The notes below the pieces were generated by a model, which searched no databases, had not been told where the DNA came from, and was given only the letters and a program-made list of their open reading frames with translations. Positions 1 to 64,000 of a stretch of 64,000 bases of DNA are shown one piece after another. Source of the DNA: Confluentibacter flavum. Its GTDB lineage: Bacteria; Bacteroidota; Bacteroidia; Flavobacteriales; Flavobacteriaceae. Both the position numbers and the translations under genes were made by a program. The stretch spans positions 1 to 64,000 of the forward strand of contig NZ_PJEO01000056.1 of assembly GCF_002843175.1 (NCBI RefSeq), read 5' to 3'. How positions within the stretch are numbered: position 1 is the first letter of the stretch; every line of letters starts with the position of its first letter.

Positions 1-19
1 TAACGTGAGTTCGATGTAA
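1..19. repeat. Left terminal inverted repeat of the IS982 element
   Basis: TAACGTGAGTTCGATGTAA; pairs with 1011-1029 with a single mismatch (T/C at position 15 of the repeat). Confidence 0.85.
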
Positions 20-925
20 TTATAAAGTTAAATACAGTTGCTTTGTATCGACGAAGTTGTTTTTTAAAGAAGGTTTTCTATCTTTAAAATTATAGGCAAT
101 AAGTGAGGCAAAAATATTATTGAAGTAGTTGGTTACGCTTCTATGTCTAGAATGTTCAACTTGGCAAATGTTCTTGAGTTGGTCAAAAATAGTTTCGATA
201 ATGGCCCTTTTTCTTAAATGATAAGCATCTTGCACAGGGGTCAATAGTTTTGTTTTCATGTTCTTTTTAAGCTTGGTTACCAGATGCACTCCATTATAGA
301 ACAACTCAGTAAATAGATCTTTGGAGATGTAGCCTTTGTCACCAAAGAGCTTCCCAAACAGCTTTTTAACAAAGGCTTTGAAGCGTAAAGGTTTTCTATC
401 ATCCACATTGCCTTTAGTTATCATAAAATCAATGATACCGCCTTGGTCATTGGTGATTATGTGCAATTTGAAACCATAGAACCAACCCAGGGAACATTGT
501 CCCCTTTGTGCCAAATCCTTGAATACCCTATGTTGGTTAATTCTTCGCTTGTCACAAACCCTTAGGGGCGTAGAATCTATAAAACTAATCCCCGTACAAT
601 TTGCCAATCCACAAACTTTGAGGTAAATAGCCAGGGGCATAAAGCTTTGCCCTTTGAGTTCCACCATACGATTATAGGATACCAGGTTTGGAAAATAACT
701 GGTTAGATGTTTTGAGACATAGCCTATATAAAAATCCTTGAAGGTTTTATACCCGGATAAATGGAAAAGCACTTGAATGGTCATTACTTCAGAGAGGCCC
801 ATTTTTGAAGCTCTGGTGCGCTTTTTTCCATTGGCCAGTAGGCTTTTTTGCCAAAAAGGGACAAATTCAAGACAAAAATCATCAATAGAACAGAAAATTT
901 CAGTAATTTTAGAATCGGAAATCAT
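20..925 (-). CDS. IS982-family transposase
   Basis: DDE transposase of 301 residues, the usual length for IS982. The catalytic triad is visible as D117 in FIDSTPLRVCD, D196 in FGDKGYI and E244 in AIIETIFDQL, with the basic stretch HLRKRA before the glutamate. The reading frame is uninterrupted, so the enzyme could be active and would cut and join the ends at 1-19 and 1011-1029. The start ATG at 925 is followed upstream by about 85 bp of AT-rich sequence before the right inverted repeat. No accessory gene is present. Confidence in the family is high from both the sequence and the ends. Confidence 0.93.
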   Translation of the reverse strand: MISDSKITEIFCSIDDFCLEFVPFWQKSLLANGKKRTRASKMGLSEVMTIQVLFHLSGYKTFKDFYIGYVSKHLTSYFPNLVSYNRMVELKGQSFMPLAIYLKVCGLANCTGISFIDSTPLRVCDKRRINQHRVFKDLAQRGQCSLGWFYGFKLHIITNDQGGIIDFMITKGNVDDRKPLRFKAFVKKLFGKLFGDKGYISKDLFTELFYNGVHLVTKLKKNMKTKLLTPVQDAYHLRKRAIIETIFDQLKNICQVEHSRHRSVTNYFNNIFASLIAYNFKDRKPSLKNNFVDTKQLYLTL

Positions 926-1010
926 AGCGAAATATTTAGTTATATAATTGAAATTCAGAACTTTAATTTACTAAATTTTTCGCTTTTTTATTATAAATAA
1001 ATCAACTTTT

Positions 1011-1029
1011 TTACGTCGAACTCACGTTA
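1011..1029. repeat. Right terminal inverted repeat of the IS982 element
   Basis: TTACGTCGAACTCACGTTA, complement of the left end with one mismatch; it lies upstream of the transposase start. Confidence 0.85.
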
Positions 1030-1071
1030 TTTAGCAAATTTACCATGGCAATTAGCATAGCTTTAATACAG

Positions 1072-1476
1072 CTATGACTCTACCATTTGTTTTCTAACTC
1101 TTTCAAGGTTGGTTACTTTTAAAGGTTTGGAGAGAAATCCTTGAATGAAAGGATAAATTTTTGCTTTTTCAGTAAAATCCTCAATTGAGGAAGATAGTAT
1201 ATATATGGTGAATTGGTTTTTCACGCATTCATCAAATTGCATGAAAACCTCTAAAAATCCCCATCCTGTCATAGAGGGCATATTTATGTCAAGAAAAAGG
1301 ACAGTAGGTAAAGTTTCATGACCTATAATGTACTCCCCTTTTATAGAAGCAAGCCCATCTTCAGGCATAGTAAACATCTTTACCTCTGCATCTCTGTCAA
1401 AGCGTTTAATAGTATATTTACATATCATATTATTGGTGTCGTCATCATCAACCAACATGTAGCGTTGTTTTTTCAT
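1072..1476 (-). CDS. Single-domain response regulator (CheY-like)
   Basis: A receiver domain of about 134 residues with no output domain. It has the acidic pocket in MLVDDDDTNN, the phospho-acceptor Asp in VLFLDINMPSMTGW and the conserved Lys in FLSKPL. The frame stays open further upstream to 1578, but the receiver fold begins at MKKQRYMLVDDD, so ATG at 1476 is chosen. That start lies inside the last codons of the upstream kinase gene (29-bp overlap), which implies translational coupling and co-expression. It probably receives phosphate from that kinase or passes it on; with no DNA-binding domain the output is likely through protein contact. The IS982 element begins 42 bp after its stop. Confidence 0.88.
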   Translation of the reverse strand: MKKQRYMLVDDDDTNNMICKYTIKRFDRDAEVKMFTMPEDGLASIKGEYIIGHETLPTVLFLDINMPSMTGWGFLEVFMQFDECVKNQFTIYILSSSIEDFTEKAKIYPFIQGFLSKPLKVTNLERVRKQMVES

Positions 1477-4105
1477 AATCAGAAATATTATTAAGTGTTT
1501 TTTCTTTGAAGGTAATCGTGAATTTCGTGCCTTTATTAACTTCACTTTCAACTGAAATTTTACCACCGAGCAATTCAACCTGGGTTTTTACCAGGAACAA
1601 CCCCATCCCTTTGCCTTCAATATGATGATGAAATCTTTTATAAAGACCAAAAACCTGTTCCTCTTTTTTAATCAAATCAATTCCCAGACCGTTATCTTCA
1701 AAAGTGATAATTACGGTTCCTTCTTTAATTTCAGATCTTATCTCTATTCTTGGAGGAACTCCCTGCCTGCGGTACTTTATACTGTTTGTTATGAGATTGT
1801 AAAATATACTGTGAAGGTAGCTTTGAACTGTATCTATAGCCGGAATATCAAAATGTGTTGTGACATGTACTTTTTCTTTGTCAATTAAGTTTTGAATACT
1901 AGATTTAATAGTGTCTACCAGATGCTCCAGTACCACCGTTTCTTTCTTAGCATCCATCTCCACTTTTACCTGTAAAATCGCATTTAAATCAGAAATGACG
2001 GTATCCAGACGTTTTACATTATCAAAAAGTGCCTTCAGAAAGCTGTTTTTCTCTTCTTCCTGATAATCTTTGTCACCAATCAGTTCTACAAGCCCAAGAA
2101 TGTTGGCCACTGGGGATCTCAGGTTATGTGACACTATAAATGAAAACTGCTCCAATCCTTTATTTGCCTCCACAAGCTCTTCAGTATGTGCCTTCAGGTT
2201 TTTATTGAGGCCAATGATTTGTAGGTCTGATTGTTTTCTCTCGGTTACATCTTTAAAATAAACGGAAAGTCCGTTTTTGGAGGGATACGCTGTAACCTCA
2301 AACCATTTATCAGCTCTTTCAAAATATTCTACAAAATCTTCTATCGATCGCTCCCTTACAGCTTTTTGATATGAGGTATAGAATTTCGTGCCAATAGCAT
2401 CAGGATAAACATCCCAAAGATTCTTGCCTAATATTTCCTCTTTTGTGCATTCCAACAATTTTTCTGAATGTCGATTCCAGTAGGTCACTTTCCAATCAGT
2501 ATCAACCATAAAAAAGGCATCTCCTATACTTTCAAGAATAATCTCTTTTTCTTCAGAAGCCTTTAAAGCCTCAAGTTCCGAATTTTTAATTTTGGTAATG
2601 TCCTGAAAACTCCCATTAATTTGCACACATTTGCCATCTACAAAAGTTGGCCGGCCTATTTTTCTCACCCAGTGTACGTTTCCTTTGGCGGTTACTACCT
2701 GCAATTCAAGATCGTATGGAAGGTTTTCTGTAAGTGCTTTTGAATATGCATTGGACATAGCGTCCCTGCTTTTTCCTTCTTTATAGAAAAGAATTCCTTC
2801 TTCCAGAGTAGGATTGTAATCCATATCTACTTCATGGATTTCCTTAGTAACAGGGGACCAATACAAACTGTTTTTTTCACAAACAATTTCAAAACTTCCT
2901 ATACGCGCAAATCTGTATGTCTCATCTAATAGCTCTTCCAGTTTCTCTTTTTCTGAAACATCCTGGATTGCGCCAACCATACGCAATGCCTTGCCATTTT
3001 CGTCTCGAAGAATAGTACCTTTTTCTATTACAGAAGCATATTTCCCATCTGCTTTTTTGAGTCGATATTCTGCTATTCTACGGTTTTCCTTCCCTTCAAT
3101 ACCACTATTAAGACTTTTTATTATTTGATTCTTTTCATCAGGATGGATTTTTTCCAGATAGGCCTCTATTGTTGAAGAAAATTCTTCTTGTGAATAACCA
3201 AACATGGAATGAAATGCTTCCCCCCAAACCAAAACGTTTGAAGTGACATCCCATTCATAAATAGCATCTGAGGTCGCTTTGGAGACCAATTCATAACGAA
3301 TATTGCTTTCTTTCAAAGCCTTATCTGCAAGTTTTCGATCTGTCACATCCCTAAAGTCGGCTACGATTCCTTCAATGGCCGAATCTTCTATAAAGCTAGT
3401 TAGGGTCACTTCCAGCCAGCGCCAGCTTCCATTTTTATGCCTTGCCCTCAATGAATAGCCATCAAATGTAGTTTGGGGGTTTGCCACGCATTCTAAAAAT
3501 TTTTCCTGCACACACTCTCGCTGGTTCTCGTGGATAATTTCATATATATTTAATTCGAGAGCCTCCTTTTCAGAATATCCCAAAACTTTTTTCAATGAAG
3601 GGGTAACATAACTGGGCGTGCCATCGGGTGACAAAATTGCCACTGCATCGGCACCATTTTCTATGAGTCTTCTAAATTTGCGTTCATTCTGCTGAAGTTG
3701 AAAGAGGAAACCTTCGCGTTCCTTTTCCAGTTGTTGTGTCTCCAACACATTCTTTATGGCAGAAGGTAACCTCCCCAGCCGGTCTTTTAATACATAATCT
3801 TTGGCACCTCTCTTAATTGCATTTACTGCAAATTCATCAGACATTGTCGCTGTGACAAGGATGACCGGGATCTTATTCTCACGACTCCCCAGCAACTCTA
3901 ATGCCTCAAAAGAGTTGAAAGATGGTAGTGAATGATCGGCCAGGATTAAATCGGGGTCAAAATCATCTAAGGCCTCAAGGAATTTTTCTTTGGAATCCAC
4001 AACCAAACAATCAAACTTAAAACCCACTTGCTTTAGAGCATGTGAAACCAAAAGTGCATCGCTTGGCTCATCTTCCAGATGAAGTATTCTTAAATTATTA
4101 TGCAT
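1448..4105 (-). CDS. Receiver-PAS4-histidine kinase (soluble sensor kinase)
   Basis: 885 residues without membrane segments. Domain order: receiver (about 5-120; acidic EDE near residue 11, phospho-acceptor D57 in LILADHSLP, K107); four PAS/PAC units (about 144-258, 270-388, 395-510 and 520-625, each ending near a DVT/DIT-type motif); HisKA with H660 in FIVSHNLRSP; and an HATPase domain with N box NLITNSIKY, G1 EDNGLGI and G2 GKGMGLFLV. This is a cytoplasmic multi-PAS sensor that is itself controlled by an N-terminal receiver. Its 3' end overlaps the response regulator ending at 1072. The response regulator at 4166-4612 is 60 bp upstream, so 1072-5555 may be one transcription unit acting as a relay. 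The signal sensed is unknown. Confidence 0.9.
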   Translation of the reverse strand: MHNNLRILHLEDEPSDALLVSHALKQVGFKFDCLVVDSKEKFLEALDDFDPDLILADHSLPSFNSFEALELLGSRENKIPVILVTATMSDEFAVNAIKRGAKDYVLKDRLGRLPSAIKNVLETQQLEKEREGFLFQLQQNERKFRRLIENGADAVAILSPDGTPSYVTPSLKKVLGYSEKEALELNIYEIIHENQRECVQEKFLECVANPQTTFDGYSLRARHKNGSWRWLEVTLTSFIEDSAIEGIVADFRDVTDRKLADKALKESNIRYELVSKATSDAIYEWDVTSNVLVWGEAFHSMFGYSQEEFSSTIEAYLEKIHPDEKNQIIKSLNSGIEGKENRRIAEYRLKKADGKYASVIEKGTILRDENGKALRMVGAIQDVSEKEKLEELLDETYRFARIGSFEIVCEKNSLYWSPVTKEIHEVDMDYNPTLEEGILFYKEGKSRDAMSNAYSKALTENLPYDLELQVVTAKGNVHWVRKIGRPTFVDGKCVQINGSFQDITKIKNSELEALKASEEKEIILESIGDAFFMVDTDWKVTYWNRHSEKLLECTKEEILGKNLWDVYPDAIGTKFYTSYQKAVRERSIEDFVEYFERADKWFEVTAYPSKNGLSVYFKDVTERKQSDLQIIGLNKNLKAHTEELVEANKGLEQFSFIVSHNLRSPVANILGLVELIGDKDYQEEEKNSFLKALFDNVKRLDTVISDLNAILQVKVEMDAKKETVVLEHLVDTIKSSIQNLIDKEKVHVTTHFDIPAIDTVQSYLHSIFYNLITNSIKYRRQGVPPRIEIRSEIKEGTVIITFEDNGLGIDLIKKEEQVFGLYKRFHHHIEGKGMGLFLVKTQVELLGGKISVESEVNKGTKFTITFKEKTLNNISDYEKTTLHVG

Positions 4106-4165
4106 AGTATTGTTTTAGTAAGCTTAAAAAAAGTGAAATGATGAGCTTCACTCAGGAGCCCTTTT

Positions 4166-4612
4166 TTATTCCCTGGGTGTTTGATTGACCAATAACCAGT
4201 ACAACCCTAAATCGGCCACTGTTTTGGAAAATTTCTCAAAATCCACCGGCTTAACGATATAGCTATTCACCCCAAGACGATGACTCTCAGCAATATCTTT
4301 TTCTTCCTTGGATGAGGTCATCATTACCACGGGAATACCTTTTGTGCGATCATCTGCTTTAAGATGGCGCAGTACTTCAAGGCCGTCAACCTTTGGCATT
4401 TTTAGGTCTAAAAAAATAACTTTAGGTTTTTCGGCTAAGTTTCTACCCTCATATTCGCCTTTTCCGAAGAGAAAATCCAACGCTTGAGCACCATCATATA
4501 CATGAACGAGGTTATTTGCAAGGTTGTGTTTTTTCAGAGCCCGTATGGCAAGCATAGCATCAGACATATTATCTTCTACTAACAAAATTTGAAATTCTTT
4601 ATTCGGCATCAT
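4166..4612 (-). CDS. Rcp1-like single-domain response regulator
   Basis: 148 residues: receiver domain with LLVEDN at the start, the phospho-acceptor Asp in VIFLDLKMPKVDGLEV and Lys in YIVKPVDF. The extended loop between beta-2 and beta-3 (YDGAQALDFLFGKGEYEGRN) is typical of Rcp1-type partners of phytochrome-like kinases. Two adjacent ATGs (4612 and 4609) are possible starts; both overlap the end of the upstream kinase gene by 11-14 bp, so the pair is translationally coupled. There is no output domain. Confidence 0.88.
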   Translation of the reverse strand: MMPNKEFQILLVEDNMSDAMLAIRALKKHNLANNLVHVYDGAQALDFLFGKGEYEGRNLAEKPKVIFLDLKMPKVDGLEVLRHLKADDRTKGIPVVMMTSSKEEKDIAESHRLGVNSYIVKPVDFEKFSKTVADLGLYWLLVNQTPRE

Positions 4613-5555
4613 TTGTTTTTTTAATTTTTATTGGCAGGGAAACATAAAAGCAGGCACCATCACCAACTTTTCCTTCTGCCCATACTTCTCCTCCATGTTT
4701 TGCGGCTATTTTTTGTACAATAGCCAATCCAACCCCGGTGCCTTCAAATTCAATACTACTATGCAGGCGTTCGAACACGCCAAACAATTTATTATAATAA
4801 CGCGGGTCAAAACCGGCGCCATTATCTTTTACATAAAACACCTGTTCCCGGTTACGGGAGTAACTCCCTATTTCTATATTGGCTTTTTCTTTCTTGCCTG
4901 TATATTTGAACGCATTTGAAAAAAGATTAAAAAACAATTGTTTCAACATATTTTTATCTCCTTCAACGTTGGGTAATTTCTGCAGGTTAAGATCAATGTT
5001 CCTTTTAGGCTCAAGTTTTGTCAATTCTGCGACTATGCTTCCTACTATTTCATTCATATCAATGGTATCCCGAAAGATATCCTGTCTTGAAAGACGGGAA
5101 AACTCCAGCAAATTATCAATCAATTCGCCCATTTTCCTTGCGTTACGAATAATTTCTGAAAAAAAGATCTTTGCTTCTTCGTCGAGCTGGTTTATATAAT
5201 CTTTGGCCAAAACTTCTGAAAACCCTGAAATGGCCCTTAATGGTGCTCTTAAATCATGGGAAACAGAATAAGAAAAAGCCTCCAGCTCTTTATTAACCTC
5301 TTCCAATTCTACAGTTCTTTTTTCCTTTTCCAGAATTTGATATGCGAGTTCTTCATTTACTTTTATAAGTTCTTCTGCTCTTTTTTCTTTTTCTTCAATC
5401 TGAAAAGAGAGTTCCTTTACAGCCTTTGCCAGCTTAATGGCAATTTCATTTTTTTCTTCATCCTTTGCTTCTAATGCTTCTTCAGAGAGTTCAAGGGCTG
5501 TGATTATACTCTCCTCAGATCCTGAAATAGGATGTCTTTCATATTTTTTTATCAT
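4599..5555 (-). CDS. Coiled-coil sensor histidine kinase (phytochrome-type transmitter)
   Basis: 318 residues. The first 90 form a charged heptad-rich coiled coil (repeated KEKR/EELIKVNEEL units) with no recognisable sensor or membrane segment. HisKA follows with H100 in YSVSHDLRAPLRAI, then HATPase with NLFSNAFKY, VKDNGAGFD and GTGVGLAIV. The transmitter resembles those of bacteriophytochromes, but the light-sensing module is absent, so input probably comes through a partner docking on the coiled coil. The gene overlaps its response regulator by 14 bp. The roughly 550-bp upstream gap probably holds the promoter of this four-gene signalling unit. Confidence 0.87.
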   Translation of the reverse strand: MIKKYERHPISGSEESIITALELSEEALEAKDEEKNEIAIKLAKAVKELSFQIEEKEKRAEELIKVNEELAYQILEKEKRTVELEEVNKELEAFSYSVSHDLRAPLRAISGFSEVLAKDYINQLDEEAKIFFSEIIRNARKMGELIDNLLEFSRLSRQDIFRDTIDMNEIVGSIVAELTKLEPKRNIDLNLQKLPNVEGDKNMLKQLFFNLFSNAFKYTGKKEKANIEIGSYSRNREQVFYVKDNGAGFDPRYYNKLFGVFERLHSSIEFEGTGVGLAIVQKIAAKHGGEVWAEGKVGDGACFYVSLPIKIKKTNDAE

Positions 5556-6104
5556 GCTATTTCTTTTTTAAAATCACTTTTCCTAGGGTGAATTGCAGAA
5601 AAGCCTTAAGCTGAAACACTTTTGATCAGAAAATTCAAAACTTCATTTGAACATTCATATAATGCACAATGCCTGTGCAGGAATGGTTTTTGTGTATTTT
5701 AACGATAAAATATAATATATTATCGGAGGATGGGCGCGTAAAGATAATATTTTTCCTTACACTTTAACGATTGATTAGTTAAATTTTAAAACTATTCAAT
5801 AGCAGACAGGCTGAAGAATATGAAAATTACCATTGAGAACATTTGTGCTTATTTTTCTACTTTAAAAGGCATACGGAATCCCTAAAGTTAATCGGAAATG
5901 TAAAATGATATTTTAGGAATAAAGTATCATGCGATAATAAATCTTTGAAACTCACAATAAAATAAAAAACGTAAATAAAAGCCTATAAAACGTCACATAG
6001 TCCAATACCAATTTAACTTAAACAACCTCTATAAATTAAAATTTTTAGAGGTTGTTTTTTAATTATATTAATGAACTTATATAATCAGGAAATAAGTTCA
6101 TGCA
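5556..6104. other. Intergenic region between kinase gene and mscS gene
   Basis: 549 bp without a supported gene. It should contain the promoter of the minus-strand kinase gene at its left side, but I see no convincing TAnnTTTG box. At its right side lies the hairpin at 6021-6056 that likely ends mscS transcription. Short AT-rich runs (for example 5701-5725) have no recognisable function. Confidence 0.5.
6021..6060. terminator. Hairpin terminator downstream of mscS
   Basis: Ten-bp perfect stem AACAACCTCT (6021-6030) with AGAGGTTGTT (6047-6056), a 16-nt AT-rich loop, and a T run on the plus strand. It lies 45 bp beyond the mscS stop. The T tract is stronger on the plus strand than on the gene's own strand, so it may work both ways or chiefly block plus-strand read-through. 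Confidence 0.65.
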
Positions 6105-7016
6105 TTAATCACCAGCTTTACCAGTAGTTTCTTCTTTATCCATATTTAACTGCAATTTGTTTTTTCCAAAATCCAATGTACGAATTGGGAAAGGAATATG
6201 GATTCCTTCTTTATCAAAATGAGTTTTAATAAGCTTTACGGCTTTATGTTTTGCCTCATATTCTTGTTTTGTACTCACTAAATCAACCCAAAAACGTGTA
6301 ATGAAATTTATAGAACTATCCCCAAATTCTGTAAAGAAAAATTCCACTGCCTCTCCTTTTTTCTGATTAAAATTTTCGGAAATGACACGCAAAACTAAAT
6401 CTTCAACTTTTTGCAAATTACTTTCATAACCTATACCACAACTCACCGTAATTCTGCTACGGTCACTCAAAGAATAGTTTGTAAAACTATTTTCAATAAA
6501 TTTTGTATTGGGAATAATAACATAATTATTATCAGTTCTTCTCAAAACTATATTTCGAAGGCTAATTTCTGAAACAAAACCGCTAGTATCATTAGTTTCA
6601 ATAAAATCATTAATCCTAATATTAGGCATAAATGATAATATTATTCCTCCAAAAGTATTACTTAAAGTACCCTGAAGTGCCAACCCAATAGCAAGGCCTA
6701 CTACCCCAGCTCCAGCAAGCACGCTTGTTAAAACTTTGTTTAGATCCAATACCCCTAGCGCAATAAAAAATCCAATTAAAAAGACTAAAACAAAAACAAT
6801 CTTTGCAACTATATCTTGAATGGATTTCTGACCGATTCTACTCAAAAGAAATTTTTGTAACACATTTCGAACGCCTTTAGCAATAAAATAGAAAACAACA
6901 ATAACTATAAATGCCAGAACAAAATTTGGTAATTTTAATATGATGGCATCTAGCCACCCATCTAACTTATCCCATAATTTACTAATGGTGTTCTCTAAAG
7001 AAAATTTATCTTTCAT
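6105..7016 (-). CDS. mscS: MscS-family small-conductance mechanosensitive channel
   Basis: 303 residues. Three hydrophobic segments lie at about 28-50, 68-88 and 95-118; the last, rich in Gly and Ala (SVLAGAGVVGLAIGLALQGTLSN), is the pore-lining TM3. The MscS beta domain follows (FGGIILSFMPNIRINDFIE, IVLRRTDNNYVIIPN) and then the alpha/beta cytoplasmic domain. It would open under membrane tension and release solutes on hypo-osmotic shock. Length and architecture are those of the simplest MscS class. It is a single gene with its own likely terminator at 6021-6056. Confidence 0.92.
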   Translation of the reverse strand: MKDKFSLENTISKLWDKLDGWLDAIILKLPNFVLAFIVIVVFYFIAKGVRNVLQKFLLSRIGQKSIQDIVAKIVFVLVFLIGFFIALGVLDLNKVLTSVLAGAGVVGLAIGLALQGTLSNTFGGIILSFMPNIRINDFIETNDTSGFVSEISLRNIVLRRTDNNYVIIPNTKFIENSFTNYSLSDRSRITVSCGIGYESNLQKVEDLVLRVISENFNQKKGEAVEFFFTEFGDSSINFITRFWVDLVSTKQEYEAKHKAVKLIKTHFDKEGIHIPFPIRTLDFGKNKLQLNMDKEETTGKAGD

Positions 7017-7183
7017 CCGTTTATAATTATTTTTGTCATTAAAACTAAAATAGGTTTTTTTTGTGAAAGAGGCAATAATTTTGAATCTATTCGGTATTAA
7101 ACCATATGTTAAGTTAGAAAGGTTTATTTATTATTTACACCAGTAAATCACTTATTTGAATGAGAGTTCAATTATTAAAAGCC

Positions 7184-8197
7184 TTATTTATAACCTAGAA
7201 TATTGTTATATACCGATATATAATCCTCGACCATTTTTTCTTTACTAAAATTTTTCTCAGCCCAAACTCTACAATAGGAACGGTTAATTTGTTTTATTGC
7301 CGATATGGTTTCAACAGCTTCATCAATTGAATGTACCAGGAAGCCTGTTTTTTCATGCAATATAAGTTCACTCATTGAGCCTTTGTTAAAAGCAATGACA
7401 GGAGTTCCGCAAAACATAGATTCAGCGACGCTCAAGCCAAAGGGTTCTTTAAAGTTTATGGGGTGCAATAAAGCAAAAGCTTCCCCTAACAGTTTGTCGC
7501 GTTTGTCAGGACCGGAACTTCCCGCATAAATAATATCGTCATCGTTCAGAAAAGGGGCCACTTTTTCATTAAAGTATGTTTGATCCTGCACAATTCCTGA
7601 AATAATTAGCTTCATTTTTGCTTTTTTTGCTATTTGTATAGCCTCCCAGGTTCCTTTATCATGGTGAATCCTTCCGAAAAAGAGCAAATAACTGCCCGGA
7701 ACTTCATTCAATGAAAAAAGATTTTTATCAATACCATTGTAAACTGTAGCGGCATAGTTTAATTCTGGGCTACGGTCTGAATTGCTAATGGAGACATAAT
7801 GGCTACTGTTGTTATACTTTTTAAACACCTGTATAATTTTTGCCGATGAGAATCCGTGAATGGTTGTAACCATAGGAGTTTTTATCAGTCCTGAATACGT
7901 CAATGGTAAGAAATCAAAATTGTTATGAATAATGTCAAATTTGTCTGCCTGTTCCATAACATGGGCAATATGCAAACACTCAGCAATTTTTGGGTCTATT
8001 TCTTTATCTTCTTCGTAACCTGTTTGTATAACACCATCAAGCTTGGCTTGTGTTACTGAATCTTTGGTTGCAAAGAGGGTAACATCATGTCCTTTTTCAA
8101 CAAGTCCTTCGGCAATATTTGATGCTACCTGTTCCCAGGGGCCATAATGTCTGGGAGGGGTGCGCCATGCGATGGGTGAGAGTACGGCAATTTTCAT
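7184..8197 (-). CDS. Family 4 glycosyltransferase
   Basis: 337 residues with the two-domain GT-B layout. The N-terminal domain has SPIAWRTPPRHYGPWEQVASNIAEGLVEKGHDVTLF (glycine-poor acceptor loop); the C-terminal nucleotide-sugar domain has LLFFGRIHHDKGTWEAIQIA and the E-x7-E motif EPFGLSVAESMFCGTPVIAF characteristic of GT4. It lacks a signal peptide and is probably cytoplasmic. Donor and acceptor cannot be told from sequence. It stands alone between mscS and the xylan operon, so context gives no pathway. Confidence 0.87.
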   Translation of the reverse strand: MKIAVLSPIAWRTPPRHYGPWEQVASNIAEGLVEKGHDVTLFATKDSVTQAKLDGVIQTGYEEDKEIDPKIAECLHIAHVMEQADKFDIIHNNFDFLPLTYSGLIKTPMVTTIHGFSSAKIIQVFKKYNNSSHYVSISNSDRSPELNYAATVYNGIDKNLFSLNEVPGSYLLFFGRIHHDKGTWEAIQIAKKAKMKLIISGIVQDQTYFNEKVAPFLNDDDIIYAGSSGPDKRDKLLGEAFALLHPINFKEPFGLSVAESMFCGTPVIAFNKGSMSELILHEKTGFLVHSIDEAVETISAIKQINRSYCRVWAEKNFSKEKMVEDYISVYNNILGYK

Positions 8198-8618
8198 ATT
8201 ATACTGCTTTTCTACTATTGATTAAACACAAATTTACACTGCCATACTTTTTAAAGTTCTAAAATCAATTTTTTGGCACAACAACAAGCATTTGGTGAAG
8301 GGATAAAACCTCCATACATTTTTAAAAAATGATCAAATGGGTCTTCGGAATTGTCAATTTGTCTTTTGAATGCTTGTTAATTATCTGATACAATGTAGCC
8401 AAACTTTTTCTGTTTCTTGAATTAAAAAACATATATTATCAACTTCGCGTTTATAACACCGCTTCGGTGTCCCCTAAAATTAACATTTTCCGGAACTCTT
8501 ATAAATAAGAAAATAATTTTTTTGATCGTTGTCTCTTACCTCAACAATAAACCCATGAATCACTAATAAACATGAATGCGTTGTGGATGGTTTCGCTTAC
8601 AACTACCGCCATTCAAAA
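8198..8618. other. Intergenic region between glycosyltransferase and xylan operon end
   Basis: 421 bp without a gene. A possible minus-strand -7 box for the glycosyltransferase, TAAATTTG, reads at 8229-8236. A short GC-containing hairpin ACACCG-CTT-CGGTGT at 8456-8470 may end the xylan operon, but it has no T run. Nothing else is recognised. Confidence 0.45.
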
Positions 8619-11600
8619 TTACAAACGCCCATCGTTAACAACTAATTTTATAGGTGTTGTGTTTACCAGCAGAATATAAATTCCTGTAGAAATTGAACTT
8701 GGTAATTTTATTGTAGCCGATCTAGTTTTTTCATTGTAATCTTTTGAATCAATATGAATCAACCTTCCATTAATATCATACAATGATATGCTATCTGTAA
8801 AGGATACACCTGACACCGTTAAAATACGAGATGTGCTTAGAATTGGATTGGGGTATACTTTTAAAACGGTCTTATTAGTAAAATTGCGTTCTTCTTTTCC
8901 GCTAAAATAATTGACACCAAAGGCAAATGCTTTTTTTCCTATTTCTTCTCCTATCAATCTGCCTTGAATATCATCTATAGGAGGATGAATGCCGCCCCAA
9001 ATTCTTGACAAACTACATTGGTCTGAGGCATCTCTATAGGTAGCCCATTGCAAAGTAACATCAACTGAGGGGCCTTCTTCAAAAACTAAAAATTCATTTT
9101 TTTTAGCGAGAAATTCTCCCATGCCCCCTGGAAAATAGTCATCGCCCGTAATTAATGTTAAGACTTCAGCTGCTGCTCTAGAAAAAGTAGAATGCCCAGA
9201 TATAAAACCTGCGAAAGGGGGCGTTACAAAAGAAGGCCTCTGGTAAGGCCACCAATCTTTTGCCAGAATCCAGCCTACACCAGCTTTGTCTGTAGTTACA
9301 TCTGTAATATAACTATGCCCCCTCCATGCATATAATTTAATCATTCCAACATTTTCATCATTATCTCCAGCCAGAGGATCGCCTAGCTCCACGACTTCTA
9401 TAAAACCTTCTGCTAAAGGTATGCCCAGAGTATCATAATTTTCTTTTGTTGTATCTGTAGATTGCCCCTTCTCTGCCATATACCGAATTGCCGATATGGG
9501 TCTTATATAATCATACCACCCCTTTATTCCCCAGGCAGCAATTGCAGAATCATGCATAGCGCCTCCCAAAATAAAATAGGATTTCACATCCCATTCTAAA
9601 GCATCCAATATACCTCCCTGACCATTAAATTTCTTTATTAGTAATTCATGATCATTTACATAGTTTAAAATGGTAAACCAATGACCTGGTGGCGTTTCGG
9701 AATCAGGTCCATCAGCCCAAAACTCCGCTAACACCCGAGTATAGTCTCCTCTTGTTACTAATTGCTCTTGGTACGGCTCTTTAGTAATTGGATTTAAAGA
9801 TCTACCGGTACCAATATCTCCGCCTTGAATATCATCATAAAAATTACTATAATCATCATAATTATCTGGAAATAAAGAACTTGATATATTACCCATTGAC
9901 CTTGGAGATATATCCCAAATAACACCATCGTTAGGATCTAAATGGGATGACCATTTAGCCACGAGTGAAAAGCCCCACTTATATGTATTTTCATAAACAC
10001 TTGGTGGCGGTGTAGGATTGTAATAAACCGGGTAACTTCCTCCAGACCTTCCAAATATTTCTTTATCTGTTTCTTCCAATGAAAAGGGAAGAACATTACC
10101 CCATTCTGGACCTAAAAAGCCGGGTGTAATTCCTCCCATAACATTTCCGCTTTGATCTATAAAAGAATTAAATTTCAAGGGCTGCCATCTATTGGGGTCT
10201 ATATCCAAAAGGCTTTCTGGCTGTGAAAGATCCAGCGGTGGATTTACCGATTCATAATACATATTAGTATATTGATTTAATTCATTTGATCCATCTTGTA
10301 AGCCATAGCTTATTACTTGATTTGCTATATAATTGCCTAAAGCTATTGGATCTCCATTGGTATAATCCGCATCAGTAATTGAAATGTCGTACCCTAAATC
10401 ATTCATAACCTTAACCATAATACCTTGAGACAACTCAGGATTTGGAGAAAGCCTAAATCGCTCTGACAACAACCTATAAGCGGCATAACTCATGGTTTTT
10501 TTCCTTGCCTCATTTACTTCGCCAGTGGCTTTGAAACCTTTGAAATTGCTATTAATATTATGTACCGTATTACCTAACAAATAAGGTTGTGCTTCATCAT
10601 CATATATAGCCCAAGCATCATACAATGCGATACTGGTATGAAATAAATTTCTGGAATGCACCGTTGGTCGTGCGTAATCTTTTCGTATTAATGATAACAA
10701 GGTTTCATTCCATAATCGTGCAATTGAAGGTTCTTTAATATCCGTAGCATCATCATATAAATTAACATATAATTCTTCTACTTCACTTTTACATGTTCCA
10801 CTAATTTCAACTACCCTAACAATACCTGTTATTCCCGTACCCCATTCTACTGTTATTGATCCCTCACTTTGTGAATTAACAATTTGCCCTCCTTCAACAT
10901 TCCATTCTAAATGGCTATCTGCTTTTATTGGATACTCATAAACTTCAACACTGCCTTTTACCGCTTGTGGGTTGCCATTTATAGGGTCAGTAGGCAAATA
11001 TTCACATACTCCATTACTGATTGTTGCAAAAGGATTGTAATTACAAGCATTTGGATCTGTACAACCATAAATTTTTACTGATGGAGCATTTTGTGAATAC
11101 GAATATCCTTCCCCTTCTTTTATATAAATGGTAGAATTAGTTTCTAAATTTTCATAAGTTTCTTCAAAACCTGAAGGCCAGAATATTTTAAGTTCTAAAA
11201 TAGTCCTATCAGTACCTAATCCAAAATGAATAGGTTTTAAACTTTGTGACAAAAAACCTCTACCTGTTACATACCTATATATTGAGCCGCTTTCTGTTTT
11301 AACACTAACCTTAGCACCTATAGCATCACGATTAGATGTGGTACCCTCCAAATTAACCTTAAACCAATGTAAATTTGAATTTGGTTGCACAAAATCTGTT
11401 ATCTTATTTTCATAAAAATATGCTTGTTCATGATTATTTGTAACAAAAATATCCAGATCACCATCATTATCATAGTCAAAAACAGCCTGAGCTACACTAA
11501 TAACATCTGCGTACAAATTCACTTTATTTGTACTATTAACAAATTTGGTCTCACCTTGTGAATACAAATTTTCAAAATACACATTTTCATTAGAAAAAGA

Positions 11601-12671
11601 AGAACCTAAATCGTATCCATTTAAAACAAATAAATCTTCATCTCGATCCAGGTCAAAATCAGAAAAATTGACATCCCATGCCCAACCTGTGTTTAGAACG
11701 TTTAGCTCTCTGGCCTTGTCAATAAAATTCATGTTAGAATTATTATGCAGTAAGGCATTCTCTGCTATAGCACTTACATAAAAATCAAAAAAACCATCGT
11801 TATTGTAATCACCTATTGCAATTCCCATATCATCTTTAGAATGGTTTAACCCATAATATGCAGATTGCTCTATAAACCCAGTTCCTTTATCATTTATAAA
11901 CAAGTCATTTGCTTGATTGGAGTAATCGTTGGCTACGTACAAATCCATCCATCCGTCACCATTAAAGTCGAAAGGAATGCTTTGATAGGAAGATTTTTTT
12001 TCATTTCCTTGAAAAATGCCACTTACATTGGTAAATGTGCCATTTCCATTATTTTTGTACAATTGGTTTCCTTCGCATGAAGAACCAGAATTTGATATAT
12101 TCCATTCTGATATATAAATATCCAAATATCCATCATTATTATAATCAAACCAAGTCGCTCCTATATTAACGCAGCCATTATATCTATTAAACCCAGCAGC
12201 GTTGGTCACCTCCACAAAAGTCCCATTCCCTTCATTATGAAATAATTGAATTTTATTTGAATGTGTCATAAATAAATCAGGGTAACCATCATTATCATAA
12301 TCTCCCCAAAAAGCCCCATATTTAAAGCCCGCTAATGCTACGGAAGAAATGGTCGTTTCCTCTTTAGGAAATAAATTAATTAAGCCTGAAAGCTCAGTGA
12401 CATCGGTAAAAGTTCCATCATCATTATTCTTAAACAATTTGCTATGGCTCTCTTCAATGCTATTCTCATCTTGAGCTTTGGCTACTACAAACAAATCTAA
12501 ATCGCCATCTTTATCGTAATCTGCAACAGATACCCCATTATTTTTACTTACAGATTCAAAGCCGGCAAAATTCTCAATACGTTCAAATATTTGAGCTTCT
12601 ACTTTCTGAAAAGACAAAAATGAGAGCAACCCAACAACAAGAAACCTTAGAGATATATATTTGACTTTCAT
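8619..12671 (-). CDS. Secreted FG-GAP/UnbV-vanadium haloperoxidase fusion with T9SS sorting domain
   Basis: 1350 residues. Signal peptide 1-26; FG-GAP/VCBS calcium-binding repeats about 30-430 (recurrent DYDxDGDLD and DYNNDGxxD); ASPIC/UnbV domain about 450-525 (GAKV through FWPSGFEETY); a Cys-rich CTDPNACNYNP unit near 540; a beta-sandwich stretch about 570-640; and a vanadium-dependent haloperoxidase/PAP2 domain about 643-1260. Vanadate ligands are visible: K1138 and R1145 in K-x6-RP, ISGH with H1160, and SR-x5-H-x3-D with H1229. The last 83 residues (KVYPNP onward, ending in a GIY-LLV strand) are a type A T9SS sorting domain. It lies 47 bp after the GH5 gene, so it is probably the last cistron of the xylan operon. 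Halogenating or phosphatase activity cannot be separated by sequence. Confidence 0.88.
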   Translation of the reverse strand: MKVKYISLRFLVVGLLSFLSFQKVEAQIFERIENFAGFESVSKNNGVSVADYDKDGDLDLFVVAKAQDENSIEESHSKLFKNNDDGTFTDVTELSGLINLFPKEETTISSVALAGFKYGAFWGDYDNDGYPDLFMTHSNKIQLFHNEGNGTFVEVTNAAGFNRYNGCVNIGATWFDYNNDGYLDIYISEWNISNSGSSCEGNQLYKNNGNGTFTNVSGIFQGNEKKSSYQSIPFDFNGDGWMDLYVANDYSNQANDLFINDKGTGFIEQSAYYGLNHSKDDMGIAIGDYNNDGFFDFYVSAIAENALLHNNSNMNFIDKARELNVLNTGWAWDVNFSDFDLDRDEDLFVLNGYDLGSSFSNENVYFENLYSQGETKFVNSTNKVNLYADVISVAQAVFDYDNDGDLDIFVTNNHEQAYFYENKITDFVQPNSNLHWFKVNLEGTTSNRDAIGAKVSVKTESGSIYRYVTGRGFLSQSLKPIHFGLGTDRTILELKIFWPSGFEETYENLETNSTIYIKEGEGYSYSQNAPSVKIYGCTDPNACNYNPFATISNGVCEYLPTDPINGNPQAVKGSVEVYEYPIKADSHLEWNVEGGQIVNSQSEGSITVEWGTGITGIVRVVEISGTCKSEVEELYVNLYDDATDIKEPSIARLWNETLLSLIRKDYARPTVHSRNLFHTSIALYDAWAIYDDEAQPYLLGNTVHNINSNFKGFKATGEVNEARKKTMSYAAYRLLSERFRLSPNPELSQGIMVKVMNDLGYDISITDADYTNGDPIALGNYIANQVISYGLQDGSNELNQYTNMYYESVNPPLDLSQPESLLDIDPNRWQPLKFNSFIDQSGNVMGGITPGFLGPEWGNVLPFSLEETDKEIFGRSGGSYPVYYNPTPPPSVYENTYKWGFSLVAKWSSHLDPNDGVIWDISPRSMGNISSSLFPDNYDDYSNFYDDIQGGDIGTGRSLNPITKEPYQEQLVTRGDYTRVLAEFWADGPDSETPPGHWFTILNYVNDHELLIKKFNGQGGILDALEWDVKSYFILGGAMHDSAIAAWGIKGWYDYIRPISAIRYMAEKGQSTDTTKENYDTLGIPLAEGFIEVVELGDPLAGDNDENVGMIKLYAWRGHSYITDVTTDKAGVGWILAKDWWPYQRPSFVTPPFAGFISGHSTFSRAAAEVLTLITGDDYFPGGMGEFLAKKNEFLVFEEGPSVDVTLQWATYRDASDQCSLSRIWGGIHPPIDDIQGRLIGEEIGKKAFAFGVNYFSGKEERNFTNKTVLKVYPNPILSTSRILTVSGVSFTDSISLYDINGRLIHIDSKDYNEKTRSATIKLPSSISTGIYILLVNTTPIKLVVNDGRL

Positions 12672-12718
12672 TATATTAACAATTTATTTTTGGACGAAAC
12701 TTTCTTCAATAAAACATT

Positions 12719-13966
12719 TTAGTTTTCACAAATAACAAAATCTCTGGCGTATTCTTTAAACCAGTTATGTACAGGGAAGGCACATGCATCAGGATCACTA
12801 CCATAAGCTATGTCTCCATCTAATGCTCCTTTATCTATTAAATTCTCAGGAGCTAATAAATTCCAAGACACATTACCAGATTCATCAGCTAGTAGTTTGA
12901 AATTGGCACCGAAACCCCAACCGCCCGCAACACCCGTAATACCTCCTTTGCCCCAAACACTATATTGTTCTGGACCCCAATCAATTTCAGTAATGGCTAT
13001 AGGTGCTATATCTGCTACCGGTTTTATATTTTCATTCCAATTGGACCTAAAAGTTTCTGGATTGTTGTTGTCTTTGCCCCAATATCCAGGATATATATGA
13101 ACGGCGTATCCTATATTATTCCCTACAATGGGATTGTTTGCATACCCTTTATAATGGGATTGATACCCTGAGCCGGGTATCCATATTATATTATTTGCGC
13201 CATTGTTCCTTATCAGATTTACCATGGGCTGAAAAAATAATTTTAAAGCATCAAAGTGTGGTTGGGTATTACTGCCAAAATTCCCATTAGTACTTTTTAT
13301 TGTTATGGGCTCGTTAGCTAGTTCAAACATTACATGCTCTGCATTTTTCAATCCCGAATGAGTTGACAAATAATCCCAGATAGAAACCAGATAATTATAA
13401 TAATCATCTCCTACCTCTAAATCTCTGGGACATACACCTGGCGGCCTAAGAACAACATACATACCTCGAGATTTGGCATGTGAAATTAAAGGCATTATAA
13501 CATTATCTATAGCCGATTTAAATCGTTCAAAATTAAATTGGGAAATATCATGTTCTCCATCTGTAGAGGCTCCAATATTATTTGTCCAATAAGGATCTAT
13601 ATGTAACCTTACATAATTTAAATACCATCCTTCATCAGTATTAGTCAGTTTATCCATCACCCCTTTATTATAGGCCAAGCACCCATTGACATCATAATTA
13701 TTCCATCTCCAATCACCTACTGCTCCTCCATTAAACCAAGGGCTAGGAGTAATGGCAACTCCATGCAACAATACACTGTTTCCACAGGGATCTTTTAAAA
13801 ATCTTCCATCAACGTGTAACTTTGGTGTTGCTATAGGACGTTCAATTTTTTCATTTTCTTCTACTTCTTCGTGTTTTTCTGGTAGTGTAACCTTAACCAC
13901 TTCATTGTCCTCCTGAGAGCAACTCAATACACTACATATAAAAAGAATTAAATATAATTTATTCAT
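12719..13966 (-). CDS. GH5-family glycoside hydrolase lipoprotein
   Basis: 415 residues. Lipoprotein signal peptide with lipobox Cys16 (SVLSC), followed by a Glu/Lys-rich linker and a (beta/alpha)8 GH5 domain from about residue 50. Acid/base E219 sits in MFELANEP and nucleophile E327 in AITEIDWGPE; His in AVHIYPGYW is the conserved active-site position. GH5 members cut beta-1,4-linked glucans, mannans or xylans; I cannot assign a subfamily. Being 101 bp downstream of the GH10 xylanase gene in a xus-type operon, action on xylan or an associated hemicellulose is the best inference. It is probably anchored on the outer membrane. Confidence 0.85.
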   Translation of the reverse strand: MNKLYLILFICSVLSCSQEDNEVVKVTLPEKHEEVEENEKIERPIATPKLHVDGRFLKDPCGNSVLLHGVAITPSPWFNGGAVGDWRWNNYDVNGCLAYNKGVMDKLTNTDEGWYLNYVRLHIDPYWTNNIGASTDGEHDISQFNFERFKSAIDNVIMPLISHAKSRGMYVVLRPPGVCPRDLEVGDDYYNYLVSIWDYLSTHSGLKNAEHVMFELANEPITIKSTNGNFGSNTQPHFDALKLFFQPMVNLIRNNGANNIIWIPGSGYQSHYKGYANNPIVGNNIGYAVHIYPGYWGKDNNNPETFRSNWNENIKPVADIAPIAITEIDWGPEQYSVWGKGGITGVAGGWGFGANFKLLADESGNVSWNLLAPENLIDKGALDGDIAYGSDPDACAFPVHNWFKEYARDFVICEN

Positions 13967-14066
13967 TGTAAAACATCATTTCAAACAAAATATGCCATAC
14001 ATTTTAATAACGTACAGCATATTTCTCTATTAACTAAATTAACTAAATTAAACTAATTTTAATCTT

Positions 14067-16220
14067 TTACAGCCCACTTAAACCTTCTGCAAAACTGGCA
14101 TAAGATGGCTTTCTTAAATAATCTACAGTCCACAATCCTTGCTTCTCACCAGGTAACCAACTAGAATTTGCTGGACTATCAGTTACACCCCAAACAGTTA
14201 TGCCGTAACGCTGAATTACCGGGATGTATTCTTCATACATATCAACTACATACTTGTACATGTCGGCCTGTTGTTGTAAAATTTCTTCTGATGGATCATC
14301 AACAAACACCCTAACATCTAGCTCTGACACTTTAACAAATTTTCCGGTCGCGGCCAATAATTGGAACATCGTAGCTATATTTTCTTTATTAGAGTTGATA
14401 CTTATATGCATTTGAGTGCCTATTCCGTCAACAGTCTGTCCTTGAGATTCAATATATTCTACATAGTCAATGAGTCCTTTACATTTATCTAGATTATATT
14501 CTAAATTATAATCATTAACAAATAATATATCATCCGTATTTCCATATTCTCTAGCTAACCTAAATGCTTCAACAGCATAATCTTTTCCCATATAATCTTG
14601 CCAATAGAACTCATCTGAAGATAAAGATTTACCAATACCCGTTTTTAATTCATACGGATTGGCATCATCCATTGGTTCATTTACAACGTCCCATGCTTTT
14701 ACATGAGGTGCGCAATTAGTAACCATTTGCGAAATCCAACTCTCAAGAGCCCCTGCTATTATTTGGCTTTTAACTTCTGGTAATTTCTCCACAAATATTG
14801 GTTCGCTAGTGGAGCCACCAGCTTTTCTTAAAACTACATTATCTAAATAAACGGTACCTACCATATCACCATAACTAATAATCAAACGATTACGTCCAGC
14901 TACAGATGGAGTTACCGATAGTTCTACTTTACTCCATTCATTTGTTAGGTAAACGGTTCCAAAACCATCTGCACCATCTTGCCATGAAGTACTTTGCATT
15001 TCGGGTCTAATATTACCATTCACATCGGTAGATTTTACATAAAAACTCAAAACATATTCTTCACCTACTTCTAATTCTGGAACTGCCAAACTTGATTGAA
15101 CAACCCAAAAACCAGAAACCGATGATGGGTTGGTTACTGCTAACGCATAACCCGTTCCACCAAAGCCTTCGCCATCAGCGGTAATTTCTCTCGTAGAATT
15201 ATTACCCCAGCCTCCCCAGCCATTTATATGGCCTTCTTCAAAATCACCGTTAGTTATTAAATTGGTAATGGCGACTTCTCCTCCTGTATCATAGACATAA
15301 AAATTATTTACATCAATATGGTAAGTAACATCAGGCTGGTACCCTAAATTTAATTTTGCATTAAAAGTACTTGCATTAAAACCTGTAATTTGAAATCTCA
15401 CTTCTTGCCATGAAATACTGGTCTCAAAAGTTTCTGTTACTGTACCTGTACCTGTCCAGTCTAGCATTGGTTCATTATCTGTCAATCCTTCAAAAGTGAC
15501 GCTTCCTTCACCTGGTTTATCTGATTTAATATAGAATACAACTTCAAAAGTAGTTCCCTCTCCAACTTGAATGTCTGGAGTTATCAACTGCAAATCAGTA
15601 GATGCCGAAGCGTTTGCGCTAGATATTAATTTTACTGCTTGAGAGTTTGCGTCCAAACCTTCTCCCATTTCTACAGAAATACCAGAACCACTGTTTGAAA
15701 CATCCCAATTCATGAAATCTTCATTTAACAAACCAGATAAATCCAGTGAATTTGCGATAGCTGGTGGAGTTACAACTAACGGAGTAATTAATGAATTTAG
15801 ATACGATGCATTTTGATTGGCATGCCATGCTAATGTATGCCCAAATACAGATATATTGGATTCTGAGGCAGTCGCTAATAAATCATTGACATTGTCTAAA
15901 TTTAAATTTCCATTTGATTGCACAATGGCTCCATGCTTCATGCCATAACCTAGAGTAATTTCATCAAAATTTCTATTTACAAGCCTATAAATCAGATTCC
16001 TGCTGACATAATCTGACAAAGAAATTCCTGCTCCCAATTTAAAATTAGGATTAGATTCTTTATCAACATATGTTTTCAAATCTGAATAATCATCAATAAC
16101 CTCCTGTACGGCTATATTCTCAGGTTTCTCAACTTCAAACCCAGGCCTATCTGTATCAGCACAGGAAATAAACATCACTAAAACTGAAGCACAAGCCCAT
16201 ATTTTATATAATTTTTTCAT
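14067..16220 (-). CDS. xyn10C: GH10 endo-beta-1,4-xylanase with carbohydrate-binding modules inserted in the catalytic domain
   Basis: 717-residue lipoprotein (lipobox Cys20). The GH10 barrel starts at about residue 55 (FKLGAGI, then VFGHTLAWHAN) and is interrupted from about 165 to 480 by two tandem CBM4/9-like beta-sandwich modules (LLNEDF...; LITNGDFEEG...). The barrel resumes with acid/base E515 in AWDVVNEP and nucleophile E633 in KVSELDVRV. This split architecture is known for Xyn10C/Xyn10A enzymes of Bacteroidota xylan loci. The CBMs should hold the enzyme on xylan at the cell surface. It follows xusE by 28 bp, matching the xusA-E-xyn10C order. Confidence 0.93.
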   Translation of the reverse strand: MKKLYKIWACASVLVMFISCADTDRPGFEVEKPENIAVQEVIDDYSDLKTYVDKESNPNFKLGAGISLSDYVSRNLIYRLVNRNFDEITLGYGMKHGAIVQSNGNLNLDNVNDLLATASESNISVFGHTLAWHANQNASYLNSLITPLVVTPPAIANSLDLSGLLNEDFMNWDVSNSGSGISVEMGEGLDANSQAVKLISSANASASTDLQLITPDIQVGEGTTFEVVFYIKSDKPGEGSVTFEGLTDNEPMLDWTGTGTVTETFETSISWQEVRFQITGFNASTFNAKLNLGYQPDVTYHIDVNNFYVYDTGGEVAITNLITNGDFEEGHINGWGGWGNNSTREITADGEGFGGTGYALAVTNPSSVSGFWVVQSSLAVPELEVGEEYVLSFYVKSTDVNGNIRPEMQSTSWQDGADGFGTVYLTNEWSKVELSVTPSVAGRNRLIISYGDMVGTVYLDNVVLRKAGGSTSEPIFVEKLPEVKSQIIAGALESWISQMVTNCAPHVKAWDVVNEPMDDANPYELKTGIGKSLSSDEFYWQDYMGKDYAVEAFRLAREYGNTDDILFVNDYNLEYNLDKCKGLIDYVEYIESQGQTVDGIGTQMHISINSNKENIATMFQLLAATGKFVKVSELDVRVFVDDPSEEILQQQADMYKYVVDMYEEYIPVIQRYGITVWGVTDSPANSSWLPGEKQGLWTVDYLRKPSYASFAEGLSGL

Positions 16221-16247
16221 TTCGTCTTTATTAAGTTAGTCTAAAAT

Positions 16248-17279
16248 TTATTGAACTACTGGGGAAAATGTTTCTGCTATAACCCCTCTATTCCTCAACA
16301 CCAATGTATCTTTGGTTGTAATATGCATCTCTTCTAAGTCAATTTCATAATCAAGATATAATGCATCTCTATCTTTACTACCCCAACTGTTTTTTTCTCC
16401 ATCAGTAACAAACTTACCATTACCAGTAGCTGTAAAGTCAGTAGAATTCGTAGAAACGACACAGTTACCATCATTATCAAATGTTAAAATTAAGTCGCAG
16501 TTAATATTGACTCCATTAGCATCCTTAAAAACAACTTGCATTCCAGATTTTGTTAACGATTGCGTATTGACATTAAAAACCTCGTCATATTCTACATAAT
16601 CTTCATGTCTTGTAATTACTTCATCTAAAGATGTATTACCATTCTTTCCTGTAATTTCATCTTCTCCTCTTCTTAAATAAATCCCATGCCATGGATTTAC
16701 ATATTTCACGGCATAAAAAATAAAATCTTTTGGCTGTATACTCCAATTTTCGCTGATGCCTCTTTTTGGATTTGACACTAGGGCTTGACCTGACAAAATT
16801 GTATCTGCATTAACAACGTTATTCATACGAATTGGAATAACATAATTTGTTTGGGTAGCTAAAGGATCTGCAAAAAAAGCATCGGTAAATTCTACCTCAA
16901 CACCTCCAATTATTTCTCCTTTAGGAATAATCATCTTATCAGATGCCAAATTATAATAATTGCTTGGCATAGGGACTATTGGATTTTCACCAGCCCCGAA
17001 TAGCAGCCCAGATACTAAAGAATTATCAACAGAAAACCCTATAGTTACATCATTGTCGTTTTGATAAACGCCTCCTAAGGTTGCTAGTATCCTAGACTTA
17101 TGCTCATTATCCAATGATGTATCAAAAATATCCTCTCCTAACGTTAACGTTCTAACTGGATATTGATAAGCGAAATAAACCGATTGAAATTCATAATCGT
17201 CGAACTCCCAATCATTGTTTTCACATGAAGTCAATGAGACAAGCAAGATTATAAACATTATAAATACTTTATTTTTCAT
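16248..17279 (-). CDS. xusE: XusE-like surface lipoprotein (DUF1735-type)
   Basis: 343 residues with lipobox Cys19 (SLTSC) followed by acidic residues, as in surface-exposed lipoproteins. The body looks all-beta: a DUF1735/BT_3987-like N-terminal domain (VYFAYQYPVRTLTLGEDIFDTS... GVYQND) and a C-terminal lipocalin-like region ending in LDYEIDLEEM. No catalytic motif is evident. Position between the second susD-like gene and the GH10 gene is that of xusE in other xylan loci, where the product is thought to bind glycan. The gene name rests on synteny more than on sequence identity. Confidence 0.72.
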   Translation of the reverse strand: MKNKVFIMFIILLVSLTSCENNDWEFDDYEFQSVYFAYQYPVRTLTLGEDIFDTSLDNEHKSRILATLGGVYQNDNDVTIGFSVDNSLVSGLLFGAGENPIVPMPSNYYNLASDKMIIPKGEIIGGVEVEFTDAFFADPLATQTNYVIPIRMNNVVNADTILSGQALVSNPKRGISENWSIQPKDFIFYAVKYVNPWHGIYLRRGEDEITGKNGNTSLDEVITRHEDYVEYDEVFNVNTQSLTKSGMQVVFKDANGVNINCDLILTFDNDGNCVVSTNSTDFTATGNGKFVTDGEKNSWGSKDRDALYLDYEIDLEEMHITTKDTLVLRNRGVIAETFSPVVQ

Positions 17280-17328
17280 TTTTATATTTTTATTAATTGT
17301 ACTTCTTTAGTTAAGTCTCTAACAACAA

Positions 17329-19062
17329 TTACCAACCGCTGTTTTGCTTTAGTGCATCAAATTTTAAAAGTTCACTATAAGGTATAGGTCCATAATTCAT
17401 ATAACTACTAAAAGCTCTATTCTCAACATTGATGGTTTCATGAATCCCACTTTCAATCTTAACGCCTTTGGCAGTTTCGGTTAAATTTTCTTTCCATCTA
17501 CGCAAATCCCAAAAGCGGTAACCTTCAAAGCACAACTCTAAGCGACGTTCATTACGAATTAATTGCCGCATGGCATCCTTATCATTCTTCACAAATTCCA
17601 AATACATGTCTGGTTGCGAAATTCCAGCTCTTTCTCTAATAGCTGCTATCACATCATAAGATGAAAAACCAACTTGCCCAACACCTGTAGGTCCCCAAGC
17701 TTCGTTTGCTGCTTCTGCGTAAATAAGATAAAACTCTGTATATCTCATTCTGGGTTTGTAGTGTCTTTGAGATGTTTGTGAAGTAGGATTCAAGTTCACA
17801 TCTTGTCTTAAAAGCTTCTTTAAATAGTATCCTGTCCGTGTAGACGTTTCGACCTTATTTAATGCATCATTTGTTGTTCCATCAATAGCTGTATTGATTG
17901 CTGTATTATTTACACCTGCAGTACCTCCATTAACCAAAATATACATTCTTAGACGAGGATCTCTATTAGCATAAGGGTTTGAAGCGTCATAATTGCTTGC
18001 GGGATTAGTAATGGGAAAGCCATTTGCCATGGGGAATGCATCAACTAAATTTTGAGTTGGGTTTACACGACCACTACCATAAATAGAGGGAGGAAAATTA
18101 TCTCTTTCTAAATTGTTACTATCGCCAATATCGGTTCTCCAAATTATTTCAGGAGGGTTCACGCCAGTCCCTAAGTTATTCATTTCGTTAACATTGGTAT
18201 ACCAAGTGTGTCCATTAGGCGCTAAACCCATAACACCTCCATTAAGATTTAACAATTCTCCAGCATAATTAGCAGCAATTGCCCAAGTAGTTGTATTGGC
18301 GTTACTATATGCAGGACTTGCCGCAAGCAAAGCTGCTTGAGCTTTAACAGCCTTAGCTATTCTAGCCGTCATTCTTTGTCTCGCATAAAAACCAAACACT
18401 CTATTATAATCATCTAAATTATCATATCCTGATGGTAATGTGGATGCATCTTCAAAATCTAAAGGCAATAATTGTTCAGCCATTGCAGCGTCACTATAAA
18501 GCTGTTGCATACATTGTTCAAAGGTATTACGAGGGATATTAAAGTTAGAATTAGCACCTTCTGGTTCCAATACAATAGGCACCCCTAATAATTGGCCTTC
18601 AGTAACTCCAGCATGCGCTTGCAATAAATAGTACATAAAAAGAGCGCGCAAACCATAAGCCTCGCCTTTTAATCGCTGTCTGAACAATTCACTTACATTT
18701 TCACTCTTAGCCCAAACAACTTTATCTGCTTCTGCTAGAAATATGTTTAAATATTGAATGGCTGCTTTAGAATTTTGCCATTGATCTAATGGATTAAAAT
18801 TAGATGCCCATTGACCTGTTGCTATTTTAAGAAAACCACTATCATTATTGTTGGTAACGGCATCATCAGTTGCAACATCATTAAATGACCACCCACTATT
18901 AGGTAGTCTTGTATAACCATTTAGGAGAATTCCTTGTGCAAATTCAGCCTCTTCATACATTCCCTCTAGACCTCTATTATTTTCCACAGCTGGTTCTAAA
19001 AGATCGTCACAGCTAATAAAAACAAGTATAACTGCTAATAAAATAAATATTCTTTTGTTCAT
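17329..19062 (-). CDS. xusD: SusD/RagB-family glycan-binding lipoprotein (XusD)
   Basis: 577 residues; lipobox Cys18 followed by DDLLEP, an acidic surface-export signal. The SusD fold is indicated by the N-terminal TPR-like helices (FRQRLKGEAYGLRALFMYYLLQAHAG) and the C-terminal RNERRLELCFEGYRFWDLRRW signature. It should cap its partner transporter XusC, encoded 29 bp upstream, and pass bound xylo-oligosaccharide to it. This is the second SusD of the operon. Confidence 0.92.
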   Translation of the reverse strand: MNKRIFILLAVILVFISCDDLLEPAVENNRGLEGMYEEAEFAQGILLNGYTRLPNSGWSFNDVATDDAVTNNNDSGFLKIATGQWASNFNPLDQWQNSKAAIQYLNIFLAEADKVVWAKSENVSELFRQRLKGEAYGLRALFMYYLLQAHAGVTEGQLLGVPIVLEPEGANSNFNIPRNTFEQCMQQLYSDAAMAEQLLPLDFEDASTLPSGYDNLDDYNRVFGFYARQRMTARIAKAVKAQAALLAASPAYSNANTTTWAIAANYAGELLNLNGGVMGLAPNGHTWYTNVNEMNNLGTGVNPPEIIWRTDIGDSNNLERDNFPPSIYGSGRVNPTQNLVDAFPMANGFPITNPASNYDASNPYANRDPRLRMYILVNGGTAGVNNTAINTAIDGTTNDALNKVETSTRTGYYLKKLLRQDVNLNPTSQTSQRHYKPRMRYTEFYLIYAEAANEAWGPTGVGQVGFSSYDVIAAIRERAGISQPDMYLEFVKNDKDAMRQLIRNERRLELCFEGYRFWDLRRWKENLTETAKGVKIESGIHETINVENRAFSSYMNYGPIPYSELLKFDALKQNSGW

Positions 19063-19091
19063 ATCATTTAATTATTTAATGATTCTTTATT

Positions 19092-22000
19092 TTAAAATGA
19101 AGCCGTAACACCTAGATTATAAAATCTAGACTGTGGAGCTCCACCTATATTTAACTCCATTATATTACTGTAACGGGATATGGTTAATAAATTAGCCCCG
19201 CTTACATAGATCCCAATTTTATTAATAAATGCGTTTTTAAACATGCTTTCAGGAAAGTCATATGAAATCTGAACTTTAGAAAGATCTAATCTATCTGAAC
19301 TATACATCCAAAAATCTGAGGAACGATAATTATTATCACTATTAAAAGTAGTAAGTCTAGGGTAAGTTGCACTTTCTTTAGTGGCTTCGGTCCAACTATT
19401 ACGCACTTCAATTGAATACTTATCTTCTCCATCCATCCAGAAATAAGAATTGTTTTTCATTGAATAAGCACCTACTTGTCCTGTGGCTAAAGCAAAAAAT
19501 GTTAGGTTTTTCCACTTGGCTGTTAAATTAACGCCAAAAGTAAAAGGTGCTCCACTCCAGCCTGCTTTACCTAGATAAATCTCATCTTGAGAATTAATAA
19601 TCCCATCTCCATTTTGATCTTTATATTTTATATCTCCCGGTTGTATTTGACCAAATGTATGAGAAGGAGAATTGGCTATATCTGTAGCATCCATAAAAAA
19701 GCCTTCATTTTGAAGTCCCCATATGGCATCTAAAGGTTTCCCTTTTCGATACTGATAATCGTCTTCAAACATTTCAGCTCTCTTAGATGCCTTTGTATCA
19801 AAATAAGTTCCTGTGAACGCTAATGACCAATCCACCTGTCCGAAACTTTTGTTTAATCTTAAATCAAAATCAAAACCTATTCTATTATCATCATTATAGT
19901 TTACATAAGGTATAAAAGAAGTGTTTGGCCAACCTGTAGTAAAATAATTTGGATATAAAATGGATGCTTGAATGGCATTACCACTTACTTTACTGGTAAA
20001 AAACGAACTGTTCAATGTTATGGACTTATCAAAAAAAGACGCTTCGATACTTACATTTAGTTCTTCCTTTTTCGCAAATGTTAAATCTAAATTCTCACCT
20101 CTTCTAGAATCGGTTGTACGATTAAGAGCGCCGTCCCTCCAACTGTACCAAGCGCCATCTGTTTGAGAATATATACTTTCATATAGATAATAATTGTTTA
20201 TATCGAGATCGGTATGTAAAATACCTGCTGAAAACGATAGTTTTAAATTATCAACTACGTTACTATTCTTCAAGAAATCTTCTTCACTAAGTCTCCATCC
20301 TAAAGAGATGGAAGGTGATGTAGCATTACGCTGACCTTCAGCAAACTTTGCAGAATGAACAATTGCTTCTTTGAAATCAAAATAGTATATATCTTTATAA
20401 TTATATCCAAATTGCATACCTAAATTCGCATTGCTAATTCTATGATATACTTGTGAACGAGACTCTTGAAATCCATTAGCCAAAAGCATGGCTGAAATAT
20501 GGTGATCCTCGTCAAATGATTTATCATAATCAAACTGACCAGAAAAAGTAACAACTTGATTATAGGTGCTATTACTAATATTTTGTACACCAGACTTTGA
20601 GTCTTCTCCATATTTTGTAAGGCCTGTTATTTGATCAAATCCTGCATACGTATTCCAACTAGCTTGATATACTGCATAGTTGTTATTATAAGACTGATTG
20701 TATGATGTTTCGTAATCTACAGCAAACATCGATTTAAAAGTCAACCCCTCCAACAAATTTCCTAGATTAGCATTAATACCTGTATTAAATTGAAACTGCC
20801 GATTTGTATACGTATTATACCCACCTGCATAGATTGCCGCAAAAGGGTTTGTTTGATCCAACTGGGTCCCTCCTAATAAATATTTCCCATTAATAAGATA
20901 ATTACTATTGTTTATTAATGTTTCTGAAGCTATATCTCCATCTTCAATCAAATCTATAGGCAACAAAGGTGTGAATCTATAAGGCCTTAAAGTGGACGCA
21001 CTATTCCAATAATTAGTGTTTACACCTCTTCCATTATAATATATCGCATTTGCTCCTATATAAGCCGATATAAAGTCATTCACATCAAAATCTATATTTC
21101 CTCTAATATTGAACCTTTCGGTTTTATTATTTTTGGCTTCACCAAAATCCAACAAATCTCCTGCTGTTGAAAAATTAACAGTTGTATAATACCTAGTTGT
21201 ATTATTACCACCGGTAATTTCCATGTTGGCATCATTTCTGGTATAAAAATCACTTATATATTCGGGTGAATAATAATTCACATCGGCATATCTATAAGGA
21301 CTATTACCAGAAGCATGATTGTAAATAGTTTCATTAGTATATAATTCATCCAACCCATCATTAAGTCTTGCCTGATTGTAATAATTCATATATTCTGCAG
21401 ATCCTAAATACTTAGCAAAACGCTTAGGTGTTAAAATACCAGTATTTGCTCTTACTTTTATTTCCTGTTTTTGGTTATTCCCCTTTTTAGTAGTTATATA
21501 AATCACTCCTTTGGCAGCACGACTGCCATAAAGAGTAATAGCTGACACCCCTTTTAGAAAAGTAACTTGTTCAATTTCAGTAGGCAAAACAGTATTAGCA
21601 CTTCGGGGAATTCCATCTACAAGCACAAGTGCACCACCTGTTCCCCAAATGTTACCATTATAGCCTCCTACAAAAGCTTGCAAACCTTCTAAGCTATAAG
21701 TTGTGTAATTTTTATCAACAATCTCAGGCAAATTAACATATGAAATGCCTCCTAAAAGATCCTTTTCCTTTACTTTTCTAAATGCTACTTGCACTAATTC
21801 TTCAGCGAGATCAAGTTTTATTTCATTTAAATCTACAGTAACTATCACAGATTTACTCTCATAACCTGTTGCACTTACCAACAAGTTGCTATCTGAAAGT
21901 ACTGTAATTAAAAACCTTCCATCTAAATCTGTAATGGTTGAAACATTCCCATCCTGATCGCTTGTAATCACTACACCACTAAGAGGTTCCCCTTTAGCAC

Positions 22001-22112
22001 CTGTAACTACACCTTCAACATCAATTACATTATTATCTTGTGCAGCTAATAGTAATGGACAAAAAGCAATAATTACAAAACAAAAAACTATTTTTAGTTG
22101 TATATATTTCAT
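19092..22112 (-). CDS. xusC: SusC/RagA-family TonB-dependent transporter (XusC)
   Basis: 1006 residues. Signal peptide 1-24; carboxypeptidase-like beta-sandwich about 30-105 (DVEGVVTGAKGEPLSGVVITSD); plug domain with LVLVDGIPRS and LKGVSAITLYGSRAAKGVIYITTKKG; then the barrel, ending in a terminal aromatic residue (LGVTASF). It lacks the usual VGYG TonB-box-like motif and reads QVAFRKV instead, a difference from XusA. It pairs with XusD and would import xylan oligosaccharides using TonB energy. Confidence 0.92.
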   Translation of the reverse strand: MKYIQLKIVFCFVIIAFCPLLLAAQDNNVIDVEGVVTGAKGEPLSGVVITSDQDGNVSTITDLDGRFLITVLSDSNLLVSATGYESKSVIVTVDLNEIKLDLAEELVQVAFRKVKEKDLLGGISYVNLPEIVDKNYTTYSLEGLQAFVGGYNGNIWGTGGALVLVDGIPRSANTVLPTEIEQVTFLKGVSAITLYGSRAAKGVIYITTKKGNNQKQEIKVRANTGILTPKRFAKYLGSAEYMNYYNQARLNDGLDELYTNETIYNHASGNSPYRYADVNYYSPEYISDFYTRNDANMEITGGNNTTRYYTTVNFSTAGDLLDFGEAKNNKTERFNIRGNIDFDVNDFISAYIGANAIYYNGRGVNTNYWNSASTLRPYRFTPLLPIDLIEDGDIASETLINNSNYLINGKYLLGGTQLDQTNPFAAIYAGGYNTYTNRQFQFNTGINANLGNLLEGLTFKSMFAVDYETSYNQSYNNNYAVYQASWNTYAGFDQITGLTKYGEDSKSGVQNISNSTYNQVVTFSGQFDYDKSFDEDHHISAMLLANGFQESRSQVYHRISNANLGMQFGYNYKDIYYFDFKEAIVHSAKFAEGQRNATSPSISLGWRLSEEDFLKNSNVVDNLKLSFSAGILHTDLDINNYYLYESIYSQTDGAWYSWRDGALNRTTDSRRGENLDLTFAKKEELNVSIEASFFDKSITLNSSFFTSKVSGNAIQASILYPNYFTTGWPNTSFIPYVNYNDDNRIGFDFDLRLNKSFGQVDWSLAFTGTYFDTKASKRAEMFEDDYQYRKGKPLDAIWGLQNEGFFMDATDIANSPSHTFGQIQPGDIKYKDQNGDGIINSQDEIYLGKAGWSGAPFTFGVNLTAKWKNLTFFALATGQVGAYSMKNNSYFWMDGEDKYSIEVRNSWTEATKESATYPRLTTFNSDNNYRSSDFWMYSSDRLDLSKVQISYDFPESMFKNAFINKIGIYVSGANLLTISRYSNIMELNIGGAPQSRFYNLGVTASF

Positions 22113-22156
22113 TATTTTTTAGTTTGTGTTATAATTTTAAACATTATCAAATTTGA

Positions 22157-24046
22157 TTACCATCCAGGATTTTGAGGGAACTCTAAATACATATTCACAT
22201 CCACGTTCTTTAAAGGCAACCAGTAGTGCTTATCACTGAAATTACGTTCTAAAATAATTTCTTCATGTATGTTAGCTACTCTATTTAATGTTGGATCTTC
22301 TGTACTGAATTCTCCAACACGATCGAATTCAATCGATTTTTTTAAAGTGTACGGCGATTTGGTTAACAATAACCAACGTCGAAGATCATTAAAACGATGT
22401 CTCTCAAAAGCCAATTCCACTGCTCGTTCACGTCTTACTTCCTCCATAAAATCATTCATAGAGGCTAAAAATTTGCTAGCAACATGCCCTACACCAGCTC
22501 TGTCTCGAATAATATTTATGGCTTCTACTGCTGTTTTATTGTAGTTTGAAGAGGTTCCTGTAGGTGAACCAAAAGCTTGTGCTGCTGACTCAGCATACAT
22601 TAAATAAATATCTGACAATCTCATCCAAGGAAGATGTATGTTAAGGTTTGCTCCCCAGTCATAGCCTAAGTCATACTTATTAGCTGTTATTGGTATAAAC
22701 TTATAGAGCAAATAACCTGTTCTGCTTCCTGTGCTTATGTTTCTATAACTTCCTCCCGTATATAAATTTGCATAGCGATCTTGAACCACATTACTTGGCA
22801 TTGAGCCCAGAACTGTTTTAGCACCATCATAAATTATATCACTATAAAATCTAGGATCTCTATCTTTCCAAGGGTACTCCGGATCGTATCCAGACTCTGG
22901 ATCTGCCTGAGTTATATCTTTAATAGGTAAACCATTTTTCATTCCATAATAATTCACATAATTGGATGTTGGTAAAAACTTAACATCACCATCTGTAATT
23001 ACAGGAGCTGGCCCGTATTGTTTAGCTGTTCCCCAGGATGATGAATGTGCTCCCCAATATGGTCCTCTAAAAATAGCTTCTTCACCACCTGGTATTTGCC
23101 AGTTTTGTCCTGTAGTATAAAAATTATCGCTAATTTTTGAAAATGGCAATAATGCGTATGGGGATTCAGCACTTTCAGTTATGGTTAATAATTCACCAAA
23201 TGCATCTGCTGCCCTTTTACAAAAATCTGAATTATAAGTTTCACTTCCAGTTGAAGACTTATTCATTAAGGGACTTCCTGCCCATAAATAATTTTTACCC
23301 AAATAGCCTAAAGCCATTACTTTGTTTATACGTAAAGCATTTTTTCCTAGTGTTCTTTTTCCTACTGTTGTATTATCCCAATTTATAGGCAATAAATTAG
23401 CAGCCTGTCTTAAATCGGCACCAATTTTTTCGGCACATTCAGCATAACTAAGTCTTGGATAGGTTAACGGTTCATCGCTTGGCAAAACCGTATCTACATA
23501 TGGAAGACCTCCAAAATATTGGATAAACTGAAAATGAAACCAAGCTCTAAAAAACAATAATTGCCCTTTAACTAAATCTCTCTCTTCTTGTGTTGCGTCT
23601 GTTAATTTATCAAGATTTTCAAGTCCTAAATTAGCTTTACGAATGCCGTACCATCCATTCTTCCATAAATCTTTACTAAAACGATCATTTGATGTGTTTG
23701 CATTTGAAGCATTCATCCAGCCTGCTCCCCAACCATCGTGTTCATCCTGCCATCCCCAAAAATCTCCATTGTCTATTTTAACTCCAAAATGAAAATCACG
23801 CGCGGTGGACTGTATTTCATCTTCTCCCCAATTCCAAGAATTTGTCCAATATCTATTAGTAAAATCAGGAATACATTGGTAAAGCTCTTCAGTATAGCCT
23901 TGAAAATTTGTGAAGTTTTTAAAGGCCTCATCAGACGAGATATCGGTATCAGGATCTTTATCAAGATATTCTTCACAAGATACCGAAGTAAAAAACAGAC
24001 TTAAAATTAGGCTGTATTTAAATATAATTTTGATATTTTTTTTCAT
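22157..24046 (-). CDS. xusB: SusD/RagB-family glycan-binding lipoprotein (XusB)
   Basis: 629-residue lipoprotein with lipobox Cys24 followed by EEYLDKDP. SusD hallmarks: GQLLFFRAWFHFQFIQYFGGLPY in the N-terminal helices and RRERAVELAFERHRFNDLRRW near the end, plus the C-terminal YLEFPQNPGW tail. It binds oligosaccharide at the surface and docks on XusA, encoded 12 bp upstream. In the P. bryantii and Bacteroides xylan systems this first SusD is the main xylan binder; that role is inferred here from order. Confidence 0.92.
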   Translation of the reverse strand: MKKNIKIIFKYSLILSLFFTSVSCEEYLDKDPDTDISSDEAFKNFTNFQGYTEELYQCIPDFTNRYWTNSWNWGEDEIQSTARDFHFGVKIDNGDFWGWQDEHDGWGAGWMNASNANTSNDRFSKDLWKNGWYGIRKANLGLENLDKLTDATQEERDLVKGQLLFFRAWFHFQFIQYFGGLPYVDTVLPSDEPLTYPRLSYAECAEKIGADLRQAANLLPINWDNTTVGKRTLGKNALRINKVMALGYLGKNYLWAGSPLMNKSSTGSETYNSDFCKRAADAFGELLTITESAESPYALLPFSKISDNFYTTGQNWQIPGGEEAIFRGPYWGAHSSSWGTAKQYGPAPVITDGDVKFLPTSNYVNYYGMKNGLPIKDITQADPESGYDPEYPWKDRDPRFYSDIIYDGAKTVLGSMPSNVVQDRYANLYTGGSYRNISTGSRTGYLLYKFIPITANKYDLGYDWGANLNIHLPWMRLSDIYLMYAESAAQAFGSPTGTSSNYNKTAVEAINIIRDRAGVGHVASKFLASMNDFMEEVRRERAVELAFERHRFNDLRRWLLLTKSPYTLKKSIEFDRVGEFSTEDPTLNRVANIHEEIILERNFSDKHYWLPLKNVDVNMYLEFPQNPGW

Positions 24047-24058
24047 AATATTAAGCGT

Positions 24059-27000
24059 TTAAAATGTTATGTTAACTCCTAAGTTAAAACGTCTTGCTGT
24101 TGGGTAAGCTCCTTGTGAAGCCCATCCTGTTCCTGCAAAATTCCCTTCTCTATCGTCTGGCATATCTGACCATAAAAACAAGTTGTTTCCATTTACATAT
24201 ACCTTTAAATCATTAACGCTTAATGATTTTACCCAATTTGAATTTGAATCGAACGTATAACCTATTTCAGCATTTTTTAATCTTAGATAAGAACCGTCAT
24301 AAAAAAAACGATTAGCACTTGTATAGCCTCCATTTGGAGTTGAAAGCCATCTTGGTACTGGAACTGCACCGTTTATATTATCTCTTGACCAATAACTGTC
24401 AACTTCATATACCACATGATTTTGTGATGATAAACTATTAAGTACCACTTGACGGGAAACATTATTAACCCCATAAAATTGAACAAAACCACTAAACCCC
24501 TTCCAATTGAACCCAACAGTTGTATTAAAAGTGTTTTGAGGTCTACCAGAAAAACCATAAGGTATATTATCATACGTGTCAATAATACCATCTGCATTAA
24601 AATCTAATACAGCATAATTACCGGGTAATTTTTGGTCATCATTTGTATTATGTATAGTTGATGCATAAAGTTCATCCCAATTATTATAATATCCATGGGA
24701 CACATAAGAATATGCTTGTCCTATTTGTCTGTTTTCTTGTTTCTGGTAATCTGGTAATAATTGTGGGTCATCTGCATAAAGGACCTTGTCTTTTGCATGG
24801 GTTACGTTAAAGTTGGACCATAAATTCAATCCGTTTTCAAACGTATGATTTAACTTAATTTCTAATTCAAACCCTTGGTTACGAACCCTACCTAGGTTTG
24901 CTACAGGCGCTTGAGTTCCATAATAACTAGGAATAGCCCTACTATTACCCTGTATCAAAATATCACTACGATCATCCTTAAAGTAATCAAAAGTACCAGT
25001 AAGGAAACCTTTAAAAAACCCAAAATCTAAACCAATATTTGATTTTTTAACTTTCTCCCAATGAATCTCTGGATTTCCAACAGCCGTTTCACGATACCAA
25101 GTGTAAGGACTTGACTCGGCCGATTGCCCTGTAGTACCTAAAATTGAATTCCCTCCATAGCCCCATTGGGTTAGATAAAGAAATCTTCCATTTATATTGT
25201 CATCACCAATTTCACCATATGATGCACGTATTTTAAACATATCAACAAACGAAAGTGATTCCATAAATTTTTCTCTTGAAATTATCCAACCAAGACCACC
25301 TGAAGAGAAAAATGCAAATCTATTTTCTTTGTTAAACTTTTCAGAACCATTATAAGCACCATTGTACTCTAACAAATATTTATCAGCATATGAATATGTA
25401 GTACGAAATACCCAGTCTTCCCTGTAATTAGGAATTTGACTTCCCGTAGCGAATTCGTTACGATTAACGAGTCCCATAGCAGTAATGTTATGCTTATCAA
25501 TTTTTACGTTATAATCAAGTTGTAATTGATAAAAAAGCCTTCTATAAGAAGCTCCATTTTGCACATTCCCTCCTGTTGTAGACCACTTTACACCTTCTTG
25601 AAAATCAAATCTATTATTAGAATCGAAAGCCCTTTTATACGTTGGTAAACCAGTTACAGGGTCAATCCATTTTTCTTGAATGTCATTATACAAGTCATTT
25701 ACTCCCCTATTTCCTTCTGAAAAGGTATTGTCTAAAGCAAGTATGCCTTTGGCGCTTAAGCCTTTAACAAGCATATCCAAACTTTGGTCTATAGTAAAAT
25801 CTGTTGTAAGTTTTGTTGTTGTTCTATATTGAATACCACTAATTGCTAAGTTTCTTACTGAATTAGAGGCTTTGCCCTCGTTCGGCGCAAAATATCCCCA
25901 TGATCCATCTGAATATCTTGGTAAAAAAACATCTGCAGCAGTAGAATAAGCAGCGTCCCACATAGTATATTCAGAACCGCTTGCTCCCCAAGGGTTTTTC
26001 ATTACACCATGAGAACCAGATAAATTAACCCTTAAATTAGTTGATGAAGTTATTTTAAAATCTAAATTAGATCTTACGTTCAACCTATTAAAGCCGTAGC
26101 CTGGGTCATATCCTCTTCCATTATCATAATCTTTAAAAAGATCTCCTTCACGAAGAAAATCCACACCTGCAAAATACTTTACAGATTCAGTACCTCCATT
26201 AACATTTATGCTAGCATTATAAGACATTGTAAAATCCTTGAATAAAATATCTGCCCAATCAACATTAGGATACCTTTCAGATTCTTCCAGGTTTGCGGGA
26301 TTTCTATATTTATCAATAATATCAAATGGTAGATAATCATTCCAGCTTTCAGGGCTTAACGACAATTCATTCTCAATAGCATCATTTTTAACCATTAATG
26401 CATCGAAAGCATCATATTTGCCAGGCAACTTAGAAGGCACTTTCATTGTTGTATTTGCTCGAAACCTAATTTGAGCTTTTCCAATACGACCTCTTTTCGT
26501 TGTAATAAGAATTACCCCATTTGCTCCCCTAACACCATAAACAGCGGTTGCTGATGCATCCTTTAAAACGGTTAAGGTTTCCACTTCACTAATTGCAACA
26601 CTATTCATGGAGCGTTCTACGCCATCAACTAAAATAAGTGGAGAAGACCCATTCCATGTGCTTTGACCACGAATAAGAATTTGAGGATCTTCCTCTCCAG
26701 GCATACCTGTACTGGATGTAGTAATAACACCCGGAGTGTTTCCTGTTAATGCAGCACCGATACTGGACACACCTCCAGCTTGTTCCAATGTTTCGCCGGA
26801 AACTTGAGCAATTGATGCTACAACACTAGCCTTCCTCTGTTTTCCGTACCCTACTAAAACAACTTCCTCTAATGATGTTTCATCACTTTGCAGTATGACA
26901 TTAATTGTAGTGTTGTCTCCTACATTTATCTCTCTAGTTTTAAAACCAATGTAGCTAAACGCCAAAACAGCATTAGCAGAAGGAACCCTTAGTGTGAATT

Positions 27001-27223
27001 CCCCCTCAAAATCGGTAATTGTTCCTATCCCGACAGCACCTTTTAAAATAACATTTACCCCAATAAGTGGTTCGCCCGTAATTTCGTCAGTTACCATACC
27101 AGTAATAACTTTTTCGTCTTGGGCATGCGCCTGCATTCCAAGCAACAGCAGAAACGTTCCAAGCAACCAAATCCTGTTTAGGAACCATAGCTTCATAAAT
27201 AACAATTGTGTAATTTTAAACAT
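24059..27223 (-). CDS. xusA: SusC/RagA-family TonB-dependent transporter (XusA)
   Basis: 1054 residues. A second in-frame ATG nine codons in (27196) gives a cleaner signal peptide (MKLWFLNRIW to AHAQ) and may be the true start. Carboxypeptidase-like domain VITGMVTDEITGEPLIGVNVILKG; motif EEVVLVGYGKQRKASVVASIA; plug with ILVDGVERSMNSV and LKDASATAVYGVRGANGVILITTKRG; barrel ending in LGVNITF. It is the first gene of the operon. The 593-bp upstream gap must hold the main promoter and the sensor's binding site. Confidence 0.93.
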   Translation of the reverse strand: MFKITQLLFMKLWFLNRIWLLGTFLLLLGMQAHAQDEKVITGMVTDEITGEPLIGVNVILKGAVGIGTITDFEGEFTLRVPSANAVLAFSYIGFKTREINVGDNTTINVILQSDETSLEEVVLVGYGKQRKASVVASIAQVSGETLEQAGGVSSIGAALTGNTPGVITTSSTGMPGEEDPQILIRGQSTWNGSSPLILVDGVERSMNSVAISEVETLTVLKDASATAVYGVRGANGVILITTKRGRIGKAQIRFRANTTMKVPSKLPGKYDAFDALMVKNDAIENELSLSPESWNDYLPFDIIDKYRNPANLEESERYPNVDWADILFKDFTMSYNASINVNGGTESVKYFAGVDFLREGDLFKDYDNGRGYDPGYGFNRLNVRSNLDFKITSSTNLRVNLSGSHGVMKNPWGASGSEYTMWDAAYSTAADVFLPRYSDGSWGYFAPNEGKASNSVRNLAISGIQYRTTTKLTTDFTIDQSLDMLVKGLSAKGILALDNTFSEGNRGVNDLYNDIQEKWIDPVTGLPTYKRAFDSNNRFDFQEGVKWSTTGGNVQNGASYRRLFYQLQLDYNVKIDKHNITAMGLVNRNEFATGSQIPNYREDWVFRTTYSYADKYLLEYNGAYNGSEKFNKENRFAFFSSGGLGWIISREKFMESLSFVDMFKIRASYGEIGDDNINGRFLYLTQWGYGGNSILGTTGQSAESSPYTWYRETAVGNPEIHWEKVKKSNIGLDFGFFKGFLTGTFDYFKDDRSDILIQGNSRAIPSYYGTQAPVANLGRVRNQGFELEIKLNHTFENGLNLWSNFNVTHAKDKVLYADDPQLLPDYQKQENRQIGQAYSYVSHGYYNNWDELYASTIHNTNDDQKLPGNYAVLDFNADGIIDTYDNIPYGFSGRPQNTFNTTVGFNWKGFSGFVQFYGVNNVSRQVVLNSLSSQNHVVYEVDSYWSRDNINGAVPVPRWLSTPNGGYTSANRFFYDGSYLRLKNAEIGYTFDSNSNWVKSLSVNDLKVYVNGNNLFLWSDMPDDREGNFAGTGWASQGAYPTARRFNLGVNITF

Positions 27224-27816
27224 TCTATTAATTTTTGTTAGTTAATTAAAGTGAGATTTCGCATATATATAAAGAGAACATAGTATTAAGCCTTACCTAC
27301 TTTGTACTCTTTTTGTTGTATTGTGTTCCACACTTGATATACTTATTTAGTTTGTTTGGGTTTCCCCATAAAATTGACCGATAATTGTGTTTACTAAGTT
27401 GATTTTAAATGCCTCCTTTTCTATTGGCAAGCACTGTTAACAAAACCTTAATGAAACCTTAATAAAAACATAATTATTAGACAGAAACAAAAGTGTAAAA
27501 TTTACACTAAGACACCTTTAACAAATTGGACATTCTCTTTAATTCCTAGGCTAATAGGGTGTTATTTTTGTTTTAAAATGAAGTTTATTTGAATTAACCA
27601 GAGTTTTATCAGTAGTCTAATGAATTTGATAGTTAGGTTAAAATGGGATATGAATTAGTTAAAATAGCACTTGTTTAATTCCGCTTTTTTAATCGAAAAT
27701 ATTTAGAAGCTATTGGGGGAAGATTGAAGAAAATCTTCTCACAAATAATACAATATAATAATGTAAACTTAACGCGTTATTTGGCCTGTAAAAGTTATGA
27801 TAATAAACTTTGGGAA
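27224..27816. other. Promoter region upstream of the xylan operon
   Basis: 593 bp between xusA and its likely regulator gene, both transcribed leftward, so it carries the regulator's 3' end signals and the xusA promoter with operator. It is AT-rich with no gene. The clearest structure is an 11-bp tandem repeat at 27443-27464. No confident TAnnTTTG box was found on the minus strand. Confidence 0.5.
27443..27464. repeat. Tandem 11-bp repeat, candidate regulator site
   Basis: AAACCTTAATG directly followed by AAACCTTAATA. The period equals one helical turn, as expected for an AraC-type domain binding direct repeats, and it sits 220 bp upstream of xusA. Its role is inferred only. Confidence 0.35.
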
Positions 27817-30800
27817 TCAATCAAGGAATCGTTGATCCAAAAACTCTGAAGGTGCCCTACCGTATTCTTCTTTAAAGCTTGTCGTGAAATAGGAAGCCGA
27901 GTTAAAGCCTGTCATATAAGCAATCTCCTTAAGTGTATAATTTTGGGCTTCCATCAATTTCAAGGCTTCTTTTACACGTACTATCCTAATGAAACCCACA
28001 ACAGATTTACCTGTAAGAGCCTTAATTTTACGATATATTTGCTTGTGGCTTAAATTAAAAACTTCTGCCATCTGAGTCACACCAATTTCAGAATCTTGAA
28101 TATTTTCAACTATATAATCGATGGCTTTTTGTAAAAATGCCTTATCTATATCATTTTTCGCCACCATGTTAGGCATTAGATATACATTTTGGCTAAACTG
28201 GGCATATAATTTCTGACGAGAATCGATAATCTGGTTAACTTGTGCTATTAAAAAGCGAATACTAAAAGGTTTTGTAATATAAACATCTGCTCCAAAACCA
28301 ATCCCAAGAACCTGATCGTCTATTGATGTTTTAGCCGTAAGTAGTATGAATGGAATATGGCTGGTTTCAAGATTAGACTTTATGTCGTTACAAAACTCTG
28401 TACCTGTTTTAACAGGCATTGCTATATCACTCACAATTAGATCTGGCCCTGCCTCAAGAGCCTTTTCATACCCTTGTTTTCCATTGATTGCTTCAATGAC
28501 CGTAAAATAATTCCCTAATTCCATGGCCAAATAATTCCTCAATTCATCATTGTCTTCAACAATTAATATTGCAGATTTTGAACGGTCTATATCGGTTGCT
28601 TCATGACTATGTTCTTCTTCAATATAATCTTGCTGATCTATTATAGCTACCTGTTTGCTACCTAACGGTATTGGGTTTTCAATAATTTCATTGTCGAAAT
28701 AACTTTGCTTATCTATTGGGATTTGTATTATAAAACTTGTTTTGTCCCCAAACTTACTTTCTACTTTTATAGATCCTCGATGAAGTTTTATCAAGCCCTT
28801 AGTTAGTGAGAGCCCAATGCCTGTACCTGAATTATCAATTTTTGAAGTGGATGTTGCTTGATAAAACTTATCAAAAATAAGGGGCAATTCATTTTCTGGA
28901 ATTCCTATTCCAGTATCTGTTACCTGTATTTCAATAAAACGTGTTTGATTAGCATTTTCACCAACTTTATGCCTTAAATCAATCAATAGGCGTATTCGGC
29001 CTTCATGAGGCGTAAACTTAAAGGCATTTGATAAAAGGTTTATCAATACTTTTTCCAACTTATCATGGTCGAACCAACCATTTATATGGGATTCTGTAGT
29101 ATTCACTTCAAAGCTGATATTCTTTTTTTCTGCCAAGTCATAAAAACTAGATGCTAAACCTTTAATAAAACTGACCAACTCCCTTTCTTGGACACTAAGC
29201 CCCAATTTAGCACTTTCCATTTTACTGAAATCCATCAGTTCATTGATCAATCGCAACATTTTACCTGAACTGTTTTGGATTGTTTTCAAACCCTTTTTTA
29301 CTGACTTCGGTAATTCTTCCATTCCCATAAGCTTTTCCAATGGCATAGCTATAAGGCTTAAGGGCGTTCTAAACTCATGAGAAATGTTTGTGAAAAATTG
29401 TGTTTTTGATTCTAACAATTCGTGATCCTTTTCACGTGCCAACTTTTCTACAGCGAGCTGATTCCTGATTTTTATACGTTCTATCCTTAAGTTAACAAAG
29501 AAAAAAATGATCGAACCAATTAATACAAGATAGAAGAGTTTAGCCCACCATGTTAACCATATAATGGGTTTAATGGTGATACCTAAACTAAGAGGGCTAA
29601 CATCCATAGACTCTCCCTGACTCAATACCTTAACCAAAAACACATAATTACCAGGGTCGATATTCGTATAGGAGGCACTTGTGCCAGAACCGATGCAAAT
29701 CCATTCTTTGTCGAAACCTTCCAACATATAGCAATAATCATACGTATACGAAGGTTCAAAATTGATTGCTGCAAAATTTAGGGTAAATGAACGTTGTTCG
29801 TATGAAAGTTCAATATTTTGAGTTAGACCAATCGGTTTATCTAAAGGGGAGTTAGGTTCATCAATACCAACATGCTTATTATTAATCTTTAGGTCTGTAA
29901 AATACATTTTAGGTATGGATGGTGTGATGCTTATGCTATCTGGATAAAATACGTTCATCCCTTTATTGTTACCAAAAAACAACTTACCCTTACTTGTAGC
30001 CAAACTGGCATTATCTAAAAAACTGTTTGACAACAGACCGTCTGATTTGGTATACTTTTTAAAAGATGTTGTTTCTGGATTAAATTTAGCAAGACCCATG
30101 TTACTGCTAATCCATAGGTTATCTGAAGCATCCGTGACCAGCCCTCTAATCATATCACCTGCTAGACCATCTTTCTTGCGAAAAGATTTAAAAAAATCAT
30201 CACCCTTTTTCTTCATATTCAATCCACTATCGGCAGTCCCAATCCACAAATTATCTTCAGCATCTACAACTAACGACTGGATAACATTACTATTAAGACC
30301 ATTAGGATTATATTTATTTTGATAAAACACGTTGTAATTAAATGAATGGTTGTTTAATCTAGTGAGTTCATATAGACCATATAATGTGCCCACCCATAAA
30401 GAGCCTTTGCTGTCTTCCGCTAAAGAACTGATGAACGAAATATTGGAAATACTATTGGTTTGTTGTTCTTCCTTCAGACTTACAAACTCATCTGTTTCTT
30501 TATTATGATAAAACAGGCCACTACCATAAGTTCCTGCCCAAACTATTCCCTTTCGATCTTCAAAAAGCACAGACGGTTTATTGTCACCAAAACCTTTAGA
30601 TATAAGACTGTACTTCTTTACTGCCTTCGTTTCTGTCCTTAACTTATATAGACCTTCGCCAGTACTAATCCATAAGTTATTTGAAGCATCAAAAACCATT
30701 GAGGTTATCTTGATTGAAGCAAACTTACCTTTGATTCCTTCATAATAATTAAGCTTATTAGTTTTCACATCAAGTCTAATCAAACCCATACTATTACAAG

Positions 30801-31968
30801 CCATCCATACATTACCATAATTATCCTCCGCAAAAGATGTTACTTCCTTTCCTGCAATATCATTAGGTTTAACGTTTCCCCAGCCATATGCTTCAAATCT
30901 ATTGGCAGTATTATCAATCATAAATACTCCATGACTAAAAGTCCCAACCCAAATATTGGCCATATCATCAATAAAAATAGAACGTATGTAAGCAGTGGGT
31001 AATGCTTTTTGCTCGTTACTTTGTGGCCCAAAGCGAATTATTTTATTGCTTTTAGTATTAAAATAGTTTAAACCCGAATTTTCCCCACCTAGCCAAATAT
31101 TCCCTTCATTATCTCCATATAAAGCTAAAGTATTACTTGGCCCTTGATGTGTTCCATCATTTGAAATCACTTTTTCAAGAACATATTGTCCATTGTTGTT
31201 TGTTGCTTTTATCAAATCACCATTTAAACCCGAAAGCCAAATATTACCTTTTTGGTCCTCAACGATTGACGAAACTTGGTTTTTTATTTGATGGCCACTA
31301 ATAATATTAGAATGTACAAGAGTTCCATCAGAAGCATTAAAAACGTTAAAACCATCCATGGTACCGCACCAAACCCTATCGCCTGAATATAGTAGACTAG
31401 TAACAAAATGGTCTTTAGAATTTGCTTCAAAGAGTTTGCCTTCCTCTGCATTAGTTAACTTTTTATCTTCAAGATCATAGATGTATAAGCCTCCACCATA
31501 TGTGCCAATCCAAAGCTTTCCATAACTATCAAATACTAGGTTGGTTATATATTCATAATCGAGCCATCCTTTATTATTTGGTATTGAATTAAAATTAATA
31601 AAACTTTCTTTTTCCCTATCATACTTACACAATCCTACAGCCGTTCCTATCCATAGTTCATGGTTAGGACTTTCCGCAATGATGTTTATATTATTGTGCG
31701 ATATACTTGTACTATCCTGGGGGTCATGTTCATACCGAAATACATTAGAGCCATCATAGCGCATTAAACCCACTTTTGTGCCAAACCACATAAAGCCTTT
31801 ACTATCTTTAAAGATGGAACTGATATAAGCGTTTGATAAAATATCAGGTGCCACCGGAATAAATGCAGTATTCTGTGATTGACCACTTGCCTTTATGGCA
31901 AAAAGGTTTACAGCCAAAAATAGACCAAGGACTAAAAATTGTCGTTTAAAATTTGAAGTTAAAATCAT
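27817..31968 (-). CDS. Hybrid two-component system sensor/regulator (HTCS)
   Basis: 1383 residues combining sensor and transcription factor. Signal peptide 1-29; two seven-bladed propellers of Reg_prop repeats (about 45-700, recurrent DNLWIGT-type motifs); Y_Y_Y domain about 745-805; membrane helix near 815-840; HisKA with H864 in ISHEFRTPL; HATPase with NLLSNAFKF and VTDTGIGI; receiver with D1181 in LIVSDIAMP; and a C-terminal AraC-type HTH about 1280-1383. HTCS proteins bind an oligosaccharide in the periplasm and activate the adjacent polysaccharide utilization locus. Lying directly upstream of xusA, this is the probable xylan sensor. Confidence 0.94.
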   Translation of the reverse strand: MILTSNFKRQFLVLGLFLAVNLFAIKASGQSQNTAFIPVAPDILSNAYISSIFKDSKGFMWFGTKVGLMRYDGSNVFRYEHDPQDSTSISHNNINIIAESPNHELWIGTAVGLCKYDREKESFINFNSIPNNKGWLDYEYITNLVFDSYGKLWIGTYGGGLYIYDLEDKKLTNAEEGKLFEANSKDHFVTSLLYSGDRVWCGTMDGFNVFNASDGTLVHSNIISGHQIKNQVSSIVEDQKGNIWLSGLNGDLIKATNNNGQYVLEKVISNDGTHQGPSNTLALYGDNEGNIWLGGENSGLNYFNTKSNKIIRFGPQSNEQKALPTAYIRSIFIDDMANIWVGTFSHGVFMIDNTANRFEAYGWGNVKPNDIAGKEVTSFAEDNYGNVWMACNSMGLIRLDVKTNKLNYYEGIKGKFASIKITSMVFDASNNLWISTGEGLYKLRTETKAVKKYSLISKGFGDNKPSVLFEDRKGIVWAGTYGSGLFYHNKETDEFVSLKEEQQTNSISNISFISSLAEDSKGSLWVGTLYGLYELTRLNNHSFNYNVFYQNKYNPNGLNSNVIQSLVVDAEDNLWIGTADSGLNMKKKGDDFFKSFRKKDGLAGDMIRGLVTDASDNLWISSNMGLAKFNPETTSFKKYTKSDGLLSNSFLDNASLATSKGKLFFGNNKGMNVFYPDSISITPSIPKMYFTDLKINNKHVGIDEPNSPLDKPIGLTQNIELSYEQRSFTLNFAAINFEPSYTYDYCYMLEGFDKEWICIGSGTSASYTNIDPGNYVFLVKVLSQGESMDVSPLSLGITIKPIIWLTWWAKLFYLVLIGSIIFFFVNLRIERIKIRNQLAVEKLAREKDHELLESKTQFFTNISHEFRTPLSLIAMPLEKLMGMEELPKSVKKGLKTIQNSSGKMLRLINELMDFSKMESAKLGLSVQERELVSFIKGLASSFYDLAEKKNISFEVNTTESHINGWFDHDKLEKVLINLLSNAFKFTPHEGRIRLLIDLRHKVGENANQTRFIEIQVTDTGIGIPENELPLIFDKFYQATSTSKIDNSGTGIGLSLTKGLIKLHRGSIKVESKFGDKTSFIIQIPIDKQSYFDNEIIENPIPLGSKQVAIIDQQDYIEEEHSHEATDIDRSKSAILIVEDNDELRNYLAMELGNYFTVIEAINGKQGYEKALEAGPDLIVSDIAMPVKTGTEFCNDIKSNLETSHIPFILLTAKTSIDDQVLGIGFGADVYITKPFSIRFLIAQVNQIIDSRQKLYAQFSQNVYLMPNMVAKNDIDKAFLQKAIDYIVENIQDSEIGVTQMAEVFNLSHKQIYRKIKALTGKSVVGFIRIVRVKEALKLMEAQNYTLKEIAYMTGFNSASYFTTSFKEEYGRAPSEFLDQRFLD

Positions 31969-32220
31969 ACTGAAACTAATATAGCAAAATTAAAAACAAA
32001 AAGTCAACATATTATTTTATTATATCTCGGCAATCAGAATTAATATGTCACATCTCTATATCCAATTTAGAACTAAAATTAAAATAACTTTCTTACAGGA
32101 GTTTAAATTTTAAAATAATCGCAATATGCTAAATAGTAAGTTTAAGATCGAGCCTTATTTCAGGACGTGACAATAAAGGAAAGCAAATAATTACCTACCT
32201 TGTAGTTTTCATTTCCTTAT

Positions 32221-34647
32221 ATGAAATCATTCAAACATAAAATCACCTTTAAAGTTTTAATAGGCTATATCATTCTAGGGATTTTAGCCACTATTTCTGG
32301 AACCTTAGTGCTTTCTGAAATAAGAACATTTACCGAACTGCAACACCAAGATATTTCAGATAGAAACAACATTGTAAAAGTAGGCAGCCTTATTGCCGAT
32401 ATTTATAAAAACGAGAGTTTAGCAAGAGCTGCCATAGAGTTAAATTCCACGGCACAATTCAATGAGTACGTTAGCGAAAACAAAGAATTATTATTAAAAA
32501 TCGATTCCCTGAATGCCATTTCCAACAATAGTTCCCAAGAAATTATTTTAGACAGTATTAAATTATTTATTAATGAAAAACTTCAAAATATCACCGATTT
32601 AAAAAATCTAAAACTTAACGACAATTCGGATGCATCTATAAATACGGCCATCAATAAATTAAGTTCCATTGATGCACTTTTAGGAAAAGTCACCATTGAA
32701 GATCTTGTAGAATACCCTGGACAGTTAAGTAAGGAAACACGTGGCAAATTTGAGGAGTATGTTAAAATACTCAATAAATATAATCCATTGGATTCCATTA
32801 ATAATATTGGTCGGAAACAGATTGATTCTGTAATATCCATTTCCAAAAACATGTTAAGGGAAGCACAAAAGGAAACCAACAAACAACGAATATCACTACA
32901 AAATAAAGAACGCGAACTCATTGAAAATGATTTGACGATTTCCAGAAAATTACGGGAATTGTTAAATAATTTAGAAAGAGATATTATTCTTTACACCAAT
33001 AATATTAACAAGCAAAGGGAAGAAACACTTGGACAAAGCAAGCATATCATTCTGTATGCCGCGGTAATTAGTTTTATTATCATTATTATTTTTTCAATCA
33101 TCATTTTAAATGATTTTTGGAAAAATCAGCGCTATCGTAAACAATTGGAACTGGCCAACAAAAAAACGTCTTCACTTTTAAAAAGCAGGGAACAACTAAT
33201 TTCTATGGTCAGTCATGACTTGAGAACTCCTTTAAGCACCATTACGGGTTATGGCGAATTATTGCAAAAATCCATACACAGCACCAAAGAAGCAAATTAT
33301 GTTGAACACATCCGGAATGCTTCAACTTATATGGGACAATTAGTTGATGATCTTTTAGAATTTTCAAAACTTGAAAACAACAACATATCTATTGAATCCA
33401 TCCCTTTCGATTTAGAAAATCTTATAAACGACATTATTATTAATGCTAAAAATATTTCACAAGATAAACCCATAAACTTCATTATAAAACATAATAATAC
33501 CATAAATAACCCCATTATTAGTGATCCTTTTAGGATGAAACAAATTTTATATAATTTAGTTACAAATGCCTGTAAATTCACTAATGAAGGAACCATAACT
33601 ATTGAAAGCCTTTTAAATAATGAAAACAATAAAAACATCTTACAAGTTTCTATAAGCGATACTGGAATAGGCATCAGTAAGGATCAACAAAAAAATATTT
33701 TTAAAGCTTTTACACAAGGACACGGCGCTAAAGAAAATAATCAAAACGGGTTTGGCCTAGGATTAACGATATCTAAAAAACTTGCGGAATTATTGGGTGG
33801 CACCTTAACTTTAGAGAGCGAATTGGGCAAAGGAAGTACCTTTTTTTTAAAAATCCCCACAAAACTTTCCAACAAACCATTAGCAATAAAAAAACCTCTT
33901 GAAACTGAACCAGGTTTTAAACTAAAAGCAATAGTTGTTGAAGACGATGCGTCCATACGGCTACTTCTTATTGATCTTTTAAAACAATATGGTATTGAAG
34001 CTTATGTGTTCGAAAATGCCCAAAAAGCATTGGATGCTATTCCCGAAATACACTACGATCTGGTTTTAACCGATATTCAACTCCCAAAAATGAATGGCAT
34101 CCATTTTATGGAAATACTTAAAAAACAAGTTGGGTACAATAATCAACCCATCATTGCCATGACCGGAAGATCAAATTTACCTATAGAAGATTATATCAAT
34201 AGTGGTTTTTCAGCCGTGTTGATTAAGCCTTTTAATACCCCCAAACTCGAAAATATTTTAAAACAATTTTTTGGCTCAAGCTTCAATAAAGTTAATAGAG
34301 AAACCATAAGTAGCGAAGAAAAAAAAACAAATGGCTTCAGCCTAGTATCATTAGGATCTTTTTTTAATAATGATGTTGCTCCAATAAAAAAGACATTAGG
34401 TGTTTTTTTAGAAGACACTAAAAAAAACGTGTTATTGTTAAAGCAAGCCAAAGAAGATAATGATATACATACCATTAACAATATTACCCATAAAATGCTT
34501 AGTATGTTTAAACTATTAGAAGTAAAAAAAGTTATTCCATTTCTTGAAACGTTTGAAACCAGTAAAACTATAAATGATGAGCGTTTTATCGAGTTTGAAA
34601 ACACTTTAAATGACTTTATAACATCATTGGAAGCCCATATTAACTAA
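32221..34647 (+). CDS. Membrane hybrid histidine kinase with receiver and HPt domains
   Basis: 808 residues. Membrane segments at about 10-32 and 274-297 bound a mostly helical periplasmic sensor of about 240 residues. A short linker leads to HisKA with H332 in MVSHDLRTPL, HATPase (NLVTNACKF, ISDTGIGI, GLGLTISKK), a receiver with D618 in LVLTDIQLP, and a C-terminal helical HPt-like domain with H757 in NITHKMLSMF. The full phosphorelay His-Asp-His is therefore in one protein, and the final acceptor is probably the sigma54-type regulator encoded convergently. Both genes end in the same TTAACTAA octamer. Confidence 0.9.
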   Translation: MKSFKHKITFKVLIGYIILGILATISGTLVLSEIRTFTELQHQDISDRNNIVKVGSLIADIYKNESLARAAIELNSTAQFNEYVSENKELLLKIDSLNAISNNSSQEIILDSIKLFINEKLQNITDLKNLKLNDNSDASINTAINKLSSIDALLGKVTIEDLVEYPGQLSKETRGKFEEYVKILNKYNPLDSINNIGRKQIDSVISISKNMLREAQKETNKQRISLQNKERELIENDLTISRKLRELLNNLERDIILYTNNINKQREETLGQSKHIILYAAVISFIIIIIFSIIILNDFWKNQRYRKQLELANKKTSSLLKSREQLISMVSHDLRTPLSTITGYGELLQKSIHSTKEANYVEHIRNASTYMGQLVDDLLEFSKLENNNISIESIPFDLENLINDIIINAKNISQDKPINFIIKHNNTINNPIISDPFRMKQILYNLVTNACKFTNEGTITIESLLNNENNKNILQVSISDTGIGISKDQQKNIFKAFTQGHGAKENNQNGFGLGLTISKKLAELLGGTLTLESELGKGSTFFLKIPTKLSNKPLAIKKPLETEPGFKLKAIVVEDDASIRLLLIDLLKQYGIEAYVFENAQKALDAIPEIHYDLVLTDIQLPKMNGIHFMEILKKQVGYNNQPIIAMTGRSNLPIEDYINSGFSAVLIKPFNTPKLENILKQFFGSSFNKVNRETISSEEKKTNGFSLVSLGSFFNNDVAPIKKTLGVFLEDTKKNVLLLKQAKEDNDIHTINNITHKMLSMFKLLEVKKVIPFLETFETSKTINDERFIEFENTLNDFITSLEAHIN

Positions 34648-35989
34648 GACTGTATTCTTTGATTTTGTTATAAAGTGTCTTTCTGGTAATATGTAATAAT
34701 TCGGCCGCTTTTGTTTTATTGTTACCAACTTCTTGCAAAGCGCTTATAATAAGTTCTTTTTCATTTTTTTTGGCCGAAAATTTATTGGATGGAACACTAT
34801 TCTTGTTTGAGTTAACCAATTCATCTGGTAAGACATTTTTGTGTATAACATCTGTCTGGGTTAATAAGGTCGCCCTTTTAATAACATTGGATAGTTCCCG
34901 TAAATTTCCGGGCCAATTGTAACTTTGAAAAAGGGTCAATACATCCTTTGAAAACCCTACAATGGATTTTTTTAGCTGTTTATTGGCTTTTTCCAAAAAG
35001 AAATCAGCATACAGAATCAAATCATCATTTCTATCCTTTAGGTTAGGAACTTTTATGGAAAACTCATTTAAACGGTGGTACAAGTCTTCACGAAAATCCC
35101 CTTTATCAACCGCATGTAATAAATCTTCATTGGTCGCTGTAATTAACCGTATATCAACAAAAACCTCATCATTACTTCCTATGGGTTTTACCTTTCTTTC
35201 TTGTAATGCCCGTAATAATTGTACTTGGTTTTCATAAGTTAAATTACCTACTTCATCTAAAAAAAGCGTACCCCCATTAGCTGCCTCAAAATGTCCAATT
35301 TTATCATCTATGGCACCTGTGAACGACCCTTTTTTATGTCCGAAAAATTCACTCGAAGCAATCTCCTTTGGAATAGCCCCACAATCAACTGCAATAAATG
35401 GTTTATCTTTTCGTAAACTTTTCAAATGAATGTTTTTAGCTACCACTTCCTTTCCTGTACCGCTCTCGCCTGTTATTAATACCGACATATCAGTAGGCGC
35501 TACCAAATGAATGTATTCTTTCAGGGTTTTTGAAGCTGCACTAATACCTTCAACAAAATCCGTACTTGCATGGCTATTATCTTTTTTAGAACTAATTTTT
35601 GAAACAATAGTGTCCCTCGTGTCTGTTTTTTTTACATCCAAAGCATTGCTGATAACTTCTAGAACTTCATCTGGATTGAAAGGTTTTGAAATATAGTCGA
35701 ACGCGCCCTGCTTCATTGCCTGCACCGCTGTCGATACCTCGGCATAACTGGTCATTAAAACTACAGGAATATTATTCTTGCTGTTTTTTATTTCCTTTAA
35801 CAGGCTTATACCATCACCATCAGGAAGTCTTAAATCGGTAAAGACCAAATCATAATTTTGCTTTTTTAATAGCGTGAGGGCATTTTTAATATTATAACTT
35901 AAATCGACTTCATATTTATGGCGCTCTAGAAAATGCTTTAACATTTCTGAAAACGTAACATCATCTTCTATCAAAAGGATATATTTCAT
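34640..35989 (-). CDS. NtrC-family sigma54-dependent response regulator
   Basis: 449 residues: receiver (D52 in LVFTDLRLP, K102 in YISKPF); AAA+ domain with Walker A GESGTGKE (174-181), the sigma54-contacting loop GSFTGA (221-226; the usual GAFTGA has Ala at position 2) and Walker B LFLDE ending at 246; and a Fis-type HTH at the C-terminus (NNKTKAAELLHITRKTLYNKIKEY). It would activate sigma54 promoters when phosphorylated, probably by the hybrid kinase next door. A matching -24/-12 element lies upstream of the small secreted protein gene 0.5 kb away (36521-36535). Confidence 0.93.
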   Translation of the reverse strand: MKYILLIEDDVTFSEMLKHFLERHKYEVDLSYNIKNALTLLKKQNYDLVFTDLRLPDGDGISLLKEIKNSKNNIPVVLMTSYAEVSTAVQAMKQGAFDYISKPFNPDEVLEVISNALDVKKTDTRDTIVSKISSKKDNSHASTDFVEGISAASKTLKEYIHLVAPTDMSVLITGESGTGKEVVAKNIHLKSLRKDKPFIAVDCGAIPKEIASSEFFGHKKGSFTGAIDDKIGHFEAANGGTLFLDEVGNLTYENQVQLLRALQERKVKPIGSNDEVFVDIRLITATNEDLLHAVDKGDFREDLYHRLNEFSIKVPNLKDRNDDLILYADFFLEKANKQLKKSIVGFSKDVLTLFQSYNWPGNLRELSNVIKRATLLTQTDVIHKNVLPDELVNSNKNSVPSNKFSAKKNEKELIISALQEVGNNKTKAAELLHITRKTLYNKIKEYSLS

Positions 35990-36051
35990 GAGACTGAGGA
36001 GCTTCTTACAAAAATATTAAGATAAGATGATTATATATATAAAAAAAGCAT

Positions 36052-36087
36052 AAAAAAAGGACGCTTTTAATTAAAAACGTCCTTTTT
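36052..36087. terminator. Bidirectional-looking intrinsic terminator
   Basis: A7-GGACG (36052-36063) pairs with CGTCC-T6 (36078-36086), and the intervening TTTTAATTAAAA is itself self-complementary, so nearly the whole 34 nt can form one stem. It ends transcription of the small secreted protein gene whose stop is at 36128. Confidence 0.8.
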
Positions 36088-36127
36088 TCAAAAAATGAGT
36101 TTATGGATATACTCTTGGATACTAATG

Positions 36128-36475
36128 TTATTCTAAAGTACTAGTGCTAGTAACTTTCTTATTAGCATCTTTAATAGCTGATTCTTCCAACCAGTTACCA
36201 TCTTTATCTGCATATACAGTACTAGTACTTCCATCAATGGTAAGCTCTAGTTTGTATTGCTCGCTAGTGTTTACATAAGCTTTGCTAATGCTAGCTGTTG
36301 TAAAATCGCTTTTTACAGCACTTGTAATTGCTTCTGGTAATTTATCTAAAGCAACTTCTGTGAATTCTTCATTCATTACAATGCTAGTAGATTCCAATGG
36401 TAAATTGTTGTTAGGTAATGCAAATGTTGAAACACCACCCGCTAAAATTGCTACTGTTAAGATTAACTTTTTCAT
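36128..36475 (-). CDS. Small secreted PepSY-like protein
   Basis: 115 residues with a clear signal peptide (1-19, MKKLILTVAILAGGVSTFA) and a mature part of about 95 residues. The mature sequence LPEAITSAVKSDFTTASISKAYVNTSEQYKLELTIDG...VYADKDGNW has the helix-then-strands pattern of PepSY-like periplasmic domains. I infer that family from pattern only. No lipobox is present. A near-consensus sigma54 promoter lies 46 bp upstream and its own terminator downstream, so it is a single-gene unit likely controlled by the neighbouring NtrC-type regulator; related small proteins are often abundant envelope stress or surface-response products. Confidence 0.7.
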   Translation of the reverse strand: MKKLILTVAILAGGVSTFALPNNNLPLESTSIVMNEEFTEVALDKLPEAITSAVKSDFTTASISKAYVNTSEQYKLELTIDGSTSTVYADKDGNWLEESAIKDANKKVTSTSTLE

Positions 36476-36520
36476 AATTTTTATTGTTTAAGTTTATTAT
36501 TTATTTACAATTAGAATAAA

Positions 36521-36535
36521 GAAATAAACATGCCA
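36521..36535 (-). promoter_or_regulatory. Candidate sigma54 (-24/-12) promoter
   Basis: Reads TGGCATGTTTATTTC on the minus strand. Against TGGCACG-N4-TTGC it differs at one base in each box, with the correct spacing. It lies 46 bp upstream of the small secreted protein start, next to a gene for a sigma54 activator. Confidence 0.55.
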
Positions 36536-36629
36536 TGAATGAAGTACAGGCGAATAAAACTCTCAATATACTGTTTATCAGTAATTTGAATTCTTTTTCA
36601 GTTTTTACTTTATAGATATGAGATGTATA

Positions 36630-36674
36630 AAAATGTGTAATTAAGGAAAACGTTGAGTAAAAATTACACGTTTT
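36630..36674. repeat. 13-bp inverted repeat between divergent units
   Basis: AAAATGTGTAATT (36630-36642) and AATTACACGTTTT (36662-36674), 12 of 13 positions complementary, with a 19-nt spacer and centres 32 bp apart. It lies about 120-165 bp upstream of the presumed sigma54 start site, the usual distance for an enhancer site, and about 110 bp upstream of the uxaC-side promoter box. It could equally be a plus-strand hairpin. Confidence 0.4.
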
Positions 36675-36781
36675 TAGTTGGATTAAAAATAAAGAGCCCT
36701 TTTTAAATTCTATAGAAACGTAACATCAAAATGAATTAGTTCAAAAGTCCATAAATTTAATGTAGTTAATAAAGAAGACCT

Positions 36782-36789
36782 TATATTTG
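36782..36789 (+). promoter_or_regulatory. Candidate -7 box for the uronate operon
   Basis: TATATTTG matches the Bacteroidota TAnnTTTG box. No good TTG -33 element lies at the usual distance, so support is moderate. It would drive the SDR remnant and uxaC-exuT-uxaB-uxaA. Confidence 0.4.
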
Positions 36790-36820
36790 TAATTCTAAAG
36801 ATAGAAACTAAGATGGATAA

Positions 36821-37150
36821 TATGGACATAATAGAAATTATCCAGCAGCAAAGAAAGGCTTGAAAATGTTAGCTCAAAATATGGCAACTGAATGTTCCAA
36901 AAATAACATTCAAATAAATACTATTGATTCTGTATATTTTGCAACCGCAAAAACAGGACCTATTCATGTTGGCCGACATCCTTTTAATTATTTTATAATA
37001 AATAGAACGCCAACTTCGAAATGGGAAAACCATGATGATTTAGCCGAAACTGTCATTTTTTTATCTTCAAAGGCTGACGGTTTTTTTAAAGACCCTATAT
37101 TATATGTGGAGGGAAGACTTTTAGCCACTATAGGAATGCCTTCAAAATAG
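36821..37150 (+). pseudogene. Truncated short-chain dehydrogenase (C-terminal half only)
   Basis: The open stretch after an in-frame TAA at 36818 encodes YGHNRNYPAAKKGLKMLAQNMATE..., which aligns with the SDR catalytic Y-x3-K segment (YPAAK) and the following helix. The C-terminus WENHDDLAETVIFLSS...LYVEGRLLATIG corresponds to the end of gluconate 5-dehydrogenase/SDR-type fructuronate reductase-like enzymes. The N-terminal Rossmann half with the cofactor glycine motif is absent and the 340 bp upstream holds no trace of it. Residues after INTI (DSVYFATA) depart from the usual PGYF-T. A short product could start at TTG 36860, but an active enzyme is unlikely. Its place in front of uxaC suggests a lost uronate reductase. 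Confidence 0.75.
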
Positions 37151-37173
37151 AATTAATATTTTATAAAAATATA

Positions 37174-38574
37174 ATGAGCACAAAATTTATTCACGACAAC
37201 TTCTTGCTAGAAAACAAGTATGCCGAAGAATTATACCATGATTATTCGAAAAACCTACCGATTATAGATTATCATAATCACTTACCACCACAACAAATAG
37301 CCGAGGATAAAACCTTTGAAAATATTACTGATGTTTGGATAAACGGCGATCACTACAAATGGCGCGCCATGCGTACTTTAGGTATTAAGGAAGCATTTAT
37401 TACTGGAACCGCATCAGATAAAGATAAATTTTTGAATTGGGCAAAAACGGTGCCTTATACCATGCGTAATCCATTATACCATTGGACACATTTAGAATTA
37501 GCACGATATTTCGATATCTACGATTTGCTAAACGAGTCTTCTGCAGAAAAAATATATCAAACAACGTATGAAAAACTACATTCTGGAGATTTTACTTGTC
37601 GGCAATTACTAAAAAAAGGGAATGTTGAATTTGTTTGCACCACGGAAGACCCAATTGATAATTTACAATACCATCAACAATTAGCCAAAAGTGATTTTTC
37701 AGTCAAAGTCAGTACCGCTTTTAGACCAGATAAAGCCATTTTAATTTCTAACGATGGCTATAATGAATACATAAATACCTTAGGAAATGTTGTAGGTACG
37801 GCTATTAATAATTATTCCGATTTGTGTGATGCCATAAAGAATAGAATCGACTTTTTCCATAAAAATGGCTGTAGAATTTGCGACCACGGGTTGAGCCATT
37901 TGTATTATGAAAACTTCACCGAAAATGAAATTAATGCTATATTCAAAAAGAAACGAGATCATAAAGACATAAGTAACGAAGAAGCTTCAAAATTCCAAAG
38001 TGCCATTTTATTGTTTTTATGTGAAACATATCATGAATATGGTTGGATACAACAATTCCATATAGGCGCATTAAGAAATAACAATACGCGTATGCATAAC
38101 ATTTTAGGACCAGATACTGGATGGGATTCTATTGGCGATTATCCGCAAGCTCAAAAATTGTCCGCCTTTTTAAATGCCTTGGATAGTAAAGATAAATTGT
38201 GTAAAACCATTATTTATAATTTAAACCCCGCTGATAATGAAGTCATGGCAACCATGATAGGCAACTTTAATGACGGCAGCGTTAAAGGCAAAGTACAGTG
38301 GGGCTCTGGTTGGTGGTTTTTAGATCAAAAAGATGGTATGACCAAACAAATAAATACGCTTTCCAGTATGGGGTTAATCAGTTGTTTTATTGGTATGCTA
38401 ACAGATTCCCGTAGTTTCTTATCGTTCCCAAGACACGAATATTTTAGACGGATCCTTTGTAATCTTTTAGGTGGAGAAATAAAGAAAGGCGAATTACCAA
38501 ATGATATGGAATGGATAGGCAAATTGGTTTCAGATATCAGTTACCATAATGCTAAACAGTACTTAGAATTATAA
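37174..38574 (+). CDS. uxaC: Uronate isomerase
   Basis: 466 residues, full length for UxaC. Metal-binding YHNHLPP near residue 33, then ITDVWINGDHYKWRAMRTLGI, and CDHGLSHLYY and QFHIGALRNNN in the barrel, are the family's signature segments. It converts D-galacturonate to D-tagaturonate and D-glucuronate to D-fructuronate in the cytoplasm. It begins 23 bp after the SDR remnant and is followed by the transporter gene after 42 bp, so it heads the working part of the uronate operon. Confidence 0.96.
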   Translation: MSTKFIHDNFLLENKYAEELYHDYSKNLPIIDYHNHLPPQQIAEDKTFENITDVWINGDHYKWRAMRTLGIKEAFITGTASDKDKFLNWAKTVPYTMRNPLYHWTHLELARYFDIYDLLNESSAEKIYQTTYEKLHSGDFTCRQLLKKGNVEFVCTTEDPIDNLQYHQQLAKSDFSVKVSTAFRPDKAILISNDGYNEYINTLGNVVGTAINNYSDLCDAIKNRIDFFHKNGCRICDHGLSHLYYENFTENEINAIFKKKRDHKDISNEEASKFQSAILLFLCETYHEYGWIQQFHIGALRNNNTRMHNILGPDTGWDSIGDYPQAQKLSAFLNALDSKDKLCKTIIYNLNPADNEVMATMIGNFNDGSVKGKVQWGSGWWFLDQKDGMTKQINTLSSMGLISCFIGMLTDSRSFLSFPRHEYFRRILCNLLGGEIKKGELPNDMEWIGKLVSDISYHNAKQYLEL

Positions 38575-38616
38575 ATTTTATATTTACCAACAAACACCTA
38601 TATAAACTAAATAATT

Positions 38617-39942
38617 ATGAACGACACCAAAAAGGTAGGAACCTACCGCTACCGCATTTTAGCATTATTGTTTGCAGCAACTTCAATCAACTATTTTGAC
38701 CGGAGTTTGATGGGTGTTATGTCGCCCGATTTAATCGAATGGTTTGGATGGACCAACCAAGATTATTCATACATAATAATGTCTTTTCAAACGGCTTATG
38801 CTATTGGCTTACTGAGTATGGGAGGTTTAATAGATCGTTTGGGGACAAAAAAAGGATATATTGTGTCCATTGGTATCTGGAGTTTTTTCGGAATGCTACA
38901 TGCTGCCGTTGGTAAAAGCTATAGCTTTATAGGGTTTGTGCTGGCACGTTTTGGATTGGGCTACGGCGAATCCGGCAATTTTCCTGCCGCCATAAAAACC
39001 ACTGCTGAATGGTTTCCAAAAAAAGATCGTGCTTTTGCAACGGGTATTTTTAATGCAGCTACAAGTGTTGGCGCCATTGCTGCTCCATTTGTTATTGCTG
39101 CCATAGTATATTGGTCTGGTGGTGAAAGAGGTGAGGGAGATTTGGTAAATTGGCAAATTCCATTTTTAATTACTGGGGTATTAAGTGCTATATGGGTGTT
39201 TTTATGGTGGAAAACCTATCAAAAGCCCGAAGGGCATCCAAAGGTGTCTCCTGAAGAAATGGCATATATAAATAGTGATTCGGTCATTGAAAATCAAGAT
39301 AAGATTGCTTGGGTACGTGTGCTACCTAAAAAAGAAACCTGGGCTTTTGCTTTAGCTAAAGTGACCGATGCTGTTTGGTGGTTTTACCTTTTCTGGGGTG
39401 CCATTTTCCTAGCTGATAAGTTTGAGGTTGATATTAAAAATATGGGATTACCATTTCTGGTTATTTATCTTTTAGCCGATGTTGGAAGTATTTTTGGCGG
39501 ATGGCTTTCTGGAGCCTTTATTAGAAAAGGTTGGTCAATTAACAAGGCAAGAAAAATAACCTTGCTTATTTGTGCTTTAATTATTTTACCAGTTGCCTTT
39601 GTTGCCACTACCGACAATAAATGGCTTGCCATTTTCTTGATTGGATTGGGGGCTTCGGGACATCAAGCTTGGTCTGCAAATATTTTCACTTTGGTATCGG
39701 ATGTGTTTCCCAAAAAAGCGACTGCCTCAGTAGTAGGCATTGGCGGCATGGTTGGGGCAGTAGCAGGAATTGTAAGTAGCTTTATTTTAGGATCTGTTCT
39801 GGATAATGCCGGTAACACCGGATTCTTTTGGGCCTTTTTAGTAGCTGGTTCTTGCTACTTAATTATTCTTGGTTTTGTACATTTATTAATGCCAAAAATG
39901 ACACCTCTAGATGAAAATTTAAATCATGTATATAATAATTAA
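38617..39942 (+). CDS. exuT: MFS hexuronate transporter (ExuT-like)
   Basis: 441 residues with about twelve hydrophobic segments. The N-terminal RYRILALLFAATSINYFDRSLMGVMSPDL and the loop MGGLIDRLGTKKGYI place it in the anion:cation symporter branch that includes ExuT. It probably carries galacturonate or glucuronate across the inner membrane by proton symport. The operon position between uronate isomerase and tagaturonate reductase supports this substrate; the sequence alone does not separate uronates from related sugar acids. Confidence 0.86.
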   Translation: MNDTKKVGTYRYRILALLFAATSINYFDRSLMGVMSPDLIEWFGWTNQDYSYIIMSFQTAYAIGLLSMGGLIDRLGTKKGYIVSIGIWSFFGMLHAAVGKSYSFIGFVLARFGLGYGESGNFPAAIKTTAEWFPKKDRAFATGIFNAATSVGAIAAPFVIAAIVYWSGGERGEGDLVNWQIPFLITGVLSAIWVFLWWKTYQKPEGHPKVSPEEMAYINSDSVIENQDKIAWVRVLPKKETWAFALAKVTDAVWWFYLFWGAIFLADKFEVDIKNMGLPFLVIYLLADVGSIFGGWLSGAFIRKGWSINKARKITLLICALIILPVAFVATTDNKWLAIFLIGLGASGHQAWSANIFTLVSDVFPKKATASVVGIGGMVGAVAGIVSSFILGSVLDNAGNTGFFWAFLVAGSCYLIILGFVHLLMPKMTPLDENLNHVYNN

Positions 39943-40009
39943 TGATGGTTTCTTAGTGTATGTTTATAAATGTCAAGATAGTTTAGATTAAAAAGATTGT
40001 AGAGAATAA

Positions 40010-41455
40010 ATGAAAAAATTAAATAGAAAAAATGTTGGATTGGAAACTAAACTTCCAATAAAAATAGTACAATTTGGCGAAGGAAATTTTTTAAGAGCAT
40101 TTGTTGGATATGCCTTCCAAGAATTAAATAAAGTAGCCGATTTTAATGCAGGCATTGCTGTTGTGCAACCTATTGAGAAAGGTTTGGTTAATATGCTAAA
40201 TGATCAAGATGGTTTGTACACCTTGTTTATGAAAGGCATAAAAAAAGGTGAAGAAATTCAAAATATTGAACTTATTTCAAACATTGTAAAAGCGGTTGAT
40301 CCTTATGCAAATTTTAATGATTATTTGAGCTTGGCTAAAGAGGCCTCATTGGAATTTATCATTTCAAATACTACGGAGGCAGGCATTGCCTATGTAAGTT
40401 CAGATACACCAAACATGCAACCTCCAAGTTCGTTTCCTGCTAAACTAACCCTGCTTTTACACGAACGTTTTAAGTATTTTAATGGTGATGCTACTAAAGG
40501 TTTAACCATCATTCCATGCGAACTTATCAATCATAATGCCGAAACTTTAAAAGACATCATTTTAAAATATGTAGCAGATTGGAACTTTGGCGATGATTTT
40601 AAAACATGGTTATTGGAAAGCAATGCTTTTCATAGCACATTGGTTGATAGAATTGTACCTGGTTACCCAAAGGATGAGATTGAAAATTACAACAGTCAAT
40701 TAGATTATCAAGATAATTTAATCGTTGCTGCGGAAGCATTTTTCCTTTGGGTTATTGAAGGTGGCGACGATTTAAAAGCAAAATTGCCTTTCAGCAAAAC
40801 AAATCTAGACGTTAAGATTGTTGATGATATGCAACCTTACCGAACCAGAAAAGTGAGGATTTTAAACGGTGCGCATACCGCTATGGTGCCTTTTTCCATT
40901 CTTTACGGAAATAAAACCGTAAAACAATCGGTCGATAATGTGTTCACTGGTGAGTTCATAAACAGAGCTGTTTTTAATGAAATTATTGATACTTTAGATA
41001 TGGATAAAGCAGAACTAAATAGTTTTGCCGATGAGGTTTTTGACCGCTTTAGAAATCCATTCATCATCCATAACTTATCAAGCATTGCATTAAATTCGGT
41101 ATCTAAGTTTACGGTAAGGGTATTGCCAAGTTTATTAGGATATGTAAAAATCCATAAAAAAATCCCAACTAACTTAACTTTTGCTTTTGCAGCATTGATA
41201 CGTTTTTACAAAGGTACTTGGAACGGAGAAACCTTACCAGTTCAAGATAATGATGATATTGTTGCTACATTTGCAAAAATCTGGAAATCCAATGATTATT
41301 TGGAAATCGCTAAAAACGCATTAAGCATTAACGATTATTGGGGAGAAGATTTAACAAAAGTGGAGAAACTTACCGAAGCTGTTGCTTTAGCCCTAAAAGA
41401 AATGGATGCAAATGGCATTGAAGCCGGGTATAATAATTACATAAAAAAGTTCTAA
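40010..41455 (+). CDS. uxaB: Tagaturonate reductase (altronate oxidoreductase)
   Basis: 481 residues. N-terminal nucleotide-binding motif VQFGEGNFLRAFVGYAFQ, central IIPCELINHNAETLKDIIL and catalytic-domain segment RKVRILNGAHTAMVPF are those of the mannitol dehydrogenase-related UxaB group. It reduces D-tagaturonate to D-altronate with NADH. It is preceded by exuT (67-bp gap) and followed by uxaA (30-bp gap), so product and next enzyme are encoded together. Confidence 0.95.
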   Translation: MKKLNRKNVGLETKLPIKIVQFGEGNFLRAFVGYAFQELNKVADFNAGIAVVQPIEKGLVNMLNDQDGLYTLFMKGIKKGEEIQNIELISNIVKAVDPYANFNDYLSLAKEASLEFIISNTTEAGIAYVSSDTPNMQPPSSFPAKLTLLLHERFKYFNGDATKGLTIIPCELINHNAETLKDIILKYVADWNFGDDFKTWLLESNAFHSTLVDRIVPGYPKDEIENYNSQLDYQDNLIVAAEAFFLWVIEGGDDLKAKLPFSKTNLDVKIVDDMQPYRTRKVRILNGAHTAMVPFSILYGNKTVKQSVDNVFTGEFINRAVFNEIIDTLDMDKAELNSFADEVFDRFRNPFIIHNLSSIALNSVSKFTVRVLPSLLGYVKIHKKIPTNLTFAFAALIRFYKGTWNGETLPVQDNDDIVATFAKIWKSNDYLEIAKNALSINDYWGEDLTKVEKLTEAVALALKEMDANGIEAGYNNYIKKF

Positions 41456-41485
41456 ATTTTTCATAGAAGTATAATAGATTTAAAT

Positions 41486-43093
41486 ATGCAAAAAAAACTC
41501 ATAAAAGTCCATCCTACCGATAATGTAGCCGTAGCATTGGTAAATTTAAAAGCAGGCGATGTTGTATCTTTTGAAGGAGAGGAAATAAACATACTATCTG
41601 ATACAAAATCCAAGCATAAAATTGCATTGGAAACATTTGAAACTGGAGCCAGAATCATAATGTATGGGGTTTTAGTTGGCAGTGCTAATAATACCATTAA
41701 AAAAGGAGATGTATTAACTACCGAAAATGTAAAGCACCAAAGCGAAAAAGTATTTGGAAGAACCGAAACTTTTAGTTGGACAGCTCCAAATGTTGATAAG
41801 TGGAAAGACAAAACCTTTTTAGGATATCATAGGGAAGATGGCCAAGTAGGAACAGAAAATGTGTGGTTATTTTTTCCATTGGTTTTCTGTGAAAATAGAA
41901 ATATTGAAATTTTAAAAGACGTTTTTGAAAAAGAACTTTTAAAACAAAGAGCTAATCCGCACCAAATGTTGCTTCGCTCGTTAGTTAGTGGGGCGCAAGA
42001 AACAGAGGTTTTACCAACGACTTCAGATGTGTTTGATAATATTGATGTCAAATTCATTACCCATCCTGGAGGTTGTGGTAGTATTAGGCAAGACTCTGAA
42101 AGCTTAGCTAAACTATTGGCTGGTTACGTAAACAATCCAAATGTTGCAGGCGCAACGGTTTTGAGTTTAGGATGCCAAAATCTTCAAATAAGTACTTTTA
42201 AAAATGCGTTGAATGCTATTAATCCAAACCTAAACAAGCCAGTTCTTATTTTTGAACAGCAACAAATGGGTACGGTAGATAATATGTTGACTGCTATTGT
42301 AAAAGAATCTTTTGAAGCTATTAAAAAAGCAAATGAGGTTAAACGCAAACCTGCTCCATTATCTAAATTACGAGTTGGTTTGGAATGTGGTGGATCTGAT
42401 GGGTTTTCAGGAATTTCAGCAAATCCAACATTAGGAGCTGTTTCTGATATTTTAACGGCTTTAAATGGAATCGCTATTTTATCTGAATTCCCAGAATTAT
42501 GTGGTGTGGAACAAGAATTGGTCAATAGATGTGTTGAAGATGAAAAAGGAGAGAAGTTTTTAAAATTGATGAAAACTTATGAAAAATCCGTTATAGATGC
42601 TGGTTCCGGATTTGATATGAATCCCTCTCCCGGAAATATAAAAGATGGTTTAATTACAGATGCCATGAAATCGGCCGGTGCAGCCAAAAAAGGTGGCACA
42701 TCGCCAGTACAAGATGTTTTGGATTATGGTGAGTATATCACTAAACCAGGACTTAATTTATTGTGTACACCAGGAAATGATGTTGAAAGCACCACCGCCA
42801 TGGTAGGTTCTGGAGCTAATGTGGTGTTGTTTACGACGGGCTTAGGCACACCAACGGGAAATCCTATTGCACCAATTATTAAAGTGTCTTCAAATACTGA
42901 GCTTGCTCAAAAAATGCCAGATATTATTGATATAGAAACTGGTGCCGTCATTCGTGGTGAAAAAACCATTGAAGAAATGGCAGACGAAATGCTTGAATTT
43001 ATTATTGATGTAGCAAGCGGGAAAATACAAACCAAAGCCAAATTATTGAATCAGAATGATTTTATTCCTTGGCGCAGAGGCGTTTCCTTATAA
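41486..43093 (+). CDS. uxaA: Altronate dehydratase
   Basis: 535 residues. An N-terminal SAF domain of about 85 residues (KKLIKVHPTDNVAVALVNLKAGDVV) is followed by the catalytic domain (FLGYHREDGQVGTENVW, THPGGCGS, LGCQNLQIS, GLECGGSDGFSGISANP, LCTPGNDVESTTAMVGSGANVVLFTTGLGTPTGNP). It dehydrates D-altronate to 2-keto-3-deoxy-D-gluconate, the substrate of the kinase encoded at 44558-45598. The conserved Cys residues in the GGCGS, GCQ and ECGGSD segments are present. It is the last gene of the plus-strand uronate operon, before a bidirectional terminator. Confidence 0.96.
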   Translation: MQKKLIKVHPTDNVAVALVNLKAGDVVSFEGEEINILSDTKSKHKIALETFETGARIIMYGVLVGSANNTIKKGDVLTTENVKHQSEKVFGRTETFSWTAPNVDKWKDKTFLGYHREDGQVGTENVWLFFPLVFCENRNIEILKDVFEKELLKQRANPHQMLLRSLVSGAQETEVLPTTSDVFDNIDVKFITHPGGCGSIRQDSESLAKLLAGYVNNPNVAGATVLSLGCQNLQISTFKNALNAINPNLNKPVLIFEQQQMGTVDNMLTAIVKESFEAIKKANEVKRKPAPLSKLRVGLECGGSDGFSGISANPTLGAVSDILTALNGIAILSEFPELCGVEQELVNRCVEDEKGEKFLKLMKTYEKSVIDAGSGFDMNPSPGNIKDGLITDAMKSAGAAKKGGTSPVQDVLDYGEYITKPGLNLLCTPGNDVESTTAMVGSGANVVLFTTGLGTPTGNPIAPIIKVSSNTELAQKMPDIIDIETGAVIRGEKTIEEMADEMLEFIIDVASGKIQTKAKLLNQNDFIPWRRGVSL

Positions 43094-43103
43094 TTTTTGA
43101 AAT

Positions 43104-43140
43104 AAAAAAAACCGTTGAAGCTAGTTTCAACGGTTTTTTT
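43104..43140. terminator. Bidirectional intrinsic terminator
   Basis: A7 followed by ACCGTTGAA (43111-43119) pairs with TTCAACGGT-T6 (43126-43140). It separates uxaA (plus) from the lipoprotein gene (minus), with T runs on both strands. Confidence 0.9.
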
Positions 43141-43158
43141 ATGAACTTAAAAGACATC

Positions 43159-43695
43159 TTATTCTTCCATCATTGAAGATTTATCAGCGTCATCACTATG
43201 TAAGGCTGTAAACAACCCGCCAAAATCTCCATAGCCTTGCTGTAAAATGATTTTGCCTTCTTCATTAAAATCAAGAGATTCATAATATTTCATGACAGCT
43301 GATTTTGCTTCAGTAGAATCTGTTGCAGGCAAAGTGACTTCCCATTCACCATAATAACGCACAGAACCATCTGGCTTTTTTGTATCAGGATTAACGCCGG
43401 GTAATAACACTAATGGATCTGTTATCAATTTAAAATCATAAGTTTCCCAAAGCATTTTATCATTTTTTTTAACATCATCTAAAGATAATGAATCTTTTGC
43501 CCCTACTCCTGTATCCAAAAGAATCGCATTGTCTGCATACATGGAATAATCTTGGTTTTCATCTTCAAATCCCTTGATATTGGCCAAAACTGTTTCTGAA
43601 TTCTTATTGAACAATTCATCTGCGGTATTGTCCACTTTGGGTTGACATGCCATAAAGAATAATGACAAGCATAAAATCAAATAAATAGTTTTCAT
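43159..43695 (-). CDS. Predicted lipoprotein with NTF2/SnoaL-like pattern
   Basis: 178 residues; lipobox Cys17 (FFMAC). The mature part has the alpha-then-sheet layout of NTF2-like proteins: an N-terminal helix (ADELFNKNSETVLANIKGF), then MYADNAILLDTG, YDFKLITDPLVLLPG, and GSVRYYGEWEVT with a final YYESLDFNEEGKI strand. No catalytic residue can be named and the family call is a pattern judgement. It stands alone between the uronate operon and eda, with the terminator at 43104-43140 just after its stop, so a link to uronate use is uncertain. Confidence 0.65.
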   Translation of the reverse strand: MKTIYLILCLSLFFMACQPKVDNTADELFNKNSETVLANIKGFEDENQDYSMYADNAILLDTGVGAKDSLSLDDVKKNDKMLWETYDFKLITDPLVLLPGVNPDTKKPDGSVRYYGEWEVTLPATDSTEAKSAVMKYYESLDFNEEGKIILQQGYGDFGGLFTALHSDDADKSSMMEE

Positions 43696-43802
43696 AATTG
43701 GTTTATGTTTAAGTTAGTAAAAACATAAATATACAAAAACTAATAATATCAACTTATAACTTTTTGAAAGTCAGTTGTTTTATTAAAAAATACTAGATTA
43801 AA

Positions 43803-44471
43803 TTACTTCCTGATGGATTTTATTATAGCCATAGCATTTTTAACATCCTGCTCTAATTTAACATAATCTTTATTCGCAATGATCTCTTTTGATATTAATT
43901 GAGATCCCATCCCCACACAGGTGACACCGGCATCAAACCATCCTTTTAAATTGTCTTTGGTTGGAGATACACCGCCAGTAGGCATAATGCTTGTCCATGG
44001 TTGTGGTCCTTTAACACCTTTTACGAAATTTGGTCCGTACAAATCCCCTGGGAATAATTTTACTATTTCGCAACCTAATTCTTCTGCTTTAGCAATTTCG
44101 GTTACAGAGCCACAGCCGGGTGACCATAATACTTTTCTTCTGTTACAAACTATAGCAATATCTTCTCTCAATACAGGTGTTACAACAAAATTTGCGCCTA
44201 ATGCCATGTATAAAGAGGCCGCTGCTGCATCGGTAACAGAACCAACTCCCATAATCATTCCCGGAAGTTCTTTAATCGCATATTTTGTTAATTCACCAAA
44301 AACTTCATGAGCAAAATCGCCACGAGCCGTAAACTCCATCAATCTGGCGCCACCATCATAACACGCTTTTAATACTTTTTTGCTTAATTCTATATCACTA
44401 TGGAAAAATAAAGGAATCATCCCTGTATCTTTCATAGCTTGTGCTACTTCTAATCTTGAAAATTGTGCCAT
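43803..44471 (-). CDS. eda: KDPG/KHG aldolase
   Basis: 222 residues. Family segments: RLMEFTARGD with the catalytic Glu, MGVGSVTDAAAASLYMALGANFVVTPVL, SPGCGSVTEIAKAEELG and the Schiff-base Lys in EIVKLFPGDLYGP. It splits 2-keto-3-deoxy-6-phosphogluconate into pyruvate and glyceraldehyde 3-phosphate, the last step of the uronate route. It lies 86 bp downstream of kdgK on the same strand and is probably co-transcribed with it. Confidence 0.95.
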   Translation of the reverse strand: MAQFSRLEVAQAMKDTGMIPLFFHSDIELSKKVLKACYDGGARLMEFTARGDFAHEVFGELTKYAIKELPGMIMGVGSVTDAAAASLYMALGANFVVTPVLREDIAIVCNRRKVLWSPGCGSVTEIAKAEELGCEIVKLFPGDLYGPNFVKGVKGPQPWTSIMPTGGVSPTKDNLKGWFDAGVTCVGMGSQLISKEIIANKDYVKLEQDVKNAMAIIKSIRK

Positions 44472-44488
44472 TTTTTAATATGTTTATT

Positions 44489-44530
44489 CGTTTAATCGTT
44501 CATTTGTTGATTTGGGTAACCGATTAAACG
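44489..44530. repeat. Inverted repeat between kdgK and eda
   Basis: CGTTTAATCG (44489-44498) and CGATTAAACG (44521-44530) are exact complements with a 22-nt spacer; further out, GTTTATT/AATAAAC and TTGTTGA/TCAACAA also match. It may be a dispersed palindromic repeat or a paired operator; it resembles half of the LacI-type sites near kdgK (CGATTAA). Confidence 0.5.
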
Positions 44531-44557
44531 ATTATACAATTCAACAAATAAACTAAT

Positions 44558-45598
44558 TTATCTCGCTACTCTACCAGAGGCATCGCCACCCATTAGTTTT
44601 GTGACTTCCTCTACTGTTACCAAATTGGCATCACCTTTAATAGTGTGCTTTAAACATGATGCTGCCACTGCAAAGTCTAAAGCATTTTGGTCGTTGTCTG
44701 GATAGGTTAACAACCCATAAATCAATCCGCCCATAAAACTATCACCACCACCTACTCTATCAACGATATCAGTAATTTGATACTGACGGGTTTCATACAT
44801 TTTTTTACCATCATATAAAACACCAGCCCACGTATTATGAGATGCAGAAATAGAACCTCTTAACGTCGTAATGACTTTTTTAGCTCTTGGGAATTTTTTC
44901 ATCATTTGTTGGCAAACAGATAAAAAAGCTTCTGCTTTTACATCATGACCGTGTGTTTGAACATCCAAGCCTTCTGGTTTAATTCCGAAGTGCATTTCCG
45001 CATCTTCTTCATTTCCTAAAATAACATCGCAGTACGAAGTTAATTCAGTCATAATAGCTTCACGATCACCACCATATTTCCAAAGTTTAGCCCTGTAATT
45101 TAAATCTGTTGAAATGGTAACACCTAATTTACTAGCTGCTTTAACCGCTTCTAAACAAGCATCAGCTGAACTTTGTGAAATAGCTGGTGTAATACCTGTC
45201 CAATGAAACCATTCCACACCTTTAAATACCTCATTCCAATTAACCATGCCTGGTTGGATTTCAGACATCGCAGAATGTGATCTATCGTAAACGACTTTGC
45301 TGCCTCTAGATACTGCTCCAGTTTCCAAAAAGTAAATACCTAAACGCTCGCCGCCCCAAACGATTTTATCCACACCAACGCCTCTTTTACGCATTTCCAT
45401 CATAGCGCATTGACCAATATCATTTTTTGGCAATCGTGTTACGAAATCAACTGAAATACCATAATTGGCTAATGATACTGCTACGTTAGATTCCCCTCCA
45501 CCGTAAACAACCTCAAAATTGTCTGCTTGAGAAAATCTTAAAAATCCTTGGGGAGCTAATCTTAGCATGATTTCTCCAAATGTTACAACTCTACTCAT
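44558..45598 (-). CDS. kdgK: 2-keto-3-deoxygluconate kinase (PfkB family)
   Basis: 346 residues. The PfkB/ribokinase N-terminal motif GGGESNVAVSLANYG and the C-terminal motif DRVGGGDSFMGGLIYGLL, with the catalytic Asp, are both intact. The family's KDG kinase branch also shows GEIMLRLAPQGFLRF at the start, as here. It phosphorylates KDG to KDPG for the aldolase encoded next. Together with uxaC, uxaB, uxaA and eda this completes galacturonate catabolism. A LacI-type half-site and a TATATTTG box lie in its upstream region. Confidence 0.93.
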   Translation of the reverse strand: MSRVVTFGEIMLRLAPQGFLRFSQADNFEVVYGGGESNVAVSLANYGISVDFVTRLPKNDIGQCAMMEMRKRGVGVDKIVWGGERLGIYFLETGAVSRGSKVVYDRSHSAMSEIQPGMVNWNEVFKGVEWFHWTGITPAISQSSADACLEAVKAASKLGVTISTDLNYRAKLWKYGGDREAIMTELTSYCDVILGNEEDAEMHFGIKPEGLDVQTHGHDVKAEAFLSVCQQMMKKFPRAKKVITTLRGSISASHNTWAGVLYDGKKMYETRQYQITDIVDRVGGGDSFMGGLIYGLLTYPDNDQNALDFAVAASCLKHTIKGDANLVTVEEVTKLMGGDASGRVAR

Positions 45599-45624
45599 TT
45601 AATAAATTTATTAATTATTTGTAT

Positions 45625-45642
45625 TGGTTAATCGTTTGAACA
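45625..45642 (-). promoter_or_regulatory. Candidate LacI-type operator upstream of kdgK
   Basis: Reads TGTTCAAACGATTAACCA on the minus strand, sharing its first ten bases exactly with the site at 45759-45776. It lies between the candidate kdgK promoter box and the gene. Confidence 0.55.
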
Positions 45643-45693
45643 GCTATTAAAAAAATTATGCTTAAAAACATATACATCAAAAAGAAAATATTT

Positions 45694-45701
45694 CAAATAT
45701 A
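45694..45701 (-). promoter_or_regulatory. Candidate -7 box of the kdgK-eda promoter
   Basis: TATATTTG on the minus strand, about 93 bp upstream of the kdgK start and upstream of the operator-like site at 45625-45642. No clear -33 element. Confidence 0.45.
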
Positions 45702-45752
45702 GATTTTTTAAAGGATATTCCTAAATAAAAACGGAATGTTAACAAAAAAGTT

Positions 45753-45776
45753 TATTTTTGTTCAAACGTTGAAACA
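45753..45776 (+). promoter_or_regulatory. lacI-type gene promoter box overlapping its operator
   Basis: TATTTTTG (45753-45760) fits TAnnTTTG. It runs into TGTTCAAACGTTGAAACA (45759-45776), a palindrome with central CG and 14 of 18 symmetric positions, typical of LacI/GalR operators. Binding there would block the gene's own promoter 15 bp before its start. Confidence 0.6.
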
Positions 45777-45790
45777 AATATATACAAAAA

Positions 45791-46831
45791 TTGGCTACCA
45801 AAAAAAAAACGACCATAAAAGATATTGCTAATGTGTTGGGCATTACACCTTCGGCGGTTTCAAAAGCACTAAGCAACCATCCCCGAATTAGTGATAAAAC
45901 CAAAACAGCCGTTTTACAAATAGCCCAAAACTTAAACTACCAACCTAACCATTTAGCCAGTGCTTTAAGAAAAGGAAAAAGCAATTTGGTGGGTGTCATT
46001 ATACCAAAAGCTAACAGCCATTTTTTCTCTTCCATTATAGAAAAAATTGAAGAGGTTTTAAATGAAAAAGGATATAATGTGATTATTGCACAATCAAACG
46101 AATCCTACAATAAAGAATGTAAAAGTATTGATGCTTTGTTATACACTCAAGTAGATGGCATCATTGCTTCTATGGCGAATGAAACGGTTAAATTGGATTA
46201 TTATGAAAAAATTAAATCCAAAGGCATTCCTTTAATTTTATTTGACAGGGGTGAAAACGATTTGAATGTGGATTATGTTGGTATTGACGATTATTTAAGT
46301 AGCCATTTAGTAATTGAACATCTGGTTGAACAAGGTTGCAAAAGAATAGCACATATAGCCGGTTTTAGCCATACTAGAATTTATAAAAACAGGATTAGGG
46401 GCTATAGAGATGCTTTAGAAAAATTTGGTTTACCAATTGAAGACTCATTGATCATAGAAAGCAATTTGGGTATTGAAGATGGCAGACGCATTATGCAACA
46501 GCTTTTAGAACAGAAAAATAAACCAGACGCCGTATATGCCGCTGGAGATTATGCTGCATTGGGAGCGCTTCAAGTGTTGCAGGAAAACCATATAAATGTT
46601 CCTGAAGATATTGCTTTGGTTGGTTTTACTAATGAACCATTTACATCTTTAGTTACGCCGTCTATCACTTCTGTTGAACAACATAGCGAGCAAATTGGTA
46701 AAGTAGCTGCCGAAACACTTTTAAAGAGATTGGATTCCCCAAATGAAAAGGTATCTTTAAACAAATTAATTCTTCCTGCAGAGCTTATAATAAGATCGTC
46801 ATCTAAAAAATTAATCAATAATATACTTTAA
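45791..46831 (+). CDS. LacI/GalR-family transcriptional regulator
   Basis: 346 residues. N-terminal HTH TTIKDIANVLGITPSAVSKALSNHPRISDKT and hinge ASALRKGKSNLVGVIIP lead into the periplasmic-binding-like domain (GIPLILFDRGENDLNVDYVGIDD; DAVYAAGDYAALGALQVL). The start is a TTG: the HTH begins seven codons in and no ATG lies in frame upstream. It is divergent from kdgK-eda and adjacent to the uronate genes, so it most likely represses them and itself through the shared TGTTCAAACG sites, released by a uronate or KDG-type ligand. Confidence 0.9.
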   Translation: MATKKKTTIKDIANVLGITPSAVSKALSNHPRISDKTKTAVLQIAQNLNYQPNHLASALRKGKSNLVGVIIPKANSHFFSSIIEKIEEVLNEKGYNVIIAQSNESYNKECKSIDALLYTQVDGIIASMANETVKLDYYEKIKSKGIPLILFDRGENDLNVDYVGIDDYLSSHLVIEHLVEQGCKRIAHIAGFSHTRIYKNRIRGYRDALEKFGLPIEDSLIIESNLGIEDGRRIMQQLLEQKNKPDAVYAAGDYAALGALQVLQENHINVPEDIALVGFTNEPFTSLVTPSITSVEQHSEQIGKVAAETLLKRLDSPNEKVSLNKLILPAELIIRSSSKKLINNIL

Positions 46832-46989
46832 ATTCTTTTTAATTAATCATTTACAAATTCTTATAAAGAATAAAAAACATCACTTTACTAAAAGTGTTAA
46901 TAATAATCCCTTGAGTTAAAAAAATGCCTATTTTAGTCTAGTCCAAATTTTTAAAAAAATCAGTGTTGATTTTAACCAAAATGACATTT

Positions 46990-47673
46990 ATGAAAAAATA
47001 TTTACCGCTTTTTTTTGTGCTATTTAGTTACATGGCTTACTCTCAAAATACCGAAAGTAAAACCTACTCTTTTGATTCCATTGTTTCCCTAAACGTTCCA
47101 AATACCTTTTTTGAATCAGATACACTTGTTGATGGTGTAAAAATCCATCAAATAAGATTCAAAACAAATACCTATAATTTTATTGCCCAAAAAGTGCTTT
47201 TTCAAGATGAAAATCAAAAAGAAAGTCTTTCCAGGTTGCCATATAATTATACTAGTTTGATTGACGAGTATAACCGTGTTATAGCTAGAATGAGATATAG
47301 AGTACCTTATTATTTAAAGACTAAAACACTTGTTGAAAAAGAAGGTTTTACTGGTTATAATTTAAAATTTGTTAACGATGTAGATACGTCTACCTACGAA
47401 GCTGAATTTTATTTATTAAATAAAAATTTATATACTTTTTTCTATGCCAGCGATACACATTTTGATAAAGATGTTGTAGCTGAACTTTTTAATTCTATTA
47501 AAATAAATACGAATCAAGATATTAGTCAGTATTTGGGGAAACCACCAAAATATAGAATTGGCTATGTTATAGCTACTTATTTTTTCCTGAGTTTAATGCT
47601 TGTAGGCGTCGTCATTTATTTCATTAAAATTTACAGGAAAAAAACAGGTAAAACAGATTTTTTAAAGGAATAA
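46990..47673 (+). CDS. Unknown exported protein with C-terminal membrane anchor
   Basis: About 227 residues from ATG 46990, which gives a clean signal peptide (MKKYLPLFFVLFSYMAYSQ); an ATG at 46981 is also possible. The extracytoplasmic part of about 150 residues is strand-rich (TYSFDSIVSLNVPNTFFESDTLVDGVKIHQIRFK) and resembles PsbP-like or similar alpha/beta sandwiches only in pattern. A hydrophobic segment at about 190-212 (IGYVIATYFFLSLMLVGVVIYFI) is followed by a basic tail. I do not recognise the family. It is a single gene ahead of the terminator at 47861-47895. Confidence 0.7.
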   Translation: MKKYLPLFFVLFSYMAYSQNTESKTYSFDSIVSLNVPNTFFESDTLVDGVKIHQIRFKTNTYNFIAQKVLFQDENQKESLSRLPYNYTSLIDEYNRVIARMRYRVPYYLKTKTLVEKEGFTGYNLKFVNDVDTSTYEAEFYLLNKNLYTFFYASDTHFDKDVVAELFNSIKINTNQDISQYLGKPPKYRIGYVIATYFFLSLMLVGVVIYFIKIYRKKTGKTDFLKE

Positions 47674-47709
47674 AAATCTATAACTGATTATCTAAAATTA
47701 ATCACCCAA

Positions 47710-47745
47710 CGATTGTCACCCGGAACCTGTTTCAGGGTTTCATTA
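47710..47745. repeat. Degenerate dispersed palindromic repeat
   Basis: GTCACCCGGAACCTGTTTCAGGGTTTC resembles the half-element found between trpB and trpA (CTGAACTTGTTTCAG) and forms a small CCTG-TTT-CAGG hairpin. It looks like a decayed copy of the same intergenic repeat class. Confidence 0.45.
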
Positions 47746-47860
47746 GTAAACCGAAGATGATCAATAATGTGGTATGTGATAGCTGCTGGGACAGCATAAC
47801 GGATCAATAATCGTTCTTGTGAAAACGATATTTGTTATTCTTAATAATTATCGACAAAAA

Positions 47861-47900
47861 AACAACCCCTAAAAATTTGATTCTTAGGGGTTGTTTTTTT
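47861..47900. terminator. Bidirectional intrinsic terminator
   Basis: AACAACCCCTAA (47861-47872) pairs perfectly with TTAGGGGTTGTT (47884-47895), with A7 before and T7 after. It separates the convergent genes ending at 47673 and 47915. Confidence 0.92.
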
Positions 47901-47914
47901 ATGTGTTGTGTTTT

Positions 47915-48241
47915 TTAACCTGCTTGTTGCTTTTTCATTTTATCTACTTTCATCTGGTTTAATTCTTCTTCAAAAGGACCTGTTTTATTTTTCTTCATCT
48001 GCTCTAATTGTTGCAATTCCATTTTAATTTCCGCACTTCTTTTTAAAGACTTATTCAACTTTTCGTCCCTAAGTTCTTGCTTCATCAAGTTCTCTTTTTT
48101 TCTTGCTTCTTCAAGTTCTTCCTGTTCAATTTTCAACCGCTTTTCTTTTCTCTTTTCCAAAACGACGGGGATGTATGAATACCCATACATACTTATAAAT
48201 AATAAAGCTATTATTGCTAAAATCAAATAACCGTGTTCCAT
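47915..48241 (-). CDS. Small membrane-anchored coiled-coil protein, unknown function
   Basis: 108 residues: an N-terminal membrane helix (YLILAIIALLFISMYGYSYIPVVL) followed by about 75 residues of highly charged coiled coil (KRKEKRLKIEQEELEEARKKENLMKQELRDEKLNKSLKRSAEIK). No family recognised. The layout suggests a scaffold or tether with the coiled coil in the cytoplasm (positive residues follow the helix). Single gene with the strong terminator directly after it. Confidence 0.7.
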   Translation of the reverse strand: MEHGYLILAIIALLFISMYGYSYIPVVLEKRKEKRLKIEQEELEEARKKENLMKQELRDEKLNKSLKRSAEIKMELQQLEQMKKNKTGPFEEELNQMKVDKMKKQQAG

Positions 48242-48489
48242 AAAAATTTAGAATTAATAATTAAATTTAAAAATCAAAGAATAATTCTTACTCATTAACT
48301 GAATAATTAAAAATAAAAGTATATAAAAAGACTATACAAATAAAAATAACAAGTTGAACCGCTTAAAAAAAAGATAAAATAAAAAAAAACAATGAAAAAT
48401 CTCGAATAATTGGAAAAGAAGTAAAAGGAGATGTATCTATGTTTAAGAATTAGAGCATGTTAGTTTTTTGATTATTTGATAAGTACAGT

Positions 48490-48879
48490 TTATTTTTCAA
48501 CTTCTGAACCTTCATGTTTCCATTTTGAGAAACCACCTTCTAAATCATAAATTTTCACAAACCCTATTTCAATCATTTTTTCGGCACAATTCGCACTTCG
48601 TTTACCAGAGTTGCAATAAAGATATACAGGTTTTTCTTTATCCAATTTATTGATATCATCAAAAAATGTAGGTGAAAAAAAATTGATGTTTTGCGCCCCT
48701 TTAATATGCCCTTTATTATATTCTTCTTGGGTTCTCACATCAATTAATTGAACATTATCAGCTTCCAAAAAACTTTGCATTTCTTCTGGAGTGATGACCG
48801 TAATTTTTGAACTTTCAGCTTCTTTACAACCTGAAAAGGTTATAAGAAGTAATAAAAATAAGTATGGCAGTTTCTTCAT
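48490..48879 (-). CDS. Rhodanese-domain lipoprotein
   Basis: 129 residues with lipobox Cys18 (TFSGC) and one rhodanese domain: VQLIDVRTQEEYNKGHIKGAQNI and the active-site loop LYCNSGKRS with the catalytic Cys. It would handle sulfane sulfur, or sense it, in the periplasm or at the membrane. It follows the cytoplasmic rhodanese gene by only 10 bp, forming an exported/cytoplasmic pair. Confidence 0.88.
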   Translation of the reverse strand: MKKLPYLFLLLLITFSGCKEAESSKITVITPEEMQSFLEADNVQLIDVRTQEEYNKGHIKGAQNINFFSPTFFDDINKLDKEKPVYLYCNSGKRSANCAEKMIEIGFVKIYDLEGGFSKWKHEGSEVEK

Positions 48880-48889
48880 TTGGCTTAAG

Positions 48890-49210
48890 TTAGTCTATAT
48901 CAACAATATCTCCAGTCCATTGCAGCATACCTCCTTCGAGGTTATAGGCATTTTCAAATCCTAATTGCTCCATAATTTGGCAAGCTTGTCCGCTTCTGTT
49001 ACCAGACCGACAATACAAATAGTAATTTTTGCTTTTATCCAAAGCTTCAACTTCATTTATAAAATCTTGACCTTTATAAAAATCGATATGAATGGCATTA
49101 GGAATGATGCCTTCTGATACCTCAGCATCGGTTCTAACATCAAGAATCACGGCATTATCATCACTTGCCAATTGTTCAGCCCATTCTTCTTGAGATAAAT
49201 CTTCTATCAT
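48890..49210 (-). CDS. Cytoplasmic rhodanese-domain protein
   Basis: 106 residues, a single rhodanese domain without signal: AVILDVRTDAEVSEGIIPNAIHIDF and the active loop LYCRSGNRSGQAC with the catalytic Cys. Sulfurtransferase or persulfide carrier function is expected. It is upstream of and co-directional with the lipoprotein rhodanese. A terminator at 49264-49298 separates the pair from the redoxin gene, so it has its own promoter. Confidence 0.88.
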   Translation of the reverse strand: MIEDLSQEEWAEQLASDDNAVILDVRTDAEVSEGIIPNAIHIDFYKGQDFINEVEALDKSKNYYLYCRSGNRSGQACQIMEQLGFENAYNLEGGMLQWTGDIVDID

Positions 49211-49263
49211 AATCTGAAATTAAATAATTACAAACTTAATATTTCTAATTTGAATATGAACAA

Positions 49264-49298
49264 AAAAAAATCTGAAGTGTTATAAACTTCAGATTTTT
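49264..49298 (-). terminator. Intrinsic terminator after the redoxin gene
   Basis: AAATCTGAAGT pairs with ACTTCAGATTT (about 49268-49296), with A8 on the left, i.e. a T run on the minus strand, 20 bp beyond the stop at 49318. Confidence 0.85.
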
Positions 49299-49317
49299 CT
49301 ATATTATTTTCGATGAA

Positions 49318-49935
49318 CTAAACTTTTATAGTGCACCCAATGGCCTTCGTTTCCTTTTCAGGAACATCATCTCCCTTAAGCAAGGCATTTACGGCATTTT
49401 CTACATATTTGGTTTTTACTGCTGAAGCATCTTGATAATTATCATCAATAGCACCAATATATTTTACAACGTTTCCTTTAGATGTTTTTTGTAAAATAAA
49501 CACATGTGGCGTTTTGGTAGCCCCATATTTTGGATATACAGATTGTTCCTTATCAATTAAATAAGGAAATGTAAACCCTTTACTTTTTGCTCTTTCTTTC
49601 ATTTTATCCATGCTGTCACCCGGTTGCACATCTGTATTGTTAGGCATAATGGCTATTACAGGATAACCCATAGACGCATACTTATTGTTAAGTGCTATGA
49701 TTCTATCTTCGTAACCTACAGCATAAGGACAGGTGTTACAGGTAAAAGTAACTATGTAGCCTTTGGCATCTTTATAATCGGATAGAGAAACCATTTTGCC
49801 ATCAATATTCATTAATTTAAAGTCTTCGGCAACGTCGCCCACTTTATAACCGTCTGCTACTGCTATTTTATTAACAGTAAAAGCACTCAAACCAATGATG
49901 AGTGTTAATAATGATAAAATTTTGATTGTCTTCAT
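49318..49935 (-). CDS. Exported thioredoxin-fold (redoxin) protein
   Basis: 205 residues. Signal peptide (about 1-27); AhpC/TSA-like redoxin fold with DFKLMNIDGKMVSLSDYKDAKGYIVTFTCNTCPYAVGYE, giving a CxxC pair (CNTC), followed by the cis-Pro region ATKTPHVFIL. It is probably a periplasmic thiol-disulfide or peroxide-handling enzyme. The gene lies 33 bp downstream of the TlpA-like lipoprotein gene and the two are probably co-transcribed. A terminal Cys (IGCTIKV) is an additional possible redox residue. Confidence 0.85.
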   Translation of the reverse strand: MKTIKILSLLTLIIGLSAFTVNKIAVADGYKVGDVAEDFKLMNIDGKMVSLSDYKDAKGYIVTFTCNTCPYAVGYEDRIIALNNKYASMGYPVIAIMPNNTDVQPGDSMDKMKERAKSKGFTFPYLIDKEQSVYPKYGATKTPHVFILQKTSKGNVVKYIGAIDDNYQDASAVKTKYVENAVNALLKGDDVPEKETKAIGCTIKV

Positions 49936-49968
49936 AGGTAAATATTTATTGTTTTTTAAAAGTTAAGC

Positions 49969-50508
49969 TTATTTTAAAAATTGTTTTAATTCTTTTTCTA
50001 ATGATTCGTAGGTAAACGATTGTTCATAAAATTTGCTCGTATCGTTTTTATAAATGATGGTTGCTGGAATGGAGCCGGACCAATTTTCATCTACTTTGGG
50101 TATCCAAGTATTCATATCAACATCATTCAATGCTACTACTTTAGATTGTATATTTTTGTCTTTGATAAAAGGTTTTAATTTGGACTCATAAAGATGTGGG
50201 AAATCCAAACTCACAAAAAGCACTTCAACATTCTCTTTTTTATATTCTTGATTTAACTTTTCAAAATAAGGCATTTCCTTTACACATGGTGCGCACCAAG
50301 TTGCCCAAAAATTAACAACGTACACCTTATCATCCTTTTTTTCTAAAAACTTTTGAAAGCCATTAAAATCATAAACTTCAAGATCAGTGTTTGTAATTTC
50401 AATGGTATTATCTTTAGTTTTTGAAACAACATTTGAAGCTTCACTAGCCTTTTTATTATTACAAGAAGAAACAATGAGTGCTAATACCAAGAACTTTATA
50501 ATTCTCAT
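49969..50508 (-). CDS. TlpA-family thioredoxin-like lipoprotein
   Basis: 179 residues; lipobox Cys16 (VSSC). The thioredoxin fold carries VVNFWATWCAPCVKEMPYFEKL with the WCxxC active site, and the later SIPATIIYK with cis-Pro. Such proteins reduce disulfides in the periplasm, for example for cytochrome c maturation or repair; the exact partner is unknown. It is divergent from the MarR gene with 136 bp between starts. Confidence 0.88.
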   Translation of the reverse strand: MRIIKFLVLALIVSSCNNKKASEASNVVSKTKDNTIEITNTDLEVYDFNGFQKFLEKKDDKVYVVNFWATWCAPCVKEMPYFEKLNQEYKKENVEVLFVSLDFPHLYESKLKPFIKDKNIQSKVVALNDVDMNTWIPKVDENWSGSIPATIIYKNDTSKFYEQSFTYESLEKELKQFLK

Positions 50509-50618
50509 TTATTTATATTTTTAATAAATCTTTAGCTATAAATTTAGATAATACTAAACTTGTCTGTGATTGTTTAACAAAATTTTATAATTATGTGAAT
50601 ATTATAAAACTTATTATA

Positions 50619-50635
50619 TACATTTGTATATACAA
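50619..50635 (+). promoter_or_regulatory. marR promoter box overlapping a perfect palindrome
   Basis: TACATTTG (50619-50626) fits TAnnTTTG. It overlaps the perfect 12-bp palindrome TTGTATATACAA (50624-50635), nine bases before the ATG. A MarR dimer bound there would cover the promoter, implying autorepression. Confidence 0.6.
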
Positions 50636-50644
50636 CAGTTGAAG

Positions 50645-51106
50645 ATGAATATTGAATCCATCTTAAAAATAAGTTCAGATTTATCATTATCCAAAAAAGC
50701 CGTAATCAATGTATTGTTTACTTATGGCCTGATAAATAAAACATTAAACGACGTTCTTAAACCTTTTGATATAACCATTCAGCAATTCAATGTGCTTAGA
50801 ATTTTACGTGGTCAGCATGAAAAACCAATTAGTTTAGAAACTATGCAGGATCTCATGATAAATAAAATGAGCAATACCACGAGGCTGATTGATAAGCTTG
50901 TTAAAAAAAATTATGTCAAAAAGAATATTAATAAAACAAATCGCAGAAAAATAGATATTACTATTACCCATGAGGGATTAAAGCTTCTTGATATCATAGA
51001 CGCAATAATTGATATCACAGAAAAAAAAATCATCGGTTCTTTAACAGATGAAGAAACTCAAGAACTGATTCGATTATTAGGCAAGGTAAGATTAATAGCA
51101 AACTAA
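50645..51106 (+). CDS. MarR-family transcriptional regulator
   Basis: 153 residues from ATG 50645; the longer frame from TTG 50624 overlaps the operator palindrome and is rejected. Winged helix: FDITIQQFNVLRILRGQHEKPISLETMQDLMINKMSNTTRLIDKLVKKNYVKKNINKTNRRKIDITITHEGLKLL. Flanking helices form the dimer. The regulator is divergent from thioredoxin-type genes and upstream of the trp operon; autoregulation is likely, and the redox genes are possible targets. Confidence 0.9.
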   Translation: MNIESILKISSDLSLSKKAVINVLFTYGLINKTLNDVLKPFDITIQQFNVLRILRGQHEKPISLETMQDLMINKMSNTTRLIDKLVKKNYVKKNINKTNRRKIDITITHEGLKLLDIIDAIIDITEKKIIGSLTDEETQELIRLLGKVRLIAN

Positions 51107-51137
51107 CTCTCTCTATTCCTGATGAATCAGCATAAAC

Positions 51138-51165
51138 ACTACCATATATCTTATGGTAGTTTTTT
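51138..51165 (+). terminator. Intrinsic terminator of the marR gene
   Basis: ACTACCATA (51138-51146) pairs with TATGGTAGT (51152-51160), loop TATCT, then T5. It insulates marR from the trp promoter 25 bp further on. Confidence 0.88.
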
Positions 51166-51187
51166 GTTTAAAAAAACACGCGAAAGT

Positions 51188-51219
51188 ATTGTGTAATTAT
51201 ATTTTCATTTCTATATTTG
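51188..51219 (+). promoter_or_regulatory. trp operon promoter
   Basis: ATTG (51188-51191), 20-nt spacer, TATATTTG (51212-51219): a good match to the Bacteroidota TTTG-N19/20-TAnnTTTG promoter. Transcription would start near 51226, about 12 nt before the leader ATG. Confidence 0.75.
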
Positions 51220-51237
51220 GCACAGTTAAAACAAAAT

Positions 51238-51300
51238 ATGAATACATTTTTAAATAAAACTTGGTGGTGGAGCTTTAGAAACTTAAATTTCGTGAAGTAA
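51238..51300 (+). CDS. trpL: trp leader peptide
   Basis: A 20-codon ORF, ATG 51238 to TAA 51298-51300, encoding MNTFLNKTWWWSFRNLNFVK. Three consecutive Trp codons TGG TGG TGG lie at 51262-51270, against an expectation of well under one. The ORF starts just after a good promoter and ends 30 nt before a strong terminator ahead of trpE. This is the classic layout for attenuation: scarcity of charged tRNA-Trp stalls the ribosome on the TGG codons and prevents terminator formation. It is too short for routine gene calling. Confidence 0.85.
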   Translation: MNTFLNKTWWWSFRNLNFVK

Positions 51301-51330
51301 AACCTAGTATATTTAAAACTTAAAATATCC

Positions 51331-51363
51331 AAAAGGCTTGTCATTCACGACAGGCCTTTTTTT
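51331..51363 (+). terminator. trp attenuator terminator
   Basis: AAAAGGCTTGTC (51331-51342) pairs over 12 bp, with one G-U pair, with GACAGGCCTTTT (51349-51360); loop ATTCAC; T run continues to 51363. It lies between trpL and trpE. I could not identify the competing antiterminator helix with confidence. Confidence 0.85.
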
Positions 51364-51375
51364 ATGAAACTATTT

Positions 51376-52779
51376 ATGATGACATTTAATTTACATACGC
51401 ACCACAAAAAAATTTTAACGGACACTATTACGCCAGTGACTGTTTACTATAAAATAAGGGACAAATACCCAAACAGCATACTTCTGGAAAGTGGGGATTA
51501 CCATGCAAGCCAAAAAAACTTCTCCTATATATGCTTTAATCCTATAGCATCTATAAAAGTTGAAAACGAGGTAATAACACAAACATTTCCTGACGGAAGT
51601 ACCACTTCAACCAAAATTGATGGGACCATTAATCTGGCTAATGAAATTCATCACTTCACAAAACGTTTTGAGACTGATACAGAAGAGAGCTTTAAATTCA
51701 TAAACAATGGTATTTTTGGTTACACTGCTTATGATGCCGTAAGGTATTTTGAGGATGTTGCTATCAGCAAAAAAGAGAATTCCATTAACATTCCAGATGT
51801 GTATTACGCTGTTTATCAGAATATTATTGCCATCAATCATTTTAAAAACGAAGCGTATATTTTTGCGCATTGTTTTAATGGAGAAAACAATATTCATGAA
51901 ATAGATGAATTGATTAATATCCAAAATTTTCCTTCTTATAAGTTTTCGCCATCAGGCGATATCACCTCAAATCTAACCGATGATGAGTATAAAACCCATG
52001 TAGAGCTTGCTAAAAAGCATTGTGCTAGAGGCGACGTGTTTCAATTGGTATTATCAAAAAGCTTCACTCAAGAATTTAAAGGCGACGAGTTTAATGTTTA
52101 TAGAGCTTTGAGGAGCATTAATCCGTCACCCTATCTATTTTATTTTGATTACGGTAATTTCAAAATCTTTGGAAGTTCCCCTGAAGCCCAACTGATTGTA
52201 AGTGATGGTAAAGCTGAAATACATCCCATTGCAGGCACTTTTAAACGTACAGGTGATGATGTAAAAGATGCCGAATTGGCCGAAGCCTTGAAAAAGGACA
52301 GTAAAGAAAATGCTGAGCATGTGATGTTGGTAGATTTGGCTAGAAACGATTTAAGTCGCCATGGTAGCAACGTTACCGTAGACACCTATCGCGAAGTTCA
52401 GTTTTTTTCACATGTCATTCATTTGGTGAGTAAAGTCACTGGACAAAAACATACCGAAACGCCCACCATGCAAGTAGTTGCCGATACGTTTCCTGCAGGC
52501 ACGTTAAGTGGTGCGCCCAAGCACAGAGCCATGCAACTTATTGAACAATACGAAAAAACAAGTCGAGGGTTTTATGGCGGTGCTATTGGCTTTATGGATT
52601 TTAACGGCAATTTTAATCATGCCATTATGATTAGGACTTTTTTAAGTAAAGACCATAAATTACATTGGCGAGCAGGTGCCGGATTGGTTTCAAAATCAAA
52701 CCCAGAAGATGAATTGCAAGAAGTTTATAATAAATTAGGTGCATTAACAAAAGCCATTAAATTAGCTGAAGACATATAA
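51376..52779 (+). CDS. trpE: Anthranilate synthase component I
   Basis: About 467 residues. The frame is open from ATG 51364, but that codon touches the attenuator T run; MMTFNLHTHHK from 51376 matches the usual flavobacterial TrpE N-terminus (M-x-T-F-x-L-x-T) and is preferred. Chorismate-binding signatures: LESGDYHASQ near the start (feedback-site region), RGDVFQLVLSKSF, SPYLFYFDYG, HPIAGTFKRTGDD, EHVMLVDLARNDLSRHGS, AGTLSGAPKHRAMQLI and YGGAIGFMDFNG. With TrpG it makes anthranilate from chorismate and glutamine. trpG starts one base after its stop. Confidence 0.96.
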   Translation: MMTFNLHTHHKKILTDTITPVTVYYKIRDKYPNSILLESGDYHASQKNFSYICFNPIASIKVENEVITQTFPDGSTTSTKIDGTINLANEIHHFTKRFETDTEESFKFINNGIFGYTAYDAVRYFEDVAISKKENSINIPDVYYAVYQNIIAINHFKNEAYIFAHCFNGENNIHEIDELINIQNFPSYKFSPSGDITSNLTDDEYKTHVELAKKHCARGDVFQLVLSKSFTQEFKGDEFNVYRALRSINPSPYLFYFDYGNFKIFGSSPEAQLIVSDGKAEIHPIAGTFKRTGDDVKDAELAEALKKDSKENAEHVMLVDLARNDLSRHGSNVTVDTYREVQFFSHVIHLVSKVTGQKHTETPTMQVVADTFPAGTLSGAPKHRAMQLIEQYEKTSRGFYGGAIGFMDFNGNFNHAIMIRTFLSKDHKLHWRAGAGLVSKSNPEDELQEVYNKLGALTKAIKLAEDI

Positions 52780-52780
52780 A

Positions 52781-53344
52781 ATGAAGATACTAGTTATAGA
52801 TAATTACGACAGTTTCACTTACAATTTGGTTCATTATTTAGAAGATCTAAACTGTGATGTTACTGTATTGAGAAACGATAAATTGACTTTAGAAGATGTG
52901 GAACCGTTTGATAAAATCGTTTTATCACCAGGTCCTGGTATTCCAGATGAAGCGGGTTTATTAAAGACCATCATAAAAAAATATGCGCCAACAAAAAGCA
53001 TTTTGGGTGTTTGCTTAGGGCAACAAGCCATTGGGGAGGTTTTTGGTGGTTCTCTAATTAATTTAGACGAGGTGTATCATGGTGTTGCAACTAAGGTCAC
53101 CATTACCGTAGATGACGAATCACTATTTAACGGACTTGAAAAAGAAATTGAAGTAGGACGATACCATTCTTGGGTGGTAGATGCAAATTTACCGGACAGT
53201 TTAGAAGCTACTTCTTTTGATTCCAACGGACAAGTCATGTCCTTGCGCCACAAGGTATATGACGTTAAAGGTGTGCAATACCATCCAGAATCGGTCTTAA
53301 CGCCTTTTGGAAAACAGATATTGAAGAATTGGATTGATAGTTAG
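52781..53344 (+). CDS. trpG: Anthranilate synthase component II (glutamine amidotransferase)
   Basis: 187 residues, a class I glutamine amidotransferase: DNYDSFTYNLVHYLE at the start, catalytic Cys in GVCLGQQAIGE, and the His-Glu pair in VQYHPESVLTPFG. It supplies ammonia to TrpE and may also serve PabB. It is one base from trpE, so it is translationally coupled. The C-terminus IDS runs directly into repeat-like sequence before the inserted four-helix-bundle gene. Confidence 0.96.
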   Translation: MKILVIDNYDSFTYNLVHYLEDLNCDVTVLRNDKLTLEDVEPFDKIVLSPGPGIPDEAGLLKTIIKKYAPTKSILGVCLGQQAIGEVFGGSLINLDEVYHGVATKVTITVDDESLFNGLEKEIEVGRYHSWVVDANLPDSLEATSFDSNGQVMSLRHKVYDVKGVQYHPESVLTPFGKQILKNWIDS

Positions 53345-53346
53345 AC

Positions 53347-53374
53347 GATAGATTTTAGACTTAAGACAATAGAT
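53347..53374. repeat. Left arm of inverted repeat flanking the four-helix-bundle gene
   Basis: 28-bp arm containing TAGACTTAAGA (53356-53366), complementary at 21 of 28 positions, including an exact 11-bp core, to the right arm at 53733-53760. Confidence 0.65.
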
Positions 53375-53381
53375 ACAAGAT

Positions 53382-53738
53382 ATGAATAACTATAAGGATT
53401 TGAAGGTTTGGCAAAAATCAATGGACTTGGCTGAAAAAGTTTATATGTTAACATCTACTTATCCAAAAGAAGAAAAATATGGGTTGATTAGCCAAATTCA
53501 AAGAAGTGTTATTTCCATACCTTCAAACATTGCAGAAGGTGCCGGAAGGAATTCAAATAAAGAATTCAGAAACTTTCTAGGAATAGCTAATGGCTCCATT
53601 AATGAATTAGCAACACAATTAACACTTTCAATTAGAATTGGTTATGTAAAAGAAAACGAACTAGAGGATATTTTTAACCTGATCACTGAAATCCAAAAGA
53701 TGAATTTCACCTTAATTAAAAAATTTTCTAATATCTAA
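53382..53738 (+). CDS. Four-helix-bundle protein (S23/23S rRNA intervening-sequence family)
   Basis: 118 residues with the family signature: YKDLKVWQKSMDLAEKVYMLTSTYPKEEKYGLISQIQRSVISIPSNIAEGAGRNSNKEF, then helices to the end. Proteins of this family were first met within intervening sequences of 23S rRNA genes; their function is not established and they scatter through genomes. Here the gene sits inside the trp operon between trpG and trpD, bounded by 28-bp inverted repeats. The right arm contains both its stop codon and the trpD start codon. It has no role in tryptophan synthesis that I know of, so it is likely an insertion tolerated in the operon. Confidence 0.9.
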   Translation: MNNYKDLKVWQKSMDLAEKVYMLTSTYPKEEKYGLISQIQRSVISIPSNIAEGAGRNSNKEFRNFLGIANGSINELATQLTLSIRIGYVKENELEDIFNLITEIQKMNFTLIKKFSNI

Positions 53739-53760
53739 CATCTTAAGTCTATAGTCTATG
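53733..53760. repeat. Right arm of inverted repeat flanking the four-helix-bundle gene
   Basis: Contains TCTTAAGTCTA (53741-53751), exact complement of the left core. It overlaps the stop codon of the small gene and the ATG of trpD. Confidence 0.65.
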
Positions 53761-54750
53761 AAAAACATATTAAACGGACTCATTAACCACGAAACCTTAG
53801 AAAGCGAAGAGGCTAAACAGATTTTGGTAAACATTTCCAACCAAATGTACAACCAAAGTCAAATTGCTTCCTTTCTTACGGTTTTTATGATACGCAGCAT
53901 CACACTTGAAGAACTCAAAGGGTTTAGAAATGCCCTTTTAGAGCTATGTGTTCCCATCAATTTAAACGATTTTAATGCCATTGACTTATGTGGCACCGGT
54001 GGTGATGGCAAAAACACGTTTAATATTTCAACATTAGCATCATTTGTCACTGCTGGTGCAGGCGTACATGTGGCTAAACACGGTAATTATGGCGTGTCTT
54101 CCTCTTGTGGTTCATCAAACGTTATGGAGTTTTTGGGCATTAAATTTTCAAGTGATGAGGACTTTTTAAAACGCGCAATGGATAAAGCAGGCATTTGCAT
54201 ATTGCACGCGCCTTTGTTTCATCCAGCTATGAAACATGTAGCACCTATTCGTCGTGAATTGGGCGTAAAAACGTTTTTCAACATATTGGGTCCCATGGTA
54301 AACCCATCATTCCCAAAAAATCAAATGGTGGGGGTTTTTAATTTAGAATTGCTAAGGCTCTACGGCTACTTATATCAGAATACAGATAAAAATTATAGTA
54401 TTGTGCATGCCTTAGATGGTTATGATGAAATATCTTTGACAGGAAAAACAAAAGTGATTTCCAACGAGAGTGAACTATTATTTTCACCCGAAGATTTAGG
54501 ACTTTCACAAATAAAACAAGACGCTATATATGGTGGCAACACTGTTGAAGAAGCCGCTAAAATATTTATGGATGTCATTCACGGAAAAGGTACTGAAGCA
54601 CAAAACAATGTGGTTTGTGCCAATGCCGGGTTAGCGATTGCGACAGTGAAACAAATCAGTCACAAACAAGGTTTTGAACTCGCCAAAGAGTCCTTACTTT
54701 CTGGAAAAGCAAAACAAAGTTTAGAGATATTAATAGAATTGAGTAGATAA
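53758..54750 (+). CDS. trpD: Anthranilate phosphoribosyltransferase
   Basis: 330 residues. Conserved segments: DLCGTGGDGKNTFNISTLASFVTAGAGVHVAKHGNYGVSSSCGSSNVMEFLG for phosphoribosyl pyrophosphate and anthranilate, LHAPLFHPAMKHVAPIRRELGVKTFFNILGPMVNP, and DEISLTG. It joins anthranilate and PRPP to give phosphoribosylanthranilate. Its start codon lies in the right inverted-repeat arm of the preceding inserted gene. Confidence 0.96.
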   Translation: MKNILNGLINHETLESEEAKQILVNISNQMYNQSQIASFLTVFMIRSITLEELKGFRNALLELCVPINLNDFNAIDLCGTGGDGKNTFNISTLASFVTAGAGVHVAKHGNYGVSSSCGSSNVMEFLGIKFSSDEDFLKRAMDKAGICILHAPLFHPAMKHVAPIRRELGVKTFFNILGPMVNPSFPKNQMVGVFNLELLRLYGYLYQNTDKNYSIVHALDGYDEISLTGKTKVISNESELLFSPEDLGLSQIKQDAIYGGNTVEEAAKIFMDVIHGKGTEAQNNVVCANAGLAIATVKQISHKQGFELAKESLLSGKAKQSLEILIELSR

Positions 54751-54842
54751 ATCCCATCCTAAATCCTTCCCCAAGGGAAGGACTTAAAAAAGATGGAGCA
54801 TAACAAAATAGTTCCCTTTCCTTTGGAAAGGGTTAGGGATAG
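54751..54842. repeat. Double-hairpin palindromic repeat, trpD-trpC junction
   Basis: Two 8-bp GC-rich stems: TCCTTCCC-CAA-GGGAAGGA (54764-54782) and CCCTTTCC-TTT-GGAAAGGG (54814-54832), enclosed by ATCCC...GGGAT. The layout resembles dispersed intergenic repeats of flavobacterial genomes. It fills the 97-bp gap. Confidence 0.7.
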
Positions 54843-54847
54843 AAAAA

Positions 54848-55633
54848 ATGAATATATTAGATAAGATAGTAGCCGATAAACGTCAAGAAGTCGATTTAAA
54901 AAAATCGTTGGTTCCTGTATCTCAATTAGAACGATCCGTTTTATTTGAAAGGAAAACGACTTCTTTAGCCCATAAATTAAGAAACAGTTCCTCAGGTATT
55001 ATTGCCGAACATAAAAGACGATCTCCTTCAAAATCAACTATCAATCAGAATTTAAACGTACAGGATGTAGCCAAAGGTTACGAACATGCAGGAGTATGTG
55101 GTATGTCTGTTTTAACCGATTTAAAATATTTTGGTGGTGCTTTAGACGATTTAATATTAGCAAGAGCGAGTTGTAACCTACCTTTGTTACGAAAAGAGTT
55201 TATCATTGACGAATACCAAATATTGGAAGCCAAAGCGTCTGGCGCCGATGTTATTTTGCTTATTGCAGCGATTTTAACGAGAGAGGAAATCAAACAATAT
55301 TCAGAATTTGCCAAGAGCTTACAATTGGATGTATTATTGGAAGTTCATAACGAAGAAGAATTAGACAAATCCATCATGCCAAGTTTGGATATGTTGGGTG
55401 TAAACAATAGAAACTTAAAAACCTTTGAAGTCAGCCTAGACATAAGTAAAAAACTAAGTGAGATGATTCCAAATGAGTTTGTTAAAGTATCTGAAAGTGG
55501 TATCAGCAATATTAAAGCCATTAAAGAATTACGGCCTTTTGGTTTCCAAGGCTTTTTAATTGGAGAAAACTTTATGAAAACGGATAATCCGGGCAAAAGT
55601 GCTATGGAGTTTATAAATCAATTAAACAAGTGA
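54848..55633 (+). CDS. trpC: Indole-3-glycerol phosphate synthase
   Basis: 261 residues, (beta/alpha)8 barrel. Signatures: IIAEHKRRSPSKSTIN with catalytic Lys, MSVLTDLKYFGGALDDL, LLRKEFIIDEYQILEAKASGADVILLIAAIL, LLEVHNEEELDKS, GVNNRNLKTFEVSLD and VSESGISN. It cyclises and decarboxylates the TrpF product. It is a separate gene from trpF here, 84 bp upstream of it, with a palindromic repeat in the gap. Confidence 0.96.
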   Translation: MNILDKIVADKRQEVDLKKSLVPVSQLERSVLFERKTTSLAHKLRNSSSGIIAEHKRRSPSKSTINQNLNVQDVAKGYEHAGVCGMSVLTDLKYFGGALDDLILARASCNLPLLRKEFIIDEYQILEAKASGADVILLIAAILTREEIKQYSEFAKSLQLDVLLEVHNEEELDKSIMPSLDMLGVNNRNLKTFEVSLDISKKLSEMIPNEFVKVSESGISNIKAIKELRPFGFQGFLIGENFMKTDNPGKSAMEFINQLNK

Positions 55634-55636
55634 TTT

Positions 55637-55712
55637 GTCATTCCGCAATTGATGCGGAATCCATTATAAATTGAACTAAAAACAAAAAGATTCCCACTTT
55701 CGTGGGAATAAG
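55637..55712. repeat. Palindromic repeat copy 1, trpC-trpF junction
   Basis: ATTCCGCA-ATTGA-TGCGGAAT (55640-55660) and ATTCCCAC-TTTC-GTGGGAAT (55690-55709), about 30 bp apart. A second copy of this element with the same two-hairpin layout lies at 56499-56573. Confidence 0.8.
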
Positions 55713-55717
55713 AAAAT

Positions 55718-56347
55718 ATGAGGCTTAAAGTTTGCGGTATGAAATACCAAGATAATATCGAACAAGTTGCAGCATTGCAACCAGACTATCTTGGCTTTAT
55801 TTTTCACGAAAAATCCAAAAGACATTTCGGTGAAAACGACATGCCCCAAATACCTCATTCCATAAAAAAAACAGGGGTTTTTGTGGATACTGAACTTCAT
55901 GAAGTCATTGAGAAAATAAACTTTTATCATTTACACGCTGCTCAATTACATGGACATGAATCACCTGAATATTGTGAAAAATTAAAAGCATATAATATTG
56001 AAATCATCAAAGCATTTTCAGTCGATGACAGTTTCAATTTTGATGATTTAAAACCTTACGAACCTGTTTGTGATTACTTTTTATTCGATACCAAAGGCAA
56101 ATTGCCCGGGGGCAACGGTTACACTTTTGACTGGACTATTTTAAATAAATATCCTTCAACAAAACCGTTCTTTTTAAGTGGTGGTATTGGTTTGAAAGAG
56201 GTTGATAGTATTTTGTTATTCCTAGAAAAGCCAGAATCCAAATATTGTTATGCCATCGATGTAAATAGTAAATTTGAAATAGAAGCAGGATTAAAAGATA
56301 TTGAAATATTAAAAGAGTTTAAAAACAAATTATGTCACTTCGAGTAA
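55718..56347 (+). CDS. trpF: Phosphoribosylanthranilate isomerase
   Basis: 209 residues: KVCGMKYQDNIEQVAALQPDYLGFIFHEKSKR at the N-terminus, GVFVDTELHEV, HLHAAQLHGHESPEYC, YFLFDTKGKLPGGNGYTFDW and FFLSGGIGLKEV. The final residues CHFE and the stop codon are encoded by the start of a palindromic intergenic repeat (GTCACTTCGAGTAA), not by ordinary trpF sequence. An almost exact 35-bp copy of the preceding 3' coding sequence reappears at 56457-56491, in frame with a different tail. The active-site parts are complete, so function should be intact. Confidence 0.95.
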   Translation: MRLKVCGMKYQDNIEQVAALQPDYLGFIFHEKSKRHFGENDMPQIPHSIKKTGVFVDTELHEVIEKINFYHLHAAQLHGHESPEYCEKLKAYNIEIIKAFSVDDSFNFDDLKPYEPVCDYFLFDTKGKLPGGNGYTFDWTILNKYPSTKPFFLSGGIGLKEVDSILLFLEKPESKYCYAIDVNSKFEIEAGLKDIEILKEFKNKLCHFE

Positions 56348-56400
56348 TTTTTGAGGCACGAAAAAATTGTATCGAGAAGTCAAAAGTTCTCGATACAAAA
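56333..56400. repeat. Palindromic repeat fused to the trpF 3' end
   Basis: Begins GTCACTTCGAG within the trpF end and contains the perfect hairpin GTATCGAGAA (56369-56378) / TTCTCGATAC (56387-56396). It is probably another dispersed repeat type. Confidence 0.65.
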
Positions 56401-56456
56401 TTCTAAAAAAAAGAATTTCACTCTAACTGACAAAAAAAATAACAGGAATTGTTAGA

Positions 56457-56491
56457 ATTAAAAGATATTGAAACATTAAAAGAGTTTAAAA
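56457..56491 (+). repeat. Duplicated fragment of the trpF 3' end
   Basis: 35 bp matching 56290-56324 of trpF at 34 of 35 positions (LKDIEILKEFK becomes LKDIETLKEFK). It flanks the inserted repeat at 56333-56400 on its far side. It runs in frame into MSLSFRT and a stop. Confidence 0.85.
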
Positions 56492-56498
56492 TGAGCTT

Positions 56499-56573
56499 GT
56501 CATTCCGCACTTGATGCGGAATCCATTATAAATTAAATATAAATTAAATAGATTCCTGCCTTCGCAGGAATAG
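56499..56573. repeat. Palindromic repeat copy 2, trpF-trpB junction
   Basis: ATTCCGCA-CTTGA-TGCGGAAT (56502-56522) and ATTCCTGC-CTTC-GCAGGAAT (56552-56571). Same layout and flanks as the copy at 55637-55712, ending 8 bp before the trpB start. Confidence 0.8.
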
Positions 56574-56580
56574 AAATAAC

Positions 56581-57762
56581 ATGAATTACAACGTAAACGA
56601 AAAAGGCTATTATGGAGAATTTGGAGGCGCATTCATACCAGAAATGCTCTATCCAAATGTAGAAGAATTACGCCAAAAATACTTGAGCGTTATGGCTGAA
56701 CCTGACTTTATAAAAGAGTTCAATCAATTGCTTAAAGATTATGTGGGCCGCCCTTCTCCACTCTATTATGCCAAGCGACTTTCAAAAAAATACAATACTA
56801 AAATCTACTTAAAACGTGAGGATTTAAATCATACTGGTGCACATAAAATTAATAATACCATTGGTCAGATTCTCATGGCTAAACGCCTAGGAAAAACCAG
56901 AATTATTGCCGAAACGGGTGCTGGTCAACATGGTGTTGCCACAGCTACGGTTTGTGCTTTAATGGGATTGGAATGTATTGTTTATATGGGTGAAATTGAT
57001 ATTGCTCGTCAAGCTCCCAATGTGGCCCGCATGAAAATGTTAGGTGCTAAAGTGGTTCCTGCCTTATCGGGTAGTAGAACACTTAAAGATGCAACCAACG
57101 AGGCCATTCGCGATTGGATCAACAACCCCGTAAACACGCATTATATCATTGGATCTGCTATTGGCCCACATCCGTATCCAGATATGGTCACACGGTTTCA
57201 ATCGGTTATTTCCGAAGAAATTAAATGGCAATTAAAAGAACAAGAAGGCACGGAAAACCCAGATTATGTGGTGGCCTGTATTGGCGGTGGCAGTAATGCT
57301 GCGGGTACTTATTACCATTTTTTACACGAACAAGACGTGAAGATTATCGCTGTTGAAGCTGCTGGATTGGGAGTTGATTCTGGTGAAAGTGCTGCAACTT
57401 CTGTTTTAGGAAAAGAAGGCATTATTCATGGCTGTAAAACGCTATTGATGCAAACTAAAGACGGACAGATTACTGAGCCTTATTCTATTTCTGCAGGATT
57501 GGATTACCCTGGTGTTGGTCCCATGCATGCCCATTTAGCAAAAACGGGACGTGCCGAATTTATGGCGATAACAGACGATGAAGCGATGACCGCTGGTTTA
57601 GAGCTGTGCCAATTAGAAGGTATTATTCCAGCGATAGAAACTTCTCATGCGCTTGCCATTTTTGAGCAAAGAACCTTTAAACCAGATGATGTTATTGTGG
57701 TGAGTTTATCTGGGCGAGGGGATAAGGATTTGGATACTTATATTAAATATTTTAAACTGTAA
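56581..57762 (+). CDS. trpB: Tryptophan synthase beta chain
   Basis: 393 residues. [21 protein letters not shown] at the start, PLP lysine in [42 protein letters not shown], the phosphate-binding [10 protein letters not shown], and [16 protein letters not shown]. It condenses indole with serine, in complex with TrpA. Full length. The gap to trpA (84 bp) contains a further palindromic repeat. Confidence 0.97.
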
Positions 57763-57833
57763 GGTCGTACTGAACTTGTTTCAGCATCACATTAAAAAAA
57801 ATTGGTGAGAACCTGAAACAAGTCAGGTTGACA
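57763..57833. repeat. Palindromic repeat, trpB-trpA junction
   Basis: CTGAA-CTTGT-TTCAG (57770-57784) and AACCTGA-AACAAG-TCAGGTT (57810-57829), bounded by GTCGT and TTGAC. A decayed relative is seen at 47710-47745. Confidence 0.7.
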
Positions 57834-57846
57834 AAAACAATACATT

Positions 57847-58608
57847 ATGAATCGAATTCAAAATAAATTACAAGAAGACAAAAAACTTCTATCCATATAT
57901 TTTACAGCTGGGTATCCCAATTTGGATGATACCATAAACATCATTCAAGAGTTAGAAAAAAATGGGGTTGATATGATTGAAATCGGCTTGCCTTTTAGTG
58001 ATCCATTGGCCGATGGCCCAACCATTCAAGCGAGTTCAACCAAAGCTTTAAAAAATGGCATGACTTCGGAAGTGCTTTTCAATCAACTTAAAGACATTCG
58101 AAAAACGGTGAACATTCCGTTAATCATCATGGGCTATTTTAATCCCATACTTCAATACGGTGTGGAAGCATTTTGCAAAAAATGTCAAGAAGTTGGTATT
58201 GATGGGTTGATTATTCCCGATTTACCTGTAGATGTATATCACGATGATTATAAATCCACGTTTGAAACATACGGATTAATAAATGTGTTCTTAATCACGC
58301 CACAAACTTCCGATGAGCGCATTCAGTTTATAGATTCTGTCTCCAACGGATTTATCTATATGGTAAGTAGTGCCAGTGTTACGGGAAGTCAGTCCGGTTT
58401 TGGTGACGAAAATACTAGGTATTTTAAACGTATTGCTAACATGAATCTTCAAAATCCTCAGATTATTGGATTTGGTATTTCTGATAGTAAAACATTTACA
58501 CAAGCCACCGAATATGCGCAAGGTGCCATTATAGGTAGTGCTTTTATAAAATTCCTTAGTGATCATCCTATTGATAAAATCAGTAAATTCGTTACATCCA
58601 TCAGATAA
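57847..58608 (+). CDS. trpA: Tryptophan synthase alpha chain
   Basis: 253 residues. Catalytic Glu in DMIEIGLPFSDPLADGPTIQASS and Asp further on in DGLIIPDLPVDVY; phosphate loop VSSASVTGSQSGFG and GFGISDSKTF. It cleaves indole-3-glycerol phosphate to indole for TrpB. It is the last gene of the operon. No convincing terminator follows; the SIMPL-domain gene starts 31 bp later and may be read through. Confidence 0.96.
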   Translation: MNRIQNKLQEDKKLLSIYFTAGYPNLDDTINIIQELEKNGVDMIEIGLPFSDPLADGPTIQASSTKALKNGMTSEVLFNQLKDIRKTVNIPLIIMGYFNPILQYGVEAFCKKCQEVGIDGLIIPDLPVDVYHDDYKSTFETYGLINVFLITPQTSDERIQFIDSVSNGFIYMVSSASVTGSQSGFGDENTRYFKRIANMNLQNPQIIGFGISDSKTFTQATEYAQGAIIGSAFIKFLSDHPIDKISKFVTSIR

Positions 58609-58639
58609 TTAATTTGTTTCAATAAAAACGTTTTTTAAA

Positions 58640-59371
58640 ATGAATAAAAATCTTAGTGCCATTGTATTTGGCATCGCCATTGTGCTAGCTTCCATTATTT
58701 TAGGAAACGCTTTTATCAATAGAAACAAAACAGCTGGAACCATATCCGTTACAGGTTTGGGAGAAGCTAACTTTACATCCGACCTCATCGTTTGGGAGGC
58801 TAGATTTTCGCAAGTAAACATGGATTTAAAACAAGCTTATGCCGATTTGCAAAGAGACAAAGAAATTATTTCTGAATACCTTAAATCTAAAGGTTTGAAT
58901 GATAGCGTATTTGTTTTCAATGCGGTTGTCACTGAGAAAAACTTTAAACAAAATTATACGAATGATGGCAAATATATAGGTCAAGAGTTTACCGATTATA
59001 CATTGACACAAACCGTTCAAATTAATTCAAAAGACGTGGAAAATGTTGAAAAAATTTCGAGGGAAGTCACAGATTTATTGAACAAGGGTATCCAATTATA
59101 TTCTATGGCGCCTCGCTATTACTACTCAAAACTTGAAGATTTAAAAATTGAAATGGTTTCTCAAGCGACTGAAAATGCACACCTGCGTGCCAAAAGCATT
59201 TCTGAAAATTCTGGAGCTAAATTGGGAGATCTTTCTATAGCACAAATGGGTATATTTCAAATTACCGGACAAAACTCCAATGAAGACTATTCTTGGGGCG
59301 GCGTTTATAACACGGCGTCAAAAGAGAAAACCGCATCCATAACCATGAAATTAACCTATCACGTCAAGTAA
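58640..59371 (+). CDS. SIMPL-domain (DUF541) membrane-anchored protein
   Basis: 243 residues with an N-terminal signal anchor (LSAIVFGIAIVLASIILGNAFI) and a DUF541/SIMPL domain: TISVTGLGEANFTSDLIVWEARFSQ, LKSKGLNDSVFVFNAVVTEKNF, YTLTQTVQINSKDVENVEKI and ATENAHLRAKSISENSGAKLGDL. The family is envelope-located and its members form oligomeric beta assemblies; the biochemical role is not defined. It is close behind trpA and 4 bp ahead of trmL, so it may share transcripts with both. Confidence 0.88.
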   Translation: MNKNLSAIVFGIAIVLASIILGNAFINRNKTAGTISVTGLGEANFTSDLIVWEARFSQVNMDLKQAYADLQRDKEIISEYLKSKGLNDSVFVFNAVVTEKNFKQNYTNDGKYIGQEFTDYTLTQTVQINSKDVENVEKISREVTDLLNKGIQLYSMAPRYYYSKLEDLKIEMVSQATENAHLRAKSISENSGAKLGDLSIAQMGIFQITGQNSNEDYSWGGVYNTASKEKTASITMKLTYHVK

Positions 59372-59375
59372 ATTA

Positions 59376-59828
59376 ATGCCTTTAAACATTGTTCTTATAG
59401 AACCAGAAATACCCAACAATACAGGCAATATTGGCAGGTTGGCCTTGGCTTCTGGCTCTCATTTACATCTTGTAAAACCATTCGGATTTCAAATTGACGA
59501 TACCAAATTAAAACGTGCCGGGTTGGATTATTGGCAACACCTCACCATCACTTATTACGAGTGCGTTGACGACTTTTTCAAAATTAACAAAGACCAAAAC
59601 CTGGTGTTTCTTTCTAGCCATGGCCATAAAAACCATTGGGACATCCCTTTTGAAGACAATCTATTTTTAATTTTTGGAAAAGAATCTGTTGGACTGCCAA
59701 AAACAATTACCGAAAAACATGCCGAAAGCCTTTATAAAATTCCGTTATACAGCACCCATGTGAGAAGTTTAAATTTAGCTAATGCAGTGGGTATTGTCGT
59801 GTATGAAGGGTTAAGGCAATTAAGGTAA
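59376..59828 (+). CDS. trmL: tRNA (cytidine/uridine(34)-2'-O)-methyltransferase
   Basis: 150 residues, the compact SPOUT form. Motif 1 LNIVLIEPEIPNNTGNIGRLALASGSHLHLVKPFGF, motif 2 FLIFGKESVGLPKTI and motif 3 IPLYSTHVRSLNLANAVGIVVYEGLRQL form the knotted SAM site. It methylates the ribose of the wobble base in certain leucine tRNAs. Four bases after the SIMPL gene. Confidence 0.94.
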   Translation: MPLNIVLIEPEIPNNTGNIGRLALASGSHLHLVKPFGFQIDDTKLKRAGLDYWQHLTITYYECVDDFFKINKDQNLVFLSSHGHKNHWDIPFEDNLFLIFGKESVGLPKTITEKHAESLYKIPLYSTHVRSLNLANAVGIVVYEGLRQLR

Positions 59829-60298
59829 AACTAATTCCTAAATAATTGCATCTTTTACTGTTATTCAGCCCTTAAAAGCGTGATTAACAACCTCTACTTC
59901 CAAGTTTTAAGATACATTTAAGACAATTTAAATAGTTATTTCTTATATTATCGGTGAACCTTAAAAATAGAAATCATGGGAATTATTGAAGATAAAAAGA
60001 AATTTAAAACAACAAAAGAACAAACACATCCAACAAATCCGACTGGAAATGTGAATCAAAAAACAAATAAGTTTGATATTAATGAAAAAACCATTAAAAA
60101 ACAACAGAACAAGAAATAATATTCTCAATACAAATATAAGTAAGCACCGCTAGACGATGTAGGAAGATATTATGAAGGGTAATAGACCATAAAGTTAAAG
60201 CAAAATTATAGCTGTAGCTTTTCGGAAAAATTTGACTAACTTCGTTACATGAGGTATCAAACTAACTATCAAAAAGTTACCTTTCATTTCTATCGCTC
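59829..60298. other. Region between trmL and the first DUF3500 gene
   Basis: 470 bp holding only the 47-codon ORF at 59976-60119. The rest is AT-rich without a clear promoter, repeat or RNA gene. Confidence 0.5.
59976..60119 (+). CDS. Small Lys/Thr/Asn-rich hypothetical protein
   Basis: A 47-codon ORF, MGIIEDKKKFKTTKEQ... to KKQQNKK, 13 Lys in all, strongly basic and probably disordered. It sits alone in a 470-bp gap, which supports it being a real gene; there is no homology I recognise. Small basic proteins of this kind can bind nucleic acid, but nothing in the sequence proves that. Confidence 0.45.
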   Translation: MGIIEDKKKFKTTKEQTHPTNPTGNVNQKTNKFDINEKTIKKQQNKK

Positions 60299-61312
60299 AT
60301 GAAAAAAATTATAATTTTCTCGCTCGCAGCCATCATTTTATTCTTATTGGCTTTTAACCCTTTCGGGGAAACCCCAGCAGTCAAATTTTTAGATGCCTTA
60401 AATAATGAACAGAGAGCGAAAGTTCAATTTCCGTTTGACCATACTTCAAAAACGTTTTGGCATTATTTCCCTGCCTCCATGACACCAAGGGCAGGCATTC
60501 AAATATTAGATTTAAACACTACTCAGAAACAATTATTCAATACCCTGTTACAGTCCTTTCTTTCAGAAACAGGTTATAGCAAAACCCAAAAAATTATAGA
60601 TTTAGAGAACGTTTTATTGGAAGCGACCGGAGATAGTATTCGCCGCCATCCAGAGAAGTATTTTATAGCCTTTTATGGTAATCCAGAAACCGATAGCTTG
60701 TGGGCTTGGTCTTTTGAAGGACATCACATCTCATTAAACTTTACCGTTCTTAATGGAACTATTTCCGCTAGTCCAAGATTTTTAGGAGCCAATCCAGCTA
60801 CCATATTATCTGGAAAAAGAAAAGGAGAACGAACGCTTGATAGAGAAGAAGATTTAGGTTTTGAATTGGTTAATTCATTATCTGATGAACAGAAAAAGAC
60901 CGCAATCTTTCAAGACAGTTCCCCATTTGATATTGTAACCACTAATTCGCCAGAAGTTGAGCCCTTAAACCCAGTTGGAATAAAGTTTGCCGACCTGAAT
61001 GACTCACAACAAATCATATTTTTAAAGCTTGTTAATGAATATCTAGCAACTATACCTGTAGAGCAAACTAACAAAAGAATAGAACGTATTCAGGAAGAAG
61101 ATTTGGATATGCTAAGATTTGGATGGGCTGGTGCAACGGCTTTAGGCAAAGGACACTACTATAGAATTCAAGGACAATCGTTTTTAATTGAATTTGATAA
61201 CACTCAAGATAATGCAAACCATATCCATTCTGTTTGGAGGGATTTCGACGGTGACTTTGGAAAAGATTTAATTAAGGAACATTATAAAAATTCGGACCAC
61301 CATAAACATTAG
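60299..61312 (+). CDS. DUF3500 family protein
   Basis: 337 residues with an N-terminal signal peptide or anchor ([23 protein letters not shown]). The body matches the DUF3500 pattern: [56 protein letters not shown], then [31 protein letters not shown], and a C-terminal [36 protein letters not shown]. His-rich segments ([16 protein letters not shown]) suggest metal binding, but no activity is known to me. Its end overlaps the convergent VF530 gene by 4 bp. A paralogue begins at 63376. Confidence 0.88.
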
Positions 61313-61536
61313 GACTTTCGTTTCTTCAACATCTGTAAATACATCGCTTCCACTTTCGTTCTAGCCCACGGGGTACGCCTTAAAAATTGTAAGCTCGATT
61401 TTACCGAAGGCTTATCCGTAAAGCATTTAATTTTTATGTTATAGCCCATATATTCCCAACCGTAATGTGCCACCAAATCGTTTATGATTTGCTCTAAAGT
61501 GATGCCGTGTAGTGGGTTGTTGGGTTGCGAACTCAT
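61309..61536 (-). CDS. VF530-family small protein
   Basis: 75 residues: [61 protein letters not shown], the whole of the compact helical VF530 (DUF2132) domain, which has been proposed to bind DNA. Its ATG overlaps the stop of the upstream small gene by four bases (ATGA), and that gene follows the helicase, so the three are likely one transcript. Confidence 0.85.
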
Positions 61537-61748
61537 AACGATTCTACTAGTTTTTTAATTTTTGTAGCTTTCTCAAAATGGTCCAAGGTATGTTCCTGAA
61601 TCCACCACGTAGCAGTTTCCATTAATAACTCTGGATGTTGGTTTTTATTTTCAAAAAAGGCATAGAAAGACACACCTACGTCCGCTCCCTTTTCCTTTAT
61701 TTTCTTATCACAAACTTCTAAAATCTTAGCTCTTAAAATGGGTGACAT
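61533..61748 (-). CDS. Small conserved protein (DUF6500-like), unknown function
   Basis: 71 residues: [66 protein letters not shown] take this to be the DUF6500 type from memory of its pattern, with limited confidence. It is translationally coupled to the VF530 gene and begins 5 bp after the helicase stop. Confidence 0.7.
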
Positions 61749-61753
61749 AACGC

Positions 61754-63040
61754 TTAGTTTCTTCTATCGGTTCTAGAACGTTCGTTGTTCCGACTTGGTC
61801 GTCTGGAACTATTGGCTTTTTGCGTATTTGAAGATCTGGAACTACTATTATTTCTAGATCGATTCCCGCCGCCTTGTTGTCTTTTCTCAGGTTCTGTAGA
61901 CGCATTAGGGTCTGGCTCAAAACCTGCTAAAAGTTCAGATGGTATTTTCATACCTACCAGTTTTTCAATATCACGTAAAAAAGTGGTTTCATCTGGACTC
62001 ACCAACGATATGGCTTCACCAACGGCACCAGCTCTACCTGTTCTACCAATTCTATGGACGTAATCCTCAGGGATGTTCGGGATTTCAAAATTAATGACAT
62101 GTGGCAACAACGGAATATCCAAGCCTCGTGCCGCAATATCGGTAGCAACCAACACACGTACACTTCCTTTTTTAAATCCTTCTAAAGCTTTAGTTCTAGC
62201 ACCCTGACTTTTATTGCCGTGTATGGCTGCGGTTGTAATACCAGCCTTCACCAATTTTTCAGCAAGTTTATTGGCACCGTGTTTGGTACGTCCGAACACC
62301 AATACTTGTTTCCAGTTCCCTTCAGAGATTAATTTAATAATCAAATCCGTTTTTAAACCTTTAGCAACGCGGTATACTTTTTGGCTAATGGCATCCACCG
62401 TCGTGTTTTCTGGAGTCGCCTCCACTTGTACCGGGTGATTTAAAATACCATGTGCTAATTTCTTGATATCTGCCGAAAATGTTGCCGAAAACATTAAGTT
62501 CTGGCGTTTTTCTGGCATTAATTTTATAATACGTTCAATATCCCGTAAAAAACCCATGTCGAGCATACGGTCGGCTTCATCCAATACTAAAATCTCCACA
62601 CGTTTTAAGGAGATGTGATTCTGATTGATTAAATCCAACAAACGGCCTGGTGTTGCCACCAATACATCAATCCCTTGGCGCATGGTTGCTACTTGAGGTT
62701 TTTGGTTGACACCACCAAAAATAACGGCACTGCGTATGTTTACAAATTCACTGTATTCTTTAACGTTGGCGTACACTTGGGCTGCCAACTCGCGGGTTGG
62801 CGTGAGTATCAAGGCGCGAATAGGACTGTATTTTTCTTTCGGATTTTCAGATAACAAATGCAAAAGCGGCAAGGTAAACCCAGCTGTTTTTCCAGTACCT
62901 GTTTGGGCTGATGCCAAGATATCTTTGCCTTGTAATATATGCGGAATGGCTTTTTGTTGAATAGGACTTGGGGTTGAATATCCCTTTTTGCTAATAGCTT
63001 TTAGCAAGGCTTGAGATAAGCCTAAATTGGTAAATGACAT
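61754..63040 (-). CDS. rhlE: DEAD-box RNA helicase, RhlE type
   Basis: 428 residues. Q motif [26 protein letters not shown]; Walker A AQTGTGKT (45-52); [12 protein letters not shown] (154-157); SAT (185-187); ARGLD; and HRIGRTGR (329-336). The tail after about 375 is basic, Ser/Asn/Arg-rich ([18 protein letters not shown]...), typical of RhlE and suited to binding RNA loosely. Likely role: RNA unwinding in ribosome assembly or decay, often at low temperature. A TACATTTG box lies 57 bp upstream. Confidence 0.95.
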
Positions 63041-63096
63041 AGTTTGTTTTTATGAAGCAAACACTATTTCATTTAGGTTACTCCTTTAATTTTGGG

Positions 63097-63104
63097 CAAA
63101 TGTA
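63097..63104 (-). promoter_or_regulatory. Candidate -7 box of rhlE
   Basis: TACATTTG on the minus strand, 57 bp upstream of the helicase ATG. A TTG -33 element sits about 22 bp further upstream, slightly beyond the usual spacing. Confidence 0.45.
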
Positions 63105-63198
63105 CAGCTTATTTTAGGATTATGTGCAAATAGTTGATTTTGTAAACATATCAAGCTTATGGGTTGCAAACAATGTTGGTAAAAAAGCAAGACATTGT

Positions 63199-63229
63199 TT
63201 TGATAGATTGTAAGAAAAGGTTATGTTTG
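63199..63229 (+). promoter_or_regulatory. Promoter of the second DUF3500 gene
   Basis: TTTG (63199-63202), 19-nt spacer, TATGTTTG (63222-63229): an exact match to the Bacteroidota consensus. It predicts an untranslated leader of about 140 nt. Confidence 0.65.
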
Positions 63230-63268
63230 GTTTAAATTGCAAAAAGCATAAAATGACTAAAAATCTAA

Positions 63269-63338
63269 GCGGAACAAAAAATGCTAAAAGTTGGGCATAT
63301 CCTGCCAAATTGGTGGTATAACCTGATAAAAGTTCCGC
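63269..63338 (+). other. Potentially structured 5' leader
   Basis: GCGGAAC (63269-63275) pairs exactly with GTTCCGC (63332-63338). Inside lie a possible ATGC...GCAT stem and the palindrome CCAAATTGG, which together could form a three-way junction. It lies between the promoter and the DUF3500 start. Function unknown. Confidence 0.35.
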
Positions 63339-63375
63339 ATATAAACAAGTTGTGTACAATTAAAAAAGGAAAACA

Positions 63376-64000
63376 ATGAAAAAATATAAATTAATTATTC
63401 TATTTCTCTTTATGGGAAATTACTTGTTTGGTCAAACATCAAAAAGTATTGGTGAAGCAACCAGTCAATTTATATCTACCCTTAGTCAAGAAGAAATAGA
63501 ATTGGTGAGCTTCGATTTTGAAGATTCTTTGAGAACGAAATGGACAAATCTTCCGATTGGGTTGCAAAAAAGACACGGAATAAGATATGGTCATCTATCC
63601 GAGAATAGTAAGATTGCTTTCCATCATTTATTGACCACTCTATTTAGTTCTCAAGGATACTTGAAGACAACCAGTATTATGGTACTTGACGATGTGCTAA
63701 ACGAAGTCTATAAGGAGGCTTACGAGAGAAAATTGATTCCCGATGAAGTTTACCAAGAAATACGAGCACTGAATTGGGATTATGGAAATTACTTCATTGC
63801 GATTTGGGGTGAGCCAAATTTACAAGACCCTTGGGGACTAAAATTTGAAGGACATCACATTTCAATAAATCTATCGATTGTTGGCGGTGAAGTTTCCCTT
63901 ACACCTCTATTCTTAGGAACTGACCCGGCAGAGGTCACCATATCTAAGTATTCCGGGTTAAGAGTGCTAAGCAAAGAAGAAGATTATGGCCTGTTATTCA
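63376..64000 (+). CDS. DUF3500 family protein, partial at the right window edge
   Basis: Open from ATG 63376 through the last base, 208 codons with no stop. Signal peptide (MKKYKLIILFLFMGNYLFGQ), then the same pattern as the protein at 60299-61312: RHGIRYGHLSENSKIAFHHLLTTLFSSQGYLKTTSIM, NYFIAIWGEPNLQDPWGLKFEGHHISINLSIVGGEVSLTPLFLGTDPAEV. The shared WGEP/YGNP...FEGHHIS and [20 protein letters not shown] blocks show they are paralogues; the C-terminal half lies outside the window. Confidence 0.85.
   Translation, partial: MKKYKLIILFLFMGNYLFGQTSKSIGEATSQFISTLSQEEIELVSFDFEDSLRTKWTNLPIGLQKRHGIRYGHLSENSKIAFHHLLTTLFSSQGYLKTTSIMVLDDVLNEVYKEAYERKLIPDEVYQEIRALNWDYGNYFIAIWGEPNLQDPWGLKFEGHHISINLSIVGGEVSLTPLFLGTDPAEVTISKYSGLRVLSKEEDYGLLF

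Follow-up and report, generated by a model that had tools for sequence, protein, structure and literature searches.

The leader of the Escherichia coli trp operon combines tandem Trp codons in a short open reading frame (ORF) with alternative protector, antiterminator and terminator hairpins, with trpE lying downstream, and its antiterminator takes the 5' arm of the terminator. For Bacteroidota, the Bacteroid-trp RNA family (Rfam RF01692) was published by Weinberg et al. 2010 (PMC2864571), in a main text where 'leader peptide', 'antiterminator' and 'tryptophan' have zero occurrences. In Flavobacterium psychrophilum, Bacteroid-Trp has been named before trp and likened to the E. coli attenuator (PMC6414381), and the transcriptome of this species gave clues for leader-peptide attenuation upstream of amino-acid operons (PMC9723704); supplements apart, these two reports propose such attenuation and describe no antiterminator. 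A literature search that included PMC4833913 (supplements apart) likewise found no description of an antiterminator for the Bacteroid-trp family.

Here we describe the leader of a trp operon in the window, by which we mean the whole 64,000-nucleotide stretch of DNA that was analysed. Judged from its sequence and from comparison with relatives, the leader is very probably a ribosome-mediated transcription attenuator of the trp operon that senses the supply of charged tRNA-Trp, a member of RF01692 for which we propose a three-state switch. The features of the locus are as follows.

51212-51219, + strand: -7 box TATATTTG, an exact TAnnTTTG of the Bacteroidota sigma-A type (sequence and relatives)
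51238-51300, + strand: leader ORF MNTFLNKTWWWSFRNLNFVK, 20 codons, ATG at 51238 and TAA at 51298-51300 (sequence; equivalent ORFs in relatives)
51262-51270, + strand: tandem Trp codons (TGG)3, TGGTGGTGG, proposed ribosome stall site (sequence; conserved in TrpE-anchored loci)
51248-51318, + strand: predicted protector hairpin, 1:2 type (MFE fold, RF01692 alignment)
51290-51296, + strand: UCGUGAA, proposed to form the 5' strand of the antiterminator, sharing bases with the final codons of the leader (relatives, fold)
51303-51305, + strand: CCU, 5' side of the predicted inner helix of the antiterminator, which pairs with AGG at 51334-51336 in the terminator 5' arm (fold)
51331-51342 and 51349-51360, + strand: arms of the predicted intrinsic terminator, loop 51343-51348, T run to 51363 (sequence, fold, relatives)
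51344-51350, + strand: UUCACGA, 3' strand of the proposed antiterminator, comprising terminator loop and first two bases of the 3' arm
51376-52779, + strand: trpE, for anthranilate synthase component I; the reading frame is open from 51364, with 51376 or 51379 as the more probable start
52781-58608, + strand: rest of the trp operon

The initial annotation had listed a promoter, a 20-codon ORF with three TGG codons, a 12-pair hairpin with a T run, and trpE, and the sequence bears out every part, its order and its coordinates. The window shares with the E. coli leader the tandem Trp codons, the predicted alternative hairpins and the downstream trpE, and differs from it in having a promoter of the Bacteroidota type. 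Of 73 loci, 71 have a TAnnTTTG box no more than 110 nt 5' of the Trp codons (two of the 75 loci compared had too short an upstream sequence and were left out), with 0.086 expected by chance per locus. This motif has been described as the -7 box of Bacteroidota, at positions -12 to -5 (PMC9723704), and its conservation suggests that transcription starts near 51224, 5' of the leader ORF, and not downstream of 51300, a placement that the initial annotation had named as speaking against its reading. A generic promoter and terminator scan listed no sigma-70-type promoter on the + strand, and the leader terminator was likewise absent from its list. These misses are not counted as evidence against the attenuator, because the promoter is of the Bacteroidota rather than the sigma-70 type and because, by our own explanation, the outer A:U pairs of the terminator stem consume most of the T run.

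The window attenuator is a member of the catalogued family RF01692 and no new kind of element. Using cmscan, positions 51218-51342 matched the full model (1-131) with 52.2 bits, above the gathering score of 49, at a site upstream of trp genes in Bacteroidota, and all five genomes of the genus, its own included, have matches above the gathering score (5/5 also at E<=0.001). When 4227 Rfam families were compared with 51150-51420, the matches at E<=1 were to RF01692, RF02503 and RF01859 only, so no other trp-leader family fits; those to RF02503 and RF01859 were below the gathering score and were taken as chance. The RF01692 model ends inside the 5' arm of the terminator (position 131, GGCUUGUC) and pairs the protector hairpin alone, holding neither the 3' arm of the terminator nor an antiterminator. 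The initial annotation's reading of the locus as leader-peptide attenuation in Bacteroidota is supported; its claim to novelty has to be lowered, because RF01692 was already catalogued and flavobacterial attenuation had already been proposed (PMC6414381, PMC9723704).

The RNA spanning 51200-51381 is more stable than shuffled versions of itself (z -3.06, with two of 200 shuffles equally good). Its protector hairpin, which corresponds approximately to the structured part of RF01692, is predicted to pair the leader ORF, including the Trp codons, with the stretch 3' of the stop codon, and in ribosome-free RNA this is predicted to hide most of 51290-51296.

For comparison, we assembled a TrpE-anchored set, independent of RNA models, from the 80 closest TrpE relatives (69-84% identity) and the window, the nearest named relatives being Flavobacteriaceae such as Flavivirga and Algibacter. 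L014 and L069 end at a contig edge, which leaves 79 testable loci. The leader is present in all 79, with WWW in 78 and WWC in one (L028), giving the short ORF with tandem end-product codons that characterises E. coli-type attenuation; the parts and their order are shown by comparison. Conservation of the consecutive Trp codons was the check that the initial annotation had proposed, and, together with the -7 box 5' of the ORF, it makes leader-peptide attenuation of trp the best-supported reading of this sequence. The leader, with TGGTGGTG, stands no more than 320 nt before the TrpE match in 75/79 loci; in L045, L046, L072 and L073, Trp codons of the same leader kind are found 470-542 nt upstream of the match. 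These four loci contain a small GIY-YIG domain gene (PF01541, above cut-off in 4/4) between attenuator and trpE (L045 1236-1451; L046 1176-1460; L072 1139-1435; L073 1140-1436), and the attenuator would therefore control that gene together with trp.

The E. coli type of attenuation also has an intrinsic terminator between the leader ORF and the first structural gene, and one is present here. Its stem comprises 12 pairs, one of them G-U, closed by the loop ATTCAC, with a predicted energy of about -16.6 kcal/mol. As to covariation of this hairpin, likewise proposed earlier as a check, both sides have changed among relatives at three of ten consensus pairs (alignment A1), and the terminator was the sole structure returned by RNAalifold for the whole alignment. 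The ORF that follows is TrpE-like, its best NCBIfam model being trpE_most (421 bits, E 6e-126; the model cut-off of 517.7 is not reached). Translation of trpE probably does not begin at the ATG immediately after the T run (51364): two of the four other genomes of the genus have this ATG out of the trpE frame, whereas all four keep the frame at the ATGATG of 51376-51381.

The initial annotation saw no obvious antiterminator partner, and this part of its account can now be replaced by a proposal. Alignment from the Trp codons brought out another conserved word, UCGUGA, where the leader ORF ends; it is complementary to UCACGA. In the window, 51290-51296 would pair with 51344-51350, and 51303-51305 with 51334-51336, giving an antiterminator with a predicted energy of -11.5 kcal/mol. 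Bases 51334-51336 and 51349-51350 are common to antiterminator and terminator, and the two structures would be mutually exclusive. We conclude from the sequences that UCGUGAA:UUCACGA, together with a short inner helix that involves the 5' arm of the terminator, is likely the antiterminator. The suspicion that the switching geometry may differ from that of E. coli holds for this proposal, because the antiterminator would occupy the loop of the terminator and the beginning of its 3' arm in addition to part of the 5' arm, whereas that of E. coli takes the 5' arm. Such a geometry is absent from the Rfam model, and the literature search (supplements apart) found no description of it.

The position of the word relative to the Trp codons is close to constant. 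The last Trp codon and CGUGA are 19 nt apart in 54 of the 75 TrpE-anchored loci and 20 nt apart in the other 21, and the distance from the word to the terminator is 29-45 nt among these 75 by the script's measure. Among 60 more loci, retrieved with the RNA model and partly from the same genomes, CGUGA lies at 19 or 20 nt in 54 and at 18 nt in L108; it is missing in five (L120, L137, L139, L140 and L141), and alignment A1 is displaced by one base where it places the antiterminator word of L141. The spacing is therefore near-fixed, not absolute. The stop codon, too, has characteristic placements on comparison, starting at +2 (46 loci), +7 (20), -7 (6), -4 (2) or -8 (1) relative to CGUGA. Where the spacing is 20 nt, the word is read in another frame and the stop lies at +7 instead of +2; in other loci the stop comes just before the word. 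With the spacing near-fixed and the stop position variable, it is the RNA word, its distance to the stall codons and a nearby stop that are kept, and not the peptide or the frame.

The element was found in 135 loci (not in L014, L045, L046, L069, L072 and L073; L001, the window itself, was left out), and four of these (L120, L128, L130 and L139), missed by the fixed terminator pattern, were dropped to give a set of 131, from which a 90% redundancy filter kept 86. Folding of the antiterminator segment gave an outer helix of at least four pairs in 129/131 loci and an inner helix of at least two pairs on the terminator 5' arm in 129/131, usually around an AU-rich apical hairpin. Changes in the length of the terminator loop fall 5' of UCAC, which leaves UCAC contiguous with the GA that belongs to the 3' arm.

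In the switch that we propose, transcription would begin near 51224 and the leader ORF would be translated. At low Trp-tRNA, the ribosome would stall on WWW, open the protector hairpin and free UCGUGAA, which could then capture UUCACGA while the 3' arm of the terminator is still incomplete, with the inner helix forming on the 5' arm as well, and so let transcription proceed into trpE. With enough Trp-tRNA, the ribosome would reach the stop codon on or beside UCGUGAA and cover that word, and the terminator would form. If the leader is not translated, the protector hairpin would hide UCGUGAA, again allowing the terminator to form. The transcription start, the ribosome stall, termination, and the success of the weaker antiterminator through forming first are steps that we infer.

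We modelled these states in 128/131 Flavobacteriaceae-type loci, a sample that favours canonical loci because CGUGA and a UCACG-like partner were required. With a ribosome on the Trp codons and the RNA extending to the end of UCACGA, the predicted antiterminator probability exceeds 0.9 in 118/128 loci (0.998 in the window) and is 0.9 or less in ten, the lowest value being 0.09. Without a ribosome, it is below 0.5 in 113/128 loci and 0.5 or more in 15; in the window it is 0.27, the protector hairpin being favoured there. Under an assumed footprint, a ribosome that has reached the stop codon would mask all of CGUGA in 126/128 loci and not fully in two. The terminator is predicted to be more stable than the antiterminator in 126/128 loci (-16.5 vs -11.5 kcal/mol in the window), and at equilibrium the antiterminator is negligible, with a median probability of 0.0001. 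Readthrough would thus need kinetic control, because the terminator is the more stable structure and wins at equilibrium; presumably the antiterminator forms first and lasts while the polymerase passes the U tract.

Inside Flavobacteriaceae, each of the six core antiterminator pairs is standard in 83 to 86 of the 86 nonredundant sequences. No antiterminator covariation was found within this family (score 0.021 vs 0.026 for shuffles), and swapping terminators between its loci made no difference (p 0.54; 24 nonredundant of 131 loci). Covariation is uninformative there because the helix is nearly invariant, and loci of a second and a third family were therefore fetched; the weight of the argument rests on these distant loci. 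The second family, of the same order, gave some match in 38/40 genomes and 26 strong TrpE loci, with TGGTGG upstream of trpE in 24/26 and WCW, by eye, in L165. The third, more distant family has RF01692 matches in 19/61 genomes. The family labels given by the tool, f2 and f11, may correspond to Weeksellaceae-like and Bacteroidales-like bacteria. One second-family locus, L155, has trpE directly after the end of a trpB-like gene, by eye without a leader of its own.

For the second family, the partner of the leader segment is in most loci the 5' arm of the terminator; by eye, examples are AAAGUCUU:AAGACUUU and GAUUUAUCG of L165 with its own 5' arm. In L144 and L148 the pairing is with the loop and 3' arm, in different letters. 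Some loci of the third family, such as L186, have by eye GUCGUAAG:CUUACGAC, and in L120, given under that family, the leader by eye precedes a trpB-like gene. Own partners outperformed swapped ones in the second family (-12.2 vs -9.8 kcal/mol; 18 nonredundant of 23 loci; 0/5,000 permutations) and in the third (-17.5 vs -16.1 kcal/mol; 13 nonredundant of 19; p 0.028). For the noncanonical loci, mostly from the two other families (41 nonredundant of 51), own pairs averaged -13.94 and swapped pairs -10.38 kcal/mol, and none of 10,000 within-group permutations reached the own-partner value. Measured by the longest helix the result is weaker, at 7.29 for own and 6.32 for swapped pairs (11/10,000 within groups), since 7 bp are reached by 28/41 own pairs but also by 40% of swapped ones. 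All these loci are related by descent, so that the permutation counts are not true probabilities and are softer than they look. Element extraction missed 12 loci (L013, L014, L027, L045, L046, L069, L072, L073, L144, L155, L165 and L167); L165 could be added back for the 51-locus swap, for which L198, L199 and L201 were fetched in addition; L144 and L167 stayed out, as the hairpin finder did not recognise them there either. Where its letters differ, the antiterminator helix thus appears to change in step with its own terminator, and pairing with the own partner in other families is a result of the comparison.

The same leader-peptide attenuation might use another antiterminator pairing, for example the inner helix on the 5' arm alone, with CGUGA:UCACG kept as a pause or protein site. 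The near-invariance of the helix in Flavobacteriaceae, which deprives covariation of its force there, would suit that explanation, as would the mainly 5'-arm partner of the second family. We nevertheless consider it unlikely, given a word that follows the Trp codons at 19-20 nt in each TrpE-anchored locus where it was measured, a loop whose length changes lie 5' of UCAC and so leave UCAC joined to GA, and loop-side partners that change with the leader segment in L144, L148, L186, L199 and L201 (by eye). On balance, we lean slightly towards a scheme in which a trp attenuator of Bacteroidota rests its antiterminator chiefly on the loop of the terminator and the initial bases of its 3' arm, takes the decision in the last few nucleotides before the U tract and holds the word 19-20 nt from the Trp codons regardless of frame, a sister family having mostly switched to the 5' arm.

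Three other explanations fare worse. In the window, 12 nt separate the end of the T run from the probable trpE start, as would suit a hairpin that hides this start and acts on translation without ending transcription; such control is nevertheless improbable, as relatives keep the T run, their hairpins stand anywhere from about 0 to 143 nt before the start of the TrpE match where a fixed, short distance would be expected, and a whole gene separates hairpin and trpE in four loci. Arrest by the nascent peptide, which would sense free tryptophan in the manner of TnaC with no codon stalling on uncharged tRNA, could account for a short conserved stretch before WWW, often N-T. The residues after WWW, the peptide length and the stop-codon position vary, also in frame, and tandem Trp codons fit codon stalling, all of which makes peptide arrest very improbable. 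An ordinary terminator of the upstream gene next to a chance ORF would have the AT-rich setting in its favour and nothing else; it is refuted by the comparison with relatives, with the leader in every testable locus, an Rfam match and a -7 box between the two hairpins, of which the one at 51138-51160 belongs to the upstream MarR-type gene.

From leader-peptide attenuation with the loop-side antiterminator, an RNA family that Rfam models with neither an antiterminator nor a full terminator would gain a testable mechanism of three states. To what was known, this analysis adds the proposed antiterminator, its near-fixed spacing from the Trp codons and, in other families, altered pairing partners, and it offers a natural comparison between loop-plus-3'-arm and 5'-arm solutions at the same leader position in related families. 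These bacteria have been described as lacking Shine-Dalgarno sequences (PMC9723704); if the mechanism is true, transcription and translation would be coupled in them closely enough for attenuation. For the source genome, it means ordinary regulation of tryptophan synthesis.

At E<=0.001, RF01692 matched 208/299 genomes of the family and 30/296 genomes sampled over the phylum, 28 of the 30 being in the window's family. Loci fetched with RF01692 are biased towards that model, while the 80-locus set and the second-family loci were fetched by TrpE protein, and some genomes are common to the TrpE-fetched and RNA-model-fetched sets. We built our own model, with the terminator included, from the 86 nonredundant sequences. 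It found one strong copy in the source genome (121 bits; next match 36 bits). There were 19 other matches at E<=10 (best E 1.4e-4), and the six inspected (L191-L194, L196 and L197, on other contigs) resemble ordinary terminators or coding sequence.

In the family, our model matched 143/149 genomes at E<=0.001, 136 of them at 1e-8 or better. Four of the six unmatched genomes lack a convincing TrpE (best 162 bits or less), and the other two, G039 and G131, have a divergent one. In G131 (L201) the leader is divergent, with a segment ACCGGAU that by eye pairs with AUCCGGU of its own terminator, and no leader was found within 700 nt of the divergent TrpE of G039 (L200). Not every match near the threshold is a leader, as shown by G027, which matched weakly (E 8e-4) and lacks a convincing TrpE. 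RF01692 missed at least eight genomes (G008, G016, G024, G029, G051, G054, G056 and G058) that the terminator-containing model matched at 1e-8 or better. RF01692 could be extended by the 3' half of the terminator.

Upstream of the leader, a MarR-type gene occupies 50624-51106, and a terminator-like hairpin (51138-51160, both strands) lies between it and the trp promoter. Downstream of trpE, the operon is made up as follows.

52781-53344, + strand: trpG-like
53382-53738, + strand: 23S rRNA IVP-type gene, between trpG and trpD (PF05635, TIGR02436)
53758-54750, + strand: trpD-like
54848-55633, + strand: trpC-like
55718-56347, + strand: trpF-like
56581-57762, + strand: trpB-like
57847-58608, + strand: trpA-like

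The 23S rRNA intervening-sequence-type gene inside the operon encodes a four-helix protein. A tblastn search with it over 85 related loci gave one notable match, in L067 (about 3504-3542), where 13 residues of the start of the gene are left just before trpD and are followed by a stop; this is the remnant of a lost copy of the gene.
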